From NCBI RefSeq assembly GCF_021412585.1, contig NZ_JAKCMI010000024.1:1-64000 (forward strand): a DNA stretch of 64,000 nt, written 5' to 3'. The first letter of the stretch is position 1. Each line of letters starts with the position of its first letter. This DNA is from Halomonas alkalisoli. Lineage in GTDB: Bacteria; Pseudomonadota; Gammaproteobacteria; Pseudomonadales; Halomonadaceae. The notes below the pieces were generated by a model. The model worked only from the letters and a program-made list of their open reading frames with translations. It did no database searches and was not told the origin of the DNA. A program made the translations under genes and the position numbers. This document shows positions 1 through 64,000 of the stretch, one piece after another.

Positions 1-1374
1 TCAGAAGAAGGTCAGGCCGACCTGGAAGAGGCGTTCCACCTCGCGAATGCGGCGCTTGTCGATCACGAACAGGATCAGGTGATCGCCCGACTCCACCACC
101 ACGTCGTCGTGGGCGATCAGCACCTCCTTGCCGCGCACCAGCGCACCGATGGTGGTGCCGCTGGGCAGGTCGATGTCGCCGATGGCGCGGCCAACCACCT
201 TGGAGGATTGCATGTCGCCGTGGGCGATGGCCTCGATCGCCTCGGCGGCACCGCGGCGCAGCGAGTGCACGTTGACGATGTCGCCGCGGCGCACGTGGGT
301 CAGCAGGCTGCCGATGGTGGCCTGCTGCGGCGAGATGGCGATGTCGATCTCGCCGCCCTGGACCAGGTCCACGTAGGCGGCGTTGTTGATCAGCGTCAGC
401 ACCTTCTTGGCACCCATGCGCTTGGCCAGCATCGACGACATGATGTTGACCTCGTCGTCGTTGGTCAGCGCGCAAAAGATGTCGCAGTCCTCGATGTTCT
501 CCTCTTCCAGCAGCCGCTTGTTGGTGGCGCTGCCGTGCAGCACCACGGTGCGGTCGAGGCGCTCGGCGAGCACCGTGCAGCGCTCGATGCCGTGCTCGAT
601 GATCTTGACCTGGTGGCTGTGCTCGAGGTGTTCGGCCAGCCGCTCGCCGATGTTGCCGCCGCCGGCGATCATCACCCGGCGGAAGTCGCGGTCGACCCGG
701 CGCAGCTCACTCATCACCGCGCGGATGTCGCGGCGGGCGGCGATGAAGAAGACCTCGTCGTCGGCCTCGATCACGGTGTCGCCGCGGGGAATGATCGGCC
801 GGTTGCGGCGGTAGATGGCCGCCACCCGGGTGTCGACGCTGGGCATGTGGCGTCGCAGGAAGCCCAGGTCCTGGCCCACCAGCGGGCCGCCGTAGAACGC
901 CTTGACCGCCACCAGCTGCACCAGCCCACCGGCGAACTCCAGCACCTGCAGCGCGCCGGGGTGCTCGATCAACCGGCGGATGTGGTCGGTGACCACCTGC
1001 TCGGGGCTGATCAGCACGTCGATGGGCACCGCCTCGTGGGCGAACAGCCCCTTGCGGGTGAGGTAGGCGGTGGCGCGGACCCGGGCGATCTTGGTGGGGG
1101 TGCGAAACAGGGTGTGGGCGACCTGGCAGGCGATCATGTTGACCTCGTCCTGGCTGGTCACCGCGATCAGCATATCGGCGTCCTCGCAGCCGGCCTGGCG
1201 CAGCACCACGGGGTAGGAGCCCGGCCCCACCACGGTGCGGATGTCGAGCCGGGTGTGCAGCTCGCGCAGCCGCTCGCCGTCGGTGTCCACCACGGTGATG
1301 TCGTTTTCCTCGCGGGCCAGATGCTCGGCCAGCGTACCGCCGACCTGGCCGGCGCCAAGAATGATGATCTTCAT
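1..1374 (-). CDS. trkA: Trk system potassium transporter TrkA
   Basis: Peripheral cytoplasmic NAD(H)-binding regulatory subunit of the Trk potassium uptake system, which gates the membrane subunit TrkH. The 457-residue length is the usual one. It is duplicated internally: a Rossmann nucleotide-binding motif [14 protein letters not shown] lies near residue 7 and a second, [15 protein letters not shown], near residue 235; each half ends in a TrkA_C domain. The ATG sits 2 bp after the stop of the kdpE-like gene, so it is the last gene of a minus-strand trkH-kdpD-kdpE-trkA unit. The first three bases of the window are its stop codon, so the gene is complete. Family assignment is secure; co-transcription is inferred from spacing. 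Confidence 0.95.
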
Positions 1375-1376
1375 TG

Positions 1377-2096
1377 CTATTGCTCCGTAGCCGTTTCTGG
1401 CTCTACCAGCAGCCGATAGCCAATACCCGCCTCGGTCTGGAGAAGATGCGGTGACTGGGGGTCATCGCCGAGCTTGTGGCGCAACTTGCTGATGACGATG
1501 CGCAGGTAGTGGGTGTCGTGGGCGTGGGTCGGCCCCCAGACATCACGCAACAACTGGGTCTGGGTCACCACCCGGCCGGCATGGCGTGCCAGGCGATCCA
1601 GCACGGCGTACTCCTTCGGCGTGAGGTGAACCGGCGAATCACCATGTGTGACCCGCCGAGCCGCGAGGTCGATGACCAGTTCGGCGCGGCGGTAACGCGT
1701 CAACGCAGGGCCTTCGCCTGGCTCCCCATGGCGCCGCAACAGCGAGCGTATCCGTGCCAGCAGCTCCTGGATACCGAAGGGCTTGGTAACATAATCATTG
1801 GCCCCCCGATCCAGGGCACGGACCTTTTCGGCCTCGTGCCCGCGCACCGACACCACGATGACCGGGACCGCGCTGCCTGACCGCAGCTCATCGAGTACCG
1901 CTTGGCCGTCCATGTCGGGTAGCCCAAGATCCAGCAGCACGAGGTCGGGCACTTCGTTCAGGGCACGAGCGAGCCCTTCGCCGCCGGTAGCCGCTTCGCT
2001 CACCCTGAAACCCTGCGACACAAGGCTGATGCGCAGGAAACGACGAATCTGGGGCTCGTCGTCGATGATCAGTACATGCCGATTCTCAGCCATCAT
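1377..2096 (-). CDS. kdpE: KdpE-like OmpR/PhoB-family response regulator
   Basis: DNA-binding response regulator of 239 residues. An N-terminal receiver domain (about residues 7-120) has the acidic pair IDDE and the phospho-acceptor Asp56 in [12 protein letters not shown]-terminal winged helix (about 140-233) carries the typical OmpR-type motifs LTPKEYAVL and [16 protein letters not shown], close to KdpE. It overlaps the end of the upstream sensor kinase gene by 11 bp, so the two are a cognate pair. In known KdpDE systems the target is kdpFABC. No kdp ATPase genes are present here and the pair is embedded between trkH and trkA, so control of Trk expression is the natural inference. The exact target is unproven. 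Confidence 0.88.
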
Positions 2097-4113
2097 CCAG
2101 CGCGCCCTCTTCTCTCTCGCTGAGCGGCAGGCGCATCACGATACTGGTGCCGCTGCCCGCCGGGCCCGGCTCTGCCGCAATGCTGCCCCCGTGGGCGCCG
2201 AGCATGCCACGGCAAATGGCCAGGCCGAGGCCACTGCCGTAGCGGCTACGGTCGCCTTCGCCCCCCGTGAAGAACATGTCGAATACCGCCTGGCGCTGTG
2301 CCGGGGGAATGCCCGGCCCCTCGTCGGTCACCCGGACCTCCAACTGCCGGTCGGTCTCGTCCAGACGGCCGGCAATGATGACCCTGCCCCCTGACGGCGA
2401 AAAGCGGGCGGCGTTGTCGATGACATTGACCAGCGCCTGTTCAATCAGTGCAGGGTGAACAAAGAGCAACGGCAACTCACCGATCCCTCTGCGCTCGATT
2501 TTCACGTGCTCCAGGGAGGGCCCCAGGCGCCTGATGGCCGATTCGATCAGGTCCTCCAGGGAAATCCAGTCACGCTCGATCTTCAGGCTGCCATGCCCCA
2601 ATCGCGTCATGTCCAGCAGATTCTGTATATAGCGATTGAGCCGCTCGCTCTCGGACAGGATGCCATCCAGCAGCTCATGCTTGTCTTCGTCGCTGAGCTG
2701 AGCCTCCAGCTCACGCAGCGTACTGGCCGATCCGATGATCGATGCCAAAGGAGTGCGCAAGTCGTGGGAAACCGACGAAAGCAGCGCCGATCGCAGCCGC
2801 TCGTTCTCCTCTGACAGCCGTGCAGTCCCCAGGTCGCTGACCAGCCGGGTCCGCTCCAGGGCCATGGTGAGCTGGCTGGACAGCGCCTCGATCAACGCCT
2901 CCTGATCGGGACCCGGGGGCGTCTCGCGTACCGCCAGCTTGAGGCCCACGATACCCAGCACTCGCCCCTGTTCCACCAGGGGCAGCAGTCGCCACTGCTG
3001 GTCGGGCAGATTCTCGGTGCCGCGGCCGCTGGGCTGCCGATGCTGCCAGCTCCAGCCCGCCGCCGTGAGGGCCCCCGCGTCCAGAGTCATGCCGGGCGGG
3101 GCCGCGTGGCGGATCGTAAAGTCGGCGCCCTTCTCATCCCGGTCGAGCAGCACCACGGGAACGCCCAGCCAGCGCTCCAGCGACGTGACACCGATATCGC
3201 CCACCTGGTCCCGGTCGGTGGCGGCCGACAAGGCCCGGGCATAGGTCAGCAGCCGGTGAGTCTGCTCCCGGCTGGAGCGCAACGCCAGCAACCGGCGTCG
3301 CCCGCTGCCGGCCAGTTGGCCGACCACGACCGCCACCAGCAGGAAGAAGACCACGGTGAGCAGCTGTCCGTGCTCAACGATGGCGAGGGAGAAGCGCGGC
3401 TGGGTGAAGAAGAAGTTGAAGGCCAGAAAGCCAAGCCCAGCACTGAGCATCGCCGCCCGGGTGCCGGCCAGGGTGGCACTGGCCAGCACCGCGGCGAGGA
3501 ACACCAGCGACAGGTTGGCCAGCTCCAGCCAGGACTCCAGTCCCCAGGCCACCACCAGGGCGCCCAGGACACTGAGCAGCGCCACCAACGGCTCGCGCAA
3601 TCGCAGCGGCTGCCAGACGTGCCGCGGCCGGAAGCGCGAGCGCTGCCGGGCCTCCGCCACCACCATCAGGTCGAAGGTCCCACCGCGGCGCAGCAGCTGT
3701 TCGGCAAGGGTGCGGCGCCAGACACGCCAACCGGAAGGCCGGGAACAGCCCACCAGCAGGGTGGCAATGCGATGCTCGCGGGCATAGTCGTGCAACTCCG
3801 CGGCCCGGTCCTGCCCCTGGAGCACCCGGGTCTCGCCGCCCAGCCGGTGCACCATGGCGAAGTCCTTTTCCAGCACCAGCCGGCGTTCGGAGTCGTCGCG
3901 GCCGTTGTCCACGTGTATTGCGCGCCAGCGCACGCCATCGCGCTCGGCCAGGCGATGGGCGGTGCGTACCAGGGCCGCGTCCTCGCTGCCGCCGCTGAGC
4001 GCCACCAGCAGGCGCACGCCTTTCGCCGCCCCTCGGCGAACTTGCTCGACATCACCTGGCGCCGCTGCCGGCGTCGGATCACTGGCGGGGCGTGAATCGG
4101 GAGTGGCGTTCAT
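2086..4113 (-). CDS. kdpD: KdpD-like sensor histidine kinase lacking the N-terminal KdpD domain
   Basis: Membrane sensor kinase of 675 residues, against roughly 890 for E. coli KdpD. Order: UspA-like domain (about 30-155), a DUF4118-type block of about four membrane helices (about 175-275), a GAF-like region (about 300-415), a HisKA domain with phospho-acceptor His450 in SVSHDLRTPL, then a HATPase domain with N box NVIDNAARFSP, G1 DEGPGIP and G2 GSGLGLAI. The N-terminal Walker-containing KdpD domain, known in E. coli as the ATP-binding and K+/Ser-Thr-kinase-sensing part, is absent: the protein begins almost at the UspA domain. A GAGGA site lies upstream of the ATG at 4113. It forms a pair with the next gene and probably responds to potassium or osmotic state, by analogy only. 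Confidence 0.85.
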   Translation of the reverse strand: MNATPDSRPASDPTPAAAPGDVEQVRRGAAKGVRLLVALSGGSEDAALVRTAHRLAERDGVRWRAIHVDNGRDDSERRLVLEKDFAMVHRLGGETRVLQGQDRAAELHDYAREHRIATLLVGCSRPSGWRVWRRTLAEQLLRRGGTFDLMVVAEARQRSRFRPRHVWQPLRLREPLVALLSVLGALVVAWGLESWLELANLSLVFLAAVLASATLAGTRAAMLSAGLGFLAFNFFFTQPRFSLAIVEHGQLLTVVFFLLVAVVVGQLAGSGRRRLLALRSSREQTHRLLTYARALSAATDRDQVGDIGVTSLERWLGVPVVLLDRDEKGADFTIRHAAPPGMTLDAGALTAAGWSWQHRQPSGRGTENLPDQQWRLLPLVEQGRVLGIVGLKLAVRETPPGPDQEALIEALSSQLTMALERTRLVSDLGTARLSEENERLRSALLSSVSHDLRTPLASIIGSASTLRELEAQLSDEDKHELLDGILSESERLNRYIQNLLDMTRLGHGSLKIERDWISLEDLIESAIRRLGPSLEHVKIERRGIGELPLLFVHPALIEQALVNVIDNAARFSPSGGRVIIAGRLDETDRQLEVRVTDEGPGIPPAQRQAVFDMFFTGGEGDRSRYGSGLGLAICRGMLGAHGGSIAAEPGPAGSGTSIVMRLPLSEREEGALDDG

Positions 4114-4150
4114 CGATCCGGTCGTCCTCGGGGTTGGGGAGTTCTTCAGA

Positions 4151-5683
4151 CTACCTGCGCCAGAACATTGGCGTCAGCAATACCAGCACCGTGAGTATCT
4201 CGAGCCGCCCCATCAGCATACCCACACATAACAGCCATTTGGCCGCATCCGGTAGCGGTGCAAAGTTGCCGGACGGGCCGATGGTGTCACCCAGCCCCGG
4301 CCCGACGTTGGCCACGGCGGTGGCCGCACCGGAAAGCGCGGTGACCAAATCGAGGCCCAGCAAGGAGAGCCCCAGGGCCAACCCGGCAATGGTGAGAAAA
4401 AAGAAGAAGGAGAAGGCCACCACGCCGCGAGTGACTTCATCGGTCAGCGGTTGATTATTGTAGCGTGAGGCGAACACACCGCTGGAGTGGATCAGGTAAC
4501 GCAGCTGGTTGCGCAGCAGAATGGTCGACACCTGAAAGCGGAAGATCTTCATGCCGCCACTGGTGGAGCCGCTGCAGCCGCCGACGAAGGTCAGGTAGAA
4601 GAACGCGACGAAGGCCAGCGGCCCCCAGACGCTATAGTCATCCGAGGCGTAGCCGGTGGTCGTAACGACGGATATCACATTGAAGGCGACATGGGTGAGC
4701 GCCTCGAAGGGCGGCGTTCCCAGCCACATTCTCCATAGGGTAAGGCTCAGGATGACGATCACCAGCAGCAGCAAGAGACCCTGCACCTGCTGATCTCGCC
4801 ACAGTGCCAGCCGGGAACCGCGCAACACACGGATATAAAGCACGAAGGGAAGCGCACCTGCCAGCATGAAGAGGCTGGCCGCCCAGAGCAGGAAAGGGCG
4901 ATCGCCATAGGCCCCGAACGAGGCATCCGAATTGGCAAAGCCCCCCGTAGCCACCGAGGTCATGCCGTGCACCACCGCATCGAGCAGCGCCATGCCACCC
5001 AGCCAGTAGGTCAGCATGGCGATCAGGGTGAAGCCGCAATAGACGCCCAGGGTGGCCTTGGCGATACCACCGGTGCGAGGCATCACCTTGTCGGACCAGT
5101 CCGAGGACTCGGTGTGGAAGAGCCGCATGCCGCCGACCTTGAGGAACGGCAGGATGGCGATCCCCATCACGATGATACCGATGCCGCCCAGCCACTGCAT
5201 GATCCCCCGCCACAGCTTGAGGCCATCGGAGAGGGTCTCGATGCCCACGAGAATCGTCGAGCCGGTGGTGGTGATCGCAGACACCGACTCGAAGACGGCA
5301 TTGGTGAAAGAAAGCTGGGGGGCACCCAATACCAGGGGCAGGCTGGCAAAACCACTGATACTGACCCAACTGAAGGTCGTCAGTACGAACATCTGCCAGG
5401 GCTTGAGTTCTATCGCCACCTTCAGCGTGGCGAGCCAGCTCAGCGCCACCGCACTCAGCACGATGACCATCGATAGGCCGAATGCCGTGGCGTCGGGCTC
5501 CCCCTCGACCAACAACACCACCCAGGGCAACGCCATGAACAAGGCCAGCACCATCCAGAGGACCGACAACACCTTGAGGACCGGCGCCCAGCTCCGCCAT
5601 TGATAACCGAGCCGCTGATGCAGCCCCCGCTGTTCGAACATGCCGTCTTCGCCCATGACAATCCGAGTAGAAACCGAGCCCAT
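4151..5683 (-). CDS. trkH: Trk potassium uptake membrane subunit TrkH
   Basis: Potassium-translocating subunit of the Trk system, about 510 residues with many hydrophobic helices. The four-fold pore-loop architecture is visible in segments such as ITTTGSTILVGIETL, TSVATGGFANSD, VVTTTGYASDDYS and ATAVANVGPGLG, the selectivity-filter repeats of the SKT superfamily. GGIGIIVMGIAILPFLKVGG is typical TrkH. The ATG at 5683 was chosen because GAGAG precedes it; a TTG at 5692 or an internal ATG at 5656 are possible. It is the first gene of the minus-strand unit, 37 bp before the sensor kinase gene. In halophiles Trk supplies the K+ needed for osmotic adjustment. Confidence 0.93.
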   Translation of the reverse strand: MGSVSTRIVMGEDGMFEQRGLHQRLGYQWRSWAPVLKVLSVLWMVLALFMALPWVVLLVEGEPDATAFGLSMVIVLSAVALSWLATLKVAIELKPWQMFVLTTFSWVSISGFASLPLVLGAPQLSFTNAVFESVSAITTTGSTILVGIETLSDGLKLWRGIMQWLGGIGIIVMGIAILPFLKVGGMRLFHTESSDWSDKVMPRTGGIAKATLGVYCGFTLIAMLTYWLGGMALLDAVVHGMTSVATGGFANSDASFGAYGDRPFLLWAASLFMLAGALPFVLYIRVLRGSRLALWRDQQVQGLLLLLVIVILSLTLWRMWLGTPPFEALTHVAFNVISVVTTTGYASDDYSVWGPLAFVAFFYLTFVGGCSGSTSGGMKIFRFQVSTILLRNQLRYLIHSSGVFASRYNNQPLTDEVTRGVVAFSFFFFLTIAGLALGLSLLGLDLVTALSGAATAVANVGPGLGDTIGPSGNFAPLPDAAKWLLCVGMLMGRLEILTVLVLLTPMFWRR

Positions 5684-5884
5684 CACTCTCAAGCCGACAT
5701 GACATCACGCCATCGTCTAAAAAATCCGTAAAAAAACCAGCCCGCCAGTCAGGTCGACTGCATGGCAGGAAAGAGATGGGGTTGTCCCGGTCGAAGGAAG
5801 GCCAGCATGACGCTGAAGGCGAACACCCGCCCCCTGAACCGGGGGCAGATGAACACAGCTAGCAGATGGAAGAGGGCCTAGGCT

Positions 5885-6325
5885 TCAGGCCTTGGTGACG
5901 TAGCGCAGTATCTCGACGACCTGATCGGTGGTGGTCGCCCAGGCCATGGCCGAGGCGTCGACTTCCTTGAGCGGATGGATGATCTCCTCGCCATGCAGGG
6001 TGACATACGGCTTGCCCAGTGCCGCACAGTAGCCGGCATCGAAGGCGGCATTCCACTGCTTGTACTTGTCGCCGAAACGAACCACCACCAGGTCGCTCTG
6101 CTCGATCAGCGTCTTGGTGCGGATGGCGTTGACCTTGGACGACTTGTGGTCGCGCCAGAACGGGTTGCTCTCCGCCCCGAGGTGGTCGCCGGCGGCATCG
6201 CTGGCCGCGTGGTCGGTCACCGCCGAGGTGAAGACGATGTCCAGGCCGGCCGCCTCGGCGCCGCGCTGAATCTCGTCGCGCCAATCGGTGTGGATTTCCC
6301 CGGAAAGGTAGACATAAAAGCTCAT
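5885..6325 (-). CDS. ytoQ: YtoQ family protein
   Basis: Protein of about 146 residues of the YtoQ family, a small Rossmann-like group related to nucleoside 2-deoxyribosyltransferases. The N-terminal YVYLSGEIHTDWRDEI and the middle block NPFWRDHKSSKVNAIRTKT are its signatures. The biochemical role is not established. The start at 6325 is favoured over a longer frame to 6364 because AGGAG lies 6 bp upstream and the conserved part begins right after it. It appears monocistronic: 190 bp separate it from the trk unit and 130 bp from the MOSC gene. Confidence 0.85.
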   Translation of the reverse strand: MSFYVYLSGEIHTDWRDEIQRGAEAAGLDIVFTSAVTDHAASDAAGDHLGAESNPFWRDHKSSKVNAIRTKTLIEQSDLVVVRFGDKYKQWNAAFDAGYCAALGKPYVTLHGEEIIHPLKEVDASAMAWATTTDQVVEILRYVTKA

Positions 6326-6454
6326 GGAGGACTCCTGGGCTGATAAATGAAGGGTGCCCATCATAGCCTATGGAGCCACCGCTGACTTCAGGCCCGGCTC
6401 GATACCATGGCGTAAGTCCTATCGCACAAGAAGGCATGCCTGGGGAGCGACGGC

Positions 6455-7288
6455 TCAACCCACCAGGCTGTCACCGACCGAGATGAACTGATCCCGGCCT
6501 TCGAGCAGGGTGGCATTCTGGCCAAAATAGGCCCCGGGGCGAAACGGCTGGGTCTTCATCTCCATCAGGGTCTTGAGCGGTTCGCCGGGGATCGCGATGC
6601 TTCCGGTCGCCTGATCCACCGTGGTGATCTTGCAGCGCTGGCAGGGCTTGCGTATGCCGAAGCGATAGCCCTCGGGAGAACCAAGCTCACTCCACCCGTC
6701 CTCGGCAAAGGGGGCGGCTCCCTCCACCACGATATTGGGACGAAAACGGTTCATCGGCAGTGGCGACAGCCCCTTGCGCTGCAGCGCCTGGTTGAGCGCT
6801 GCCAGTGACGCCTCCGAGGCAATCAGGAAGGGATAGCCATCGGCGAAAGCGGTGTGGGCGTTCTCGCCCTGCTGGTAGAAGGGATCGATGGCACGACGCT
6901 CGTCGGGTGCAAAGCGCACCAGGCGCAGCCCGCTGCCTTTCCAGTCGCCCAGCACGCTGTTCAACCACTGCGCCGCCTCGGGGCCTTCGTCCAGCGCCCG
7001 GCAGGCATCTTCCCAGACATAGGCCGTCAGTGACGGCTGGTCGCTGCGCGCCAGCTCGATGGCCAGCGGCGCCACCTCAGGATGCTCCAGCAGCAGCCGG
7101 TCACTTTCCAGGCGGACAGCGATCCGGGCCATGGCCGGCATCTGCCGCTGGGTCACGAAACGCCCCACATCATCCACCACCATCCAGTTTCGATCATGGG
7201 CGATACCTCGTTCACCGAGTACCGCGCGCTCCAGGGTAATTCCACTCAGCGACTTGACCGGATACAGATGAATTCCTGAAATCTTCAC
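6455..7288 (-). CDS. MOSC domain-containing protein (YcbX-like, no ferredoxin domain)
   Basis: About 277 residues. An N-terminal MOSC beta-barrel domain (KISGIHLYPVKSLSG) is followed by the catalytic MOSC domain, whose conserved cysteine is in FGIRKPCQRCKI. MOSC proteins such as E. coli YcbX transfer reducing equivalents through a molybdenum cofactor to reduce N-hydroxylated compounds. YcbX has a C-terminal 2Fe-2S ferredoxin domain; this protein stops before it, so an external electron donor would be needed. I chose GTG at 7288, preceded by GGGGAGGTC, because the family homology begins exactly there; the frame is open to 7462 but that stretch overlaps the divergent gene and looks non-coding. 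Confidence 0.85.
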   Translation of the reverse strand: MKISGIHLYPVKSLSGITLERAVLGERGIAHDRNWMVVDDVGRFVTQRQMPAMARIAVRLESDRLLLEHPEVAPLAIELARSDQPSLTAYVWEDACRALDEGPEAAQWLNSVLGDWKGSGLRLVRFAPDERRAIDPFYQQGENAHTAFADGYPFLIASEASLAALNQALQRKGLSPLPMNRFRPNIVVEGAAPFAEDGWSELGSPEGYRFGIRKPCQRCKITTVDQATGSIAIPGEPLKTLMEMKTQPFRPGAYFGQNATLLEGRDQFISVGDSLVG

Positions 7289-7460
7289 GTCGACCTCCCC
7301 ATGTCGTTTACCCCCATCGTTCATCAAGGCAGCGGCTGGGACAAAGCATACGCCTGCACATCGTTGAGCCCACTCGCTGCCGCCCTGCCTATACCGCAAT
7401 GCGGCTTCAATCTCGCTGCTACACTGCGTTGGTAACAACTCAATCGCGCGAGGGAGAAGC

Positions 7461-8825
7461 ATGCCCTATGTCGTGAAATACCGCCTGGCCCTATGTCTGT
7501 CGCTCTCCGCTCTTCGCCGACCGATCCTGGTAGCGACCGCGTCACTGCTGCTGCCCTTGGCTGCCACCAGTATCGCCGATGAGGGGGGCGTTACCTGGCA
7601 GCCGGCCCTGCAGATCGCCAGCGGTGAAGCCCATATAGGGCCATGGCGCATGAACGAGTCGGACTTTCGCTATGTGGACGACCCAACGGTTGCCCTGCAC
7701 CAGGACGGCACCGCAGCAGTACTCTGGGTCGACCAGGCGCGGCAGGACATCTTCTTCCAGTCTATCGGCCGTAGCGGCGAACCACAGCACGACGAGCCCA
7801 TCAACGTATCACGCAGCGGCGGCACCTTCTCCTGGCTCCCCCGGTTGGTGATCGCTGGCGACGACCCCGACACCCTCTACGTACTCTGGCAAGAGATTAT
7901 CTTTTCCGGTGGCAGCCATGGCGGCGACATCCTGTTCGCCCGTTCGCAGGATGGCGGCATGACGTTCAGCGAACCGCTCAATCTCTCCCGGTCACGGGAA
8001 GGTGCCGGCAAGGGGCGGCTGACCGAGCAGCGCTGGGACAATGGCAGCCTGGACCTGGCCGAAGGCCCCGATGGCATCATCTGGGCCGCCTGGACGGCCT
8101 ATGAGGGCGACCTGTACATCAGCCATTCTCAGGATGGTGGCAGTACCTTTGTCCGGCCGCAGCCGGTGGCCAGGGACGACACCAGGCCCGCCCGAGGCCC
8201 CAGCCTTGCCGTGGATGGCGAAGGGAGGGTACATCTGGCCTGGAGCGTGGGCGAAGACCCGGCCGCCGATATTCACTACACCCTGTTCGACAGCAGCGGG
8301 GCTATCCTGGCAGAGCCTGCAGCCGTCGCTACCTCTCGGGGGCACTCGGACGCCCCCTCCCTGGCGGTGGATGCCAACGGTACCGTACACCTGGCCTATG
8401 CCGAGGCCACCGAAGGCCCTGGGCAGCCGGTCCGCATTCGCTATACCCGGGCCGACCGCGGCGAACACTTCAGCGCCCCAAGGGAGCTGGTCGACGAGCG
8501 GAGCGAAAGCGCTGCCGGCCAAGGGTATCCATCCATCGCGGTGGCGGGCAGCCATGTCCACCTGCTCTGGGAGCAATTCCCCGACCCAGGCCTGCGCCCT
8601 CGCGGCCTGGGCATGACGCACTCCCCGGATGCCGGCGAGACATTCGCCACCCCAAGCGTCGTACCGCAGAGCAGCGCCGTCGCCGGCTTCAATGGCAGCC
8701 TTCAGGGGCTATTGACCCGCAAGCTAGCGGTGAATGACAACGGTGACATCGCAGTGGTAAACAGCATCTTTCTACCCGGAGAAGCCAGCCATGTCTGGTT
8801 GATCCGAGGGCGGAGAGAGCACTGA
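7461..8825 (+). CDS. Exported BNR/Asp-box repeat (sialidase-fold) protein
   Basis: A 454-residue protein with an N-terminal hydrophobic segment (about residues 20-40, ending near ADEGG) consistent with export. Asp-box repeats of the S-x-D-x-G-x-T-F type recur: SQDGGMTFSEP, SQDGGSTFVRP and a degenerate SPDAGETFATP, alternating with blocks such as PSLAVDGEGRVHLAW and PSLAVDANGTVHLAY, the pattern of a beta-propeller. True sialidases also carry an Arg triad, which I cannot assign here, so enzymatic activity is unproven; it may only be a propeller scaffold. GAGGGAGAA precedes the ATG. A strong stem-loop follows the stop. Confidence 0.75.
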   Translation: MPYVVKYRLALCLSLSALRRPILVATASLLLPLAATSIADEGGVTWQPALQIASGEAHIGPWRMNESDFRYVDDPTVALHQDGTAAVLWVDQARQDIFFQSIGRSGEPQHDEPINVSRSGGTFSWLPRLVIAGDDPDTLYVLWQEIIFSGGSHGGDILFARSQDGGMTFSEPLNLSRSREGAGKGRLTEQRWDNGSLDLAEGPDGIIWAAWTAYEGDLYISHSQDGGSTFVRPQPVARDDTRPARGPSLAVDGEGRVHLAWSVGEDPAADIHYTLFDSSGAILAEPAAVATSRGHSDAPSLAVDANGTVHLAYAEATEGPGQPVRIRYTRADRGEHFSAPRELVDERSESAAGQGYPSIAVAGSHVHLLWEQFPDPGLRPRGLGMTHSPDAGETFATPSVVPQSSAVAGFNGSLQGLLTRKLAVNDNGDIAVVNSIFLPGEASHVWLIRGRREH

Positions 8826-8826
8826 C

Positions 8827-8862
8827 AAGCGGGCCGGCATTGGCGACAATGTCGGTCCGCTT
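8827..8862 (+). terminator. Stem-loop after the BNR-protein gene
   Basis: Two bases after the stop is a 16-bp hairpin: the arm starting AAGCGGGCCGG pairs with the arm ending CGGTCCGCTT, with two G-U wobbles and a GCGA tetraloop. There is no downstream T tract, so intrinsic termination may be weak, but the position fits a 3' end or an mRNA-stabilising structure. Confidence 0.5.
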
Positions 8863-8882
8863 ACATTACGAGGACAATCGGC

Positions 8883-9263
8883 ATGACTCAGGCCTGGCAA
8901 CAGTATCGTAGCGCACCCGCACTTGGCACGCGCCTCGTCAGGCTCGATGAAGTCGATGTGGGCAGCACCCACAGCCTGACCCTGAAATGCGAAAAGGGGA
9001 GCTTTCCCCTGCTGCTGGTGCGCCTGGACGAGATCCCTCTCGCCTACGTCAACGCCTGCCCGCACCAGTACCTGCCCCTGGACCAGCGTGGCTCACGCAT
9101 TCTCAGCCACGACGGCGAAGCACTTCGCTGCACCAATCACGACGCCACTTTCTCCGCCCGTACCGGCGAGGGGCTCAGCGGCCACGGCGAGGGCTGCGCC
9201 CTGGATCCGGTGCCGCTGAGCGTCGATGACGACGGCTGGCTGGTGATCGGCAACGCTGAGTAG
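8883..9263 (+). CDS. Rieske 2Fe-2S domain protein
   Basis: A 126-residue stand-alone Rieske protein. The cluster-binding motifs are both present: C-x-H in NACPHQYLPLD near residue 60 and C-x2-H in RCTNHDATFS near residue 83. The size matches NirD/dioxygenase-ferredoxin-like Rieske proteins that shuttle electrons in the cytoplasm; there is no signal peptide. GAGGACAATC precedes the ATG. No oxygenase or reductase subunit is adjacent, so the partner is unknown. Confidence 0.88.
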   Translation: MTQAWQQYRSAPALGTRLVRLDEVDVGSTHSLTLKCEKGSFPLLLVRLDEIPLAYVNACPHQYLPLDQRGSRILSHDGEALRCTNHDATFSARTGEGLSGHGEGCALDPVPLSVDDDGWLVIGNAE

Positions 9264-9386
9264 CGCTGTCTCGCCTGCAAGGCCCTGATAAAAACTATCA
9301 GAAAATTTGATGGGATCTCCCACTTCCCATAGTCCAAATTCATACGTAATCTTTGCTGTTTAGCCTTTTCTTGCCAAGGATGACGC

Positions 9387-10268
9387 ATGTCGCCGGCCGA
9401 TACGCTCCGCCTGATCCTGCTCTCCTCGCTGTGGGGCATGTCGTTCATCTTCATGCGGGTGGCGGTCCCCGAGTTCGGCCCCGTGCCGCTGATCCTGGTG
9501 CGAATGGGCGTCGGCGCCCTCCTGCTGATTCCACTGCTGCTCAGCCTGCGCTACCTGAAGCTGGTCTGGGAAAACAAGGGCGGGCTGCTGCTGCTGGGCC
9601 TGGTCAATCACGTGCTGCCCTTCGTCCTGCTGGCGCTGGCCACGGTGCGCCTGGAGGCTGGCTTCACCTCGCTGATCAACGCCACCACCCCGATCTTCAC
9701 CGCGCTGCTGGGGGCCCTGTTCTTCACTACGCCGGTGCAGCGCCAGCAGTACCTGGGACTCGCCCTCGCCTTCGCCGGGGTCTATGTACTCTCGGCCAAC
9801 CGGCTGGACTTCGCGCTGGGCGGTGACGGCTGGTTCATTCTGTCGGCGCTGGGGGCCACCTTCTGCTATGGCGTCGCCAGCAATTATTCCAAGACCTATC
9901 TCTCGCATCTTCCGGTTCGCGTCCTGGCGGCGGGCAGCACGGCGATGTCGGCACTGATCCTGCTCATCCCCGGCCTGCTGCTCTGGCCAACCGAACCCAT
10001 CAGCGGACTGGCCTGGGCCAACGGCCTGAGCCTTGCGGTGTTCAGTACCACCGTGGCATTCCTGCTCTATTTCGGGCTGATCTCCAGCGCCGGGGCGACA
10101 GCCACCTCGACGGTCACCTTCCTGGTACCGGTCAGCGCACTGCTCTGGGGCTACCTGCTGCTTGGGGAAGTGCTCAGCCTGCAGATACTGGCCGGCATGG
10201 CGATCACCCTGGTGGGTACCGCCGTCGCCACTGGCATCCTGCGGCTGCGTCGCCGGACAATGATCTGA
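9387..10268 (+). CDS. EamA/DMT-family transporter
   Basis: A 293-residue integral membrane protein with about ten hydrophobic helices in two EamA repeats, e.g. LILLSSLWGMSFIFMRVAV at the start of the first and FILSALGATFCYGVASNY at the start of the second. These drug/metabolite transporters export amino acids, nucleosides or other small molecules; the substrate cannot be read from sequence. AAGGATGACGC precedes the ATG. Transcribed alone. A second EamA gene of different sequence lies at 26.5 kb. Confidence 0.88.
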   Translation: MSPADTLRLILLSSLWGMSFIFMRVAVPEFGPVPLILVRMGVGALLLIPLLLSLRYLKLVWENKGGLLLLGLVNHVLPFVLLALATVRLEAGFTSLINATTPIFTALLGALFFTTPVQRQQYLGLALAFAGVYVLSANRLDFALGGDGWFILSALGATFCYGVASNYSKTYLSHLPVRVLAAGSTAMSALILLIPGLLLWPTEPISGLAWANGLSLAVFSTTVAFLLYFGLISSAGATATSTVTFLVPVSALLWGYLLLGEVLSLQILAGMAITLVGTAVATGILRLRRRTMI

Positions 10269-10464
10269 CGCCCATCTGGGTCTTTTTCACCACGCTGCCA
10301 GCCAGGTTACAGACTGCAAAAAGTCCGTAGCAGACGGCAACCCGCTTGCTATGCTCAGGAAGATGCCGGGCATAGTCGCGTCAGCCTTTCACCCACGACG
10401 ATCCCCATGGACCATGACGGTTGTCCATGAACCCGGCAGGTCTACTCTGCATGGGGACAAAACT

Positions 10465-11094
10465 ATGAAAACAACAAACGCAGTGGGCATTGCAATAGCG
10501 GGCCTGGTGGTCACTGGCAGCCTGGCCTCCAGTCTTGCCCTGGCACATTCGTCTGACGCCCTAGAGGGAGAGGATGTCGCCGCACTGGTCGAGTCGATTC
10601 GAATTGCCACCCAGCGATTCGAGGACGTCGACGTGGCCTTGGCCGAGGGCTACATTCCGGACCCCACCGGCCAGTGTGTCAGCGCGGCTGCAGAGGGGCT
10701 GCCCGCCGAACTCGGAGACATGGGTATCCACTACCTGCGCCCCGACCTGCTGGGCATAACGGCAACCGAGCCGCGGATCGACGGCACCGGAACCCATACC
10801 GACTTTCTCAATCCCTCCATCCTGCTCTACGAACCGCAGCAAGACGGGACACTGGTGCTGGTCGGCGTCGAGAACCTGGTGTTCCAGAAGGCCTGGGAGG
10901 AGGCGGGCAATACCGAGCCGCCCACCTTCGCTGGCCGCGCCTGGGACTACATGGCCAACGACCCCGAGACCGCCATCGACGAGGCACACGGCTTCGCTCC
11001 TCACTACGACCAGCACGTGTGGTTTCGGGACAATGCTGTCACCCATCTCGAGCCCTTCAACCCACTGGTGAGCTGCGCCCATCACACCCTGTGA
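10465..11094 (+). CDS. Exported protein of unknown function
   Basis: About 209 residues. The start at 10465 puts a clean signal peptide (MKTTNAVGIAIAGLVVTG, cleavage near ALAHSS) at the N terminus; an upstream in-frame ATG at 10351 would give a 38-residue extension of unlikely composition. The mature part is acidic. It has a run of conserved-looking elements: GYIPDPTGQCV, MGIHYLRPDLLG, PSILLYEPQQDG and LVGVENLVF, and a C-terminal SCAHHTL. The two cysteines may form a disulfide and the His-rich end may bind metal; both are guesses. I recognise this only as a recurrent secreted hypothetical family. Confidence 0.7.
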   Translation: MKTTNAVGIAIAGLVVTGSLASSLALAHSSDALEGEDVAALVESIRIATQRFEDVDVALAEGYIPDPTGQCVSAAAEGLPAELGDMGIHYLRPDLLGITATEPRIDGTGTHTDFLNPSILLYEPQQDGTLVLVGVENLVFQKAWEEAGNTEPPTFAGRAWDYMANDPETAIDEAHGFAPHYDQHVWFRDNAVTHLEPFNPLVSCAHHTL

Positions 11095-11146
11095 AGCGAT
11101 GGGGTACCGTAGCAGCACTCGGCGGTAACACCGGAGTACGAAAAAA

Positions 11147-11176
11147 GGCGGCAGTGGCCAATTCGCCACTGCCGCC
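11147..11176. terminator. Bidirectional rho-independent terminator
   Basis: Perfect 12-bp stem GGCGGCAGTGGC/GCCACTGCCGCC with a 6-nt loop, between convergent genes. On the minus strand it is followed by six T residues, so it terminates the enoyl-CoA hydratase operon; on the plus strand it can also stop transcripts of the secreted-protein gene. Confidence 0.85.
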
Positions 11177-11196
11177 TCTTCACATTCCGCAGAGCC

Positions 11197-11970
11197 TCAG
11201 AAGTTAGGCTTGCGCTTCTCGACGAAGGCGCTCATGCCTTCGCTCTGCTCCTCACCGGCGAAGCAGCAGGCGAACAGGGCCGTTTCCAGGGCCAGGGCGC
11301 TGTCCAGATCCTGGTCCATGCCATCGTGGACCGCCTGCTTGGCACCGCGCACTGCCAGCGGGCCGTTACCGGACAGCTGCTTGGTCAGCTCATCGGCATA
11401 GGCTTCGAGCTCGGCCTGGGGCATGACGCGGTTGACCAGGCCGATGCGCAGCGCCTCCTGGGCATCGATCTTGCGGCCGGTGGTGACCAGGTCCAGCGCC
11501 ATGGCCGGACCGACCCGGCGCGGCAGGCGCTGGGTGCCGCCGAAGCCGGGAATGACCCCCAGCAGCACTTCCGGCTGACCGAAGACGGCATTATCGCTGG
11601 CTACTGCCCAGTCGCAGGCCAGCGCCAGTTCGCAGCCGCCGCCAAGACAAAAGCCATTCACCAGGGCGACCACCGGCACCGGGAGCGTTTCCAGTCGCTT
11701 GATGGTACGCAGTGCCTGGCTGGCGAAGGCCCGCGCCTCCTCCGGCGTCTTCTCGCGCATCTCGGTGATATCGGCACCGGCGACGAAGGACTTCTCGCCG
11801 GAGCCGGTAATCAGCACGCCGCGCAGGTCGTCGCGCTTCTCCAGGTCCGTCAGAACCGCTTCCAGCTCGGCGAGCACGGCGCTGTTCAGCGCGTTCAATG
11901 CCTTGGGCCGGGTGATGGTCAGGCGTACGATGCCATCGCGATCGTCAATCTCGATCAGCTTCTCGCTCAT
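11197..11970 (-). CDS. Enoyl-CoA hydratase (crotonase family)
   Basis: A 257-residue crotonase that hydrates short-chain trans-2-enoyl-CoA. The oxyanion-hole segments AGADI and LGGGCELALACD are present, and both catalytic glutamates can be placed (GGGCELA and FGQPEVLLGVIPGFGGT). Size and sequence are close to Crt/PaaF; given the upstream DmdB/DmdC-like genes a DmdD-type role is also possible. It is the last gene of the minus-strand acyl-CoA operon but is separated from hbd by 245 bp that hold a structured repeat. CAGGAGCCCCAC precedes the ATG. A terminator follows directly. Confidence 0.9.
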   Translation of the reverse strand: MSEKLIEIDDRDGIVRLTITRPKALNALNSAVLAELEAVLTDLEKRDDLRGVLITGSGEKSFVAGADITEMREKTPEEARAFASQALRTIKRLETLPVPVVALVNGFCLGGGCELALACDWAVASDNAVFGQPEVLLGVIPGFGGTQRLPRRVGPAMALDLVTTGRKIDAQEALRIGLVNRVMPQAELEAYADELTKQLSGNGPLAVRGAKQAVHDGMDQDLDSALALETALFACCFAGEEQSEGMSAFVEKRKPNF

Positions 11971-12094
11971 GTGGGGCTCCTGATCAATGCAAACGCATTC
12001 TTGTTGAAGGGATACCGACCTACCCTAGCGAACGCTTGGTAGGTCGGCAATCCCCATTTTCGTCGCAGTGTAGAAATGGTAGTTCCCTGCACAA

Positions 12095-12206
12095 GGGGCG
12101 CCGGGAATGGGTCCAAAGAGGAGGTCATTTGCCATGGATGGCAAATGTAGCGCCCATGGAAGGGTTCACAGCGCCTCCTCGATGGACCCATTGCCGGGAT
12201 AGCCCC
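12095..12206. repeat. Structured intergenic repeat, copy A
   Basis: An element of about 110 bp between hbd and the enoyl-CoA hydratase gene, matched by copy B at 22050-22157. Plus-strand pairing: P1 ATGGGTCCA (12107-12115) with TGGACCCAT (12183-12191); P2 GAGGAGG (12118-12124) with CCTCCTC (12174-12180); P3 CATTTGCC (12126-12133) with GGCAAATG (12140-12147), loop ATGGAT; P4 CCC (12153-12155) with GGG (12162-12164). An outer GGGGC (12095) pairs with GCCCC (12202). The flanking genes run on the other strand, so their transcript carries the complement. Confidence 0.8.
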
Positions 12207-12215
12207 GGGATACGG

Positions 12216-13064
12216 TCAGCTGTAGACGTGGAACCCTCGGCCACTCTTCCGCCCCAGGTAACCGGCGGCCACCATGCGCCGGAGCAGCGGGCAGGGCCGG
12301 TACTTGGGATCGCCGAAGCCCTCTTGCAGTACCTCCATGATCGCCAGGCAGACATCCAGGCCGATCAGGTCAGCAAGCTGAAGCGGCCCCATGGGGTGGG
12401 CGGCACCGAGCTTCATCGACTGGTCGATGTCCTCGGCGGTCGCAGCCCCTTCCTGCAGCAGGAAGGCCGCTTCGTTGATCATCGGCACCAGCAGGCGGTT
12501 GACGGCGAACCCCGGCGAGTCGGCGATGGCCACTGGCGTCTTGCCCAGGGCCTCGGCCAATGCCTCGATCTGCGCCACGGTGGCATCAGAGGTCTGCTCG
12601 GCGCGAATCACCTCGACCAGCTTGAGCACCGGCACCGGGTTGAAGAAGTGCATGCCCACCACACGCTCGGGACGCTCGCACACCGCGGCAAGCCGGGTCA
12701 GCGACAGCGATGAGGTGTTGGAGGCAAGGATAGCCTCATGGGTCAGCCGGCTGAGGTCGCGGAACAGCTTCTCCTTCAGCGCCGGCTGCTCCGGTGCCGC
12801 CTCGATGATCACGGCACAGTCACGCAGGGCGTCCAGTGCCGTGGTCACCGCCAGCCGCTCCAGGGCCGCCCCCTTGTCGGCCTCGGAGAGCTTCTCCTTG
12901 GCCACCAGCTTGCCCAGCCCCTTGTCGATAGCCGCCTGGGCACGGGTAAGCTGTTCGTCGGCCACGTCATAGAGCTGAACCGAGAAGCCGCTTGTCGCCA
13001 GAACCTGTGCAATGCCCTGCCCCATGGTCCCCGCGCCGACTACACCAATCTGCTGTGAGTTCAT
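12216..13064 (-). CDS. 3-hydroxybutyryl-CoA dehydrogenase family protein
   Basis: NAD-dependent 3-hydroxyacyl-CoA dehydrogenase of 282 residues, the length of the monofunctional PaaH/Hbd type. The N-terminal Rossmann motif is GVVGAGTMGQGIA; the NTSSLSLTRLA segment and catalytic HFFNPVPVLKLVE (His of the His-Glu pair) are typical; the C-terminal domain has GFAVNRLLVPMINEA. It oxidises 3-hydroxyacyl-CoA produced by the downstream hydratase. AGGAGAG precedes the ATG at 13064; the stop of the ligase gene is 22 bp upstream, so co-transcription is likely. Confidence 0.9.
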   Translation of the reverse strand: MNSQQIGVVGAGTMGQGIAQVLATSGFSVQLYDVADEQLTRAQAAIDKGLGKLVAKEKLSEADKGAALERLAVTTALDALRDCAVIIEAAPEQPALKEKLFRDLSRLTHEAILASNTSSLSLTRLAAVCERPERVVGMHFFNPVPVLKLVEVIRAEQTSDATVAQIEALAEALGKTPVAIADSPGFAVNRLLVPMINEAAFLLQEGAATAEDIDQSMKLGAAHPMGPLQLADLIGLDVCLAIMEVLQEGFGDPKYRPCPLLRRMVAAGYLGRKSGRGFHVYS

Positions 13065-13086
13065 CTATTCACTCTCCTGTGAGGCG

Positions 13087-14718
13087 TTATGACTTGCGCG
13101 CTTCTTCACGCAGCACGAATTTCTGGATCTTGCCGGTGGAGGTCTTGGGCAATTCGCTGAAGATCACCGTCTTGGGCACCTTGAAGCGGGCCAGGTGCTC
13201 CCGGCAGTGCGCGATGATGTCCGCTTCGGTGACCTCGCCGTAGCCCACCTTGAGCTTGACGAAGGCGCAGGGGGTCTCGCCCCACTTCTCGTCGGGCTTG
13301 GCCACCACCGCGGCCTCTTCCACGGCCGGGTGCGAATAGATGGCGTTTTCCACCTCGATGGTGGAGATGTTCTCGCCACCGGAGATGATGATGTCCTTGG
13401 AGCGGTCCTTGATCTCGATGTAGCCGTCCGCATGCCAGACCGCCAGGTCGCCGGTGTGATACCAGCCGCCCTCCAGCGCCTGCTCGGTGGCCGCCTCGTT
13501 CTTGAGGTAGCCCTTCATCACGTTGTTGCCACGCATCAGGATCTCGCCAACGGTCTCGCCGTCCTTGGGTACGGGCTCCAGGGTATTGGGATCGGCGACA
13601 CAGAGCGCTTCGAGCATGTGGTAGCGCACGCCCTGGCGCGACTTGATCTTCGCCCGCTCCTCCACCGGCAGTTCATCCCACGCCTCGCGCCAGGCACAGA
13701 CGGTCACCGGGCCATAGACCTCGGTGAGGCCGTAGACGTGGGTCACCTCGATGCCCATCTTCTCCACCCCGGAGATCACGGAGGCGGGAGGCGCGGCGCC
13801 GGCGGTGGTGACCTTCACCGGATGGTCGAAGTCGCGCTTGTCCTCGTCGGGGAGATTGACCAGGCCGTTGAGGACGATGGGTGCCCCGCTGAAATGGGTC
13901 ACACCCTCGTCGGCGATAAGCGCCATGATCTTTCTGGGATCGACCCTGCGCAGGCACACGCTGGTACCGGCATTGGCGGCGATGGTCCAGGGGAAGCACC
14001 AGCCGTTGCAGTGGAACATCGGCAGCGTCCAGAGATAGATCGGGTGGTGTGGCATGGCCCACTCGAGGATATTGCTCACCGCATTCAGGTAGGCGCCGCG
14101 GTGATGGTAGACCACCCCCTTGGGCTTGCCGGTGGTGCCGGAGGTGTAGTTGAGCGAGATCGCCTGCCACTCATCCTCGGGCAGCCGGTAGGCGTAGTCC
14201 GGGTCGCCCTCGGCCAGCAGCGCCTCGTACTCCAGCTCACCGATATGGCGGACTTCGCCCTCGAAGAGGGCATCGTCCACGTCGATCACCAGCGGCTTGA
14301 TGGCCAGCTGCGAAACAGCTTCCTCGACGACGTCGGCAAACTCCGGGTCCACCAGCACCACCTGGGCCTCACCATGCTCGAGCATGTAGGCGATGGCCTC
14401 GGCATCGAGGCGGATGTTCAGCGTATTGAGCACGCAGCCGGCCAGCGGCACGCCGAAGTGCGCCTCGAACATGGCGGGCACGTTGGGCAGCATGGCTGCT
14501 ACCGTCTCGCCGGGCTTGATGCCGCGTTTCTCCAGCGCCGAGGCGAGCCGGCGACAGCGCGCCCAGGTCTCGCTCCAACTTCGGCGGACGTCGCCATGCA
14601 CCACCGCCGGATAATCCGGGTAGATGGAGGCGCTGCGCTCGATGAAGGTCAGCGGCGACAGCGGGACAAAGTTGGCCTGCGTCTTGGGCAGGCCCTGTTC
14701 GAAGATGCTGTTGTTCAT
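13087..14718 (-). CDS. AMP-forming acyl-CoA synthetase (DmdB-like)
   Basis: A 543-residue ANL-superfamily adenylating enzyme. The P-loop [13 protein letters not shown], the A5 motif YGLTEVYGP, the hinge segment [12 protein letters not shown] and the C-terminal catalytic lysine in TSTGKIQKF are intact. Length and the [10 protein letters not shown] region resemble medium-chain ligases including 3-methylmercaptopropionyl-CoA ligase DmdB. The ATG at 14718 (GGAG 6 bp upstream) was chosen; the open frame to 14841 runs through 14-bp tandem repeats and is unlikely to be translated. It follows the acyl-CoA dehydrogenase gene by about 105 bp. Substrate unproven. Confidence 0.88.
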
Positions 14719-14764
14719 GGTGGGCTCCATTCTGGCGCTGTTATCGTAGTGCTGTGCTTTGCCG

Positions 14765-14806
14765 CCTGGCTCCTGTGGCCTGGCTCCTGTGGTCTGGCTC
14801 TTGCGG
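14765..14806. repeat. 14-bp tandem repeat, three units
   Basis: Three head-to-tail copies of CCTGGCTCCTGTGG at 14765, 14779 and 14793; the first two are identical and the third differs at three positions. It occupies the spacer between the acyl-CoA dehydrogenase stop and the ligase start on the minus strand. Confidence 0.85.
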
Positions 14807-14824
14807 ACAGTACCGGCGGCGGGA

Positions 14825-16618
14825 TCAGATGGCCTTGGCATCGAAACCGGCCAGACTCGCCATGCCGGCCTCGATCACGCTGCGGTTGGCGCGGCCGACC
14901 GGCAGCCACTGGCGCAGGGCGAAGTCGGCAGCGGCCAGCTTGGCCTGATAGAACGGCTCGCTGCTGCCGGCAGCCTGGGCGGCACTGGCCTTGAGGGCGG
15001 ACTGCCCCATCTGCCAGGCGCACAGCACGTGGCCAGCCAGGTTGAGGAAGGGCGTGGCATAGGCCTGGATGGCATCCGCACCGTTCTCGGGATCGCTGCC
15101 CTGTTCCAGCACGATGGCCATCGCGGCGCGAAGGTCGGCGGCCCCGGCGGCCAGGCTCTCGCCAAGGGCGGCCAGTTCACCATTGCCGCGCAATGCCTCG
15201 GCAGTGGCTTCGACCCGCCCGAGCAGGTCGTTGAGCGCCGCGCCACCGTCGCGCTGCAGCTTGCGCCCGGCCAGGTCGAGCGCCTGGATGCCGTTGGTGC
15301 CTTCATAGATCGGTGCGATGCGGGCATCACGCAGCAGCTGGGCGGCGCCGGTCTCCTCGATGAAGCCCATGCCGCCGTGAACCTGCACCCCCATGGAGGC
15401 GATATCCACCGCCTGGTCGGTGGAGAAGCTCTTGACCACGGGAATCAGCACGTCGGCCCGGGCCTGGGCGGCCTTGCGCTCGAACGCGTCGCCAGCATGA
15501 CGAGCCACGTCCAGTTCGGCGGCACAATAGAGCGCCAGGGCACGCAGGGCGTCGGTGCGGGCACGCATGGAAAGCAGCATGCGCCGCACGTCGAGATGCT
15601 CGCTGATGGTGGCTTCACTACCGTGGACCTTGCCCTGCACACGGTCCAGCGCATAGGCGAAGGCATGCTGGCAGGCACGCTCGGCCACGCCGATACCCTG
15701 AATGCCGACCTTGTGGCGCGCCTCGTTCATCATGGTGAACATGTGGTTGAGGCCGCGCCCCTCCTCACCCACCAGGTAACCGATGGCACCCTCGCCCTCG
15801 CCGAAGCTCAGGGTGCAGGTGGGCGAGCCGTGGATGCCGAGCTTGTGCTCGATGGAGGCGCAGACCACGTCGTTGCGCTCGCCCAGCGAGCCGTCGGCAT
15901 TGACCAGGAATTTCGGAACCAGGAACAGTGAGATGCCCTTGTTGCCCTCGGGGGCATCGGGCTTGCGCGCCAGCACCAGGTGGATGATGTTCTCGGCGGC
16001 GTCGTGCTCGCCCCAGGTAATGAATATCTTCTGACCGAACAGGCGATAACGATCCGCCTCTTCTTCCGGGCATGGCACCGCGCGGGTACGCACCCTGGAA
16101 AGATCGGAGCCGGCCTGGGGCTCGGTGAGGTTCATGGTACCGGTCCAGCTCCCCTCTACCAGCCTGGGCAGGTAGGTCTCCTTGAGCGCGTCGCTGCCGT
16201 GGTGTGCCAGCGCCTCGATGGCACCGGCGGTGAGCATCGGGCAGAGCCCCAGTGCCATGTTGGCGCCGTGGAGCATCTCCTGCACGCTGCTTGCCACCAC
16301 CTCGGGCAGGCCCTGGCCCCCCAGTGCCTCGGAGACGCCGATGCCGTTCCAGCCGCCCTCGGCATAGGCCCGATACGCCTCGATGAAGCCCTCGGGCAGG
16401 GTCACGCCGCCATCGTCACGACGGGTACAGCCCTGCTGGTCGCCGCTGGCATTCAGCGGCCCCCATACCTCGCCCGCCAGCTTGGCGGCCTCCTCCAGTA
16501 CCGCCTCGACCAGGTCCGGGCTGGCCTCCTCGAAGCCAGGCAGGGCCAGCGAGCGATGCTCGAGCAGTTCCTCGAGCACGAAGCGAAGATCACGAACGGG
16601 GGCAGCAAAGGGATACAT
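14825..16618 (-). CDS. Acyl-CoA dehydrogenase (DmdC/AcdA-like, long form)
   Basis: FAD-dependent acyl-CoA dehydrogenase of about 597 residues, clearly longer than the usual 380-400 and typical of the subfamily with an extra C-terminal domain that includes 3-methylmercaptopropionyl-CoA dehydrogenase DmdC. Visible signatures are MNLTEPQAGSDLS, the FAD-binding region ITWGEHD, and GGMGFIEETGAAQLLRDARI with IYEGTNGIQALD. The ATG at 16618 fits family starts (MYPFAAPVRDLRFVLEEL); the open frame begins 14 codons earlier. It is the first gene of the four-gene operon and supplies enoyl-CoA to the downstream hydratase. The physiological substrate could be a short or branched fatty acyl-CoA or MMPA-CoA. 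Confidence 0.9.
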   Translation of the reverse strand: MYPFAAPVRDLRFVLEELLEHRSLALPGFEEASPDLVEAVLEEAAKLAGEVWGPLNASGDQQGCTRRDDGGVTLPEGFIEAYRAYAEGGWNGIGVSEALGGQGLPEVVASSVQEMLHGANMALGLCPMLTAGAIEALAHHGSDALKETYLPRLVEGSWTGTMNLTEPQAGSDLSRVRTRAVPCPEEEADRYRLFGQKIFITWGEHDAAENIIHLVLARKPDAPEGNKGISLFLVPKFLVNADGSLGERNDVVCASIEHKLGIHGSPTCTLSFGEGEGAIGYLVGEEGRGLNHMFTMMNEARHKVGIQGIGVAERACQHAFAYALDRVQGKVHGSEATISEHLDVRRMLLSMRARTDALRALALYCAAELDVARHAGDAFERKAAQARADVLIPVVKSFSTDQAVDIASMGVQVHGGMGFIEETGAAQLLRDARIAPIYEGTNGIQALDLAGRKLQRDGGAALNDLLGRVEATAEALRGNGELAALGESLAAGAADLRAAMAIVLEQGSDPENGADAIQAYATPFLNLAGHVLCAWQMGQSALKASAAQAAGSSEPFYQAKLAAADFALRQWLPVGRANRSVIEAGMASLAGFDAKAI

Positions 16619-16734
16619 GACAATACCTCGGGAAAATGATAACCGGAATAGTAGATTCACTACTTCTCGTTAACCATTATCCCTAGGTCGCAGGCAATTC
16701 ACCAGAAAAAGGCGAATCACCCGACAAAGACAGT

Positions 16735-16761
16735 GCGCCCGAGACACAAGGCATCGGGCGC
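16735..16761 (-). terminator. Possible terminator after the MFS gene
   Basis: 8-bp stem GCGCCCGA/TCGGGCGC with an 11-nt loop just downstream of the MFS stop on the minus strand; the following bases contain only a short T-rich run, so strength is uncertain. Confidence 0.4.
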
Positions 16762-16793
16762 AGAATAACGACGGGGCGGACTATTCAATCGCT

Positions 16794-18215
16794 TCAGCCG
16801 CGGGAGGGGCTCGTCGTCTCGTCAGGCAGCCGCTCCTGGTCGGACGCCGCCGCATGGGGCGGTTCCTCATCCTCGTAGTAGACGATATGTGGCTCATCGG
16901 GAGGCGGCGGGCCAACCAGTGGCTCGACCGTCTCCACTTCCGGCACTGCGTCGGACAGGTCCTCGACGTACTCATGCTCGGTTGCGCCTTGCATCAGCTC
17001 TTCGGTCACAGCCAGCTCGGCGCCGGCCGACGACATGGGCGTAGTCGGCGAGAACGGTGCCACCGGCAGCGGCGCCGGACGCACGCTACGCCGCCAGCCG
17101 AAGAAGGCCACCATGCCGATGCTCATGGCTCCGAAGGCCCAGAACAGGCCCGCATCGCCCACCACCGCCATGACCGGCGAAATCAGCGGCGGGCTCACGG
17201 TGGAGCCGATGGCATTGATCAGCAGCAGGCCCTGGCTCATGCGCACCAGGGCGCCTGCCGGGGCACGGTCTGCGGCATGGCCGACCGCGACCGGATAAAG
17301 CGCGAAGACGCCGCCACCGAGCAGGAAGAGCAGCCCCGCCATCACCCAGATATTCGGCGGCAACAGCAGCATGCCAGCCGATATCAGCGTACAGAAGGTG
17401 CCAATCAGGATCAGCACCATCTGGCGATCGTGGCGGTCGGACCAGCGGCCGATGGGATACTGCAGCAACATCGCCCCCAGGATCACCACCGCCATCATCT
17501 GGCCGATCTGATTCACCGTCAGGCCGATGCGCTGCAGATAGAGCGGCAGCAGCGAATAGACAGCGGCCACCGCCAACCCGGAGCCGAAGCTGCCCATGAC
17601 CCCGGTAGGCGTCAGGGTGATCAGGCGCATCGGCGAGAGCGGCTCGGCATGCTCGATCAGCGGGGACACCCGCGGGATCATCGCCATGGGCAGCACCGAC
17701 AGCGAGGCCAGCATGCCGATCACCATGAAGGGTGCGGTGACACCCATGGCATCGGTCACACCCAGCAGCAGCTGGCCGAGGACACCGGCGGCATACAGCG
17801 AAATCATGTAGAGCGCCAGCAGGCGGCCGCGCACCTTCGCCTCACCGGACGTCAGCAGCCAGCTTTCGATGACCAGGTAGACCCCCACGGTGGCCCAGCC
17901 GCCGATCAGGCGCAGCCCGAACCAGGAGATCGGGTCGAGCCATAGCCCCTGCAGCAGTACGGTGACCGCAACCAGCGAAGCAAAGGTGCCATAGGCGCGG
18001 ATATGGCCGATGCGCAGCAGCAGCCGGTCATTGAACATCGCCCCCAGCGCCAGGCCAATGAAGTAGGCCGACGAAACCCAGCCGATCACCACCGGAGACT
18101 CGCCGGCGGCGTCCAGGCGCAGGGTGATCAGGGTCGCCAGGAAACCGTTGCCGATTCCGAGAATGAAGAGCCCCAGCAGGGGCGCCAGGGCCATGGCCAG
18201 CAGTTGCCGCGACAT
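16794..18215 (-). CDS. MFS transporter (YcaD-like) with acidic C-terminal tail
   Basis: A 473-residue major facilitator with about twelve membrane helices up to residue ~385. The N-terminal half (GNGFLATLITLRL, SAYFIGLALGAMFNDRLLLRIGHIRA) resembles E. coli YcaD. A cytoplasmic tail of roughly 85 residues rich in Glu, Pro and Asp follows the last helix, which is unusual for the family; its role is unknown. GAGGCCCGTTC precedes the ATG. Substrate unknown. Confidence 0.85.
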   Translation of the reverse strand: MSRQLLAMALAPLLGLFILGIGNGFLATLITLRLDAAGESPVVIGWVSSAYFIGLALGAMFNDRLLLRIGHIRAYGTFASLVAVTVLLQGLWLDPISWFGLRLIGGWATVGVYLVIESWLLTSGEAKVRGRLLALYMISLYAAGVLGQLLLGVTDAMGVTAPFMVIGMLASLSVLPMAMIPRVSPLIEHAEPLSPMRLITLTPTGVMGSFGSGLAVAAVYSLLPLYLQRIGLTVNQIGQMMAVVILGAMLLQYPIGRWSDRHDRQMVLILIGTFCTLISAGMLLLPPNIWVMAGLLFLLGGGVFALYPVAVGHAADRAPAGALVRMSQGLLLINAIGSTVSPPLISPVMAVVGDAGLFWAFGAMSIGMVAFFGWRRSVRPAPLPVAPFSPTTPMSSAGAELAVTEELMQGATEHEYVEDLSDAVPEVETVEPLVGPPPPDEPHIVYYEDEEPPHAAASDQERLPDETTSPSRG

Positions 18216-18432
18216 GAACGGGCCTCACAGCAGCAGATGAAGAAGAGAAGCGTGGCAGAAATTGCCGCACGGCGCCTTGCCGGGGATCAGGGTTCGGCGG
18301 CTCCCGAGGATGCTGACGCAACGTCGAAGCGCGCGAATCATACGCCCGCGACCGGCCAAGTCAATCGCTTTGTGGACCATGCTCGCCAGTCCTGGAATTT
18401 TGCTCGGCAAACAGCCTGAACTTCAGAATGAT

Positions 18433-19071
18433 TTACCGCTTCTGCAACAGGGCCACGTCCGCCGCAGGAAACTCGACGCGCATGCCCAGGTGATCGGCCA
18501 GCCACGCGAAGCTCGCCTCGCTGAAGAAACAAACGTGGCTGGGGTCGAGGATGTAGTGCCAGCGGGTGAAGGCTTGCTGGGTGGTAACCCGCTTGGTCAT
18601 TAGCCCCAGCCAGCCAGCGGGCCTCAGCAGGCTGGCCAACCGCTCGAGCTCAGGCCCCGGTTCGAAGAGATGCTCTGCCACTTCGGTGGCGGTGACGAAA
18701 TCGTAGTGACGTTCCAGGGCCGCTGGGTCGGGGGCGTAGAAGGGATCGTAGATCGCCATGGGGTGTCCCGCCTCCTCGAACATGACCGAGAGGGTCGGGC
18801 CGGGACCGGCACCGAAATCGAGACCGCAGGCACCCGGTACCAGCCGTTCGCGCAGCGGCGTATAAAGCCGTGACAGGAACTGCCGATAACCGATGTCGTC
18901 GGGGCTGTTCCGGTGCTGGTCGTAGACCGCTTTCTCCGCTTCGGGCGCAAGGCGCTGGGCGGAAGGCACGAAGACCAGCCGGCAGTCAGTGCAACGGTAG
19001 TAATCGCGCCGCGTATCCCGATGAAAATGTGTCGTTTCGGCGGATGCACATAGCGGGCAGGTCAGCATCAT
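18433..19071 (-). CDS. Class I SAM-dependent methyltransferase with N-terminal zinc ribbon
   Basis: About 212 residues. Two Cys pairs near the N terminus (CPLC at residue 5 and CTDC near 27) suggest a zinc ribbon. It is followed by a Rossmann methyltransferase domain with motif I LDFGAGPGPT and a TATEVAEHL segment typical of Methyltransf_12-type enzymes. The target is unknown. AAGGA precedes the tandem ATG codons. Divergent from the VOC gene, with about 60 bp between them. Confidence 0.82.
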   Translation of the reverse strand: MMLTCPLCASAETTHFHRDTRRDYYRCTDCRLVFVPSAQRLAPEAEKAVYDQHRNSPDDIGYRQFLSRLYTPLRERLVPGACGLDFGAGPGPTLSVMFEEAGHPMAIYDPFYAPDPAALERHYDFVTATEVAEHLFEPGPELERLASLLRPAGWLGLMTKRVTTQQAFTRWHYILDPSHVCFFSEASFAWLADHLGMRVEFPAADVALLQKR

Positions 19072-19134
19072 CGTATCCTTCTGGGCTTGACGACTCGAGC
19101 TTATAGAACACAGATCACAACGAGGAGGCCGGCA

Positions 19135-19527
19135 ATGCTGTCAGGTCTGGACCACCTGGTCATCACCGTGACCGATATTTCCCGCGCCGTGGACTTCTAT
19201 TCCCGGGTGCTGGGGCTGGAGGTGCGCTACCGCGACCGTGAGCGCGTCGACCTGATGCTCGGCGACGTGGCCCTGCGCCTGCACTGGACGGCCACCGACA
19301 TCGAGCCCCGTGCCGCCACCCCCACCCCGGGGAGCCTCGACCTCTGCCTGCGCAGCCTGCTGCCGCTGGACGAAGTGCAGCGACATCTGGAAGCGCTGGA
19401 TGTCGAGGTGGAGCTCGGCCCGGTCGACCGTCAGGGCGCCACCGGCCCCATCGAGTCGCTCTACCTGCGCGACCCGGACGGCAACCTGCTGGAGATCAGC
19501 CGTCCGCTGAAGACGGCCAGCGAATAG
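19135..19527 (+). CDS. VOC-superfamily (glyoxalase/dioxygenase fold) protein
   Basis: A 130-residue protein made of two beta-alpha-beta-beta-beta units. LDHLVITVTDISRAVDFYSRVLGLEVRYR opens the first module, and YLRDPDGNLLEISRP at the end carries the metal-ligand Glu. Such proteins include glyoxalase I-like enzymes and fosfomycin-type thiol transferases; the substrate cannot be assigned. The start at 19135 is preceded by GAGGAGG, better than an upstream ATG at 19087. Confidence 0.85.
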   Translation: MLSGLDHLVITVTDISRAVDFYSRVLGLEVRYRDRERVDLMLGDVALRLHWTATDIEPRAATPTPGSLDLCLRSLLPLDEVQRHLEALDVEVELGPVDRQGATGPIESLYLRDPDGNLLEISRPLKTASE

Positions 19528-19619
19528 CCGCTCCACTGGCATTGTCTCATCTGGCCGGTATCATTGGTGTGACTGGCCAAGTCAGCAACACACCTCGCCA
19601 TTCACTTGCTGGACGTGAC

Positions 19620-20009
19620 ATGACCGATAACCTGCATCCTGATGATAACCGTGACCACCGGGCCGTGACCGATCCGGGGTCGCCCGACACCACCATTCCC
19701 ATCGTCATCTATGCGCTGTTTCTTGCCGGCATCATCAGCGGCGGGCTGACGCAGTTGGTCGGTGTGGTGATCGCCTATGTCTACCGCGGCAAGGGACCTC
19801 ACTGGCTCGATGAGCATTATCGCTACCATATCCGTACCTTCTGGATGGCGATGCTCTACTTTGCGGTCTCCGGCCTGCTGACGCTGATCATGATCGGCTT
19901 CGTCACCTGGTTACTGGCGGTGATCTGGCTTGTGATTCGCTGCGTGAAAGGGCTCAAGAGCCTGCAGGAGAAGCGCGCGCCCGATAACGTGGATACCTGG
20001 CTGTTCTGA
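19620..20009 (+). CDS. DUF4870-like small membrane protein
   Basis: About 129 residues with three hydrophobic helices: IPIVIYALFLAGIISGG, MLYFAVSGLLTLIMIGF and the adjacent LLAVIWLVIRCVKG. The pattern, with an HYRYHIRTFW segment between helices, matches the DUF4870 family of unknown function. The start at 19620 gives a polar acidic N-terminal tail before the first helix. The acyltransferase gene starts 5 bp after its stop, so the two are probably co-transcribed and may act at the inner membrane together. Confidence 0.78.
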   Translation: MTDNLHPDDNRDHRAVTDPGSPDTTIPIVIYALFLAGIISGGLTQLVGVVIAYVYRGKGPHWLDEHYRYHIRTFWMAMLYFAVSGLLTLIMIGFVTWLLAVIWLVIRCVKGLKSLQEKRAPDNVDTWLF

Positions 20010-20014
20010 CGTTC

Positions 20015-20944
20015 ATGAGCGCATCTCGACCCCGTTCCAGCGCCATCCAGGCGCGTCTCGCCACCACGCTGTGGCGCACCCTCGCCGGCCGTCGTCTCGC
20101 CAGCCTGTGGCGCCTTTCCCGGCTGATCGGCCCGCTGGTGTATCGCCTGAGCCGACGCGAGCGCGACGTCACCGAAATCAATCTCGCCCAGGTCTATCCC
20201 GACCAGAGCGCGGCAGCGCGTCGTGGCCTGGCCCGGGAAAGCCTGACGCACTCCACCGCCACCATGCTGGAGCTGGGCTTCGCCTGGATGGCCGACCCGA
20301 ACCGGGTCGAGACCTCCATCGTCGAAGTCCATGGCCGGGAACTGCTCGACGAGGCCCGCGCCCAGGGGCGGGGCGTCATCGTTCTGGCGCCGCATTTCGG
20401 CAACTGGGAGGTGCTCAACTTCTGGCTCTCCAGCCACTTCCCCTTCACTGCCATGTACGAGCCACCCAAGGTCGATGAGCTCGACCCCGTCACGCGTGAG
20501 GGTCGTGAGCGCATGGGTGCGACGCTGGTACCCACCAACCCCCGCGGCGTGGCGGCACTGCTCAAGGCGCTCAAGCGCTGCGAAGCCATCGGCATCCTGC
20601 CCGACCAGGAACCCAGCTGGGGCAGCGGCGTCTTCGCCCCCTTCTACGGTCGCCTGGCCTATACCGCCACCCTGCTGCCCAAGCTGGTGGCCCGCACCGA
20701 CGCACGCGTCGTCACCGGCGTGGCGCGGCGCATCCCCGGCCGCGGCTTCGCCATCCACTTCCTGGCCGCCGACGAGCGGGTCTACGAAACCGATGAGACC
20801 ACCTCCGCCACCGGCGTCAATGCCTGCGTCGAGGATGCCATCGCCCTGGACCCGGCCCAGTACCAGTGGGAGTACAAGCGCTACCGCAAGGTGATCGAGG
20901 AGCAGGAGGGGCATCCGGAACATGGCTCCTTCCGGCTTTACTAG
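20015..20944 (+). CDS. LpxL/HtrB-family lysophospholipid acyltransferase
   Basis: A 309-residue acyltransferase of the lipid A late-acyltransferase family. The catalytic H-x4-D/E motif is APHFGNWEVLN near residue 130, followed by family blocks GATLVPTNPRGV and GILPDQEPSWGSGVFAPFYG. These enzymes transfer acyl groups from acyl-ACP to lipid A precursors or related lipids at the inner face of the inner membrane. The usual strong N-terminal transmembrane anchor is not obvious; the N terminus is short and basic. No clear Shine-Dalgarno is seen, consistent with coupling to the gene 5 bp upstream. Confidence 0.88.
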   Translation: MSASRPRSSAIQARLATTLWRTLAGRRLASLWRLSRLIGPLVYRLSRRERDVTEINLAQVYPDQSAAARRGLARESLTHSTATMLELGFAWMADPNRVETSIVEVHGRELLDEARAQGRGVIVLAPHFGNWEVLNFWLSSHFPFTAMYEPPKVDELDPVTREGRERMGATLVPTNPRGVAALLKALKRCEAIGILPDQEPSWGSGVFAPFYGRLAYTATLLPKLVARTDARVVTGVARRIPGRGFAIHFLAADERVYETDETTSATGVNACVEDAIALDPAQYQWEYKRYRKVIEEQEGHPEHGSFRLY

Positions 20945-21032
20945 AACGTCCCTCGATATCAATGGAAATTATTTCCATGAATTTCACTTCTACATGACTG
21001 GCAACACGCTGCCAGCCTGCTAGACTGCCTGG

Positions 21033-21169
21033 ACGCTTGACGGGGTGCCGGTGATTCCGGCTGAGATGGCGCAGGGAGCCCAAGGGTGACCTCAGCGCCG
21101 ATCCCGTGGAACCTGATCCGGGTGAGCAGGGCCGCTGGCCCCGCATGAACCGGCGTAGGGAATCAGGCG
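21033..21169 (+). ncRNA. TPP (THI-box) riboswitch before tenA
   Basis: Contains the conserved TPP aptamer core: GGGGTGCC, GGCTGAGA, CCGTGGAACCTGATCC and GCGTAGGGA in the right order. P1 is formed by CGCTTGA with TCAGGCG. The internal loop and variable stem between GATCCGG and CCGG are longer than minimal. Downstream, CTCCGG (21240-21245) can pair with CCGGAG (21258-21263), which covers the tenA Shine-Dalgarno GGAGG, suggesting translational control: TPP binding would favour sequestration. Confidence 0.93.
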
Positions 21170-21268
21170 AAGGGGTTTGATGACACGTCTCTCTGCGCTC
21201 CCCTTCTCTCATGATCTCCCCTGCCCGACTTCAGCCTCGCTCCGGATCCTCGATCACCCGGAGGCTAG

Positions 21269-21937
21269 ATGGGCTACCGCTTTACCGACCTCACCGCCGC
21301 CTGCCAGGACGACTGGCGCGCCTATATCGAGCACGACTTCGTGCGCAGCCTCGGGGCCGGCACACTGGCCGAAGACGCTTTTCGCCACTACCTGCAGCAG
21401 GACTACCTGTTCCTGATCCACTTCGCCCGGGCCTATGCCCTGGCCGCCTACAAGAGCCGCACCCTGGCCGACCTGCGTCAGGCCCACGAAGGCTTGAAGG
21501 CCATCGTCGACGTGGAGCTGGGCCTGCACGTGGGCTACTGCCGCGAGTGGGGCATCAGCGAGGAGGCGCTCGCCAGCCTGCCCGAGGCCCGGGCCACCAT
21601 GGCCTATACCCGCTATGTGCTGGACACCGGCAATCGCGGCGACCTGCTCGACCTTCACGTGGCCCTGGCGCCCTGCCTGATCGGCTACGGCGAGATCGCC
21701 AACTGGCTGAATGGCCGGCAGGGCACCGTCCGCGGCAAGGCCAACCCCTATGACGCCTGGATCGCCATGTACGAAGGCGAAGAGTTCCAGGGCGCCATGC
21801 GCGCCGAGCTGGAGTGGCTCGATGCGCGCCTGGCCGACGTCACCCCGGCGCGCTTCCAGGAGCTGTCGGAGGTGTTCCGCGACGCCACGCGACTGGAGAT
21901 CGATTTCTGGCAGATGGGGCTGGACCGCGCGGACTGA
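21269..21937 (+). CDS. tenA: TenA family thiaminase II / aminopyrimidine aminohydrolase
   Basis: A 222-residue all-helical TenA/PQQC-fold protein. It salvages degraded thiamine by hydrolysing formylamino- or aminomethyl-pyrimidine to HMP. QQDYLFLIHFARAYALAAYK, the acidic EL..HVGYC segment and ALAPCLIGYGEIANWL, with the cysteine equivalent to the TenA active-site Cys, are present. GGAGGCTAG precedes the ATG. It is under its own TPP riboswitch; HMP made here and by ThiC next door would feed the same branch of thiamine synthesis. Confidence 0.92.
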   Translation: MGYRFTDLTAACQDDWRAYIEHDFVRSLGAGTLAEDAFRHYLQQDYLFLIHFARAYALAAYKSRTLADLRQAHEGLKAIVDVELGLHVGYCREWGISEEALASLPEARATMAYTRYVLDTGNRGDLLDLHVALAPCLIGYGEIANWLNGRQGTVRGKANPYDAWIAMYEGEEFQGAMRAELEWLDARLADVTPARFQELSEVFRDATRLEIDFWQMGLDRAD

Positions 21938-22049
21938 CGGCCTGGCCCCACTGAAAGACCCGCGCTGGCTCTGGTCACACCAGGCGCGGCGGGCAAGATG
22001 TCACTTGCCTAAGCAATTGTCCAAGGCTATCGCAGTTGACGACAGCGAA

Positions 22050-22157
22050 GGGCGCCGGGAACAAGCCAGAGAGGAGGTCCTACGCCAGGGATGGCGTAGG
22101 TAGCGCCCAGGGACGGGTTCACAGCGCCTCCTCACAGGCTTGTCGCCGGATCAGCCC
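22050..22157. repeat. Structured intergenic repeat, copy B
   Basis: Second copy of the element seen at 12095-12206. P1 is ACAAGCC (22061-22067) with GGCTTGT (22137-22143); P2 GAGGAGG (22071-22077) with CCTCCTC (22127-22133); P3 CCTACGCC (22079-22086) with GGCGTAGG (22093-22100), loop AGGGAT; P4 CCC (22106-22108) with GGG (22115-22117). P1 and P3 differ in sequence from copy A but remain fully paired. GTAGCGCCCA and GGGTTCACAGCGCCTCCTC are conserved. It lies between tenA and the thiC riboswitch. Confidence 0.8.
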
Positions 22158-22201
22158 CGAGCGATGGAGCAATCTGCGATAGCCCTGAGCAATCGACCAC
22201 C

Positions 22202-22309
22202 ACGCTTGACGGGGTGCCGTTGAAAACGGCTGAGATCATGCAGCGCAGCGCGCCGAAGCATGGATCCCGTTGAACCTGAACTGGCTAGGACCAGCGTAGG
22301 GATCAAGCG
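22202..22309 (+). ncRNA. TPP (THI-box) riboswitch before thiC
   Basis: Aptamer core GGGGTGCC, GGCTGAGA, CCCGTTGAACCTGAAC and GCGTAGGGA, closed by P1 CGCTTGA/TCAAGCG. It is more compact than the tenA riboswitch 1.2 kb upstream. In the leader to thiC, CTCCCT (22357-22362) is complementary to AGGGAG (22390-22395), the thiC Shine-Dalgarno, so translational sequestration is possible. Confidence 0.95.
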
Positions 22310-22391
22310 ACAGGCAGGCTTACCCACCGGGTCCTGCCCCTGTCCTCCCAGCTGTCCTCCCTGACAACGCACAACAGCCGCAATACCCTAG

Positions 22392-24293
<1,902 letters not shown>

Positions 24294-24334
24294 TCTTTCC
24301 CGATGCTTTCTTTCCCGATGCTTGGAAAACTCTG

Positions 24335-24365
24335 CACGCCGGCCAGTGGTCGGCGTGTTTTTTTT
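24335..24365 (+). terminator. Rho-independent terminator of thiC
   Basis: Stem CACGCCG/CGGCGTG (7 bp, loop of 9) followed by eight T residues. A 15-bp tandem duplication, TCTTTCCCGATGCTT at 24294 and 24309, lies between the thiC stop and the hairpin. Confidence 0.92.
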
Positions 24366-24476
24366 CGTCCCATGGCGACAGCGAAGAAGGTGCGGATGTA
24401 GCCTGTAGCCATGACGGTGGCCGATATCTGCTTATGCCACCCCTTGTGCAAGGATATAGTGCAGAAGGACAAAACC

Positions 24477-25727
24477 ATGCCCCACCTGCATGTAGCGCTA
24501 GTGACAGAGCGTCCCGAAGCCAGCCTGATCCCCCTGCTGCAGCTTCGACCCCAGCGGGTCGTGCTGGTTGCCGGACGGCAGCAGCAACAGACCGTCGAGC
24601 GGCTGCAGATCCTGCTGCAGCACGAGCTGTCCTCTCAAACCGAGATCGATCGATGGGACGAGATGCCGGAGCGAGACCCGCAACGCATCAGTGCGTTCGC
24701 CACTGGCCTGGCCCAATGGCTGTCTCGGCTACAGCGGGACACCCCCGAGCTCACTGTTACCTATGACCTGGCCGACAGCGACAAGCTCACCGCCCTGCTA
24801 TTCCAGCAGGCCATGAGACACTGCAAGGCCGACTGGCTCTATGTCGACAGCCGTGCCGGCGCGCTCTACCGCATGGGGCCGGGCTTGAACCCCTCGACGC
24901 TGGAGGCCGTGGCCATCGAGCCCGTGCTTGATGTCGATACCTTCCTGCAGGCCAACGGCCGCAAGCGCATCAAGGCACTATCCGACAACCCGGCCTGGCG
25001 CAGCGCCGCCGAACGGCACAAGGCCCTGACCCACTACCTGGGCCACCAGGCCGACAAGCTGGCGTGGCTGTTGAGCGAGCTACATGAACGGGTTCACGGT
25101 TCCCAGGGCGCACTCGGCACCGCCGACCCAAACGAAGGCCCACACCTCGACCCATCCGCCCGCCAGCAGCGGCTGAGTCGCGCACCGCACTTCCCCTGCA
25201 CCGACGCACTGAGCGAGTTGAATGCCGCCGGCTTGCTCGAGTGGTCGAGTGCCGACCCTCAGCGGGTGAGCTTCTCCTCCCTGGCGGGGGCACTCTACAT
25301 CGGCGGCGGCTGGCTAACCGAATTTGCCTGGCTCTGCGCCCAGGAAGTCGGGCTGCACCAGGCCTGCTGTGGGGCCCATGTACTCGATCTCAGCGGGCAG
25401 CACAACGGCGAACCCGTGGTCTCCGACTGCCTCGCCGTGCACCACAACCAGCTGCTGTTCATCGAGTGCCTGACCACAGGACCCGGCCCCGATGCCTGCC
25501 TTCAACAAGGGCTCAAGCGACTCCACGACATGCTCGACCACTCAGCCGGACTGGCCAGCACCCGCCTGCTTCTGGCCTGCGGCGAATTCGACCGCGCATG
25601 CCAGCACCTGACCGACCTGCAGCGCAGCCAGGGGCTCGAGGTGGCCGTCATTGAATGCGGCGAGCTGAAGCAACTGCCCGTCTATCTTCGACACTGGATG
25701 GAGACCGGCCGCTGGCCACAGCCCTGA
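24477..25727 (+). CDS. DUF1887/Card1-like CARF-nuclease protein, degenerate motifs
   Basis: A 416-residue protein with the architecture of Card1/Can2 (DUF1887): an N-terminal CARF-like Rossmann domain (MPHLHVALVTERPEASLIPLL, about 1-130), a linker with a winged-helix-like part, and a C-terminal PD-(D/E)xK nuclease-like domain starting at GGGWLTEFAWL (Glu282). The nuclease motif reads D317 ... E330-C-L332, whereas active members have ExK, so the lysine is Leu. The CARF ligand signature, TGGTK in canonical members, reads LADSDK (98-103). No CRISPR array or cas gene is present in the window. AAGGA lies 8 bp before this ATG. Solo relatives such as Vibrio VC1899 are known. The family call is good; function is unknown. 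Confidence 0.75.
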   Translation: MPHLHVALVTERPEASLIPLLQLRPQRVVLVAGRQQQQTVERLQILLQHELSSQTEIDRWDEMPERDPQRISAFATGLAQWLSRLQRDTPELTVTYDLADSDKLTALLFQQAMRHCKADWLYVDSRAGALYRMGPGLNPSTLEAVAIEPVLDVDTFLQANGRKRIKALSDNPAWRSAAERHKALTHYLGHQADKLAWLLSELHERVHGSQGALGTADPNEGPHLDPSARQQRLSRAPHFPCTDALSELNAAGLLEWSSADPQRVSFSSLAGALYIGGGWLTEFAWLCAQEVGLHQACCGAHVLDLSGQHNGEPVVSDCLAVHHNQLLFIECLTTGPGPDACLQQGLKRLHDMLDHSAGLASTRLLLACGEFDRACQHLTDLQRSQGLEVAVIECGELKQLPVYLRHWMETGRWPQP

Positions 25728-25864
25728 GCCTGTAGACAGCCCTGAGCTTGTGAACAGCCATGAGCTTGTAGACAGCCATGAGCTTGTAGACAGCCATGAG
25801 CTTGTAGACAGCCATGAGCTTGTAGACAGCCCTGAGCTTGTGGAACGCCCTGAGCCCGTAAACC
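25721..25864. repeat. 18-bp tandem repeat, eight units
   Basis: Eight consecutive 18-bp units of consensus GCCATGAGCTTGTAGACA. Units 3-6 (25757-25828) are identical; units 1, 2, 7 and 8 carry substitutions, so the core is freshly amplified and the edges older. The stop codon of the CARF-like gene (TGA at 25725-25727) lies inside unit 1. No spacers are present, so this is a minisatellite, not a CRISPR. Confidence 0.93.
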
Positions 25865-25892
25865 AAAACGCCCCCGTCAGGCGACAGGGGCG
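25865..25892 (-). terminator. Terminator of the outer-membrane protein gene
   Basis: On the minus strand CGCCCC pairs with GGGGCG (25869-25892) around a 12-nt loop that can add GTC/GAC pairs, followed by TTTT. It lies 45 bp past the stop of the porin-like gene. Confidence 0.7.
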
Positions 25893-25936
25893 AGGAAATG
25901 GCTTATGCACTCCGGGATCTGGCAGATGCCGTCCAA

Positions 25937-26437
25937 TCAGAAACGGAAGCGTACACCGACGCTTGCCGCATCGAAGGTGTGGTCTGACTTGTCCAGGTAG
26001 CGCATGTAGTCGGCACCGACCGCCAGGTTTGGCGCCACGTCGAACTCGGCGCCGGCTCCATAGGAGAAACCGCTCTCACGGTCCACGTCAAAATCCACTT
26101 CGGTTACACCCGCCAGACCGTAGAGGCGGATCTCCTCCGAAACCGGCAGGATACCCTTGGCGTAGGCGCCCACCAGGTAGTCCAGCTCAACATCACCATC
26201 GGAACCGCCGGTGCCCACGTGAGCCTCTGCGGCGAAGAAGTCGTTGAACTGGGCGCCACCCCTGATGCGCAGACCCGTCGAGTTGGCGGATGAAGCGCCA
26301 TCGGGATTGAGATCCCAGAACATGGCGTCGCCACCGACATAACCTTGAGGATACATCGGTGCCTGGTACTGGGCCTGCGCCGCGGCTGCGAAGGCGCCGG
26401 TGATCAATAGGGCAGCGGGAATGGCTAGCAGTTTCAT
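25937..26437 (-). CDS. Outer-membrane beta-barrel protein
   Basis: A 166-residue protein with a signal peptide (MKLLAIPAALLITGAFAAAAQA). Alternating amphipathic strands such as TGLRIRGGAQFNDFFAAEAHVG, RLYGLAGVTEVDF and YGAGAEFDVAPNLAVGADY end in the C-terminal aromatic VRFRF recognised by the BAM machinery. This matches small eight-stranded OmpA/OmpW-like barrels. The mature protein is strongly acidic. AGAGGTG precedes the ATG. Specific function unknown. Confidence 0.82.
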   Translation of the reverse strand: MKLLAIPAALLITGAFAAAAQAQYQAPMYPQGYVGGDAMFWDLNPDGASSANSTGLRIRGGAQFNDFFAAEAHVGTGGSDGDVELDYLVGAYAKGILPVSEEIRLYGLAGVTEVDFDVDRESGFSYGAGAEFDVAPNLAVGADYMRYLDKSDHTFDAASVGVRFRF

Positions 26438-26542
26438 GATGCACCTCTATTAAGAAACAGCGTTTCCTTACACGCAGGGGAAGTCTGGTACAGCCGTGGC
26501 AATCACGCAAGTGAATTTACCGACTGAAAAAGTTCCTCCTTG

Positions 26543-27475
26543 TCAGGGGCGCCGTGAAAGACTCAACAGCACGATGCCCCCCAGCACGATACCCCCGCCG
26601 ATCAGTTGTATGCCGCTCAACATCTGCCCCAGCACCAGGTAGCCCAGCGCCAGCGAAGCCACCGGCTCAACGTTCATCACCGGCGCATTGCGGGCCATCT
26701 CCAACCGCGGCACGCTGATGAAGAGTACCGAAAACGCCACGCTGTAGAGTACGGCCAGTGACACCAGCCCCGCCCAGCCGGTGGCGCTCGCCGGCAGCGC
26801 CATGCCACCGGGCACCAGGCTCATCGCACCGGCCAGCAGCATGGCGACAAGCACCGTCAGCATGGTGAGCAGGCTGCGCAGGGTGCTGCCCACCTCGGCA
26901 AGGCGATGCTCGGTGATCCACAGCGCAAAGGAGAAGGCGGTAGCGGCGCCGAGACCGAAGGCCACCCCCGTCAGCCACTCCTCTCCCAGGGCCTGGGGCG
27001 AAGCCACCAGGGTCGGCACATCGAGTACCACTACCAGCCCCGCCAGGATCACGGCCATGATCAACGCCGCCCGCAGGGTCGGGCGCGGCCCTCCCAACAC
27101 CCAGGTCAGCAGTGCCAGCTGTATGGGAAAGGTGTTCATCAGCAGCAGCGCCACCACCACCGGTATGCGGGCCACCGCCGAGTAGAGGCAGAGGCTCTGT
27201 ACCGCCACCATCAGCCCCGCCAGCAGCTGCCATCGTCGTGCCCCCGCCGGCAGCACAAGGCGCTTGCCCTGGGCCATGAACAGGACGATAAGCACGGCCA
27301 GCGCGACGGCGGAGCGGACGAGTACGGCCAGCAGCAACCCGGTGCCCTCGTCGAAGGCCAGGCGTGCGGCCACATGATTGCCGGCAAACAGCGTGGCGAC
27401 ACCGGCCAGCAGCAAGACGGCAACATGGCGGGACAGCAATACGGGTACGGCCATCGCCGATGACGGTGACGACAT
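26543..27475 (-). CDS. EamA/DMT-family transporter
   Basis: A 310-residue protein with about ten membrane helices in two EamA repeats (HVAVLLLAGVATLFAGNHVAARLAF at the N terminus; GVAFGLGAATAFSFALW opening the second). The second repeat ends with APVMNVEPVASLALGYLVLGQ, the usual EPVxA segment of exporters of amino-acid or metabolite type. Substrate unknown. Divergent from ackA, with 175 bp between starts. Confidence 0.87.
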   Translation of the reverse strand: MSSPSSAMAVPVLLSRHVAVLLLAGVATLFAGNHVAARLAFDEGTGLLLAVLVRSAVALAVLIVLFMAQGKRLVLPAGARRWQLLAGLMVAVQSLCLYSAVARIPVVVALLLMNTFPIQLALLTWVLGGPRPTLRAALIMAVILAGLVVVLDVPTLVASPQALGEEWLTGVAFGLGAATAFSFALWITEHRLAEVGSTLRSLLTMLTVLVAMLLAGAMSLVPGGMALPASATGWAGLVSLAVLYSVAFSVLFISVPRLEMARNAPVMNVEPVASLALGYLVLGQMLSGIQLIGGGIVLGGIVLLSLSRRP

Positions 27476-27650
27476 GAGTGGTTTTTCCGTGGTTGAAGGA
27501 TGGCGGTCAGCATGCCAGCGTTTTCAACAGAAGCCCATTCTCCCCTAGTCATGCACAATGGGCGCGTCGAACGATAGCCTGCAAATCATTGCATGGTAGA
27601 CTAAGGTCTAACGTCTATGCTACCCCTAACTCATACCACCGGGAGAACCG

Positions 27651-28831
<1,181 letters not shown>

Positions 28832-28835
<4 letters not shown>

Positions 28836-31012
28836 CACCACGCAATGCCCGCCCGCAACCCCAGGTCCTGCTGATGGTGCCTACCAGCGTGGGTGTCGGG
28901 CTGACATCGGCCAGCCTGGGCCTGATGCAGGCTCTCGATACCATCGGCCTCAAGGCCGGCTTCCTCAAGCCGTTTCGCCAGGACGAACTCAACGGCCCCG
29001 GGCCCGACCGTTCCACCGCCCTGGTCAGCAGTACCCTGGGGCTGGATGCGCCGCCACCCATGCCCCAGGCCGAGATGGAGCGGCTGCTGCGCCAGGACCG
29101 GCTCGATGTGCTCATGGAGCAGGTGATCGAGCTGCATGACCAGGCCATCGAGCGCCAGGCGGGAACGGCACCGGAACTGATCGTGGTGGAAGGGGTGGTG
29201 CCGACGGCTCACGGCACCTACGCCACCCAGCTCAACACCCACTTGGCCCACGCCCTCAATGCCCGCATCATCCTGGTGGGCAGCGGTGACACGGTCGAAC
29301 CTCGGGCCCTGGCCGAGCAGTTGGACATGCATGCCCAGGCCTTCGGCGGTATCGGCTCCGCTCGAACCCTGGGCTGCATCCTGATGCGCATGCCCAACCC
29401 GCCCGGCAGCGAAGCGCCGCCACTGCTCGCTCCCGGTGGCCGCATGCAGGTCGATGAGAGCCTGCTGGCCGAGCTGCGCCGTTATTCGCCTGCCCTGGCC
29501 ACCGACCGCTTCCACCTGATCGGCGTGGTGCCCTATAACGCCGCCCTGATCGCCCCGCGGGTCGTCGACGTGGCACGTGCCCTGAACGCGCGTTTCCTCA
29601 GTGAAGGCGACGCTGCCAACCGCCGGGTGCTCTCCACCAGCCTCTGCGCCCGTAGCGCCGCCAACGCCCTCCACGCCTTCCGACCCGGCAACCTCATCGT
29701 CACCTCGGGCGATCGTGACGACATCGTGCTCGCCTCGGCGCTGGCCACCATGAACGGCGTGCCCATGGCCGGGGTGCTGCTGACCAACGGCTACATGCCC
29801 AACGACAACATGATCGAGATGTGCCGTCCCGCCCTGAAGACCGGCATGCCCGTGCTGGCCGTGGATACCGACAGCTTCACCACGGCCAAGGACCTGGGGC
29901 GGATGGGCAATGACATTCCCATGGACGACCTGGAACGCGCCGAGCAGGTGACGCGCTTCGTGGCCGAGCACATCGACCTGCAGTGGCTGAAGGACCACCT
30001 GAGCCGAGGCTACGCCAGCCGGCTTTCGCCCTCGGCCTTCCGCTACCAGCTGGTCAAGCTCGCCCAGCAGGCGGACCGACGCATCGTCCTGCCCGAAGGC
30101 AGCGAACCGCGCACCGTGGAAGCCGCCGCCATCTGCCAACGGCGAGGGATCGCGCGCTGCGTGCTGCTGGCTCGTCGCGAGGAGGTCGAGGAGGTGGCGC
30201 GAAACCGCGGCATCGAGCTGCCGGAAGGACTGGAGATCATCGACCCGGAATCGATACGGTCCCGCTACGTCGCGCCCATGGTCGAACGGCGCGGTGGCAA
30301 GGTTAACGCGCTGACCGCCGAGGATCAGCTCCAGGACAACGTGGTGCTGGGCACCATGATGCTGCAGCTCGACGAGGTCGATGGCCTGGTCTCGGGCGCG
30401 ATTCATACCACCGCCAATACCGTGCGTCCGGCCTTCCAACTGATCAAGACCGCCACCGACTACCGCCAGGTATCGTCGATCTTCTTCATGCTACTGCCCG
30501 AGCAGGTGGTGGTCTATGGCGACTGCGCGGTCAATCCCGACCCCGACGCCGAGGCGCTGGCCGAGATTGCCATCCAGAGCGCCCGCTCCGCCCAGGCCTT
30601 CGGTATCGAGCCCCGGGTCGCCATGATCAGCTACTCCACCGGCGAGTCGGGCAGCGGCGTCGACGTGGAGAAGGTTCGCGAGGCCACCCGGCTGGCACGC
30701 CAGCAGGCGCCGGACCTGCTGATCGACGGGCCGCTGCAGTACGATGCCGCCGCCATCGAGAGCGTCGGCCGCCAGAAGGCGCCCGATTCACCGGTGGCCG
30801 GGCGCGCCACGGTGTTCGTCTTCCCCGACCTCAACACCGGCAACACCACCTACAAGGCGGTGCAACGCAGCGCCCGGGTGGTCAGCGTCGGCCCCATGCT
30901 GCAGGGCCTCAACAAGCCGGTGAACGACCTCTCCCGCGGCGCCCTGGTGGACGACATCGTCTATACCATCGCTCTGACGGCGATTCAGGCAGCGCAGCGG
31001 ATGAAACTCTAG
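28832..31012 (+). CDS. pta: Phosphate acetyltransferase
   Basis: Converts acetyl-CoA + Pi to acetyl phosphate; partner of AckA. The 726 residues match the long proteobacterial form: an N-terminal P-loop-like/BioD-related domain ([16 protein letters not shown] in place of a strict Walker A), a central DRTGG domain (about 220-330) and a C-terminal PTA_PTB catalytic domain (about 400-720; [39 protein letters not shown]). The TAG stop shares CTAG with the stop of the convergent thiO gene. Confidence 0.97.
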
Positions 31013-32166
31013 AGCAAGAAAGTCTCGCCATCCTCTGTTTCGCTACAACCCCGCTCCCGGAGGCGCTTCGACGGCTGGTAGGGAGCGGGGTCGATCCGGG
31101 TGGGTCGACCCAATAGCTGGTCGACCAGCAGTCGTGTCGCCGCTGGCGCCAGCACCAGGCCGTTGCGGTAGTGCCCGGCGTTGACATGGAGCCCCTCGAT
31201 GCCGGGCACCGCACCAATGAACGGAATGCCATCCGGCGCCGCGGGCCGGAGCCCGGCCCAGTGGTGCTCGATCTCGCACTCGGCCAGTGCCGGCAACATG
31301 GCGATGGCGCTTTGTCGCAGCGACTCCCGCGCCGCCTCGGTGGGGCGTTTGTCGAAATCCGCCTGTTCCAGAGTCGAGCCGACAAGCACACGGCCGTCGG
31401 CGCGCGGTATCAGATAGCGCCCATCGGCCAGCACCACGCGCTCCAGCAGCTGCCTGCCACCGGGCATCGGCGGCGTACGGAACAGCATCATCTGGCCCTT
31501 CACGGGCCGCACAGGTAGCGCGACCCCGATGCTACCCAGCAGGACCCCGCTCCAGGCACCGCCGCACACAATCACCTGCCCTGCCGTGATACGTCCCAGG
31601 GATGTATCCACCCCTGTTACACGCCCCTCTTCCATGCACAGTGCTTCGACCGATGCCCCCTCCTGCAGGGTAACGCCGGGCAACGACATGAGATGGGCTC
31701 GCAGTGCCTGACAGAGCCGTGGGTTGCGGACACTGCCCAGGGTCGGCATCCAAAGGCCACTGGGCACGCCTGCCGCCAACCAAGGCTCCTTGCGGTAGAT
31801 GAATGCCGCATCGACGACCTCAAGCGGCTTGTTGGCACGTTTCGCCCACTCGAACGCCCTGTCGCCGTCGTCGACCCGCAGGTAGAGCAGCCCCTTCTGG
31901 CGATACTCGGCATCGATACCCGTCGCCTCCAGCAGCTGTGCCGTCAGCGCGGCGTACTCGTCCTCGGCCTGCCGCGCCAGGTTGGAAACCGGCTCGCTAT
32001 AGCGCCAGGGGTAGAGGGGCGAGACGATACCTCCTCCGGCCCATGACGCCTCCTGCCCGCACTTTCCTCGCTCCACCAGGGTGACGGTACGCCCGGCTGA
32101 AGCCAGCTGCCAGGCGGTCATCATGCCGATGACGCCCCCACCGATAATCAGAAAGTCTTTCACCAT
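31009..32166 (-). CDS. thiO: Glycine oxidase ThiO-like FAD-dependent amine oxidase
   Basis: FAD-dependent D-amino-acid/glycine oxidase family, 385 residues. The dinucleotide-binding motif is FLIIGGGVIGMMTAWQLA with VERG at the second strand; GGGIVSPLYPWRY and HWAGLRPAAPDGIPFIG fit ThiO. In gammaproteobacteria ThiO makes iminoglycine for thiazole synthesis, replacing ThiH. No thiS, thiG or thiE lies next to it and no TPP riboswitch precedes it, so another amine-oxidase role is possible. Its stop codon overlaps that of pta by three bases; no terminator is seen between these convergent genes. Confidence 0.82.
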   Translation of the reverse strand: MVKDFLIIGGGVIGMMTAWQLASAGRTVTLVERGKCGQEASWAGGGIVSPLYPWRYSEPVSNLARQAEDEYAALTAQLLEATGIDAEYRQKGLLYLRVDDGDRAFEWAKRANKPLEVVDAAFIYRKEPWLAAGVPSGLWMPTLGSVRNPRLCQALRAHLMSLPGVTLQEGASVEALCMEEGRVTGVDTSLGRITAGQVIVCGGAWSGVLLGSIGVALPVRPVKGQMMLFRTPPMPGGRQLLERVVLADGRYLIPRADGRVLVGSTLEQADFDKRPTEAARESLRQSAIAMLPALAECEIEHHWAGLRPAAPDGIPFIGAVPGIEGLHVNAGHYRNGLVLAPAATRLLVDQLLGRPTRIDPAPYQPSKRLRERGCSETEDGETFLL

Positions 32167-32306
32167 GACCCCTTAAGTCGTGAAGCCGAGTACCAAACCA
32201 GCGGCCCGGCCGGCATCGCCATCCCACCTGCCGCCATAGCTTACCTTGCCAGCTTCCCTGTCGTCTTCAGCACATGCGTCTCAGCACATACGCTCCAAAC
32301 GCGATA

Positions 32307-32326
32307 CGCCCCGCGAAGGCGGGGCG
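32307..32326 (-). terminator. GC-rich hairpin after the ABC transporter operon
   Basis: CGCCCCGC-GAAG-GCGGGGCG-type stem-loop about 35 bp past the last permease stop on the minus strand. No T tract follows; likely a weak or rho-aided terminator. Confidence 0.45.
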
Positions 32327-32361
32327 CAGAGGGTGGTGCAACAAAATCTGAGACTCGCTGT

Positions 32362-33189
32362 TCAGGCCGCCCCTTTCAACCGCTCGCTGCGCCGACGCAA
32401 CAGCTCCATGGTCACCAGCAGCAGGGTCGACATCAGGATCAGGATGGTGGCCATGGCGGCGATGGCCGGGCTGATGTTCTCGCGAATGCCGGAGAACATC
32501 TGGATCGGCAGGGTGCGCTCGGTGGGGCTGGCGATGAACAGTGCCACCACTACCTCATCGAACGACGTGGCAAAGGCGAACAGGCCGCCGGACACCACCC
32601 CGGGCACGATCTGCGGTAGTACCACGGTGAAGAAGACCCGCAGCGGGTTGGCGCCGAGACTGGCGCCGGCCCGCACCTGGTTGAAGTCGAACCCCTGCAG
32701 GGTAGCGTTCACGGTAATCACAACGAAGGGAACACCCAGCACGGTATGGGCCAGGACCAGGCCGGCATAGGAGTTGAGCAGGCCCACCTGGGCGAAGAAG
32801 AAGTACATCCCCACCGCCACGATCACCAGCGGCACCACCATGGGGGAGATGAGCAGCGCAATGATCAGCCCCTTGCCGGGGAAATCGGCCCGATTGAGCC
32901 CTACCGCGGCCAGGGTGCCGAAGGTCATCGCCAGCAGGGTCGCCAATGGTGCCACGATCAGGCTGTTCTTCAACGCGTCCATCCAGGGGCCGGATGGATT
33001 GAAGATGGCCTCATACCAACGCAGTGAGAACCCCGGCAGCGGATAGGTCAGGAAGGAGCTGCTGCTGAACGATAGCGGAATGATCACCAGCACCGGGGTG
33101 ATCAGAAACAACAGGACCAGGCCGCAGAATCCGCGGAAGAACCAGAACCAGACCTTTTCTATCGGCGATGCATAGGGCGGCAGAGCCAT
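32362..33189 (-). CDS. ABC transporter permease, PotC-like
   Basis: A 275-residue inner-membrane permease with six helices. The EAA motif region GASLGANPLRVFFTVVLPQIVPG is intact, and SLRWYEAIF near the N terminus is typical of the spermidine/putrescine PotC/YdcV group. It is the last gene of a minus-strand operon ATPase - binding protein - permease - permease. AGGAGAAGAATA precedes the ATG; the upstream permease stop is 19 bp away. Confidence 0.9.
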   Translation of the reverse strand: MALPPYASPIEKVWFWFFRGFCGLVLLFLITPVLVIIPLSFSSSSFLTYPLPGFSLRWYEAIFNPSGPWMDALKNSLIVAPLATLLAMTFGTLAAVGLNRADFPGKGLIIALLISPMVVPLVIVAVGMYFFFAQVGLLNSYAGLVLAHTVLGVPFVVITVNATLQGFDFNQVRAGASLGANPLRVFFTVVLPQIVPGVVSGGLFAFATSFDEVVVALFIASPTERTLPIQMFSGIRENISPAIAAMATILILMSTLLLVTMELLRRRSERLKGAA

Positions 33190-33208
33190 TATTCTTCTCC
33201 TGAGCGGT

Positions 33209-34468
33209 TCAGTGCCTGATCATCTGCTTGCGGTTCACCAGGCGGTGGTAAACCAGGTAGAGCATCAGCGTTACCACCAGCAGGATGCTGCCAAGTGCCG
33301 CTGCCATACCCCAGTTATTGGTGCTGTTGGTGTAATAGGCCACGTAGTAGCTGACCATCTGGTCCGCCGGTCCGCCTACCAGGGCCGGAGTGATGTAGTA
33401 GCCCAGCGCCATGATGAAGACGAGGATCGTGCCTGCCGCGATGCCGGAAATCGTCTGGGGAACATAGACCTGCCAGAAGGCGGCGAAGGGATGCGCGCCC
33501 AGCGATACGGCGGCGCGCTGGTAGCTGGGCGAGATGCCCTTCATCACGCTGTAGAGCGGCAGCACCATGAACGGCAGCAGGATATGCACCATGGCGAAGA
33601 AGACGCCGATGCGGTTGAACACCAGCTGTAGCGGAGAGTCGATTACGCCCGTGGCCATCAGTGACTGGTTTACCAGGCCATTGGACTGCAACAGGATGAT
33701 CCAGGCCGCGGTGCGCACCAGCAGCGACGTCCAGAACGGCAATAACACCAGTATCATCAGCAAGTTACTGGTTTTCGCCGGCAGCGTGGCCAGCAGGTAG
33801 GCCAGCGGAAAACCCAGTGCGAGGCAGATCAGCGTGACGCCTCCGGCGATCACCAGGGTACGCTGGAATACCGCCTGATAGAGACGGTCGCCTTCACCGA
33901 TACGTTGAATCTGGCCGGTGTCGCCGCGCTCGAGATCCACCGACGCCAGCAGATAGCGGTCCGTGGTCGGCGGTGCCGCGCGCTGGATACCCAGCCAGGT
34001 GGCTGTTTCGCCCCAGGCCTCATCGATCTCGACCAGGGTGGCCGTCCAATTGCCATCGGCATCGAGACTCGCAGGCAGGCCTCGCAACGTGCGCATCAGC
34101 AGGCTGCGGTACTGGGTATCCTCATAGTTGAGGCGGCGCCCGATGCGCCCCAGCCCACCCCCCTGGCGCGAATCACGCAGCTCGGCGGCGAAGGCAGCCA
34201 TGGTGGACTCATCGGGCAGTCCGGTACCGTCCCACCGCTGCAAACCGGCCGTGGTAAGCGGCATGACCGATTCCAGCTCGGTGTTGTCGACGCTACGCCA
34301 CAGCATGCTGCCGATGGGCACGACGAAAACGACAATGAGAAACAGCGCCAGCGGTGCTACCAGCCCGAATGCCTTCCATTTGCGCAGCCGCTCGGCGCGT
34401 CGCAGCTGCGCCTTGAGCGTACCCGCCGGCCTGGGCGGCGGCTGCGAAGCCGCAATGGTCGTGGTCAT
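33209..34468 (-). CDS. ABC transporter permease, PotB-like, with large periplasmic insertion
   Basis: A 419-residue permease, about 130 longer than PotB. After the first helix (LVAPLALFLIVVFVVPIGSMLW, ~residue 35-56) there is a hydrophilic stretch of roughly 130 residues before the remaining helices start near residue 205 (TLVIAGGVTLICLALGFPLAYLLA). The EAA loop AAVSLGAHPFAAFWQVYVPQTISGI is intact. The insertion would be periplasmic and next to the binding-protein docking face. GGGAGAAGGCC precedes the ATG. Confidence 0.88.
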   Translation of the reverse strand: MTTTIAASQPPPRPAGTLKAQLRRAERLRKWKAFGLVAPLALFLIVVFVVPIGSMLWRSVDNTELESVMPLTTAGLQRWDGTGLPDESTMAAFAAELRDSRQGGGLGRIGRRLNYEDTQYRSLLMRTLRGLPASLDADGNWTATLVEIDEAWGETATWLGIQRAAPPTTDRYLLASVDLERGDTGQIQRIGEGDRLYQAVFQRTLVIAGGVTLICLALGFPLAYLLATLPAKTSNLLMILVLLPFWTSLLVRTAAWIILLQSNGLVNQSLMATGVIDSPLQLVFNRIGVFFAMVHILLPFMVLPLYSVMKGISPSYQRAAVSLGAHPFAAFWQVYVPQTISGIAAGTILVFIMALGYYITPALVGGPADQMVSYYVAYYTNSTNNWGMAAALGSILLVVTLMLYLVYHRLVNRKQMIRH

Positions 34469-34567
34469 GGCCTTCTCCCACTGATGACGACCGGCGTGAC
34501 CCAGCGAGCCGGGTCACACCACAGGAAACGGGGCAGCGGCCGGGAAGCCGCTGCCGACGTCGTGGGA

Positions 34568-35629
34568 TCAGCGCGCCGCCCAGGCGTTGAAGCGCTGTTC
34601 CAGTTCCTCGCCGTAATCGACCCAGAAGCCGGTATCCACGGCCAGTGCACCTGCCATATTCTCTTCATGGGTTGGCATGCGCCGCGCCTGCTCCTCATCG
34701 AGCTGGGCGATGGCATCCGGATGCACCGGCCCGTAGGGAATCTGACTGGAGTAGGCGGCCTGGTTCTCGGGCTGGCTGGCGAAGGCGATGAAGTCGTAGG
34801 CTTCGTCGACATACTCGCTGCCCGACACGATGGCCCAGTAATCCAGGTCGTAGATACTCTCGTTCCAGACGATCTCCAGGTTGCTGCCCTCTTCCTGAGC
34901 CGCGGCGATGCGCCCATTGTAGGAAGAGGTCATGACCACGTCACCGGCAACCAGCCACTGGGGCGGCTGCGCACCCGCTTCCCACCACTGGATGTGCTCC
35001 TTGATCTCATCGAGCTTGGCAAAGGCGCGGTCGACGCCTTCCGGCGATTCGAGCACCTCGTAGACCTCATCGGCAGGCACGCCGTCGGCCATCAGCGCGA
35101 ACTCCAGGGTGTACTTGGCGCCGCGACGCAGGCCACGGGTGCCGGGAAACTGCTCCACATCCCAGAAATCGGCCCAGGAGGTCGGCGGCGTGTCCAGAGC
35201 GTCGGCATCGTAGGCCAGTACCGTGGACCAGACGAAGGTACCGACACCGCACTCATCGAATGCCGAGTCGATCAGCTCGTTACCCAGGCCCAGCCGGCCC
35301 CAGTCGATGGGCTCGAACAGCCCCTCGAAACAGCCGCGGACCAGCTCGGGAGACTCCATCTCCACAAGGTCCCAACTGACGTTGCCGGTCTCGACCATGG
35401 CACGGATCCGCGACAGCTCACCGTTGTAGTCGCCCGGCGTGAGGTTGATGCCCGTGCTCTCCTGGAAGGGGCCGTAATAGGCCTGCTGCATGGCGTCACC
35501 GGACGCACCGCCAAAGGAGATGACGGTCAATGCCTGGGCACCGCTGGAAACGGCCAGCCCCGCCGTCAGCAGGCTGCCGATGGCGACGCTGCGGCCAAGA
35601 CGCGAAAGTGGGAAACGGCTGTGAGTCAT
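34568..35629 (-). CDS. PotD-like periplasmic substrate-binding protein
   Basis: A 353-residue extracellular solute-binding protein. The signal peptide is at residues 1-33, cleavage near SGAQA. The mature fold is the spermidine/putrescine-type cluster (VISFGGASGDAMQQAYYGPFQESTGI; WDLVEMESPELVRGC; AIVSGSEYVDEAYDFIAFASQPENQAAY). An MTSSYNGR segment faces the ligand in relatives. The substrate may be a polyamine or another cationic or amino compound; sequence alone cannot decide. GGGAGAAAGAT precedes the ATG. Confidence 0.88.
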   Translation of the reverse strand: MTHSRFPLSRLGRSVAIGSLLTAGLAVSSGAQALTVISFGGASGDAMQQAYYGPFQESTGINLTPGDYNGELSRIRAMVETGNVSWDLVEMESPELVRGCFEGLFEPIDWGRLGLGNELIDSAFDECGVGTFVWSTVLAYDADALDTPPTSWADFWDVEQFPGTRGLRRGAKYTLEFALMADGVPADEVYEVLESPEGVDRAFAKLDEIKEHIQWWEAGAQPPQWLVAGDVVMTSSYNGRIAAAQEEGSNLEIVWNESIYDLDYWAIVSGSEYVDEAYDFIAFASQPENQAAYSSQIPYGPVHPDAIAQLDEEQARRMPTHEENMAGALAVDTGFWVDYGEELEQRFNAWAAR

Positions 35630-35768
35630 ATCTTTCTCCCGGTCACTGAGACCTTTTTTGTTGATATGGAACGTTGCTGATATGGAACGCTGTTGCTATG
35701 AAACGCTGTTGCTGCATCTTGCCCGTCCGGCATAGCCTCTGGCCGTGCAGGCGGCTCTCTGGATACGT

Positions 35769-36887
35769 TCAGGAGGCGTTCAGCGCGCGAACGTCCTCGT
35801 CCCGCCAGCCGAGCTCCACCACATCGCCCGACTGCATGCTGCTGGTGAACTCATCCACGGGGACGCGGGCCACGAAGTCGTCGTTGCCGGCGAGTTCACA
35901 GCGCACCCGCATGTGATCCCCGAGGTAGATGAACTCCCGCACACGCGCCTGCAAGCGGTTGGGCAACTGCCGTGACGCGCCATTGAGCTTGATGCGCTCG
36001 GGGCGAATCGACAGCCGAGTGGCATCGCCTGCCCCCAGGTTGGGACCGAGCAGCGCACCGGTATTCAGGCCCCCACCGAAGCTGACCCGGCATTGGCGAC
36101 CTTCCACGGACTCGATGCGGCCGGGCAGGGTATTGTTTTCGCCAATGAACTGGGCAACGAAGGCATTGGCCGGGTATTCGTAGAGATTGCTCGGGGTGTC
36201 GATCTGCTGGATGATCCCGTCGTCGAAGACCGCCACCCGATCCGACATGGTCAGTGCCTCGCCCTGATCATGGGTGACGAACACTACCGTCAGCCCCAAC
36301 TGCTCATGAAGCTGCTTGATCTCCAGCTGCATGTGCTCGCGCAACTGCTTGTCGAGTGCACCGAGGGGCTCATCCATCAGTATCAACTGCGGCTCGAAGA
36401 CCAGGGCGCGGGCCAGGGCGACCCGCTGCTGCTGTCCACCGGAAAGCTGTGTCGGTCGTCGTCGGGCGAATTCGCCCAGCTTGATCATATCCAGTATCTC
36501 GGCCACCTTGCGGTCGGCCTCGGCGGCGGGCATCTTGCGTGTCTTGAGCGGGTAGCGGATGTTCTCTTCCACCGTCATGTGGGGAAAGAGCGCATAGTTC
36601 TGGAATACCATGCCGAAGTTGCGCTTGTGGGGAGGCACGCTGTTGAGGCGCTGGGTGCCCAGGTAGATATCCCCATTGGTAGGCACCTCGAAGCCGGCGA
36701 GCATCATCAGGCAGGTTGTCTTGCCGGAACCGGAAGGACCCAGCAGGGTAACGAACTCCCCCTGGTGGATGGTGAGGTTGAGATCCTTCACCACCAGGTT
36801 CTCGCCATCGAAGGTCTTCTGTACCGCATCGAAGCGAACCAGGGGCGGCGCTGGGTGGGAGGGTTCGCTGGTATTATTGTTTGGCAT
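35769..36887 (-). CDS. PotA-like ABC transporter ATP-binding protein
   Basis: ATPase subunit of about 372 residues. Walker A GPSGSGKTT, Q-loop FQNYALFPHMT, signature LSGGQQQRVALARAL, Walker B LILMDEPLGALD and switch His in FVTHDQGEAL are all intact, followed by a C-terminal TOBE domain (about 290-370). The ATG at 36887 is preferred to one 13 codons upstream because the family core begins soon after. First gene of the operon; a possible promoter lies about 75 bp upstream. Confidence 0.92.
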   Translation of the reverse strand: MPNNNTSEPSHPAPPLVRFDAVQKTFDGENLVVKDLNLTIHQGEFVTLLGPSGSGKTTCLMMLAGFEVPTNGDIYLGTQRLNSVPPHKRNFGMVFQNYALFPHMTVEENIRYPLKTRKMPAAEADRKVAEILDMIKLGEFARRRPTQLSGGQQQRVALARALVFEPQLILMDEPLGALDKQLREHMQLEIKQLHEQLGLTVVFVTHDQGEALTMSDRVAVFDDGIIQQIDTPSNLYEYPANAFVAQFIGENNTLPGRIESVEGRQCRVSFGGGLNTGALLGPNLGAGDATRLSIRPERIKLNGASRQLPNRLQARVREFIYLGDHMRVRCELAGNDDFVARVPVDEFTSSMQSGDVVELGWRDEDVRALNAS

Positions 36888-36961
36888 GGTTTCACCCGCA
36901 GTTAGAAATGGGTGCTGCGACGTCAATAATTACAGACGTTCACACAAAATATCCACATTCC

Positions 36962-36990
36962 AAGCTATGCATCTGCCAAGCTCACGTCAA
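36962..36990 (-). promoter_or_regulatory. Possible sigma-70 promoter of the PotADBC-like operon
   Basis: Minus-strand TTGACG (36985-36990) and TAGCTT (36962-36967) with 17-bp spacing in an AT-rich upstream region. The -10 box is a poor match, so this is tentative. Confidence 0.35.
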
Positions 36991-37172
36991 GTATATTCCA
37001 CATTTTCTTTAGCCGTAGACCCTTTTCGACCACCTGACTCGTCCATGCAACGCTACGGAAAACTCCCCGGTCGAGAGCTGCCGGATGGGGGGCGGAACAA
37101 AGGGCCCTTTCCCACGTGCGTCCGCTAGCCTAGAGTGGAGTCATGTTACGCAGTAAATCAGGAGGCTAGCCC

Positions 37173-37775
37173 ATGACGGCTCAAGACCGACCCTCGGTCA
37201 TGGCAGGGACCGAGCGACGCGCTCAGCTCTCGCTATTCGCTCGCAACTTCTTCAAGCACCCCCGGATGCTGGGCTCCATCATTCCCAGCTCACCGTACCT
37301 GGTCCGGCGGCTGCTCGAACCGGTCGACTGGGAGCGCGCTCGCGTCATCGTCGAGTACGGTCCCGGGGTCGGCACGATCACAAGGGAGATCCTGAGCCGC
37401 CTGCACCCGGAGGCGACACTGGTGGTCATAGAGACCAACGAGGAGTTCGTCGACTTCCTGCAGCGCTCCATACTCGATCCACGCCTGCAGATAATCAGCG
37501 GCTCCGCCGAGACGATTCAGGCCGAACTCGAACGACTCGGCCTGCCCGCCGCCGACTACGTGGTGGCGGGCATTCCCTTCAGCACCATGCCGGCGGAGAT
37601 TCGCGAACGCATCCTCGAGGGCAGCCGGAAAGCGCTGCTGCCGGAGGGCGCCATGCTGGTCTACCAGTTTTCACCCAAGGTCCTGCCCGACCTGCGTCAG
37701 GTCTTTTCCGCCGTGGAATGCGGCTTCGAGCCCATCAACATTCCCCCGGCGAAAGTCTATTTCTGCCGCCCCTGA
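37173..37775 (+). CDS. PmtA/KsgA-like phospholipid or rRNA adenine N-methyltransferase
   Basis: A 200-residue class I methyltransferase. The SAM motif I is VEYGPGVGTITREIL, followed by VVIETNEEFV; a motif-IV-like VAGIPFSTMP sits where N-methyltransferases have NPPF/NLPY. FFKHPRMLGSIIPSS near the N terminus is characteristic of bacterial PmtA-type phosphatidylethanolamine N-methyltransferases. It probably acts on membrane lipids. AGGAGG precedes the ATG. Monocistronic. Confidence 0.8.
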   Translation: MTAQDRPSVMAGTERRAQLSLFARNFFKHPRMLGSIIPSSPYLVRRLLEPVDWERARVIVEYGPGVGTITREILSRLHPEATLVVIETNEEFVDFLQRSILDPRLQIISGSAETIQAELERLGLPAADYVVAGIPFSTMPAEIRERILEGSRKALLPEGAMLVYQFSPKVLPDLRQVFSAVECGFEPINIPPAKVYFCRP

Positions 37776-37947
37776 CCCGGCCTCACACCGGGGCGGCATG
37801 CGAATGCACGTCCCGGCCAGGTACCCCCTGCCCATGCACGACGGATCACCCTAGGCTCTGTCCGAAAACTGGTTCAGGGTGTTCAATGGGAATATCCTCT
37901 AGGGATTGCATACCCGCACGACCCGAACTGTACACAGGGAGAAAGAA

Positions 37948-39072
37948 ATGCCCGGCCTGCTGCCCGATGTCGACCCCGATGGCCTGCTCGAGTACTCGGT
38001 GGTCTATACCGACCGTTCACTGAACCACATGTCCCAGCGCTTTCAGGGCGTGATGCGGGATATTTCCACTACCCTCAAGCAGGTCTACCAGGCGCATAGC
38101 GCCGTGATCGTGCCCGGCAGCGGCACCTTCGGCATGGAGGCCGCGGCACGGCAGTTCGCCACCGGCAAGCACTGCCTGGTGATCCGCAACGGTCAGTTCA
38201 GCTACCGCTGGTCACAGATCCTCGAAATGGGCGCCATTCCGGACTCCATCACGGTGCTCAAGGCACGCCGAGTGGACCCGGCCGATCCCATGTCACCCTT
38301 TTCCCCGGCGCCTATCGAAGAGGTCGAACGCACCATCCAGGAAGAGCGCCCTGCCGTCGTCTTCGCCCCCCATGTCGAGACCTCCGCCGGTATCCTGCTG
38401 CCCGATGACTATCTCAAGCGCATCGCAGCCGCCGTTCATGCGGTGGGCGGACTCTTCGTCCTCGACTGCATCGCCTCCGGCACGCTCTGGGTGGACATGC
38501 GCGAGATCGGCGTCGACGTGCTGCTGAGCGCGCCGCAGAAGGGATGGAGCGGCCTGCCCTGCTGCGGCATGGTCATGCTCTCCGAGCTGGCCCGAGAGCG
38601 GATCGAGGAGACCACCAGCACCAGCTTTGCCTGTGACCTGCGCAAATGGCTCACCATCATGGAGACCTACGAAAACGGCGGCCACGCCTACCACGCCACC
38701 ATGCCCACCGACGGCCTGGCACGGCTGCGCGACATCATGGCGGAGACGGCTGCCTATGGCTTCGACAAGGTCCGCGAAGAGCAATGGGCGCTGGGCGAGG
38801 GTGTGCGCTCGTTGATGGCCAAGTACGGCTACCGCAGCGTGGCGGCTCCCGGGTTCGAAGCGCCCGGCGTCGTGGTCTACTACACCCGTGACCCGGGTAT
38901 CGTCGGCAAGTTTGCCGCCGCCGGAGTCCAGGTGGCGGGCGGGGTGCCGCTGATGTGCGACGAAGGAGAGGGCTATCAAGCCTTTCGTATCGGCCTGTTC
39001 GGCCTGGACAAGCTGCACCATCTCGAGCGCAGCCTGGCCAGCCTGGAAGCTGCACTCCGGCAGGTCGACTGA
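37948..39072 (+). CDS. Class V PLP-dependent aminotransferase
   Basis: About 374 residues, fold type I, class V family (alanine/serine-glyoxylate aminotransferase group). The PLP lysine is in LLSAPQKGWSGLPC, preceded by FVLDCIASGTLWVDM where the Asp contacts the cofactor ring nitrogen. VPGSGTFGMEAAARQF and VFAPHVETSAGIL are family blocks. The start at 37948 is preceded by AGGGAGAAAG; the frame is open 14 codons further. Substrates unknown. Confidence 0.88.
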   Translation: MPGLLPDVDPDGLLEYSVVYTDRSLNHMSQRFQGVMRDISTTLKQVYQAHSAVIVPGSGTFGMEAAARQFATGKHCLVIRNGQFSYRWSQILEMGAIPDSITVLKARRVDPADPMSPFSPAPIEEVERTIQEERPAVVFAPHVETSAGILLPDDYLKRIAAAVHAVGGLFVLDCIASGTLWVDMREIGVDVLLSAPQKGWSGLPCCGMVMLSELARERIEETTSTSFACDLRKWLTIMETYENGGHAYHATMPTDGLARLRDIMAETAAYGFDKVREEQWALGEGVRSLMAKYGYRSVAAPGFEAPGVVVYYTRDPGIVGKFAAAGVQVAGGVPLMCDEGEGYQAFRIGLFGLDKLHHLERSLASLEAALRQVD

Positions 39073-39110
39073 CGGACACAGGCGACGATGAATTGAATGG
39101 ATGAATCGAA

Positions 39111-39134
39111 CGGGGCGGCCATGAGGCCGCCCCG
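39111..39134. terminator. Bidirectional hairpin between convergent genes
   Basis: Perfect 10-bp stem CGGGGCGGCC/GGCCGCCCCG with loop ATGA, followed on the plus strand by CTTGTT. Serves the aminotransferase gene and possibly the CBS-BON gene. Confidence 0.7.
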
Positions 39135-39167
39135 CTTGTTCATGACGCTTGTCGGTCGCCCACCGGG

Positions 39168-39863
39168 TCAGTAGCCGCCAATTCCCCGAGGTATCATGCC
39201 CAGGTTGTTCTCCACCGCCTTTACCCCCGTCATGTTCTCGGCAGCCACCTGCACCGCCATCTTCTCTTCCTGACTCTCGACCAGCCCCCAGAGCTGCACT
39301 TCGCCATCGGTCACGATGACGTTGATGCGGTCGACCCAGACACCGGTACGCTCGTCGATTTCCTTGAGAATGGCATCGCGGATCTCCCGGTCGTCGGACG
39401 TGACAGGGGGCTCGCCCTCCCCGGTGGTGGCCGAAAAGCCACGCAACAGGTTGGCGCGGCTGACAATACCGACGAGGCGGCCATCGCGAACCACCGGCAC
39501 CCGCTTGATATGATGGCGCTCCAGCAGCTTGGCGATACGTCGCAGCGACTCGTCCTCACTGACGGTGACCGGGTTGGGGGTCATGATCTCGTGGGCCTTG
39601 CGCGCGTGGGACTTGATGTATTCGCTGGCGTTATTGGCACCGGAGAAGATCGACTTCAGCCACCAGGACTTGCGCTGATCGGTGTCGTTCTCGACCCGTC
39701 GCATCAGGTCGCCCTCACTGACGATGCCCAACACCTTCTGGTCCGCATCCACCACCGGCAGGGCGCTGATGTTGTTGTCAAGCAGCAGCTGGGCGATTTC
39801 CCGAACGTCGGCGTCGGGCGGTACGGTAATGACCTTGGCAGTCATGACATCAACGGCTTTCAT
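39168..39863 (-). CDS. CBS-pair and BON domain protein
   Basis: A 231-residue cytoplasmic protein. Two CBS motifs (MTAKVITVPPDADVREIAQLL at the N terminus; MTPNPVTVSEDESLRRIAKLL near residue 92) are followed by a BON domain (about 155-225, VWVDRINVIVTDGEVQLWGLV). CBS pairs bind adenosyl ligands; BON domains bind phospholipid or act as scaffolds. The combination suggests a nucleotide- or stress-sensing regulator. GGAGATGCCGCC precedes the ATG. Confidence 0.88.
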   Translation of the reverse strand: MKAVDVMTAKVITVPPDADVREIAQLLLDNNISALPVVDADQKVLGIVSEGDLMRRVENDTDQRKSWWLKSIFSGANNASEYIKSHARKAHEIMTPNPVTVSEDESLRRIAKLLERHHIKRVPVVRDGRLVGIVSRANLLRGFSATTGEGEPPVTSDDREIRDAILKEIDERTGVWVDRINVIVTDGEVQLWGLVESQEEKMAVQVAAENMTGVKAVENNLGMIPRGIGGY

Positions 39864-40002
39864 GGCGGCATCTCCGAGCAGGGAAAACGGGAAGGCATAG
39901 GTTTGAATCTAGCCTGACATGGCGGCTCCCACAAACCGCCCTCTGGCAGTTACATTAGCAGACAAGCGTTTTCATCCGCTTGACGTGAAGCAAGCTTGCC
40001 CC

Positions 40003-41511
40003 TCAAGTCGATACCGCGATGGCCGAGTCTCGTTCTTCCTCCAGCTCCTCGCCCCCCTCCTGATGGACCTGCTCGACATCGACGATCCGGGAACGGCTCA
40101 TGACGATCTTCCAGCGCTGAATGATGGGCCGGTTATTGATCCCCTCCTCGCGGATGACCAGATTGAGCAGATGACGCTTTTCCACCGACTCCTGGGATAC
40201 CTGTCCATCCTTGAGGCGATAGACATGGTGCTCGCCCTTGTCCATCAGGCGCGCCAGCAGCGACAGGTCCAGCGACAGGGTTTCACGGGTCTTCTCGTAG
40301 CCGCTGAGAAAGCGGGTGGGCGACATGCGTGAACTCGATCGATAGTGGAGCACCACTTCCTCGCGCTGTGCCACATTGCGCTTGCGCACCCGCTGAATCT
40401 CATCATCGAGCTTGCCGAATCGCTTGTAGTCGAACCACTCTAGCTGGCGCCCCACCAGCGCACCGCTGGTGGCATCCAGGTACTGGCGTCGCCACTTCGG
40501 GCGGCCCTTGCGCAGCCAGCGCCACAGCGTATTACGCAGGTCGTCCTTGAACACCTCCCGCATGGCGTAGAGCACGGCCATCGCCAGCACGAAGAGGGCC
40601 GTGATGTCGCCCAGGGAATCGCGGGCCTGGAGCAGCCCCAGCGACACGAAGATCATGACCACTGCCGTGGCCAGCCCCTTGACCGCCTTCTGCTCGCCAC
40701 CACCCAGCTCCTGGCTCTGCTGCTTCAAGGTCACCGGGTGTTCGATCAGCCGCCGCAGCAGCCGCATCTTGTTGGACATCCGGGTGGGGTCCTGGGTGAC
40801 CCGGCGGGAGTTGTACTCCTCCTGCTCGCGATGGTCGCTCTCGGCGCTGCAGATCGCCAGCAGCCGCTTGCGAATCGAACGAAAGCCCTTGCCTCGCGGC
40901 AGGTTGGCCACCAGCGCCAGCAGCTGCTGCTCGGTGAACCAGGAAAGGTAGTTGTCGATATTGGCATAATACTTATGCAGCTTGTCGCTGCCGGGCTGGT
41001 TGCGACGCAGGCGGCGCAGTATGCCCTGGGCAAGCTCGCACAGCTCCTCGAGCTGTTCGCTCAGGCGCACCGCCGGGGTGATCGACTCCTCGGCTCGCTC
41101 ACCCTCCACGGCGGGCGGGTCGCCTTCGGCGCTCGACTCTTCCCGGCTGTCCTGACGCCGCTCCTCCTCCTTCACTTTTCGGGCAGTGTCCAGCAGGGTC
41201 TGGGTCGAGCGCTCCAGCGCGATGACGTACTGGTAGGCGTAGAGGCTGAGGCTCAACCGATACTGGTCGCTGGTCAGCTTGCCGCGGCTGGCCAGCCGGC
41301 TGAGCACCAGCGGCAGGTGATGCTTGTCGCTGTAATAGGTGCGCTTGCTGTGAATGGCACTGTGGTAGAAGGCGTCCTCCGAGATGACGTGATCGTTCAG
41401 TCCCAGCTCGCCGGGCACGAACAGGAAGACGTCCAGCCGGTGCGAGGTCTCCTCCTGCAGTACGCGGGAAATCTTGAGATGAAAGCTATCCTTGCGCTCG
41501 ACGGTGATCAC
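40003..41511 (-). CDS. Large protein of unknown function with two membrane helices
   Basis: About 502 residues from a GTG at 41511, which has AGGAG upstream; the frame is open to a TTG at 41604. I do not recognise a characterised domain. The N-terminal half is highly charged with a likely coiled-coil (LLDTARKVKEEERRQD). Two hydrophobic helices lie close together in the middle (AVKGLATAVVMIFVSLGLL and ALFVLAMAVLYAMREVF), and the C-terminal 170 residues are again charged and soluble, ending in a very acidic tail. It lies about 140 bp after the MscS-type channel gene on the same strand, so a shared role in envelope or osmotic stress is possible but unproven. Confidence 0.72.
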   Translation of the reverse strand: MITVERKDSFHLKISRVLQEETSHRLDVFLFVPGELGLNDHVISEDAFYHSAIHSKRTYYSDKHHLPLVLSRLASRGKLTSDQYRLSLSLYAYQYVIALERSTQTLLDTARKVKEEERRQDSREESSAEGDPPAVEGERAEESITPAVRLSEQLEELCELAQGILRRLRRNQPGSDKLHKYYANIDNYLSWFTEQQLLALVANLPRGKGFRSIRKRLLAICSAESDHREQEEYNSRRVTQDPTRMSNKMRLLRRLIEHPVTLKQQSQELGGGEQKAVKGLATAVVMIFVSLGLLQARDSLGDITALFVLAMAVLYAMREVFKDDLRNTLWRWLRKGRPKWRRQYLDATSGALVGRQLEWFDYKRFGKLDDEIQRVRKRNVAQREEVVLHYRSSSRMSPTRFLSGYEKTRETLSLDLSLLARLMDKGEHHVYRLKDGQVSQESVEKRHLLNLVIREEGINNRPIIQRWKIVMSRSRIVDVEQVHQEGGEELEEERDSAIAVST

Positions 41512-41649
41512 GTCGCCGCTGCTCCTGATCCAGGGACCGAAGGTCGGTAGTATCCAGTCCCATGGTACGGCGGAAGGCGGCCAGCTTGCCACGGTCCCAC
41601 CCAACGCCCTGCGCTGACGATGCGCCTGCCAGTCAACGCAGGGCCGTCA

Positions 41650-44004
41650 TCATTCGGGGGAGGCCCGCTGTGGATTGGTGTCGCCCTGCGGGTCGGCGAT
41701 GCCCGCTTCTCCCGGCTCACGCCCCTTGGCGTCGCGGAAGCGCCCCTGCGCGCCGTCGACGTTCGATCCTGCCCTGCCGGACATGTCATCGCCGGGCTGG
41801 CCCTCCATGGTGACGCTGAGCCGCGGCATGCCCAGGTCGATCTCCTTGGCCTCCATGCGCTGCTTGAGCAGCAGGTTGAAGGCACGGGCCACGTCCCACT
41901 GCATGGCCGGAGCGGTACGAAAGCGCATGCGCAGCACCGCGGCGCCCTCGTCGAAGCGGTCGACGCCCTGCATTTCCAGTGGCGACCAGATATGGTGACG
42001 CATCATCGGGTCCTGGCGCAGCTCCTGAGCGGTTTCATGCATCAGGGTGATGGCATCGTCGATCTTCATGGTGTGAGGTATGCGAATACGCATCAGCGCG
42101 AAACCGAAATGACGCGACATGTTGTGGATCGACTGGATGGCGCTGAAGGTGATGATGTGCAGGATACCGTCCAGGTCTCGCAGCCTGACGGTGCGCAGGG
42201 TCAGCCCCTCGACGGTACCCATGTGGCCGTTGATCTGGACGAAGTCGTCCACCGCCAGCGAATCCTCGATGATGATGAAGATGCCGGTGATCAGGTCCTG
42301 CACCAGGGTCTGGGCACCGAAGCCCACCGCCAGGCCGATGACGCCGGCACCGGCCAGCAGCGGCGTGACGTTCACCCCCAGGTTGGCCAGCCCCACGATA
42401 CCGGTAATGATCACGATGGTGGCGAAGATCACGTTGCGGATCATCGGGGTGATGGTCTGTGCCCGTGCCTGGTTGACCCGGCGGCCACGGGAGCGCCCCG
42501 AGGTGATCAGCGCCCGCTGGATCGCGGTATCGGCAAAGATCCACACCAGCCATGCCAGCAGCACGGTGAAACCCAGCGCCAGCAGTGCCTGGCCAATGCG
42601 CATGCCGGCTACCCCCTCCCGGCCCAGGCCGAACAGCGAGCCACCCCACACCTGCAGCGAGAGTTCAGCGAAGACGATCCAGGCGACCACATGCGAGAGC
42701 GCATAGCCGAAGCGTTCGAGACGACGCCGATACTCGCTGATGCGCCGCCGCTTGGTGCGCCGCTCGGTGTGGCGCTGGATCAAGCCGGTGACCACCAGCG
42801 TCAACACCAGCAGGCCGGCAGAGACGATCGAGCGGGCCAGTGCCGCGCCAACGTCCCCCACGGTGACGAAGATCGCCAGCAGCGAGCCCACGACGACCAG
42901 CAGCGCCGGCACATGCCATAGCCCACCGACGATACGGGCCAGTTCGATGATGGTGCCGCCGTCACGGCGCACGCCCCAGGAGCGGTTGCGGATCAAGTGC
43001 TTGATCGGTCGCTTGAACCTGAAAATGAAGCGAATGCTGAGAATTGCCGCGAGCATATTGGCCAGCACCGAGCCCAGTGCCGCCAGCTCATCCCCCACCA
43101 TCAGCGACAGCCGTTCCGAATTGAGCGCATCGCCAAGGGCGATCAGTGCACCGATCACGAACAGCATGCGCAGGGCCCGCTGCTGCAGGATCAGCACCGC
43201 AGTGAAACGATGGCCTCGGGTGAAGACCGATACCACGCTCTCCACGATCACCGACAGGGTGCGACCGCACAGCGCCAGGTAGGCGACGATCAACGCCAGG
43301 GTCCGGCCGGGGCTGGGCGGCAACACCTGGGCCAGGCCCATGATCAGGACGAAGGCGAGCGCCCAGGGCAGCATGCGCCGCAGGAAATGCAGTGCCAGCA
43401 GCCAGCCGCGCGGATCCCGCGGCAGGTCGAGGGGAAGCCCTCGCCTCAGGAACAGCAGCCTGCCCAGGGCGATCAGGATGACCAGCAGCCCCACCCAGAT
43501 CGCAATCAGCACGGCACTCTCGATCATGAAGCGCGCTGTCTCGGCACTGCCGGTCTCGACCATCAAGTCACTGAGGTCATCCCAACCCTGCTCCAGCTGA
43601 CGTCGCCAGTCGTCAATCGGCGACTCGCCGGCCTCGGCCTGCTCGCCCAGTTCGCTGAACGTCTCCGCCAAGGCGCCGAGCAGTCCCTGGCGCTGCCCGG
43701 CCCCCTCCTCGGCCCGCTCGGCATGCACCTGCTGCAGCTCGCGCAGGCTCTCGAGCAGCGCCTCGCGCTGCTGGGTATCCTCAAGCGTGCCGATCACCTC
43801 GTCCAGCGACTGCTGGAACGCCTCGGGATCGTGGGCCGTGCCCTCGTCGCCGGCTCCCAGTCCGCCAAGCGGCAGTGACTGAGCACTCAGCGGCGTACTG
43901 AGGAGAAGCAACAGGCCGGCAAAGGCAACCATGAACGGTAACCAGCTCCAACAACTGGTACCTCGCCTGACATCCGTCACTGCCTGAAAGAAACCACCTG
44001 GCAT
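41650..44004 (-). CDS. MscS-family mechanosensitive channel (YbiO-like, large)
   Basis: About 784 residues. The order is a signal peptide or first helix, an acidic periplasmic region with coiled-coil (EERAEEGAGQRQG area, about 40-140), about ten membrane helices, then the MscS core: pore helix GVNVTPLLAGAGVIGLAVGFGAQ, followed by IEDSLAVDDFVQI and the beta domain GTVEGLTLRTVRLRDLDG. Such channels release solutes on hypo-osmotic shock, important in a halophile. The ATG at 44004 is preceded by AAGGAGTGG and preferred to one 20 codons upstream. The acidic C-terminal tail after the beta domain is longer than in MscS. Confidence 0.9.
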   Translation of the reverse strand: MPGGFFQAVTDVRRGTSCWSWLPFMVAFAGLLLLLSTPLSAQSLPLGGLGAGDEGTAHDPEAFQQSLDEVIGTLEDTQQREALLESLRELQQVHAERAEEGAGQRQGLLGALAETFSELGEQAEAGESPIDDWRRQLEQGWDDLSDLMVETGSAETARFMIESAVLIAIWVGLLVILIALGRLLFLRRGLPLDLPRDPRGWLLALHFLRRMLPWALAFVLIMGLAQVLPPSPGRTLALIVAYLALCGRTLSVIVESVVSVFTRGHRFTAVLILQQRALRMLFVIGALIALGDALNSERLSLMVGDELAALGSVLANMLAAILSIRFIFRFKRPIKHLIRNRSWGVRRDGGTIIELARIVGGLWHVPALLVVVGSLLAIFVTVGDVGAALARSIVSAGLLVLTLVVTGLIQRHTERRTKRRRISEYRRRLERFGYALSHVVAWIVFAELSLQVWGGSLFGLGREGVAGMRIGQALLALGFTVLLAWLVWIFADTAIQRALITSGRSRGRRVNQARAQTITPMIRNVIFATIVIITGIVGLANLGVNVTPLLAGAGVIGLAVGFGAQTLVQDLITGIFIIIEDSLAVDDFVQINGHMGTVEGLTLRTVRLRDLDGILHIITFSAIQSIHNMSRHFGFALMRIRIPHTMKIDDAITLMHETAQELRQDPMMRHHIWSPLEMQGVDRFDEGAAVLRMRFRTAPAMQWDVARAFNLLLKQRMEAKEIDLGMPRLSVTMEGQPGDDMSGRAGSNVDGAQGRFRDAKGREPGEAGIADPQGDTNPQRASPE

Positions 44005-44137
44005 TACGTCACCACTCCTTGTCCATGTTCGCTGCCTCGCCCTGTGACAGCAGCCAACCAGCACCGATTCCTCCGAGCCTGCTCAGCACTATGCTAGGCT
44101 GGCCGCCAAGATCGCGCGACTCGCACAGGATGCCTCC

Positions 44138-45157
44138 ATGCTGCCTCAATCACCACCCGCACCGCTGAGCTATCAAGGTAGAACTCGATGTGTGGGTGTC
44201 GAAATCGAATTTGCCGGCCTGCCCCCCCTGGGAACCGCCGAGCTGGTGCATAGCCTCTTTGGCGGTGAGATCAGCGTGGTGAGCCCCCATCGCTTCAAGG
44301 TGGAAGGAACACGCTGGGGCACCTTCGTCATCGAACTCGATACGCAGTATGCCCACCCCGATGCGAAGCTGCTCGAGGAGGCGCCACTCAAGGAGAGCGA
44401 ATGGGAACGCCAGCGGCATCAGATGCGGGTGGACTTCCATAACCGGACGCGTCAACTGATTGGCGATGTCGTCACCGGCCTGGTGCCGACCGAAATCGTC
44501 TGCCCGCCGGTGCCCTGGGACGAGCTCGGTGAATTGGACGCCCTCTTCACGGCGCTCTGCAGCCATGGTGCCAAGGGCACCGATGCCAGCCTGCTCTACG
44601 GCTTCGGCCTGCACCTCAACCCCGAGGTGGCCAGCCTCGACGTCGCTGACATTCTCGGGCAGCTGCGCGCCTACCTGCTGATGGCGGAGTGGCTGCGACG
44701 GGAGATCGATATCGACATCACCCGCGAGGTGCTGCCCCACGCCAACCCCTTTCCCAAGCCCTACGCCCTCAAGGTGCTGGCTCCCGACTATGCCCCGGAT
44801 CTCGATGGCCTGATCGCCGATTACATCGCGTTCAACCCGACCCGCAACCGGGAGCTGGACCTCTACCCCCTGTTTGCCTTTCTCCGTCCGGATTACCCGC
44901 ACGAGCTGTTCCGCGACAAGCTGGTGAGGGCGCGCCCCACCTTCCACTACCGTCTGCCCAATGCTCAGCTGTCACAGCTCGGCTGGGGTGCCGTGGTGGA
45001 GTGGAACCGCTGGGTGGAGGTCGAACGCCTCGCGGCCGATCACGAAGCCCTCACCAAGCAGGCAGCGGCCTTTGTCACTTATCACACACGGCCGCGCCTG
45101 ATCCGCTGGGTCGGAAAGCTGCGCGACTGGATTCGGGAGGCCCGCACCCCCTCATGA
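44138..45157 (+). CDS. Amidoligase family protein
   Basis: A 339-residue protein of the amidoligase group (COOH-NH2 ligases with a glutamine-synthetase-like fold). The first-strand motif CVGVEIEFAGL, the acidic FVIELDTQY, YGFGLHLNPEV with its conserved His, and the basic FNPTRNRELDLYPLFAF are the expected ATP/metal and substrate elements. Such enzymes are thought to join amines to carboxylates of peptides or amino acids. It overlaps the amidotransferase gene by ATGA, so the two are coupled. Substrate unknown. Confidence 0.82.
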   Translation: MLPQSPPAPLSYQGRTRCVGVEIEFAGLPPLGTAELVHSLFGGEISVVSPHRFKVEGTRWGTFVIELDTQYAHPDAKLLEEAPLKESEWERQRHQMRVDFHNRTRQLIGDVVTGLVPTEIVCPPVPWDELGELDALFTALCSHGAKGTDASLLYGFGLHLNPEVASLDVADILGQLRAYLLMAEWLRREIDIDITREVLPHANPFPKPYALKVLAPDYAPDLDGLIADYIAFNPTRNRELDLYPLFAFLRPDYPHELFRDKLVRARPTFHYRLPNAQLSQLGWGAVVEWNRWVEVERLAADHEALTKQAAAFVTYHTRPRLIRWVGKLRDWIREARTPS

Positions 45158-45849
45158 GCCGCCCCCTCATCGGAATCACGACCTCTGATTACAAGAGCCG
45201 CATCGCCTGGTGGTTCGACTGGTTCGCCGTCTGGCGCCACGGCGGCCGCCCACTGCGGCTCTCCCCCTCGCGCCCGTTGCCGGCCTACCTCGATGGCCTG
45301 ATCATCGGCGGTGGCGACGACATCCAGGCCCACCTCTACGGCGGCGAGGTCCAACTCGATGTCCGGGTGGACCCCCAGCGGGACGAGCTGGAACTGGAGC
45401 TCATCGAGCGTTTCGTTCCCCAGGGAAAGCCGGTGCTCGGCATCTGTCGCGGCGCCCAACTGCTCAATGTCCACCTGGGTGGCACCCTAGACCCGGACAT
45501 CTATACCACCCATGAAGGGCTGAAACGGCGCCGAACCGTACTGCCTCGAAAGACGGTGGATATCGTCGCCGACAGCCAGCTGCATCGTATCCTCAAGGTT
45601 ACCTGGTGCCGCATCAACAGCCTTCACCACCAGGCCGTCCAACAGACCGGGCCGGGCATCGAGATCGTGGCCCGCGACCGGGACGGCCTGGTCCAGGGCA
45701 TCGAATCCCGGGAGCACGAGTTCCTGATCGGTGTGCAATGGCATCCGGAGTGGCTGATCTTCAATCGCCCCCAGCAGCGGCTCATCCACGCCCTGGTCGA
45801 AGCGGCCCGTCGCGGCATGTCCGCTGAGCGCTCAGCGAACGCCGAATGA
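45154..45849 (+). CDS. Class I glutamine amidotransferase / gamma-glutamyl hydrolase (peptidase C26, PuuD-like)
   Basis: A 231-residue protein with the C26 signatures: LIIGGGDDI, the nucleophile elbow GICRGAQLLNV (Cys near residue 101) and the catalytic His in QWHPEW. PuuD-type enzymes cleave gamma-glutamyl amides of amines. The start at 45154 overlaps the amidoligase stop (ATGA). The partnership suggests a ligation/hydrolysis pair acting on a gamma-glutamyl or peptide amide; this is inference. It is annotated from the ATG, because the open frame upstream overlaps the amidoligase out of frame. Confidence 0.88.
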   Translation: MSRPLIGITTSDYKSRIAWWFDWFAVWRHGGRPLRLSPSRPLPAYLDGLIIGGGDDIQAHLYGGEVQLDVRVDPQRDELELELIERFVPQGKPVLGICRGAQLLNVHLGGTLDPDIYTTHEGLKRRRTVLPRKTVDIVADSQLHRILKVTWCRINSLHHQAVQQTGPGIEIVARDRDGLVQGIESREHEFLIGVQWHPEWLIFNRPQQRLIHALVEAARRGMSAERSANAE

Positions 45850-45869
45850 CTGCCGAATGCCCCGAACGA

Positions 45870-45895
45870 CAGCGGCCACCCGAAGGTGGCCGCTG
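45870..45895. terminator. Bidirectional hairpin between convergent genes
   Basis: Perfect 11-bp stem CAGCGGCCACC/GGTGGCCGCTG with a CGAA tetraloop, between the amidotransferase and osmC stops. Confidence 0.65.
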
Positions 45896-45919
45896 GCAGT
45901 CGTGATTGTCAGGGAGGTA

Positions 45920-46351
45920 TCAATTTTCCAGCTTGGCATCCAGCGTGATTTCGGCATTCAACAGCTTGGAGACCGGGCAGCCCACCTTGGCCTTGTCGGC
46001 GGCTTCCTGGAAAGCGGCTTGGTCGGCGCCCGGGCTACGCACCCGTGTCTTGAGATGCACGGCGCTGATGCTGAACCCACCGTCGTCCTGGCTCAGCGTG
46101 ACCGTCGCTTCGGTCTCGATCTTCTCGGGCTCGAGGCCTGCCTCCCCCATGATCATCGACAGCGCCATGGAGTAGCACCCGGCGTGGGCCGCGCCGACCA
46201 GCTCTTCCGGATTGGACCCCGGCTTGCCCTCGAAGCGCTGACCGAAATTGTAGGGCACCTCCTTGAGCGCACCGCTCTCGGTCGAAACCTGACCGCGTCC
46301 CTCTTTCAGACTACCCTGCCAGACAGCGCTAGCGGATTTCTTCATGCTCAT
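45920..46351 (-). CDS. osmC: OsmC-family organic hydroperoxide reductase
   Basis: A 143-residue thiol peroxidase of the OsmC group. Both redox cysteines are placed: AAHAGCYSMAL (near residue 55) and KVGCPVSKLL (near 122). ATVTLSQDDGGFSI and HLKTRVRSPG fit OsmC. It detoxifies organic peroxides under osmotic or oxidative stress. The ATG at 46351 is preceded by AAGGAG; the frame is open upstream but that part is not homologous. Confidence 0.92.
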   Translation of the reverse strand: MSMKKSASAVWQGSLKEGRGQVSTESGALKEVPYNFGQRFEGKPGSNPEELVGAAHAGCYSMALSMIMGEAGLEPEKIETEATVTLSQDDGGFSISAVHLKTRVRSPGADQAAFQEAADKAKVGCPVSKLLNAEITLDAKLEN

Positions 46352-46518
46352 GTCGACTCCTTGCGATGATGGGAACTGGTCAATAAGGAATGGCGAGAAC
46401 GGCAGAGCTTGCCGCCACCATCCCTCACCATAGCGCATGGGCTTGTCTTCGCCATTTCTTTTGCGCAATTATATGGAAATATTTTTCATTCTCTTTCAAC
46501 CAAGAGCGCCTCAATACC

Positions 46519-47409
46519 ATGACACACCCTAGCACTCCCCGTGTCACCTTGCCCGCCACGGCACACGAATCCGCCATCGAGCTGCCGGTCATCGGCCAGG
46601 GAACCTGGTACATGGGCGAAGGCCTGGCCCCTCACCGCGACGAGGTCCGTGCCCTGCAGCAAGGCCTCGAACTCGGCATGACCGTGATCGATACCGCCGA
46701 GATGTACGCCGACGGAGGCGCCGAGGAGGTCGTCGGCGAGGCATTGGCCGGGCGTCGCACCCAGGCCTTCCTGGTCTCCAAGGTCTACCCCTGGAACGCC
46801 GGTCGCCAAAGCGCCATCGAGGCCTGCGAACGCAGCCTTTCCCGCCTGGGCACCGACCACCTCGACCTCTACCTGCTGCACTGGCCGGGCAGCATACCCC
46901 TGGAGGAGACCCTGGAGGCCTTCGAGCGACTGCGCGAGCAGGGCAAGATTCGCCGCTTCGGCGTCTCCAACTTCGACGTCGATGAACTCGATGCGCTCCA
47001 TGCCCTGCCCGGCGGCGGTGACTGCGCGGTCAACCAGGTGCTCTACCACCTCGGCTCCCGGGGCATCGAGACGGCGCTGCGACCCTGGGCACGCCGTCAC
47101 GACCTGCCGCTGATGGCGTACTGCCCGCTGGCCCAGGCCGGCCAGTTGCGCCACGACCTGTTCGGTCATCCTGTGGTCCGCGAGCTTGCCGATGGGCTGG
47201 GCATCACCCCCGCCCAGCTGCTGCTGGCCTGGGTCACCCGTCCGGTCGAGGGGCGTCGCGACGTCATCGCCATTCCCAAGGCGGTGCAGCCGGCGCATGT
47301 CGAAGACAATGCCGCGGCGTTGGCGATTCGGCTCGACGACGAAATCGTGGCGCGGCTCGACGATGCCTTTCCGGCGCCGAGAGGCAAGGTGCCGCTGGAT
47401 ATCGTCTAG
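46519..47409 (+). CDS. Aldo/keto reductase
   Basis: A 296-residue NADPH-dependent oxidoreductase with a TIM barrel. The catalytic tetrad is visible: Asp and Tyr in TVIDTAEMYADGGAEE, Lys in AFLVSKVYPWN and His in LDLYLLHWPGSIP. IAIPKAVQPAHVEDNAAAL is the C-terminal cofactor segment. It resembles YeaE-type methylglyoxal-reducing enzymes. The start at 46519 fits the family; the frame is open far upstream into AT-richer DNA with no SD. Confidence 0.9.
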   Translation: MTHPSTPRVTLPATAHESAIELPVIGQGTWYMGEGLAPHRDEVRALQQGLELGMTVIDTAEMYADGGAEEVVGEALAGRRTQAFLVSKVYPWNAGRQSAIEACERSLSRLGTDHLDLYLLHWPGSIPLEETLEAFERLREQGKIRRFGVSNFDVDELDALHALPGGGDCAVNQVLYHLGSRGIETALRPWARRHDLPLMAYCPLAQAGQLRHDLFGHPVVRELADGLGITPAQLLLAWVTRPVEGRRDVIAIPKAVQPAHVEDNAAALAIRLDDEIVARLDDAFPAPRGKVPLDIV

Positions 47410-47424
47410 GCAGGTGGTTACCGC

Positions 47425-47985
47425 TCAGGAAGCGTTCTTGTCGCGCAGCTTGGCCAGATTGGCGGCCAGGTGTCCCGCGCCCAGGCGACGCATCACCTCG
47501 ATATTGCGCTCGGGAATGGCCTCGGGGTCAGCATAGTGCGCCAGCACCTGTTCCAGGCTCGCCTCCCGCAGCAGGTGCAGCATCGGCCAGGGGGAGCGAT
47601 TGGTGTAGTTGGCGGGGTCGTCCGGCTCGGCATCCTCGAAACAGTAGTCGGGATGGAAACTGGCCAGTTGATAGATGCCTTCATACCCCTGGTCGGCCAT
47701 CAATGCTTCGGCGACGGCCAGGAAATCGAGGTAGTCGTCGAAATCCCCCAGGCCATGACGCAGCACCAGCAGGGTGGTCTCGATCGCCGGGGTCTCGTCG
47801 AGGCGATGGCACTCTTCGATCAGCGTCAGCAGGGCCGGCTCCCACTCGCTGTCCTCCACTTCCGTATAGCGAATGGTGTCGCGGGCAAGCTCCCGACCGG
47901 CGAAGGGGCAGACGTCGTGGGCGACCACGAAGCTCTCGACCCAGGTGCGGGTAGCGGCGAGGGCGGGGCTAATCGAAGCGGACAT
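47425..47985 (-). CDS. DUF1415 family protein
   Basis: About 186 residues of a widespread proteobacterial family of unknown function. VVAHDVCPFAGRELARD near the N terminus and a YQLASFHPDYCFEDAEPDDPANYTNRSPWPMLHLLRE-like central block (about residues 110-145) are diagnostic. The single early Cys and the Cys of the FHPDYCF segment could bind metal. The start at 47985 gives the family N terminus. Confidence 0.88.
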   Translation of the reverse strand: MSASISPALAATRTWVESFVVAHDVCPFAGRELARDTIRYTEVEDSEWEPALLTLIEECHRLDETPAIETTLLVLRHGLGDFDDYLDFLAVAEALMADQGYEGIYQLASFHPDYCFEDAEPDDPANYTNRSPWPMLHLLREASLEQVLAHYADPEAIPERNIEVMRRLGAGHLAANLAKLRDKNAS

Positions 47986-48057
47986 GGCAGGGCTCGGCAG
48001 GTGACGGAACCCCATGTTCGAACGCGGCGGCAAGGAATGCAAAGCCCAAGGCGACCC

Positions 48058-48735
48058 TCAGCGACTTTTCTCGTCACGCCGCGAGGCCAACCGGTCGGCC
48101 AGCCGCGTCGGTTCGGGCAGCTTGGTGCGTCCCAGGCAGCGCACCACCCAGTCGAGCGAAGTCTCAAGCGATATACGATGGCCGAGCGAAATATAGAGCG
48201 GCTTCACCCCCAGGCGAGAGCGCAGCACCGCGCCGATGGTCTCGCCGCGATGACGCAGCGGCGTCCACTCCCCCTTCGCCTCGGGCACCTCGCCGTGGGT
48301 GCCGCAGAGCCGCGACTTGGCCACGCCGATGGTCGGCAGGTCGAGCCACAGCCCCAGGTGCGAGGCCACCCCCAGGCGACGCGGATGGGCGATACCCTGG
48401 CCGTCGACCATGACCAGCTCGGGCCGGGTGGTGAGCAGGGCGAAGGCCGCCAGCGCCGCCGGGATCTCACGAAACGACAGCAGGCCGGGCACATAGGGCA
48501 TGCGGGTCGGCTCGCGGTGGACCACCTGCTCCACCGGCGCAAGGGTCGGCCAGCTCAGTGCCACCACCGCGGCCCGGGTCACCTCCCCACCCTCTTCGAA
48601 GCCGATGTCGACCCCGGCGATAAGCCGCACGGGGTCGATCCGATCCTGCCGTTCGATGTTGCCGGCCAGGCGCTTCTGCAGCGCGATGGCCTCCTCCGGG
48701 GTCAGGTTCCAGTCATGCAGCGCTGCGACGGGCAT
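48058..48735 (-). CDS. nfi: Endonuclease V (deoxyinosine 3' endonuclease)
   Basis: DNA-repair nuclease that cuts 3' to deoxyinosine, 225 residues. Catalytic Asp in LIAGVDIGFEE, Glu/Tyr segment MPYVPGLLSFREIPA, the second Asp in LVMVDGQGIAHPRRLGVASHLG and TIGVAKSRL are all present. TCAGGAGG lies upstream of the ATG at 48735. Divergent from sbcD with 83 bp between starts; both act in DNA repair. Confidence 0.95.
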   Translation of the reverse strand: MPVAALHDWNLTPEEAIALQKRLAGNIERQDRIDPVRLIAGVDIGFEEGGEVTRAAVVALSWPTLAPVEQVVHREPTRMPYVPGLLSFREIPAALAAFALLTTRPELVMVDGQGIAHPRRLGVASHLGLWLDLPTIGVAKSRLCGTHGEVPEAKGEWTPLRHRGETIGAVLRSRLGVKPLYISLGHRISLETSLDWVVRCLGRTKLPEPTRLADRLASRRDEKSR

Positions 48736-48818
48736 GCTCGAGCCTCCTGATTCGTCCTTGTGTCTCGCGTAGACTATCGCTTCCATGTCGCTGGTCACCA
48801 TAGCAGGGAAGAGGCTCG

Positions 48819-50123
48819 ATGAAACTGATCCACACCGCCGACTGGCACCTGGGCCAGACCTTCCACGGCCAGGAGCGCCATGTCGAGCATGGTGCCTTCC
48901 TCGACTGGCTGCTCCAGACCCTGGAGGCACGACAGCCCGACGCCCTGCTGATCGCCGGCGATGTGTTCGACGTGGTCAACCCCTCCCTGCGCGCCCAGGA
49001 GCAGCTGTACGGCTTCATTGTCGAGGCGCATCGTCGCCTGCCCGGGCTCGATATCGTGATGATCGCCGGCAACCACGACAGCGGCAGCCGCATCGAACTG
49101 CCCGGCCCACTGATGCGCCGCCTCAATGCCCATGCCCTCGGCCGGGTGAGTTGGTGCGACGACGGCAGCCTCGACGCCGAGCGCCTGCTGGTGCCACTGA
49201 CCGACGCCGATGGCGAGACCCGCGCCTGGTGCCTGGCGCTGCCCTTCCTGCGCCCCGCCGAGGTCACCGGCAACCGGCGCGAGAGCGCGACCGACGGCGA
49301 ACACGAAGGCGGCTACATCGCCGGTATCCAGCGCGTCCATCGGGAACTGATCGACGCCGCCCGCCGGCAGCGCCGGCCCGGGCAGGCACTGGTGGCCATG
49401 AGCCACGCCCACCTGCGCGGCGCCCAAGTCTCCGAGCACAGCGAGCGGCCCATCGTGATCGGCGGCGAGGAGTCGATCTCGGCGGCGCTGTTTCCCGACG
49501 ACATCGCCTACGTGGCACTGGGCCACCTGCACCGTCCGCAGCAGGTCGGCGAGCCGCGCATCCGCTACAGCGGCAGCCCCCTGCCGATGGACTTCAGCGA
49601 GGTGAACTATCCACACCAGGTGGTGGAGGTCACCCTCGAGGGCGAGGCCCTGGTCGGCAGCGAGTCGATTGCCATTCCCCGGGCGGTGGAACTCCTGCGT
49701 GTCGGCCCCGCCCCGCTGGACCAGGTATTGACCGAGCTGGAGGTCCTGCCACGCGAGGACCAGAAAGCGACGCCGGAGCAGGAAGCCTCGGCCGGGGACA
49801 CCCCTCCCCGCGAGTGCTGGCCCTGGCTCGAGGTACGCGTCGAACTCGACGCCCCCCGCCCCGACCTGCGCCACCGTATCGAGACGGCGCTGGCCGACTG
49901 CCCGGTGCGCCTGCTGCGCATTCACACCCGCTTTCCCGCCGCTACCGGCACCGGTCATGACCCACGGGTAACGCTGGAGAGCCTGGGCCCCTGCGCCCTG
50001 TTCGAACGTGCCTGGCAGGAGCGCTACGGCGCGACGCCGGACGCCGACACCCTGCGCGACTTCGACGCTCTGTGCCAGGAGGTGCTGCATCACGCGTCAC
50101 CCAGCGAGGAAGGCAACCCATGA
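48819..50123 (+). CDS. sbcD: Exonuclease SbcCD subunit D
   Basis: Mre11-type nuclease subunit, 434 residues. The five phosphoesterase motifs are present: HTADWHLGQTFHG, IAGDVFDVVNP, MIAGNHDSGSRI, AMSHAHLRG and YVALGHLHRPQ. A capping domain follows (about 280-410). With SbcC it opens hairpins and trims double-strand ends. Its stop overlaps the sbcC ATG. Confidence 0.96.
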   Translation: MKLIHTADWHLGQTFHGQERHVEHGAFLDWLLQTLEARQPDALLIAGDVFDVVNPSLRAQEQLYGFIVEAHRRLPGLDIVMIAGNHDSGSRIELPGPLMRRLNAHALGRVSWCDDGSLDAERLLVPLTDADGETRAWCLALPFLRPAEVTGNRRESATDGEHEGGYIAGIQRVHRELIDAARRQRRPGQALVAMSHAHLRGAQVSEHSERPIVIGGEESISAALFPDDIAYVALGHLHRPQQVGEPRIRYSGSPLPMDFSEVNYPHQVVEVTLEGEALVGSESIAIPRAVELLRVGPAPLDQVLTELEVLPREDQKATPEQEASAGDTPPRECWPWLEVRVELDAPRPDLRHRIETALADCPVRLLRIHTRFPAATGTGHDPRVTLESLGPCALFERAWQERYGATPDADTLRDFDALCQEVLHHASPSEEGNP

Positions 50124-53100
50124 AGATCCTTGCCATTCGCCTCGAGAACCTCGCCTCCCTGGCCGGCAACCACGAACTGGATTTTACCCAGCCGCCGCTG
50201 GCCGACGCCGGCCTCTTCGCCATCACCGGTCCCACCGGCGCCGGCAAGAGCACCCTGCTCGACGCCCTCTGCCTGGCGCTCTACGGCAACACCCCACGGC
50301 TGCGCGGGGCACGCCAGGACCAGGCGCGCCTGCCCGACGTCGGCGACAGCGACGTGACCAGCTTCGACCCGCGCACCCTGCTGCGCCGCGGTGCGGCTGG
50401 CGGCTACGCCGAGGTCGATTTCCTCGGCCGGGATGGGCATCGCTACCGGGCACGCTGGGCGGTGCGCCGGGCACGCGACAAGGCCGAAGGCCGCCTGCAG
50501 GCCGCCGAGCAATCGCTCACCGACCTCGAGGACGGGCGTCTTCTCACCGCCCAGAAGCGGGAGTTCGACCGCCTCCTGCCCGAGGTGCTGGGGCTTAGCT
50601 TCGAGCAGTTCACCCGTGCCGTGCTGCTGGCCCAGAGCGAATTTTCCGCCTTCCTCAAGGCCGATGACAACGACCGCAGCGACCTGCTGGAGCGACTGAC
50701 CGGCACCACCGAATACTCCGCCATCTCCATGGCCGCCTATCGTCGCGCCAAGGAGGCGAAGGGCGTCGTCGATACCCTGCTGGCCAGGCTGGCCGACGAT
50801 CTGCCCGCAACCCCTGACGTACGAGCCGAGCTGGAACGCGACTCCGAGACCACCCAGCAAGCCCTCACTCACCTGCAAAGGCAGGAGGAGTCGCTCAAGG
50901 CACAGCAGCGCTGGCACAGCGACGACGCCCACCTCAAGGCGGCCCATGTCGAGGGATGGGACCAGCAGCAGGCAGCCGACACCCATTGGCAAGCGCTGGC
51001 TGAGCAGCGTGCTGACCGCCGGTGGCGCCGCCTGATGGCTCCCCGCCGCCAGGACCTCTCCCGTCAGGCCCGCCTGCCCGAGCTGATCGCCGAGGCAGAG
51101 CATGCCCGCGACACCACCCGCCAGGCGCTGGCTCGGGCCCAGCAGGAAGCGCAGGACGCTACCGGCCTCCACCGCCAGGCCGCCCTGGCCCTGGAGGCGG
51201 CCATTGAAGCGCGCCGCAAGGCCGAACCCGACCTGAACCAGGCGCGTGAACAGCACCACGCCCTGACCCAGCGGCGGCGCGAACTGGCTGAGCTGACTGC
51301 CGAATGCGAGCGTGCTCGGGAGCAGGCCGCTCGGCACCGGGAGCAGCACCGCCAGGAGTATGAAAGGCAGCAGCAGCGGCTCGAGCAGCAGCGCCAGTGG
51401 CAGGCCACCCTGGCCGAATTGATGGGGAGTCACACCTACCAGCCTGCCGCCCGCCAGGCCATTCAGCAGGCCCACGACAGTGCCGCCAGCCGCCAGCTTG
51501 CCCTGGGCGAACTGCGGGGCGTCTGGCGCGAGTATCACGAGGCCGAGCGCGCTCATCGGCAGCGCGAAACGCGTCTTGCCGAAGCCCATGAACGCCTGGA
51601 GGCGCTGACCCGTGAGGGGCAGGCCGCCCGCCAGCGCCTGGAAGAGCGCCAGGCACACCACGACAGCCTGAGCGCCTTTATCGAACGGGCCCGGGCCGCC
51701 CGGAGCGACAGTGTGGTGATGCTCCGCGAAGGCCTGCAGGAAGGCGAGCCCTGTCCGGTATGCGGCGGGCGCGACCATCCCTGGCGCCAGCATCCCCCGG
51801 CCACCCCCGAGGCGGCCCAGCTCGCCGCCCAACAGGCCGCAGAGGAGCGCGAGCTCGATGACGCCCGGCAGAACTGCGAACAGGCACTGAATGCCCATCA
51901 GGAGCTGCAAGCGCAGTACAAGGTGGTGCGGGATACCCTGCAGCAGCACCAGAATGAGCAGCCGGCAGGCCAGGCGCGTCTGCAAGCGGCTCGCCAGGCA
52001 CTCGATGCCCACCCGTTGACGGAGGAACTGACCCCCGTGGCGGCGGACGAGCGTGACGCCTGGCTGAGCCGGCAGCGCCAGAACAGCAGCAACGAGCGCA
52101 ACACCCACCAGGCCACCCTTGAACGGCTCCACCGCGCCGAGGCCGAACTGGCACCGCTGGAGGAGTCGCTGCGCCAGGGTGAGCTGGCGCTGACGCGCCT
52201 GACGACCGAGAAGACCAACGCCGAGGCACGGCTGGCCGAGCTGGACGCACGCCGCCCCGCCCTGCAGCGCCAGCATGACGAGACCGCCGCCGCCCTGCGC
52301 ACCCTGCTCGGTGACTACGCCACGCCGGAGGCCTGGCAGCAACGACTCGATCACACCGAGGCCCAGGCCCGTCAGGCCCTGGATGCCGCCTTAAGTCGCC
52401 AACATGCTGCTGAGCAAGAGCTGCAACGCCTGACTCAGCTATTCGACCACCAGGAGCAGCAGCTCGGCGCCTTGCAGCAGGAGAGCGACCAGCTCGCTCG
52501 CTCACTCGGCGAGTGGCGCCAGGCGCACCCCGAGCTGGACGATGCCACCCTCGCCCGCCTGCTGGCCCAGCCTCAGGAGGAAGCCGACCGCGACGAAGCC
52601 CGGCTGCAGGCGGCGGAAGAGGCCAGCCAGCGCGCCGCCGCCACCCTGGCCGAACGCCGCACCGCCCTGCTTCGCCACCGCCGCGCCCAGGGGCTGGCCG
52701 ATGACGAAAGCGACCATGAGTTACTGGGCGAAGCGTGCGAAGCGAGGATCGCCAGGCGCCGTGACGCCCTGGCAGCCGAACGACAAGCCCTTGAACCCAG
52801 GCTGGCCGAGGCCCAACGAGCGCGGGACGACGCCGTTCATGCCCTGCGCGACGACGACCGCCGCCGGGCACGCCAACAGGCTGGCCAGGCCGAACTGGAA
52901 GCGGCGCGCACCGAGCATCACCGCTGGGGGCGCATCAGCGAACTGATCGGTTCCGCCGACGGCAAGGCCTTCCGCCGCATCGCCCAGGCCTACAACCTGG
53001 AACTGCTGCTCGACCACGCCAACGCCCACCTGGCCAACCTCGCCCCACGCTATCGCCTGGCGCGGGGCGGTAGTCCGCTGGGCATGCTGGTCATCGATCA

Positions 53101-53422
53101 TGACATGGGCGACGAGCAGCGTTCCGCGCACTCCCTCTCCGGCGGCGAAACCTTCCTCGTCTCCCTGGCACTGGCCCTGGGCCTGGCCTCGATGGCCTCG
53201 GGCAACCTGGTGATCGAGTCGCTGTTCATCGACGAAGGCTTCGGCAGCCTCGACCCGCAGTCGCTGGCACTCGCCATGGACGCCCTCGACGGCCTGCAGG
53301 CCCAGGGACGGCGCGTCGGCGTGATCTCGCATATCCAGGAGATGCATGAACGCATACCGGTGCAGATCAAGGTGGAACCGCTGGGCAACGGCGCCAGCCG
53401 GGCAAGGCTGGTGAGTGCTTGA
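50120..53422 (+). CDS. sbcC: Exonuclease SbcCD subunit C
   Basis: Rad50-type ATPase, 1100 residues. Walker A is ITGPTGAGKSTLLDALCLALYG near residue 35. Long coiled-coil arms follow, interrupted by the zinc hook CPVC at residues 545-548 (EPCPVCGGRDHP). The C-terminal lobe has the ABC signature HSLSGGETFLVSLALALGLAS and Walker B LFIDEGFGSLD. The start at 50120 overlaps the sbcD stop by ATGA; an upstream in-frame start is inside sbcD. Confidence 0.96.
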   Translation: MKILAIRLENLASLAGNHELDFTQPPLADAGLFAITGPTGAGKSTLLDALCLALYGNTPRLRGARQDQARLPDVGDSDVTSFDPRTLLRRGAAGGYAEVDFLGRDGHRYRARWAVRRARDKAEGRLQAAEQSLTDLEDGRLLTAQKREFDRLLPEVLGLSFEQFTRAVLLAQSEFSAFLKADDNDRSDLLERLTGTTEYSAISMAAYRRAKEAKGVVDTLLARLADDLPATPDVRAELERDSETTQQALTHLQRQEESLKAQQRWHSDDAHLKAAHVEGWDQQQAADTHWQALAEQRADRRWRRLMAPRRQDLSRQARLPELIAEAEHARDTTRQALARAQQEAQDATGLHRQAALALEAAIEARRKAEPDLNQAREQHHALTQRRRELAELTAECERAREQAARHREQHRQEYERQQQRLEQQRQWQATLAELMGSHTYQPAARQAIQQAHDSAASRQLALGELRGVWREYHEAERAHRQRETRLAEAHERLEALTREGQAARQRLEERQAHHDSLSAFIERARAARSDSVVMLREGLQEGEPCPVCGGRDHPWRQHPPATPEAAQLAAQQAAEERELDDARQNCEQALNAHQELQAQYKVVRDTLQQHQNEQPAGQARLQAARQALDAHPLTEELTPVAADERDAWLSRQRQNSSNERNTHQATLERLHRAEAELAPLEESLRQGELALTRLTTEKTNAEARLAELDARRPALQRQHDETAAALRTLLGDYATPEAWQQRLDHTEAQARQALDAALSRQHAAEQELQRLTQLFDHQEQQLGALQQESDQLARSLGEWRQAHPELDDATLARLLAQPQEEADRDEARLQAAEEASQRAAATLAERRTALLRHRRAQGLADDESDHELLGEACEARIARRRDALAAERQALEPRLAEAQRARDDAVHALRDDDRRRARQQAGQAELEAARTEHHRWGRISELIGSADGKAFRRIAQAYNLELLLDHANAHLANLAPRYRLARGGSPLGMLVIDHDMGDEQRSAHSLSGGETFLVSLALALGLASMASGNLVIESLFIDEGFGSLDPQSLALAMDALDGLQAQGRRVGVISHIQEMHERIPVQIKVEPLGNGASRARLVSA

Positions 53423-53524
53423 AGAGAATAGCTCGGCGCGCCGGGAGTTGACCCGGCAGCCGACTCACTTCCTCCAACTCCCTATCCCGATAGACATTTT
53501 TTACGTGCATCAGGACAACCGCAA

Positions 53525-53743
53525 TCAACTTAGCTTTCTTGTGACCGTGCAGTGGCACACATCACCGTCGATGCTATCAATGCGAACAACAACTGGGCGA
53601 TCCTCAGCCGGATCTTCGGTAAACAGGAGCCAGCTATTGGAATCGAGCCCCCGGACATATTCCCTGCCCACCTCAGGCTCCTTCACCTGATCAGTACCAA
53701 TCTTTGTGGTCATGCCAACCTCAAGACGTCTTATATCTTGCAT
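53525..53743 (-). CDS. Small hypothetical protein
   Basis: 72 codons. I do not recognise the family. TAGGAG lies 7 bp before the ATG. The product is acidic and soluble (WLLFTEDPAEDRPVVVRIDSIDG), which is the composition expected of a real protein in this genome; an overlapping plus-strand frame lacks both features. Base composition is lower in GC than the neighbours, so it may be acquired. No operon partner. Confidence 0.5.
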   Translation of the reverse strand: MQDIRRLEVGMTTKIGTDQVKEPEVGREYVRGLDSNSWLLFTEDPAEDRPVVVRIDSIDGDVCHCTVTRKLS

Positions 53744-53936
53744 GGGCTTCTCCTATATCAAAGAAAACAGAACAACACCTGCCAAGGCCGGCTCGGTGCG
53801 TCTTCATGCTGCCACCACCATACCTTGAAACCAGCGCGATGAGGGGTCCAGCAGCAAACGCCTTGCAGGGTAATCGGCTATATTTTTCCGGCTCTTCGTC
53901 GTTGGTTGTGGAATTCGTCCCATGAGCTGGACCAGG
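53744..53936. other. Non-coding stretch with no identified feature
   Basis: Part of the 333-bp gap between the small minus-strand gene and the phasin gene. Open frames here are short and without ribosome sites. I see no terminator or RNA structure; the functional-looking elements start at 53937. Confidence 0.5.
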
Positions 53937-53982
53937 GTGGGGCGCCATCCTCGGACGAGTCAGTGGGGCGGCATCCTCGGAC
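53937..53982. repeat. Direct repeat pair upstream of the phasin gene
   Basis: Two 20-bp copies of GTGGGGCGCCATCCTCGGAC at 53937-53956 and 53963-53982, differing at one base (GCGCC against GCGGC) and offset by 26 bp. They sit immediately upstream of the phasin palindrome. Confidence 0.8.
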
Positions 53983-53986
53983 TATG

Positions 53987-54024
53987 TTGCACTGCACAAA
54001 AATTCTTGTTATTGTGCAATGCAG
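53987..54024. promoter_or_regulatory. Inverted repeat upstream of phasin gene, candidate PhaR-type operator
   Basis: TTGCACTGCACAA (53987-53999) is nearly the reverse complement of TTGTGCAATGCAG (54012-54024), 11 of 13 positions, centred 71 bp before the phasin ATG. TGC/GCA-rich dyads of this type are bound by the phasin repressor PhaR in PHA-producing bacteria. The regulator identity is inferred; phaR is not in this window. Confidence 0.6.
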
Positions 54025-54076
54025 CAGAACGGAAATCTCCCGTTCCATCGCATTCAGAACCCCGGAGGTTCTCATC

Positions 54077-54499
54077 ATGACCAACGCATTCGCATTCGAC
54101 GCAAAGCAATTTGACACCGCCCAGCTTGAGTCCGTTTTCTTCGCCCCGGCGCGCGCCTTCGCCGCCCTCTCCGTCGACTTCACCGAAAAGCTGATCAATA
54201 CCCAGCTTGAGGCCACCAAAGCCTATGCCGACATCAACCTGACGCAGCTGCGCAGCCTGACAGAGGTCAAGGACGCCGAAGGCCTGAAGAGCTATCTGGA
54301 AGGCCAGCAGCAGGTGGTCCAGGACCTGACTGAGCGCCTGAAGGGCGATGCCGAGAAGGTAGTGACCCTGCAGCAGGAATTCGCTCAGGAAAGCCAGAAG
54401 CTGACCGAAAACAGCGTCGAGCAGGCCAAGGAAAGCGCCAAAGAGACTACCGAGACCGCCACCAAGGCCGTCAAGGAAGCCGCTCCCAAGGCCAAGTAA
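54077..54499 (+). CDS. phaP: Phasin family protein
   Basis: A 140-residue, mainly helical, amphipathic protein that coats polyhydroxyalkanoate granules. The phasin_2-type N-terminal region (FDTAQLESVFFAPARAFAALSVDFTEKL) is followed by LRSLTEVKDAEGLKSYLEGQQ and a C-terminal Ala/Lys/Glu-rich helix with TETATKAVKEAAPKAK. No PHA synthase is in the window. CGGAGG precedes the ATG at 54077. A palindrome upstream suggests repression by a PhaR-like factor, and a strong terminator follows, so it is a single-gene unit. Confidence 0.88.
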   Translation: MTNAFAFDAKQFDTAQLESVFFAPARAFAALSVDFTEKLINTQLEATKAYADINLTQLRSLTEVKDAEGLKSYLEGQQQVVQDLTERLKGDAEKVVTLQQEFAQESQKLTENSVEQAKESAKETTETATKAVKEAAPKAK

Positions 54500-54539
54500 G
54501 CCTTTGCCCCCGCCCGGGGGCCACGAAGACGCCACATCC

Positions 54540-54572
54540 CAGGCCGCCGATCCATGATCGGCGGCCTGTTTT
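54540..54572 (+). terminator. Rho-independent terminator of phasin gene
   Basis: Perfect 13-bp stem CAGGCCGCCGATC/GATCGGCGGCCTG with a CAT loop, followed by TTTT. Confidence 0.92.
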
Positions 54573-54662
54573 CGATCGGGGGGTAGCAGATCGCAAGTTC
54601 CGCGAAACGACGCGGCTGGCTCGGCTATGCTGGATGAGTCAGGTAAACTCAAGGGAGGCGTC

Positions 54663-55541
54663 ATGAGGGGATTTGCATTGCACGGCATGCGTTACCTGGG
54701 CCTGGTGCTGCTGTTGGCGCTTGCCAGCCCGGCGCTGGCAGACGAAGTCAACTGGCCGCGGATGGCCGAATCGGCGGACGGCGTGCCGATTGCCTACGAG
54801 GTGCAGGGCAGCGGCGAACCGACGCTCGTCTTCATTCATGGCTGGAGCGGCGATGGGCGGTACTGGCGCGGGCAGCTACCGTACTTTTCGCAGACTCATA
54901 GAGTGGTGACGGTCGACCTTGCCGGGCACGGCCACTCTGGCCTGGAGCGTGAGTCCTTCACTACGCCAGCCTTCGGGGAGGACGTGAAGGCGGTACTGGA
55001 CGACCTGGAAGTGGAGCAGGCGATCCTCATCGGACACTCCATGGGCGGCCCGGTCAGCGTGGAAGCGGCACGCCTGATGCCGGAGCGCGTGATCGGGATC
55101 GTGGGCGTCGACACCTTCCACCACGTGGCCTCGGAGATCAGCCAGGAACAGCGCGACGGGATGCTGGAACCGCTCCAGCAAGACTTTGCACCGGCCGCAC
55201 GCCAGTTCGTCGCATCGATGTTCATCGAGAGCACCGACCCCAAGCTCCGCGACTGGGTCATGCATGACATGGCGGCCGCTCCGCCGGAGGTGGCCATCAG
55301 CGCCATGGAAGATATGCTAGCGCGGCATGCCGATGGTGAAGCGGCACGGCATTTCAGGGAGCTGACGATACCCGTGATGGCTATCAACTCCGACCTGTGG
55401 CCGACTGACATCGAAGCCAACCGGCAGCTCCTGCCCGAGTTCGATGCCGTTATCATGGAAGACACCGACCACTTCCTGCACATGGCCAGGCCGGAGGCTT
55501 TCAACCGTGAGCTGGAGCGGATGATCGGCACGCCACCATGA
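54663..55541 (+). CDS. Exported alpha/beta hydrolase
   Basis: A 292-residue alpha/beta-hydrolase-fold enzyme with a signal peptide (LGLVLLLALASPALA, cleavage before DEVNW). The oxyanion segment LVFIHGWSGDGRYW, the nucleophile elbow IGHSMGGP (Ser), the acid in NSDLWPTD and the His in DTDHFLHM form a complete triad. An esterase or lactonase in the periplasm is likely; the substrate is unknown. AAGGGAGGCGTC precedes the ATG. Confidence 0.88.
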   Translation: MRGFALHGMRYLGLVLLLALASPALADEVNWPRMAESADGVPIAYEVQGSGEPTLVFIHGWSGDGRYWRGQLPYFSQTHRVVTVDLAGHGHSGLERESFTTPAFGEDVKAVLDDLEVEQAILIGHSMGGPVSVEAARLMPERVIGIVGVDTFHHVASEISQEQRDGMLEPLQQDFAPAARQFVASMFIESTDPKLRDWVMHDMAAAPPEVAISAMEDMLARHADGEAARHFRELTIPVMAINSDLWPTDIEANRQLLPEFDAVIMEDTDHFLHMARPEAFNRELERMIGTPP

Positions 55542-55663
55542 GACAGCCGAGGGTGCCAGGTCCAGAGCCAGCAGAGCTCGCTGGCAAGAATGTTAGCTAC
55601 CAGGCTGGGAAGTTTCATAGCACCACGCTACAAGATGCGACATCCAACCTTGCCGAACGAACA

Positions 55664-55688
55664 CTATGCGCATATCTTATGCGCATAG
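55664..55688. promoter_or_regulatory. Double-palindrome operator of ccdAB
   Basis: Perfect inverted repeat CTATGCGCATA-TCT-TATGCGCATAG. Each arm contains the self-complementary decamer TATGCGCATA (55665-55674 and 55678-55687), giving two palindromes 13 bp apart. It lies 20 bp before the ccdA GTG, where the CcdA-CcdB complex autoregulates in known systems. Confidence 0.75.
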
Positions 55689-55707
55689 CCCCTGCGAGGC
55701 CATTTCA

Positions 55708-55953
55708 GTGAGCCAGTCCTACGATGTACAAGCCCCTAAGAAGGCCACCAACGTGAGCATCAACAGCGACCTGCTTCAGCAGGCGAGGCATCTCGGGATC
55801 AACCTGTCAGCGACGTTCGAAAACGCCCTATCTGAAAAGGTGCGTGCGGAGCAGCGCGAGCGGTGGCGGCGAGAAAACGCTGACGCCATCAGTGCCTACA
55901 ATCAATACACTGAGAAGCACGGCACCTTCGGTGATAACGAGCGGCAGTTCTGA
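55708..55953 (+). CDS. ccdA: CcdA-family antitoxin
   Basis: 81 residues from a GTG at 55708 (GAGG upstream). The N-terminal ribbon-helix-helix (ATNVSINSDLLQQARHLGIN) binds DNA; the C-terminal CcdB-neutralising tail shows the family pattern RWRRENADAISAYNQY..HGTFGDNERQF-like spacing (residues 50-81). It overlaps ccdB (TGATG). A longer in-frame start at 55666 would run through the operator and is unlikely. Chromosomal ccdAB modules are usually mobile or stabilising elements. Confidence 0.92.
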   Translation: MSQSYDVQAPKKATNVSINSDLLQQARHLGINLSATFENALSEKVRAEQRERWRRENADAISAYNQYTEKHGTFGDNERQF

Positions 55954-56270
55954 TGACCCAGTTCCACGCCTACCAGAACCGCAACCCGGCCTCGCGTGAA
56001 CGTTACCCCTACCTTCTCGATATCCAGAGTGACTTGCTTGGCGAACTCCGAACGACCGTGGTCGTACCTCTATGCCCTGCCGACCTGGCCGAAAACATGC
56101 GCCTTTCTCATCTGAATCCAAGCCTCGAAATCGACGGCAGGCGCTATGTCGCCATGACACAGGAGCTTGCAGGTATCGAAAGAAAACGTCTCGGCAAAAC
56201 CGTTCATGATCTTGGCAGCTATAGAGAGCAGATAATTGCTTCCATCGATTTCCTTATGTCAGGCATCTGA
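55953..56270 (+). CDS. ccdB: CcdB-family gyrase toxin
   Basis: A 105-residue toxin that poisons DNA gyrase. N-terminal QFHAYQNRN, the LLDIQSDLLGELRTTVVVPL sheet and LNPSLEIDGRRYVAMTQELAGI are family segments. The C terminus is FLMSGI: the terminal Gly-Ile of F-plasmid CcdB is kept, but the preceding Trp, important for gyrase binding, is Ser here. Translationally coupled to ccdA. Confidence 0.92.
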   Translation: MTQFHAYQNRNPASRERYPYLLDIQSDLLGELRTTVVVPLCPADLAENMRLSHLNPSLEIDGRRYVAMTQELAGIERKRLGKTVHDLGSYREQIIASIDFLMSGI

Positions 56271-56355
56271 TGCGATCAGCGAGTATGCTATCGCTAACGA
56301 AGGTGCCTTCCCTCCACCAGGTCTCTCACCTCAGCCCAGCAGCTTTCGCCCTTCG

Positions 56356-56794
56356 CTACCTATCCGCACCCATATACTTGACCCTGCGGTAGAACACCAC
56401 GAGAGGTCCCCCGCCCAGCATCATGCCCAGGCCCGCGACCACGACGACCAAGGCGTCATAGGCCACGGTGCCGGACGTAGAGTACACCCCCACCAACACG
56501 CCGACGTGGCGCACCACCAGATAGACGCCAATCAGGAAGGTACCGGCCCGCACCAGGTCGTCATCCTTGACACGAACCTCGCCATCGCCATGCAGCCAGG
56601 CGGCCGGCGAAGCACCACAGCAATACGCCGCCCAGCATCGGCACGGCCACCGTAGCAATCAGCATCGGTAACACCGCGACAGACCAGAACTCGCTGCCCA
56701 TGGGCCCTAACAGCGCTGGTAGCACCGAGAACAGCGTCTTCAGAAAGAGGTAAAGGCCCAGCACTCGGATCAGCAGGATGGAAAAGGGCTTCAT
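56356..56794 (-). pseudogene. Frameshifted small membrane protein gene
   Basis: Two overlapping minus-strand frames make one protein: MKPFSILLIRVLGLYLFLKT to FAGRLAAW in the first frame (from 56794, with GGGAG before the ATG), then HGDGEVRVKDDDLVRAGTFL to VKYMGADR in another frame (ending at 56356). The shift is near 56590. The joined product would be about 145 residues with four hydrophobic helices. The family is not recognised. It lies 12 bp after the preceding minus-strand gene, so it is at the end of an operon. A sequencing error cannot be excluded. Confidence 0.7.
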
Positions 56795-56806
56795 GGCGTC
56801 TCCCGG

Positions 56807-57160
56807 TTATTCTGCCGCCTCATCGTCGACGATGGGCGTACCCAGCGTATCGATCATCATGCTGTGACACTCGACCTCAAACCACTCATCGAAACGTTTC
56901 AGGGTACGCTTTGGCCAAAGCGAAGGGACGGTGTACCACGCCTCCAGCTCCGACTCGAACAGGTTGCGCCAGTTGGCCTTGACCCACCGCCTGACCTCCT
57001 CGGGCGATTCGGATACCTCATCGCTCACCAGGTAGACGATGCGGTCGTGGTTGACCTCTTCCGCGGTGACTGGGCTGCCCCCCGGCGAGGGATCGGCATC
57101 GTTGATCCACTGCACGGCAGGGGCCTTGTAGCGCAGTAATAGAGCTGATCGATTCAACAT
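56807..57160 (-). CDS. Conserved hypothetical protein
   Basis: A 117-residue acidic soluble protein. LLLRYKAPAVQWINDADPSP at the start, NHDRIVYLVSDE in the middle, and a Trp-rich block (ESELEAWYTVPSLWPKRT) followed by an acidic end recall a recurrent gammaproteobacterial hypothetical family, function unknown to me. GGAGGG precedes the ATG. It sits between the restriction-modification remnant and the frameshifted membrane gene on the same strand. Confidence 0.75.
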   Translation of the reverse strand: MLNRSALLLRYKAPAVQWINDADPSPGGSPVTAEEVNHDRIVYLVSDEVSESPEEVRRWVKANWRNLFESELEAWYTVPSLWPKRTLKRFDEWFEVECHSMMIDTLGTPIVDDEAAE

Positions 57161-57208
57161 AGGTTTTCCCTCCCCTCCATTCGACAGGTTGATTTCTAGA
57201 TATGGCGA

Positions 57209-57350
57209 CTAGCCTGTCGTTTCCGCTGCACTCTTCTTCCGCCGCCGGTCCGCGGGCTTCTGCCTGGCCTTCTCCACCTTGATCCGCGCCAGCAGCGCTT
57301 CGGCGGAAACAGAGGTTCCACAGCTTCTGGACGATATCGTTCTGGGTCAT
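57209..57350 (-). pseudogene. Remnant: hsdM start joined to an hsdS-like end
   Basis: The ATG at 57350 opens MTQNDIVQKLWNLC, the start of type I methyltransferase HsdM. After 14 codons the frame is lost, and a second frame reads SAEALLARIKVEKARQ followed by a basic tail to the TAG at 57209-57211, which is how many HsdS subunits end. The roughly 2.5-3 kb between these points in an intact locus is missing, so this looks like an internal-deletion scar. The ATG overlaps the fic stop, showing the former operon fic-hsdM-hsdS. Confidence 0.65.
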
Positions 57351-58507
57351 GAGGGGTCCTGATTGAGAATGTCGATATAGGCACGGTAGGCGTAGATTCG
57401 ATTACGCTTCTGCCCGGTAAGCTCGTTAACGATCCCGAACTCTTTTTCCAATGCGGTGAGCAACTTGCCGACTGTCGCAGGTGTCAGACCCGTGCGCTGG
57501 CGTAGATGATTGATATTGGCGATGGGTTGCTGGAATAGCGCATCCAACAAGAGGCCTGCCGAGCCGGCTTGGCGACCCAGCTCTGCCAGGCGGGCCTTGT
57601 CCTGCTCCCGCAGCTGGTTGAGTTGCTGGGCAGTGGCCACTGCCTGAGTGGCTGTATGGGCAACGGCATCCACGAAGAACAGTAACCAGGCTTCCCAGTC
57701 TCCGGTCACACGTACTTGCTGCAACCGCTCGTAGTAGGTCTGGCGATACTTCTTGAAGAACACCGAAAGGTAAAGCAGCGGTTCATGGAGGATGCCTGCC
57801 TCGACCATGATCAGCGGTATCAACAGCCGTCCTAACCGCCCGTTGCCATCCATGAAGGGGTGGATGGTCTCGAACTGTACATGGGTCAGTGCTGCCTTGA
57901 TAAGCGGGTCGGTGGATTCGGGAATGTCGTTGACGAACCCCTCAAGCGCCGACCAGCAATCTGCAATGTGCTGAGGTGGTGGCGGGACAAAAACTGCTTC
58001 ATCGGGGCGGTGCCCTCCCAGCCATACCTGATTGCTGCGAAATTCACCCGGCCCACGGTTGATACCACGCCCCGACGTCATCAGCGCGGCATGCATCTCC
58101 ATGACTAGCCGATGGCTGATGGGAAAGCCCTCACGGATACGCTGCACGCCCAAGGTCAAGGCGTTCACGTAGCAGGAGACCTCCTGCACGTCGTCCATGG
58201 GCACCCCCGGCATGCCCTCCATCTCGTAGAGCATCAAATCGCTGAGCGACGATTGAGTGCCCTCGATCTGAGACGACATGACCGCCTCCTTGCGCACATA
58301 GCTATAGAGGAAGAGTGAGGCATCGGGCAGCAAGGTGCTGATGGCATCGAGACGCCCCAGCGCCAGCATCGCGTGGCTGAGACGGTTCTGCAGTTTGCCG
58401 TCCAGCACCAAGGGCGGCCGAGGCGGCAGTGGGTCGGGAATGAACGCCTGGCAGCGTACCCCTCCGGCAATGGTGTCTACGTAGTGGCCTGTCAATCCGC
58501 GATCCAT
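57347..58507 (-). CDS. Fic-domain AMP transferase-type protein with own inhibitory helix and wHTH
   Basis: About 386 residues from the ATG at 58507 (AGGTGGAG upstream; a GTG at 58516 is also possible). An N-terminal Fic_N region with the inhibitory motif SSQIEG (class II) precedes the Fic core with HPFMDGNGRLGR, catalytic His216, a complete HPFx2GNGRx2R motif. A C-terminal winged helix (about 315-375, LRQRTGLTPATVGKLLTALEK) suggests DNA binding. Fic genes commonly sit in type I restriction loci, and remnants of one flank this gene. Alternating TTATTTTA sites upstream may be its own operator. Confidence 0.9.
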   Translation of the reverse strand: MDRGLTGHYVDTIAGGVRCQAFIPDPLPPRPPLVLDGKLQNRLSHAMLALGRLDAISTLLPDASLFLYSYVRKEAVMSSQIEGTQSSLSDLMLYEMEGMPGVPMDDVQEVSCYVNALTLGVQRIREGFPISHRLVMEMHAALMTSGRGINRGPGEFRSNQVWLGGHRPDEAVFVPPPPQHIADCWSALEGFVNDIPESTDPLIKAALTHVQFETIHPFMDGNGRLGRLLIPLIMVEAGILHEPLLYLSVFFKKYRQTYYERLQQVRVTGDWEAWLLFFVDAVAHTATQAVATAQQLNQLREQDKARLAELGRQAGSAGLLLDALFQQPIANINHLRQRTGLTPATVGKLLTALEKEFGIVNELTGQKRNRIYAYRAYIDILNQDPS

Positions 58508-58542
58508 GGGCTCCACCTGACCGCTTCGAAAGCGGGCTTGGG

Positions 58543-58608
58543 TAAAATAGCGTCAGGTCTTATTTTAACTTGAGGGCGAAATTAAAATAAGCGCTGATGT
58601 TATTTTAG
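58543..58608. promoter_or_regulatory. Alternating AT-rich operator-like repeats upstream of fic
   Basis: Four related boxes in alternating orientation: TAAAATAG (58543), CTTATTTTAA (58559-58568), its exact reverse complement TTAAAATAAG (58582-58591), and TTATTTTAG (58600-58608). They start 36 bp upstream of the fic ATG in otherwise GC-rich DNA. Both promoter -10-like and repressor-site roles fit. Confidence 0.6.
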
Positions 58609-58721
58609 TTTCGTCACCACTCAGCCACTGACGTGTCAATGCCATCGACACACCCCAGGAGCGTGTCGAAGAGATCGCATTTCTTGAACATGTATGGAGA
58701 TATGTCGATATCCTGGACGAC

Positions 58722-58838
58722 TCAGCTCGCCTCCCATAGCGGGTCGTCAAGGGCCTCCCGCACCTCATCGAGGTGGTTGCCCAGCACGGCGTCGAGCTGC
58801 TTCAGTCCGCCGTGGTCGATCCCGTGCCAGGGGCTGCT
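58722..58838 (-). pseudogene. Possible hsdR C-terminal remnant
   Basis: Minus-strand frame of 38 codons with no start, bounded upstream by a stop and ending in TGA at 58722-58724. It reads SSPWHGIDHGGLKQLDAVLG, then an acidic helix and DDPLWEAS. The G-x-D-H-G-x-L-K-Q-L-D pattern recalls the end of type I restriction subunit HsdR. With the hsdM/hsdS scar it supports a decayed R-M locus. The match is from memory and short. Confidence 0.4.
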
Positions 58839-58872
58839 CTACCGGCAGTTTTCTACTGGTTTCAAAATGACA

Positions 58873-58900
58873 AAGGCCGAGTGACACTTCACTCGGCCTT
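58873..58900. terminator. Hairpin, probable bidirectional terminator
   Basis: Perfect 12-bp stem AAGGCCGAGTGA/TCACTCGGCCTT with loop CACT. On the minus strand it is followed by TTTGTCATTTT, so it likely ends the small membrane protein transcript. Confidence 0.7.
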
Positions 58901-58937
58901 CATTCTATCTATCGGCCTCCAGGCCCTGACGCTCTCA

Positions 58938-59186
58938 TCAAGGCGATGCATGCCTGTCCGGTGGCGCTGAGCTTCCATCTGTCAGACAGTGCCTTGCTAC
59001 CTGGGCGCAGACCCAGAAAATTCCGGCAAGTATGATAAAGAACAGGCTGCCTGAGACAAGATTCCAGCTTATGGGCTGTTGATCGATAGCAATCAGATAG
59101 ACCAGGCCAGCCATCAGAGCGAAAAGCACAACGATGGCTGCTGCCCAAAAGAGAAAGTACAAGGCTATTCCCAGCTTATTCAGCAT
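58938..59186 (-). CDS. Small two-helix membrane protein
   Basis: 82 residues: ALYFLFWAAAIVVLFALMAGLVYLIAI-type first helix region (about 8-33) and a second (LVSGSLFFIILAGIFWVCAQV, about 43-63), with a short polar C-terminal tail. Family unknown. GAGGAG lies 6 bp before the ATG at 59186; an ATG two codons upstream abuts the SD and is less likely. It is flanked by terminators on both sides, so it is transcribed alone. Confidence 0.7.
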   Translation of the reverse strand: MLNKLGIALYFLFWAAAIVVLFALMAGLVYLIAIDQQPISWNLVSGSLFFIILAGIFWVCAQVARHCLTDGSSAPPDRHASP

Positions 59187-59267
59187 GCCCATCTCCTCAA
59201 TCTGCTCAAGGATTCACATTCAGCATAGACCATGTCGGTGACCTCCCTGGCAGCTCCCTTTCAGATT

Positions 59268-59293
59268 AAAAAAGCGCCCCGTTGCCGGGGCGC
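59268..59293 (-). terminator. Rho-independent terminator of katG
   Basis: Minus-strand stem GCGCCCCG/CGGGGCGC with a 4-nt loop, followed by six T residues, 27 bp past the katG stop. Confidence 0.92.
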
Positions 59294-59319
59294 CTCTGCC
59301 ACCTGTCGTTCGACCACGA

Positions 59320-61868
<2,549 letters not shown>

Positions 61869-63026
61869 ATGACAGCGGCTGAGCTGCTCGAACGCTTGGT
61901 GGGCTTTGCCACCGTTTCGCGGGATTCCAATCTCGAGCTGATCCGCTTCGTCGAAGAGTATCTGACGCAACACGATGTCGAGCACTGGCGGATCACCAAC
62001 GATGACGGCAGCAAGGCCAACCTGCTGGCGCGCCTCGGTCCGGCGGTGGAAGGCGGCGTGGTGTTGTCGGGACATACCGACGTGGTGCCGGTGGACGGTC
62101 AACCGTGGTCTACCGACCCGTTCGAACTCGTCGACAAGGGTGATGGCCGCCTCTACGGACGCGGCACCTGCGACATGAAGGGTTTCATCGCCTGTGCCCT
62201 GGCGGAGGTGCCTAACTGGGTACGGCAGGACCTCGCGAGACCGATCTACCTGGCCTTCTCCTATGACGAGGAGGTTGGCTGCATCGGTGCGCCGCGCATG
62301 ATCGAACGGCTGATGGCCGACCACCCCCGCCCCGCAGCAGTGATCGTCGGCGAGCCGACCTTGATGCAGCCGGTGGTGGCCCACAAGGGCGCCACCAACC
62401 TGCGCACCACGGTGACCGGCCGCGCCTCGCACTCCAGCCAGGTCGACCAGGGCGTCTCGGCGATCCATGTGGCCGCACGACTGGTCACCAGGATCGAGGA
62501 CGTGATGGCCGAACTGCGCGCCGAAGGACGCATCGACGAGGCCTTCAACGTCGCCCACTCCAGCCTGCACGTGGGCAAGATCGCCGGCGGCACCGCCATC
62601 AACATCATGGCCCGCGAATGTACCTTCGAGTGGGAAATTCGCCACCTGCCCCAGGACCGCTTCGAAGACCTGATCGGCCGCGTGAACGCCTACGCCGCCG
62701 AGCTAGAGGCCGAAATGCAGGCCAAGGCTCCCGAGACGAGCATCGTCACCGAGGCGCTCAACGTCACGGTGCCGGCGCTGGCCGACGACAACAACGCCGA
62801 GGTACTCGCCCTGTGCTGCGAACTGCTCGGTGAGCGGCCCAGCGGCGCGGTGGCCTACGCTACCGAGGCCGGTCAGTTCCAGCGCGAGGGGCTGCCCACC
62901 GTGATCTGCGGTCCCGGCAGCATCGCCCAGGCCCACCAGCCCGACGAGTACATCGAGAGCGAACAGCTTGCGGCAGGGAGCGAGTTCATGCGGGCCCTGG
63001 GCAAGCGTTTAGCTGCTCGGACCTGA
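61869..63026 (+). CDS. argE: Acetylornithine deacetylase
   Basis: Zinc M20 hydrolase, 385 residues, hydrolysing N-acetylornithine to ornithine in arginine synthesis. The metal-binding segments are VVLSGHTDVVPVDGQPW (His, Asp), LYGRGTCDMKGF (bridging Asp) and SYDEEVGCIGAPRM (catalytic Glu pair); the C-terminal His is in GSIAQAHQPDEYI. The dimerisation lobe spans about 175-285. CAGGAGAGC precedes the ATG. Confidence 0.93.
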   Translation: MTAAELLERLVGFATVSRDSNLELIRFVEEYLTQHDVEHWRITNDDGSKANLLARLGPAVEGGVVLSGHTDVVPVDGQPWSTDPFELVDKGDGRLYGRGTCDMKGFIACALAEVPNWVRQDLARPIYLAFSYDEEVGCIGAPRMIERLMADHPRPAAVIVGEPTLMQPVVAHKGATNLRTTVTGRASHSSQVDQGVSAIHVAARLVTRIEDVMAELRAEGRIDEAFNVAHSSLHVGKIAGGTAINIMARECTFEWEIRHLPQDRFEDLIGRVNAYAAELEAEMQAKAPETSIVTEALNVTVPALADDNNAEVLALCCELLGERPSGAVAYATEAGQFQREGLPTVICGPGSIAQAHQPDEYIESEQLAAGSEFMRALGKRLAART

Positions 63027-63084
63027 GCGTTCCCGCGACGTAGAGACGGATTGCGAACCTCCATTCTTTCAAGAGGTACCCCGC

Positions 63085-63585
63085 ATGGCGAAGCGCAGGA
63101 GCAAGCGTCAAAAGCCGACAGCCTCAGCACGCAAGCCCCATGCCCGCGCCCCACGGCGCTTCAGCCCTCGCCGCCTGGTGCGCGGCGTCCTGATCGCCCT
63201 GGCGATCCTCGCCGTACCGGTGACCTGGCTAATCCTCGAGGAGCGCCAGGCACGCGCGCTGGCCGACCTGAGCGTGATCGGCAACGGCGAGCCGGTGGCG
63301 GTGCAGGTCTTCGACCAGGGCTGCCCCGACTGTCGCCGGCTGCGCGACAACGCCGAGCAGGCGCTGGCCAATATCGAACGACCACCGGCCTGGCGCGTGG
63401 TGAACATCAACAGCTCCCAGGGGCGACGATTCGCCGGTGAGCAACTGGTCGACCACGTCACCATCGTGCTGTTCAACGGACGGGGCGAGCGCACCGACGT
63501 GATACGGGGAGTTGCCAGTGTCGGCGAACTGGAGACCGCCTTTAGTGACCTGGGCAGGAACGCAAGAGCTCGCCGGGAACGCTAG
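63085..63585 (+). CDS. Membrane-anchored thioredoxin-like protein
   Basis: 166 residues: a very basic N terminus (Lys/Arg-rich, about 1-30), one membrane helix (GVLIALAILAVPVTWLIL) and a periplasmic domain with a CPDC redox pair in VFDQGCPDCRRLRDNAEQAL. VNINSSQGRRFAGEQLVDHVT and ITVLF-like strands fit a glutaredoxin/thioredoxin fold. Likely a thiol-disulfide protein of the envelope; no partner is adjacent. AGAGGTACCCC precedes the ATG. Its stop overlaps that of the convergent gene. Confidence 0.75.
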   Translation: MAKRRSKRQKPTASARKPHARAPRRFSPRRLVRGVLIALAILAVPVTWLILEERQARALADLSVIGNGEPVAVQVFDQGCPDCRRLRDNAEQALANIERPPAWRVVNINSSQGRRFAGEQLVDHVTIVLFNGRGERTDVIRGVASVGELETAFSDLGRNARARRER

Positions 63586-64000
63586 GCTCCAAAGCTGGGC
63601 TCGGCAAGCCCTTCCACGCCGGCTTTCATCTGTAGCAGGCTGCCTGCCAGGGGCCAGCGCGCCTTGCCCTCGGCATCCAGATGCTGAGTGGCGGTGGTGA
63701 TGTAGAGCGTGCTCAGGTCAGGCCCACCGAAGGCCACCATGGTGGGATGCGGGCACGGCACCTCGTGCTCCGCCATCAGTTCGCCCTCCGGCGAGAATCG
63801 CACGACACGACCGCCGCCGTAGAGCGCGCTCCAGTAGCACCCTTGGCTATCCACCGCTGCACCGTCGGGCACGCCGGGCAATCCCAGCGCCTCCAGGTCG
63901 ACCCAAGTCTCTTCCTCCCCCAGCGTGCCGCTATCGACGTCGAAGGGGTAGCGCAGGATTCGTCGGGTCAGCGAGTCGGTATGGTAGAGCCAGCGCCGGT
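63582..64000 (-). CDS. SMP-30/gluconolactonase family protein (5' end outside window)
   Basis: The C-terminal ~138 residues of a six-bladed beta-propeller lactonase; the start lies beyond the window edge. WLYHTDSLTRRILRYPFD, GVPDGAAVDSQGCYWSALYGGGRVVRFSPEG and PHPTMVAFGGPDLSTLYITTA are SMP-30 signatures; the Asp of VPDG and the Asn/Asp of the metal site fit. It hydrolyses a sugar lactone, identity unknown. The stop codon overlaps that of the thioredoxin-like gene. Confidence 0.9.
   Translation of the reverse strand, partial: RRWLYHTDSLTRRILRYPFDVDSGTLGEEETWVDLEALGLPGVPDGAAVDSQGCYWSALYGGGRVVRFSPEGELMAEHEVPCPHPTMVAFGGPDLSTLYITTATQHLDAEGKARWPLAGSLLQMKAGVEGLAEPSFGA

Follow-up and report, generated by a model that had tools for sequence, protein, structure and literature searches.

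Two Copies of a Structured Repeat in Halomonas alkalisoli

The window analyzed here, a stretch of 64,000 nucleotides from Halomonas alkalisoli (GCF_021412585.1, contig NZ_JAKCMI010000024.1, positions 1–64,000; its genome is hereafter called the own genome), contained two copies of a structured repeat on the forward strand. Copy A (12095–12206) extended from GGGGC at 12095–12099 to GCCCC at 12202–12206, with a covariance model match at 12089–12219, and was flanked by genes encoding an enoyl-CoA hydratase and a 3-hydroxyacyl-CoA dehydrogenase, being antisense to both. Copy B (22050–22157; GGGC at 22050–22053 to GCCC at 22154–22157; model match 22043–22171) was located in sense orientation between a TENA/THI-4 family gene and the TPP riboswitch preceding thiC. 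Two TPP riboswitches were present in the window, at 21031–21179 and 22200–22319, before the TENA/THI-4 family gene and thiC, and these alone reached the cutoff of a known Rfam family. The window also contained an 18-bp tandem repeat (25700–25879, at least eight registers) inside overlapping ORFs.

In copy A, the 5' arm of helix P1 (AATGGGTCCA, 12106–12115) pairs with 12183–12192, and the 5' arm of P2 (GAGGAGG, 12118–12124) pairs with 12174–12180. Hairpin P3 (12126–12147) carries the loop AUGGAU (12134–12139, GGA at 12136–12138), and hairpin P4 (12153–12164) carries the loop AUGGAA (12156–12161, GGA at 12158–12160). The corresponding parts of copy B are the P1 arm ACAAGCC (22061–22067, partner 22137–22143), the P2 arm GAGGAGG (22071–22077, partner 22127–22133), hairpin P3 (22079–22100) with the loop AGGGAU (22087–22092, GGA at 22089–22091), and hairpin P4 (22106–22117) with the loop AGGGAC (22109–22114, GGA at 22111–22113). 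The distance from the GGA of P3 to that of P4 was 19 nt in both copies. The first-pass annotation of this DNA had reported two copies with paired differences in their stems, and the arms and ends were found as it had described them. The P3 arms were CATTTGCC/GGCAAATG in copy A and CCTACGCC/GGCGTAGG in copy B, with three paired substitutions, and the P1 arms were ATGGGTCCA/TGGACCCAT and ACAAGCC/GGCTTGT, respectively. Its multi-helix junction was retained as far as the side hairpins P3 and P4 are concerned, but at the core of the fold P2 meets these two hairpins in a three-way junction. Folding of each strand of both copies gave z-scores of −5.1 to −7.1, and none of 200 dinucleotide shuffles folded as well. 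The feature that matters most, the ANGGAN loop shared by P3 and P4, had gone unremarked.

Copy Number and Covariation

With up to three mismatches allowed, a 19-nt word from the 3' core had 60 occurrences in the own genome and its reversed form had none, which rules out a chance likeness of two copies. Three of the 60 places (three mismatches and no match to covariance model R1) were not fetched, leaving 57. Model R1, built from 48 own-genome copies (alignment A1), found 65 matches in the own genome at E ≤ 0.01, of which 63 scored at least 88 bits; thus, the 4.87-Mb genome harbors approximately 63 strong copies. Alignment A1 left out seven of 55 copies (L014, the second copy of L019, L028, both copies of L031, L040, and L045) because of indels, inserts or near-duplication.

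Standard pairs made up 94.9% of the pair cells in A1 (shuffled mean, 79.8%), two-sided changes were present in 28 of the 32 pairs, and the covariation score was 0.431 compared to 0.160 after shuffling. Shifting the pairing partners by one to three columns lowered pairing to 36–51%. P1 and P3, which had been expected to stay paired in further copies, did so in 93.8% (P1, helix 3) and 98.2% (P3) of the cells. A second alignment (A2) comprised 53 copies from other genomes, chosen from 86 P3 hairpins so that the P3 loop was ANGGAN, every sequence was distinct, and no more than eight rows were of the Halomonas type. Its paired cells amounted to 91.4% (shuffled, 59.6%) and its covariation score to 0.779 (shuffled, 0.201); the number of pairs with two-sided changes, 30 against 28.5, did not rise above the shuffles (77 of 500 reached 30), whereas the other measures did. 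With A2 the fold gained two pairs beneath P3 and, under P4, a GCY/RGC pairing that comes with a UUYAC bulge, although the constancy of the bulge and of the P4 loop in A2 is partly by construction because both are in the scan pattern. The covariation in the two alignments provides good support for selection on the repeat as a folded nucleic acid, in agreement with the earlier proposal of selection on an RNA or cruciform structure.

Some copies carried additional parts. The long-form copies (L032, L245, L268, L287, and L288) had a domain inserted at the tip of P3 that held GGCCATGGATGGCC, another ANGGAN hairpin. Five loci (L031, L040, L106, L126, and L148) shared an inserted stretch, GGTCCGGC..CCGG in form, that follows the 3' arm of P2.

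Conservation of the ANGGAN Loops

Among the 57 own-genome places, a disrupted copy (L032) and a chance match (L047) were omitted from the loop count. The loop was ANGGAN in 51 of 52 parsed P3 hairpins and in all 52 parsed P4 hairpins, with positions 2 and 6 free and A, G, G, and A invariant. The parse misread L027, one copy of L035, and L037, all of which showed ANGGAN in both loops by eye. At the loci found by the pattern scan, the P3 loop, which lies outside the search pattern, was ANGGAN in 80 of 86 hairpins with 47 different 7-nt arms; a P3 hexaloop hairpin of 5 bp was absent in 37 of 123 places, and another four, at the edges of loci, were excluded. A2 was not used as evidence on the loops because its rows were chosen by ANGGAN in P3. 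A second model, R2, found 75 rows, or 73 distinct copies after removal of two duplicates, with ANGGAN in 65 P3 and 71 P4 loops, counts that are not fully independent because R2 was built from ANGGAN rows. The two GGAs were 20 nt apart in 67 of these copies, 19 nt in four, and 21 nt in two. As the stems drift by compensating changes and the loops are kept, the loops appear to be the functional part of the repeat.

These loops resemble binding sites of CsrA. According to the available text of PMC7652899, the SELEX consensus of CsrA is RUACARGGAUGU with GGA in hairpin loops, and CsrA bridges sites that are 10–63 nt apart, with a dual-site optimum above 18 nt. The repeat likewise presents GGA in hairpin loops, in pairs, and at a spacing of more than 18 nt, and the P4 variant UACAGGGAUGUA, found in 8 of the 73 R2 copies, matches the consensus save for the first letter. 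Because very stable stems may be disadvantageous for CsrA sites (same source, available text), the long stem of P3 would be disfavored and the 3-bp stem of P4 favored. The role of a protein-binding RNA that had been suggested for the repeat finds support, as its loops fit the CsrA rule.

Distribution of the Repeat and of csrA

A covariance model search of Halomonadaceae genomes, as the first-pass annotation had advised, was productive: R1 gave 12–75 matches in 24 of the 25 genomes of the genus (own included). The remaining genome, G001, contained csrA and lacked the element. Of 13 genomes from other families in the order, three contained matches (G027, 22; G029, 28; G034, 7). In G027 and G029 (L074, L079, L081, L082, L087, L100, and L102), the P1 arms were approximately 25–30 bp long, nearly perfect, and specific to each copy, with a common core. 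A species-genome collection scanned with a pattern that combined the P4 loop with the 3' core returned at least 119 stretches, and the 80 matches listed were all, judging by their titles, from what are presumably Gammaproteobacteria. The genera among the matches listed included Halomonas, Billgrantia, Vreelandella, Stenotrophomonas, Yersinia, Shewanella, Methylotuvimicrobium, Sedimenticola, Marinobacter, and Arenimonas, among others. In a survey of the class with R2, with at most 10 candidates scored per genome and stricter filters, the element was identified in 81 of 369 genomes and 73 of 272 genera. A phylum sample of 398 genomes, class members included, yielded 45 genomes with the element, of which 44 belonged to the class of the window and one, a marginal match, lay outside it (E = 4.8e-4).

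The own genome contained a single csrA gene, and csrA (PF02599) was present in all 38 relatives and in 313 of the 369 class genomes. It was found in 76 of the 81 class genomes with the element and in 237 of the 288 without (lists read together; Fisher p = 0.009). For good-quality genomes the figures were 67 of 68 and 213 of 246 (Fisher p = 0.003; lineage and genome size uncontrolled). Five genomes carried the element with no csrA match (G051, G112, G143, G239, and G386), of which G239 was of good quality. This co-occurrence speaks for CsrA but is weak because csrA is nearly universal, and for the same reason, its presence in 38 of 38 relatives, absence of csrA has little power as a refutation.

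Genomic Placement and Mobility

Genes were placed with a simple codon-usage gene caller. In the own genome, 54 of the 61 copies placed were in gaps between genes, and seven overlapped called ORFs, all on the strand of the ORF. The gap copies comprised 23 in tandem gaps on the same strand as the genes, 13 in tandem gaps on the opposite strand, 16 in convergent gaps, and two in divergent gaps. At the loci of other Gammaproteobacteria, where the count covered loci of 5 kb or more and matches lying farther than 500 nt from either end, the corresponding numbers were 24, 25, 18, and 10, with one copy that had a gene on one side, and 11 of 14 ORF-overlapping copies were on the strand of the ORF. Gaps of at least 60 nt at the latter loci were tandem in 198 cases, convergent in 63, and divergent in 88. 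Divergent gaps were avoided (12 divergent and 34 convergent copies vs. 88 and 63 gaps; p = 0.0002), the background being the other gammaproteobacterial loci and not the own genome. The same strand was used 23:13 in the own genome (p = 0.13), 30:13 when ORF-overlapping copies were included (p = 0.014), and 47:38 in the pooled set (p = 0.39). A strict cis rule was not found in the orientation, as the strand was near even when pooled.

Among 26 places with the end of the dehydrogenase gene (own included), only the own genome and G005 had an intact element. Inspection by eye suggested a long-form or disrupted copy in G019, a partial copy in G020, and a remnant in G009, and the upstream neighbor differed in some genomes. 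Copy A and its partner in G005 differed by one P1 pair, from T-A to a T-G wobble. Upstream of thiC, relatives either lacked a copy or had a different one, in one or the other orientation (6 of 24 loci were unreadable). In the close pair G018 (empty) and G014 (filled), the element was located inside the palindrome GGAGCTCC, and no target duplication was visible at this one clean site; the filled copy, L285, had lost the GGA of P3. Among the joined-flank matches listed, L282/L285 was the sole clean case, and most others were too diverged to read. Presence and absence at corresponding gaps thus support a mobile, non-autonomous element, one of the roles that had been put forward for the two copies. 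An obligate mobilizer was not identified: PF01797 was absent from 6 and PF00078 from 17 of 38 picked element-bearing genomes. The Y1 transposase (PF01797) was found in the other 32, but loss is possible, and RAYT was not separated from other Y1 proteins.

Outside the Halomonas type, 14 pairs of copies were arranged head-to-head (5' ends facing) at distances of 37–200 nt (L078, L079, L084, L087, L088, L093, L096, L097, L101, L102, L104, L311, L326, and L327). Unlike these pairs, L073 contained three same-strand copies approximately 94 nt apart.

Comparison with Known Families

The suggestion that the repeat might be an already catalogued Halomonadaceae element was right in that relatives have been catalogued, namely YPAL/RU-2, TwoAYGGAY, and Ysr224, but the family is spread through Gammaproteobacteria far outside Halomonadaceae. 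A check against Rfam was similarly divided, as relatives at L314 and L111 reached cutoffs, whereas copy A scored 19.9 bits against TwoAYGGAY (RF01731), below the gathering score of 43, and copy B was not among the Rfam matches to this family at E ≤ 10. The TwoAYGGAY cutoff was reached in 1 of 20 loci (E ≤ 0.5) and in none of 15 others; the related copy in L314 scored 44.0 bits. As in TwoAYGGAY, whose loops are of the AYGGAY type, two hairpins sit inside one stem, but P4 of TwoAYGGAY is much longer. The loops of the repeat are A-N-GGA-N rather than A-Y-GGA-Y, with G commonest at position 2 of P4, and the layout is otherwise alike. TwoAYGGAY has been listed for human gut, gammaproteobacteria, and Clostridiales (Weinberg 2010, PMC2864571, available text), and it was proposed as CsrA-binding by Gardner and Eldai (PMC4333381, available text); therefore, a link to CsrA is no novelty where TwoAYGGAY is concerned.

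The order of parts in the Yersinia repeat YPAL/RU-2, compared by eye with the available text of PMC2759123, looks alike: P3 with CAAGGATG, CATGGATG with a TA-rich P4 stem, and TTTACGGCGTC. YPAL/RU-2 is likewise intergenic and mobile with tens of copies, and its target near dyad symmetry may be a further likeness; as far as the available text of PMC2229807 goes, YPAL is transcribed with upstream genes, possibly affecting their stability. On the other hand, it is approximately 168 bp long (the repeat, approximately 112–129), its stems differ, and target duplications of 3–26 bp have been reported in these sources, whereas none was visible at the one clean site of the repeat. The available text of these sources makes no mention of CsrA sites. 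The P4/3' pattern found a copy in Yersinia proxima, and the opposite strand of this copy (L111 375–481, minus strand) matched Ysr224 (RF02770) with 94 bits against a cutoff of 70; copy B matched Ysr224 with 22.3 bits, again antisense. Ysr224 is listed as an sRNA and counted with the commonest ones in bacteria (PMC9029176, available text), but it was modeled on the strand without ANGGA loops.

CsrB- and RsmY/Z-type RNAs are each encoded at a single locus by an sRNA gene that has a promoter of its own, unlike the dispersed repeat. They are similar to it in that each RNA carries several GGA hairpin loops (PMC7652899, available text), and a match of RsmY to P3 of copy B (8.3 bits, E = 5.7) was at chance level. 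REP/REPIN elements with RAYT share with the repeat the dispersed palindromes, a GTAG word beside the hairpin in the Halomonas type, and the head-to-head pairs in other genera. The repeat differs from them in its length of more than 100 nt, three-way junction, and free stems, and in that a Y1 transposase was not found in six of the 38 picked genomes. In the open-licence literature, no paper joining CsrA and YPAL was found, a search for CsrA and miniature inverted-repeat returned one paper, which was unrelated, and the union of YPAL/RU-2, TwoAYGGAY, and Ysr224 as one mobile family with paired CsrA-type sites was not encountered.

RNA or DNA as the Selected Form

Selection on an RNA from the ANGGA strand should tolerate G-U over A-C mismatches, whereas selection at the DNA level or template-switch repair should treat the two alike. 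The GU:AC counts were 75:21 in A2 (58:17 in the outer P1, with a shuffled ratio of 1.34) and 39:12 in a third alignment, A3 (shuffled ratios 0.87–1.11 by helix); the p of 5e-6 for A2 is too optimistic because the rows are related and the cells are not independent. In A1 the count was 26:18, and the excess was not clear. The excess of G-U on the ANGGA strand in two of the three alignments favors an RNA fold. The explanation considered probable is that copies A and B belong to a mobile repeat family of Gammaproteobacteria that acts as an RNA with paired loops, the likeliest partner of which, from the form of the loops, would be CsrA/RsmA. Counted against CsrA are the antisense position of copy A to both neighbors, the near-even strand use in the pooled set, the 37 of 123 places that lacked the P3 hairpin, the loss of the P3 GGA in L285, the long P3 stem, which SELEX did not favor, the absence of copies from G001 in spite of its csrA, the five element-bearing genomes with no csrA match, and the 26:18 ratio in the own genome.

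A purely DNA-level structure appears unlikely; in this reading the repeat is a palindrome of the MITE or REPIN kind that becomes extruded, in hairpin or single-stranded form, a transposase reads the loops and the junction, and RNA is incidental. It would account for the presence and absence of copies and the insertion inside a palindrome, for the head-to-head pairs, and for a bulge and junction residues that are conserved although CsrA does not need them; the lack of a firm strand preference is also in its favor, as are the inner stems P2–P4 of A1, which are almost free of wobbles (1 GU, 2 AC, and 9 other in 816 cells), a state unusual for RNA. It does not predict the bias toward G-U in A2 and A3 or loop variation exactly where CsrA allows it, and among the six picked genomes in which no Y1 transposase was found, G024 consists of one contig with 56 copies. 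A role in the stability or processing of mRNA, comparable to that of ERIC or YPAL in Yersinia and exerted via RNases without CsrA, is improbable: the avoidance of promoter-side, divergent gaps and the co-transcription reported for YPAL agree with it, but it leaves two identical loop rules at a fixed spacing unexplained, and the strand preference is weak.

Covariation can also arise by mutation, since template switching in quasi-palindromes can copy one arm onto the other. The long, copy-specific arms in G027 and G029 and the near absence of intermediates in the inner stems are what such copying would leave; the loops kept across many genera and the bias toward G-U on one strand are not, and a G-U intermediate between orthologous copies was seen once, in copy A and its G005 partner. 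As a replacement for selection, this process is very improbable.

Proposed Function and Implications

Docking of CsrA is the best-supported function of the repeat and is a prediction from its loops. In this proposal, the ANGGA strand would be transcribed by read-through from neighboring genes, and the RNA would fold into the three-way junction, with a long variable P1/P2 stem and the side hairpins P3 and P4 holding their ANGGAN loops with the GGAs 19–21 nt apart. One CsrA dimer could then clamp both loops of a single element. The scattered copies would serve as CsrA docking sites that titrate CsrA beside the CsrB/RsmZ-type RNAs or affect the transcript in which they reside; either effect, as sponge or locally, is conjecture. 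In a wider version, the repeat has carried a conserved CsrA-binding RNA module with two sites across Gammaproteobacteria, and its tens of copies per genome make up a transposable CsrA sponge. Such a sponge would be a competitor of the CsrB/RsmZ-type RNAs, each gain or loss of a copy would alter the Csr network, and CsrA may protect the RNA of the element or help it to spread; this version is speculative and rather doubtful.

If CsrA does bind, current tallies of the Csr/Rsm network would lack dozens of sites per genome, and a global regulator could be rewired when the repeat inserts. YPAL/RU-2, TwoAYGGAY, and Ysr224 (on the opposite strand) would then be joined, and TwoAYGGAY would gain a concrete biological setting. 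Whether such elements act as RNA or as DNA hairpins is a question for a widespread class of bacterial repeats, and here it could be decided by the binding of CsrA.
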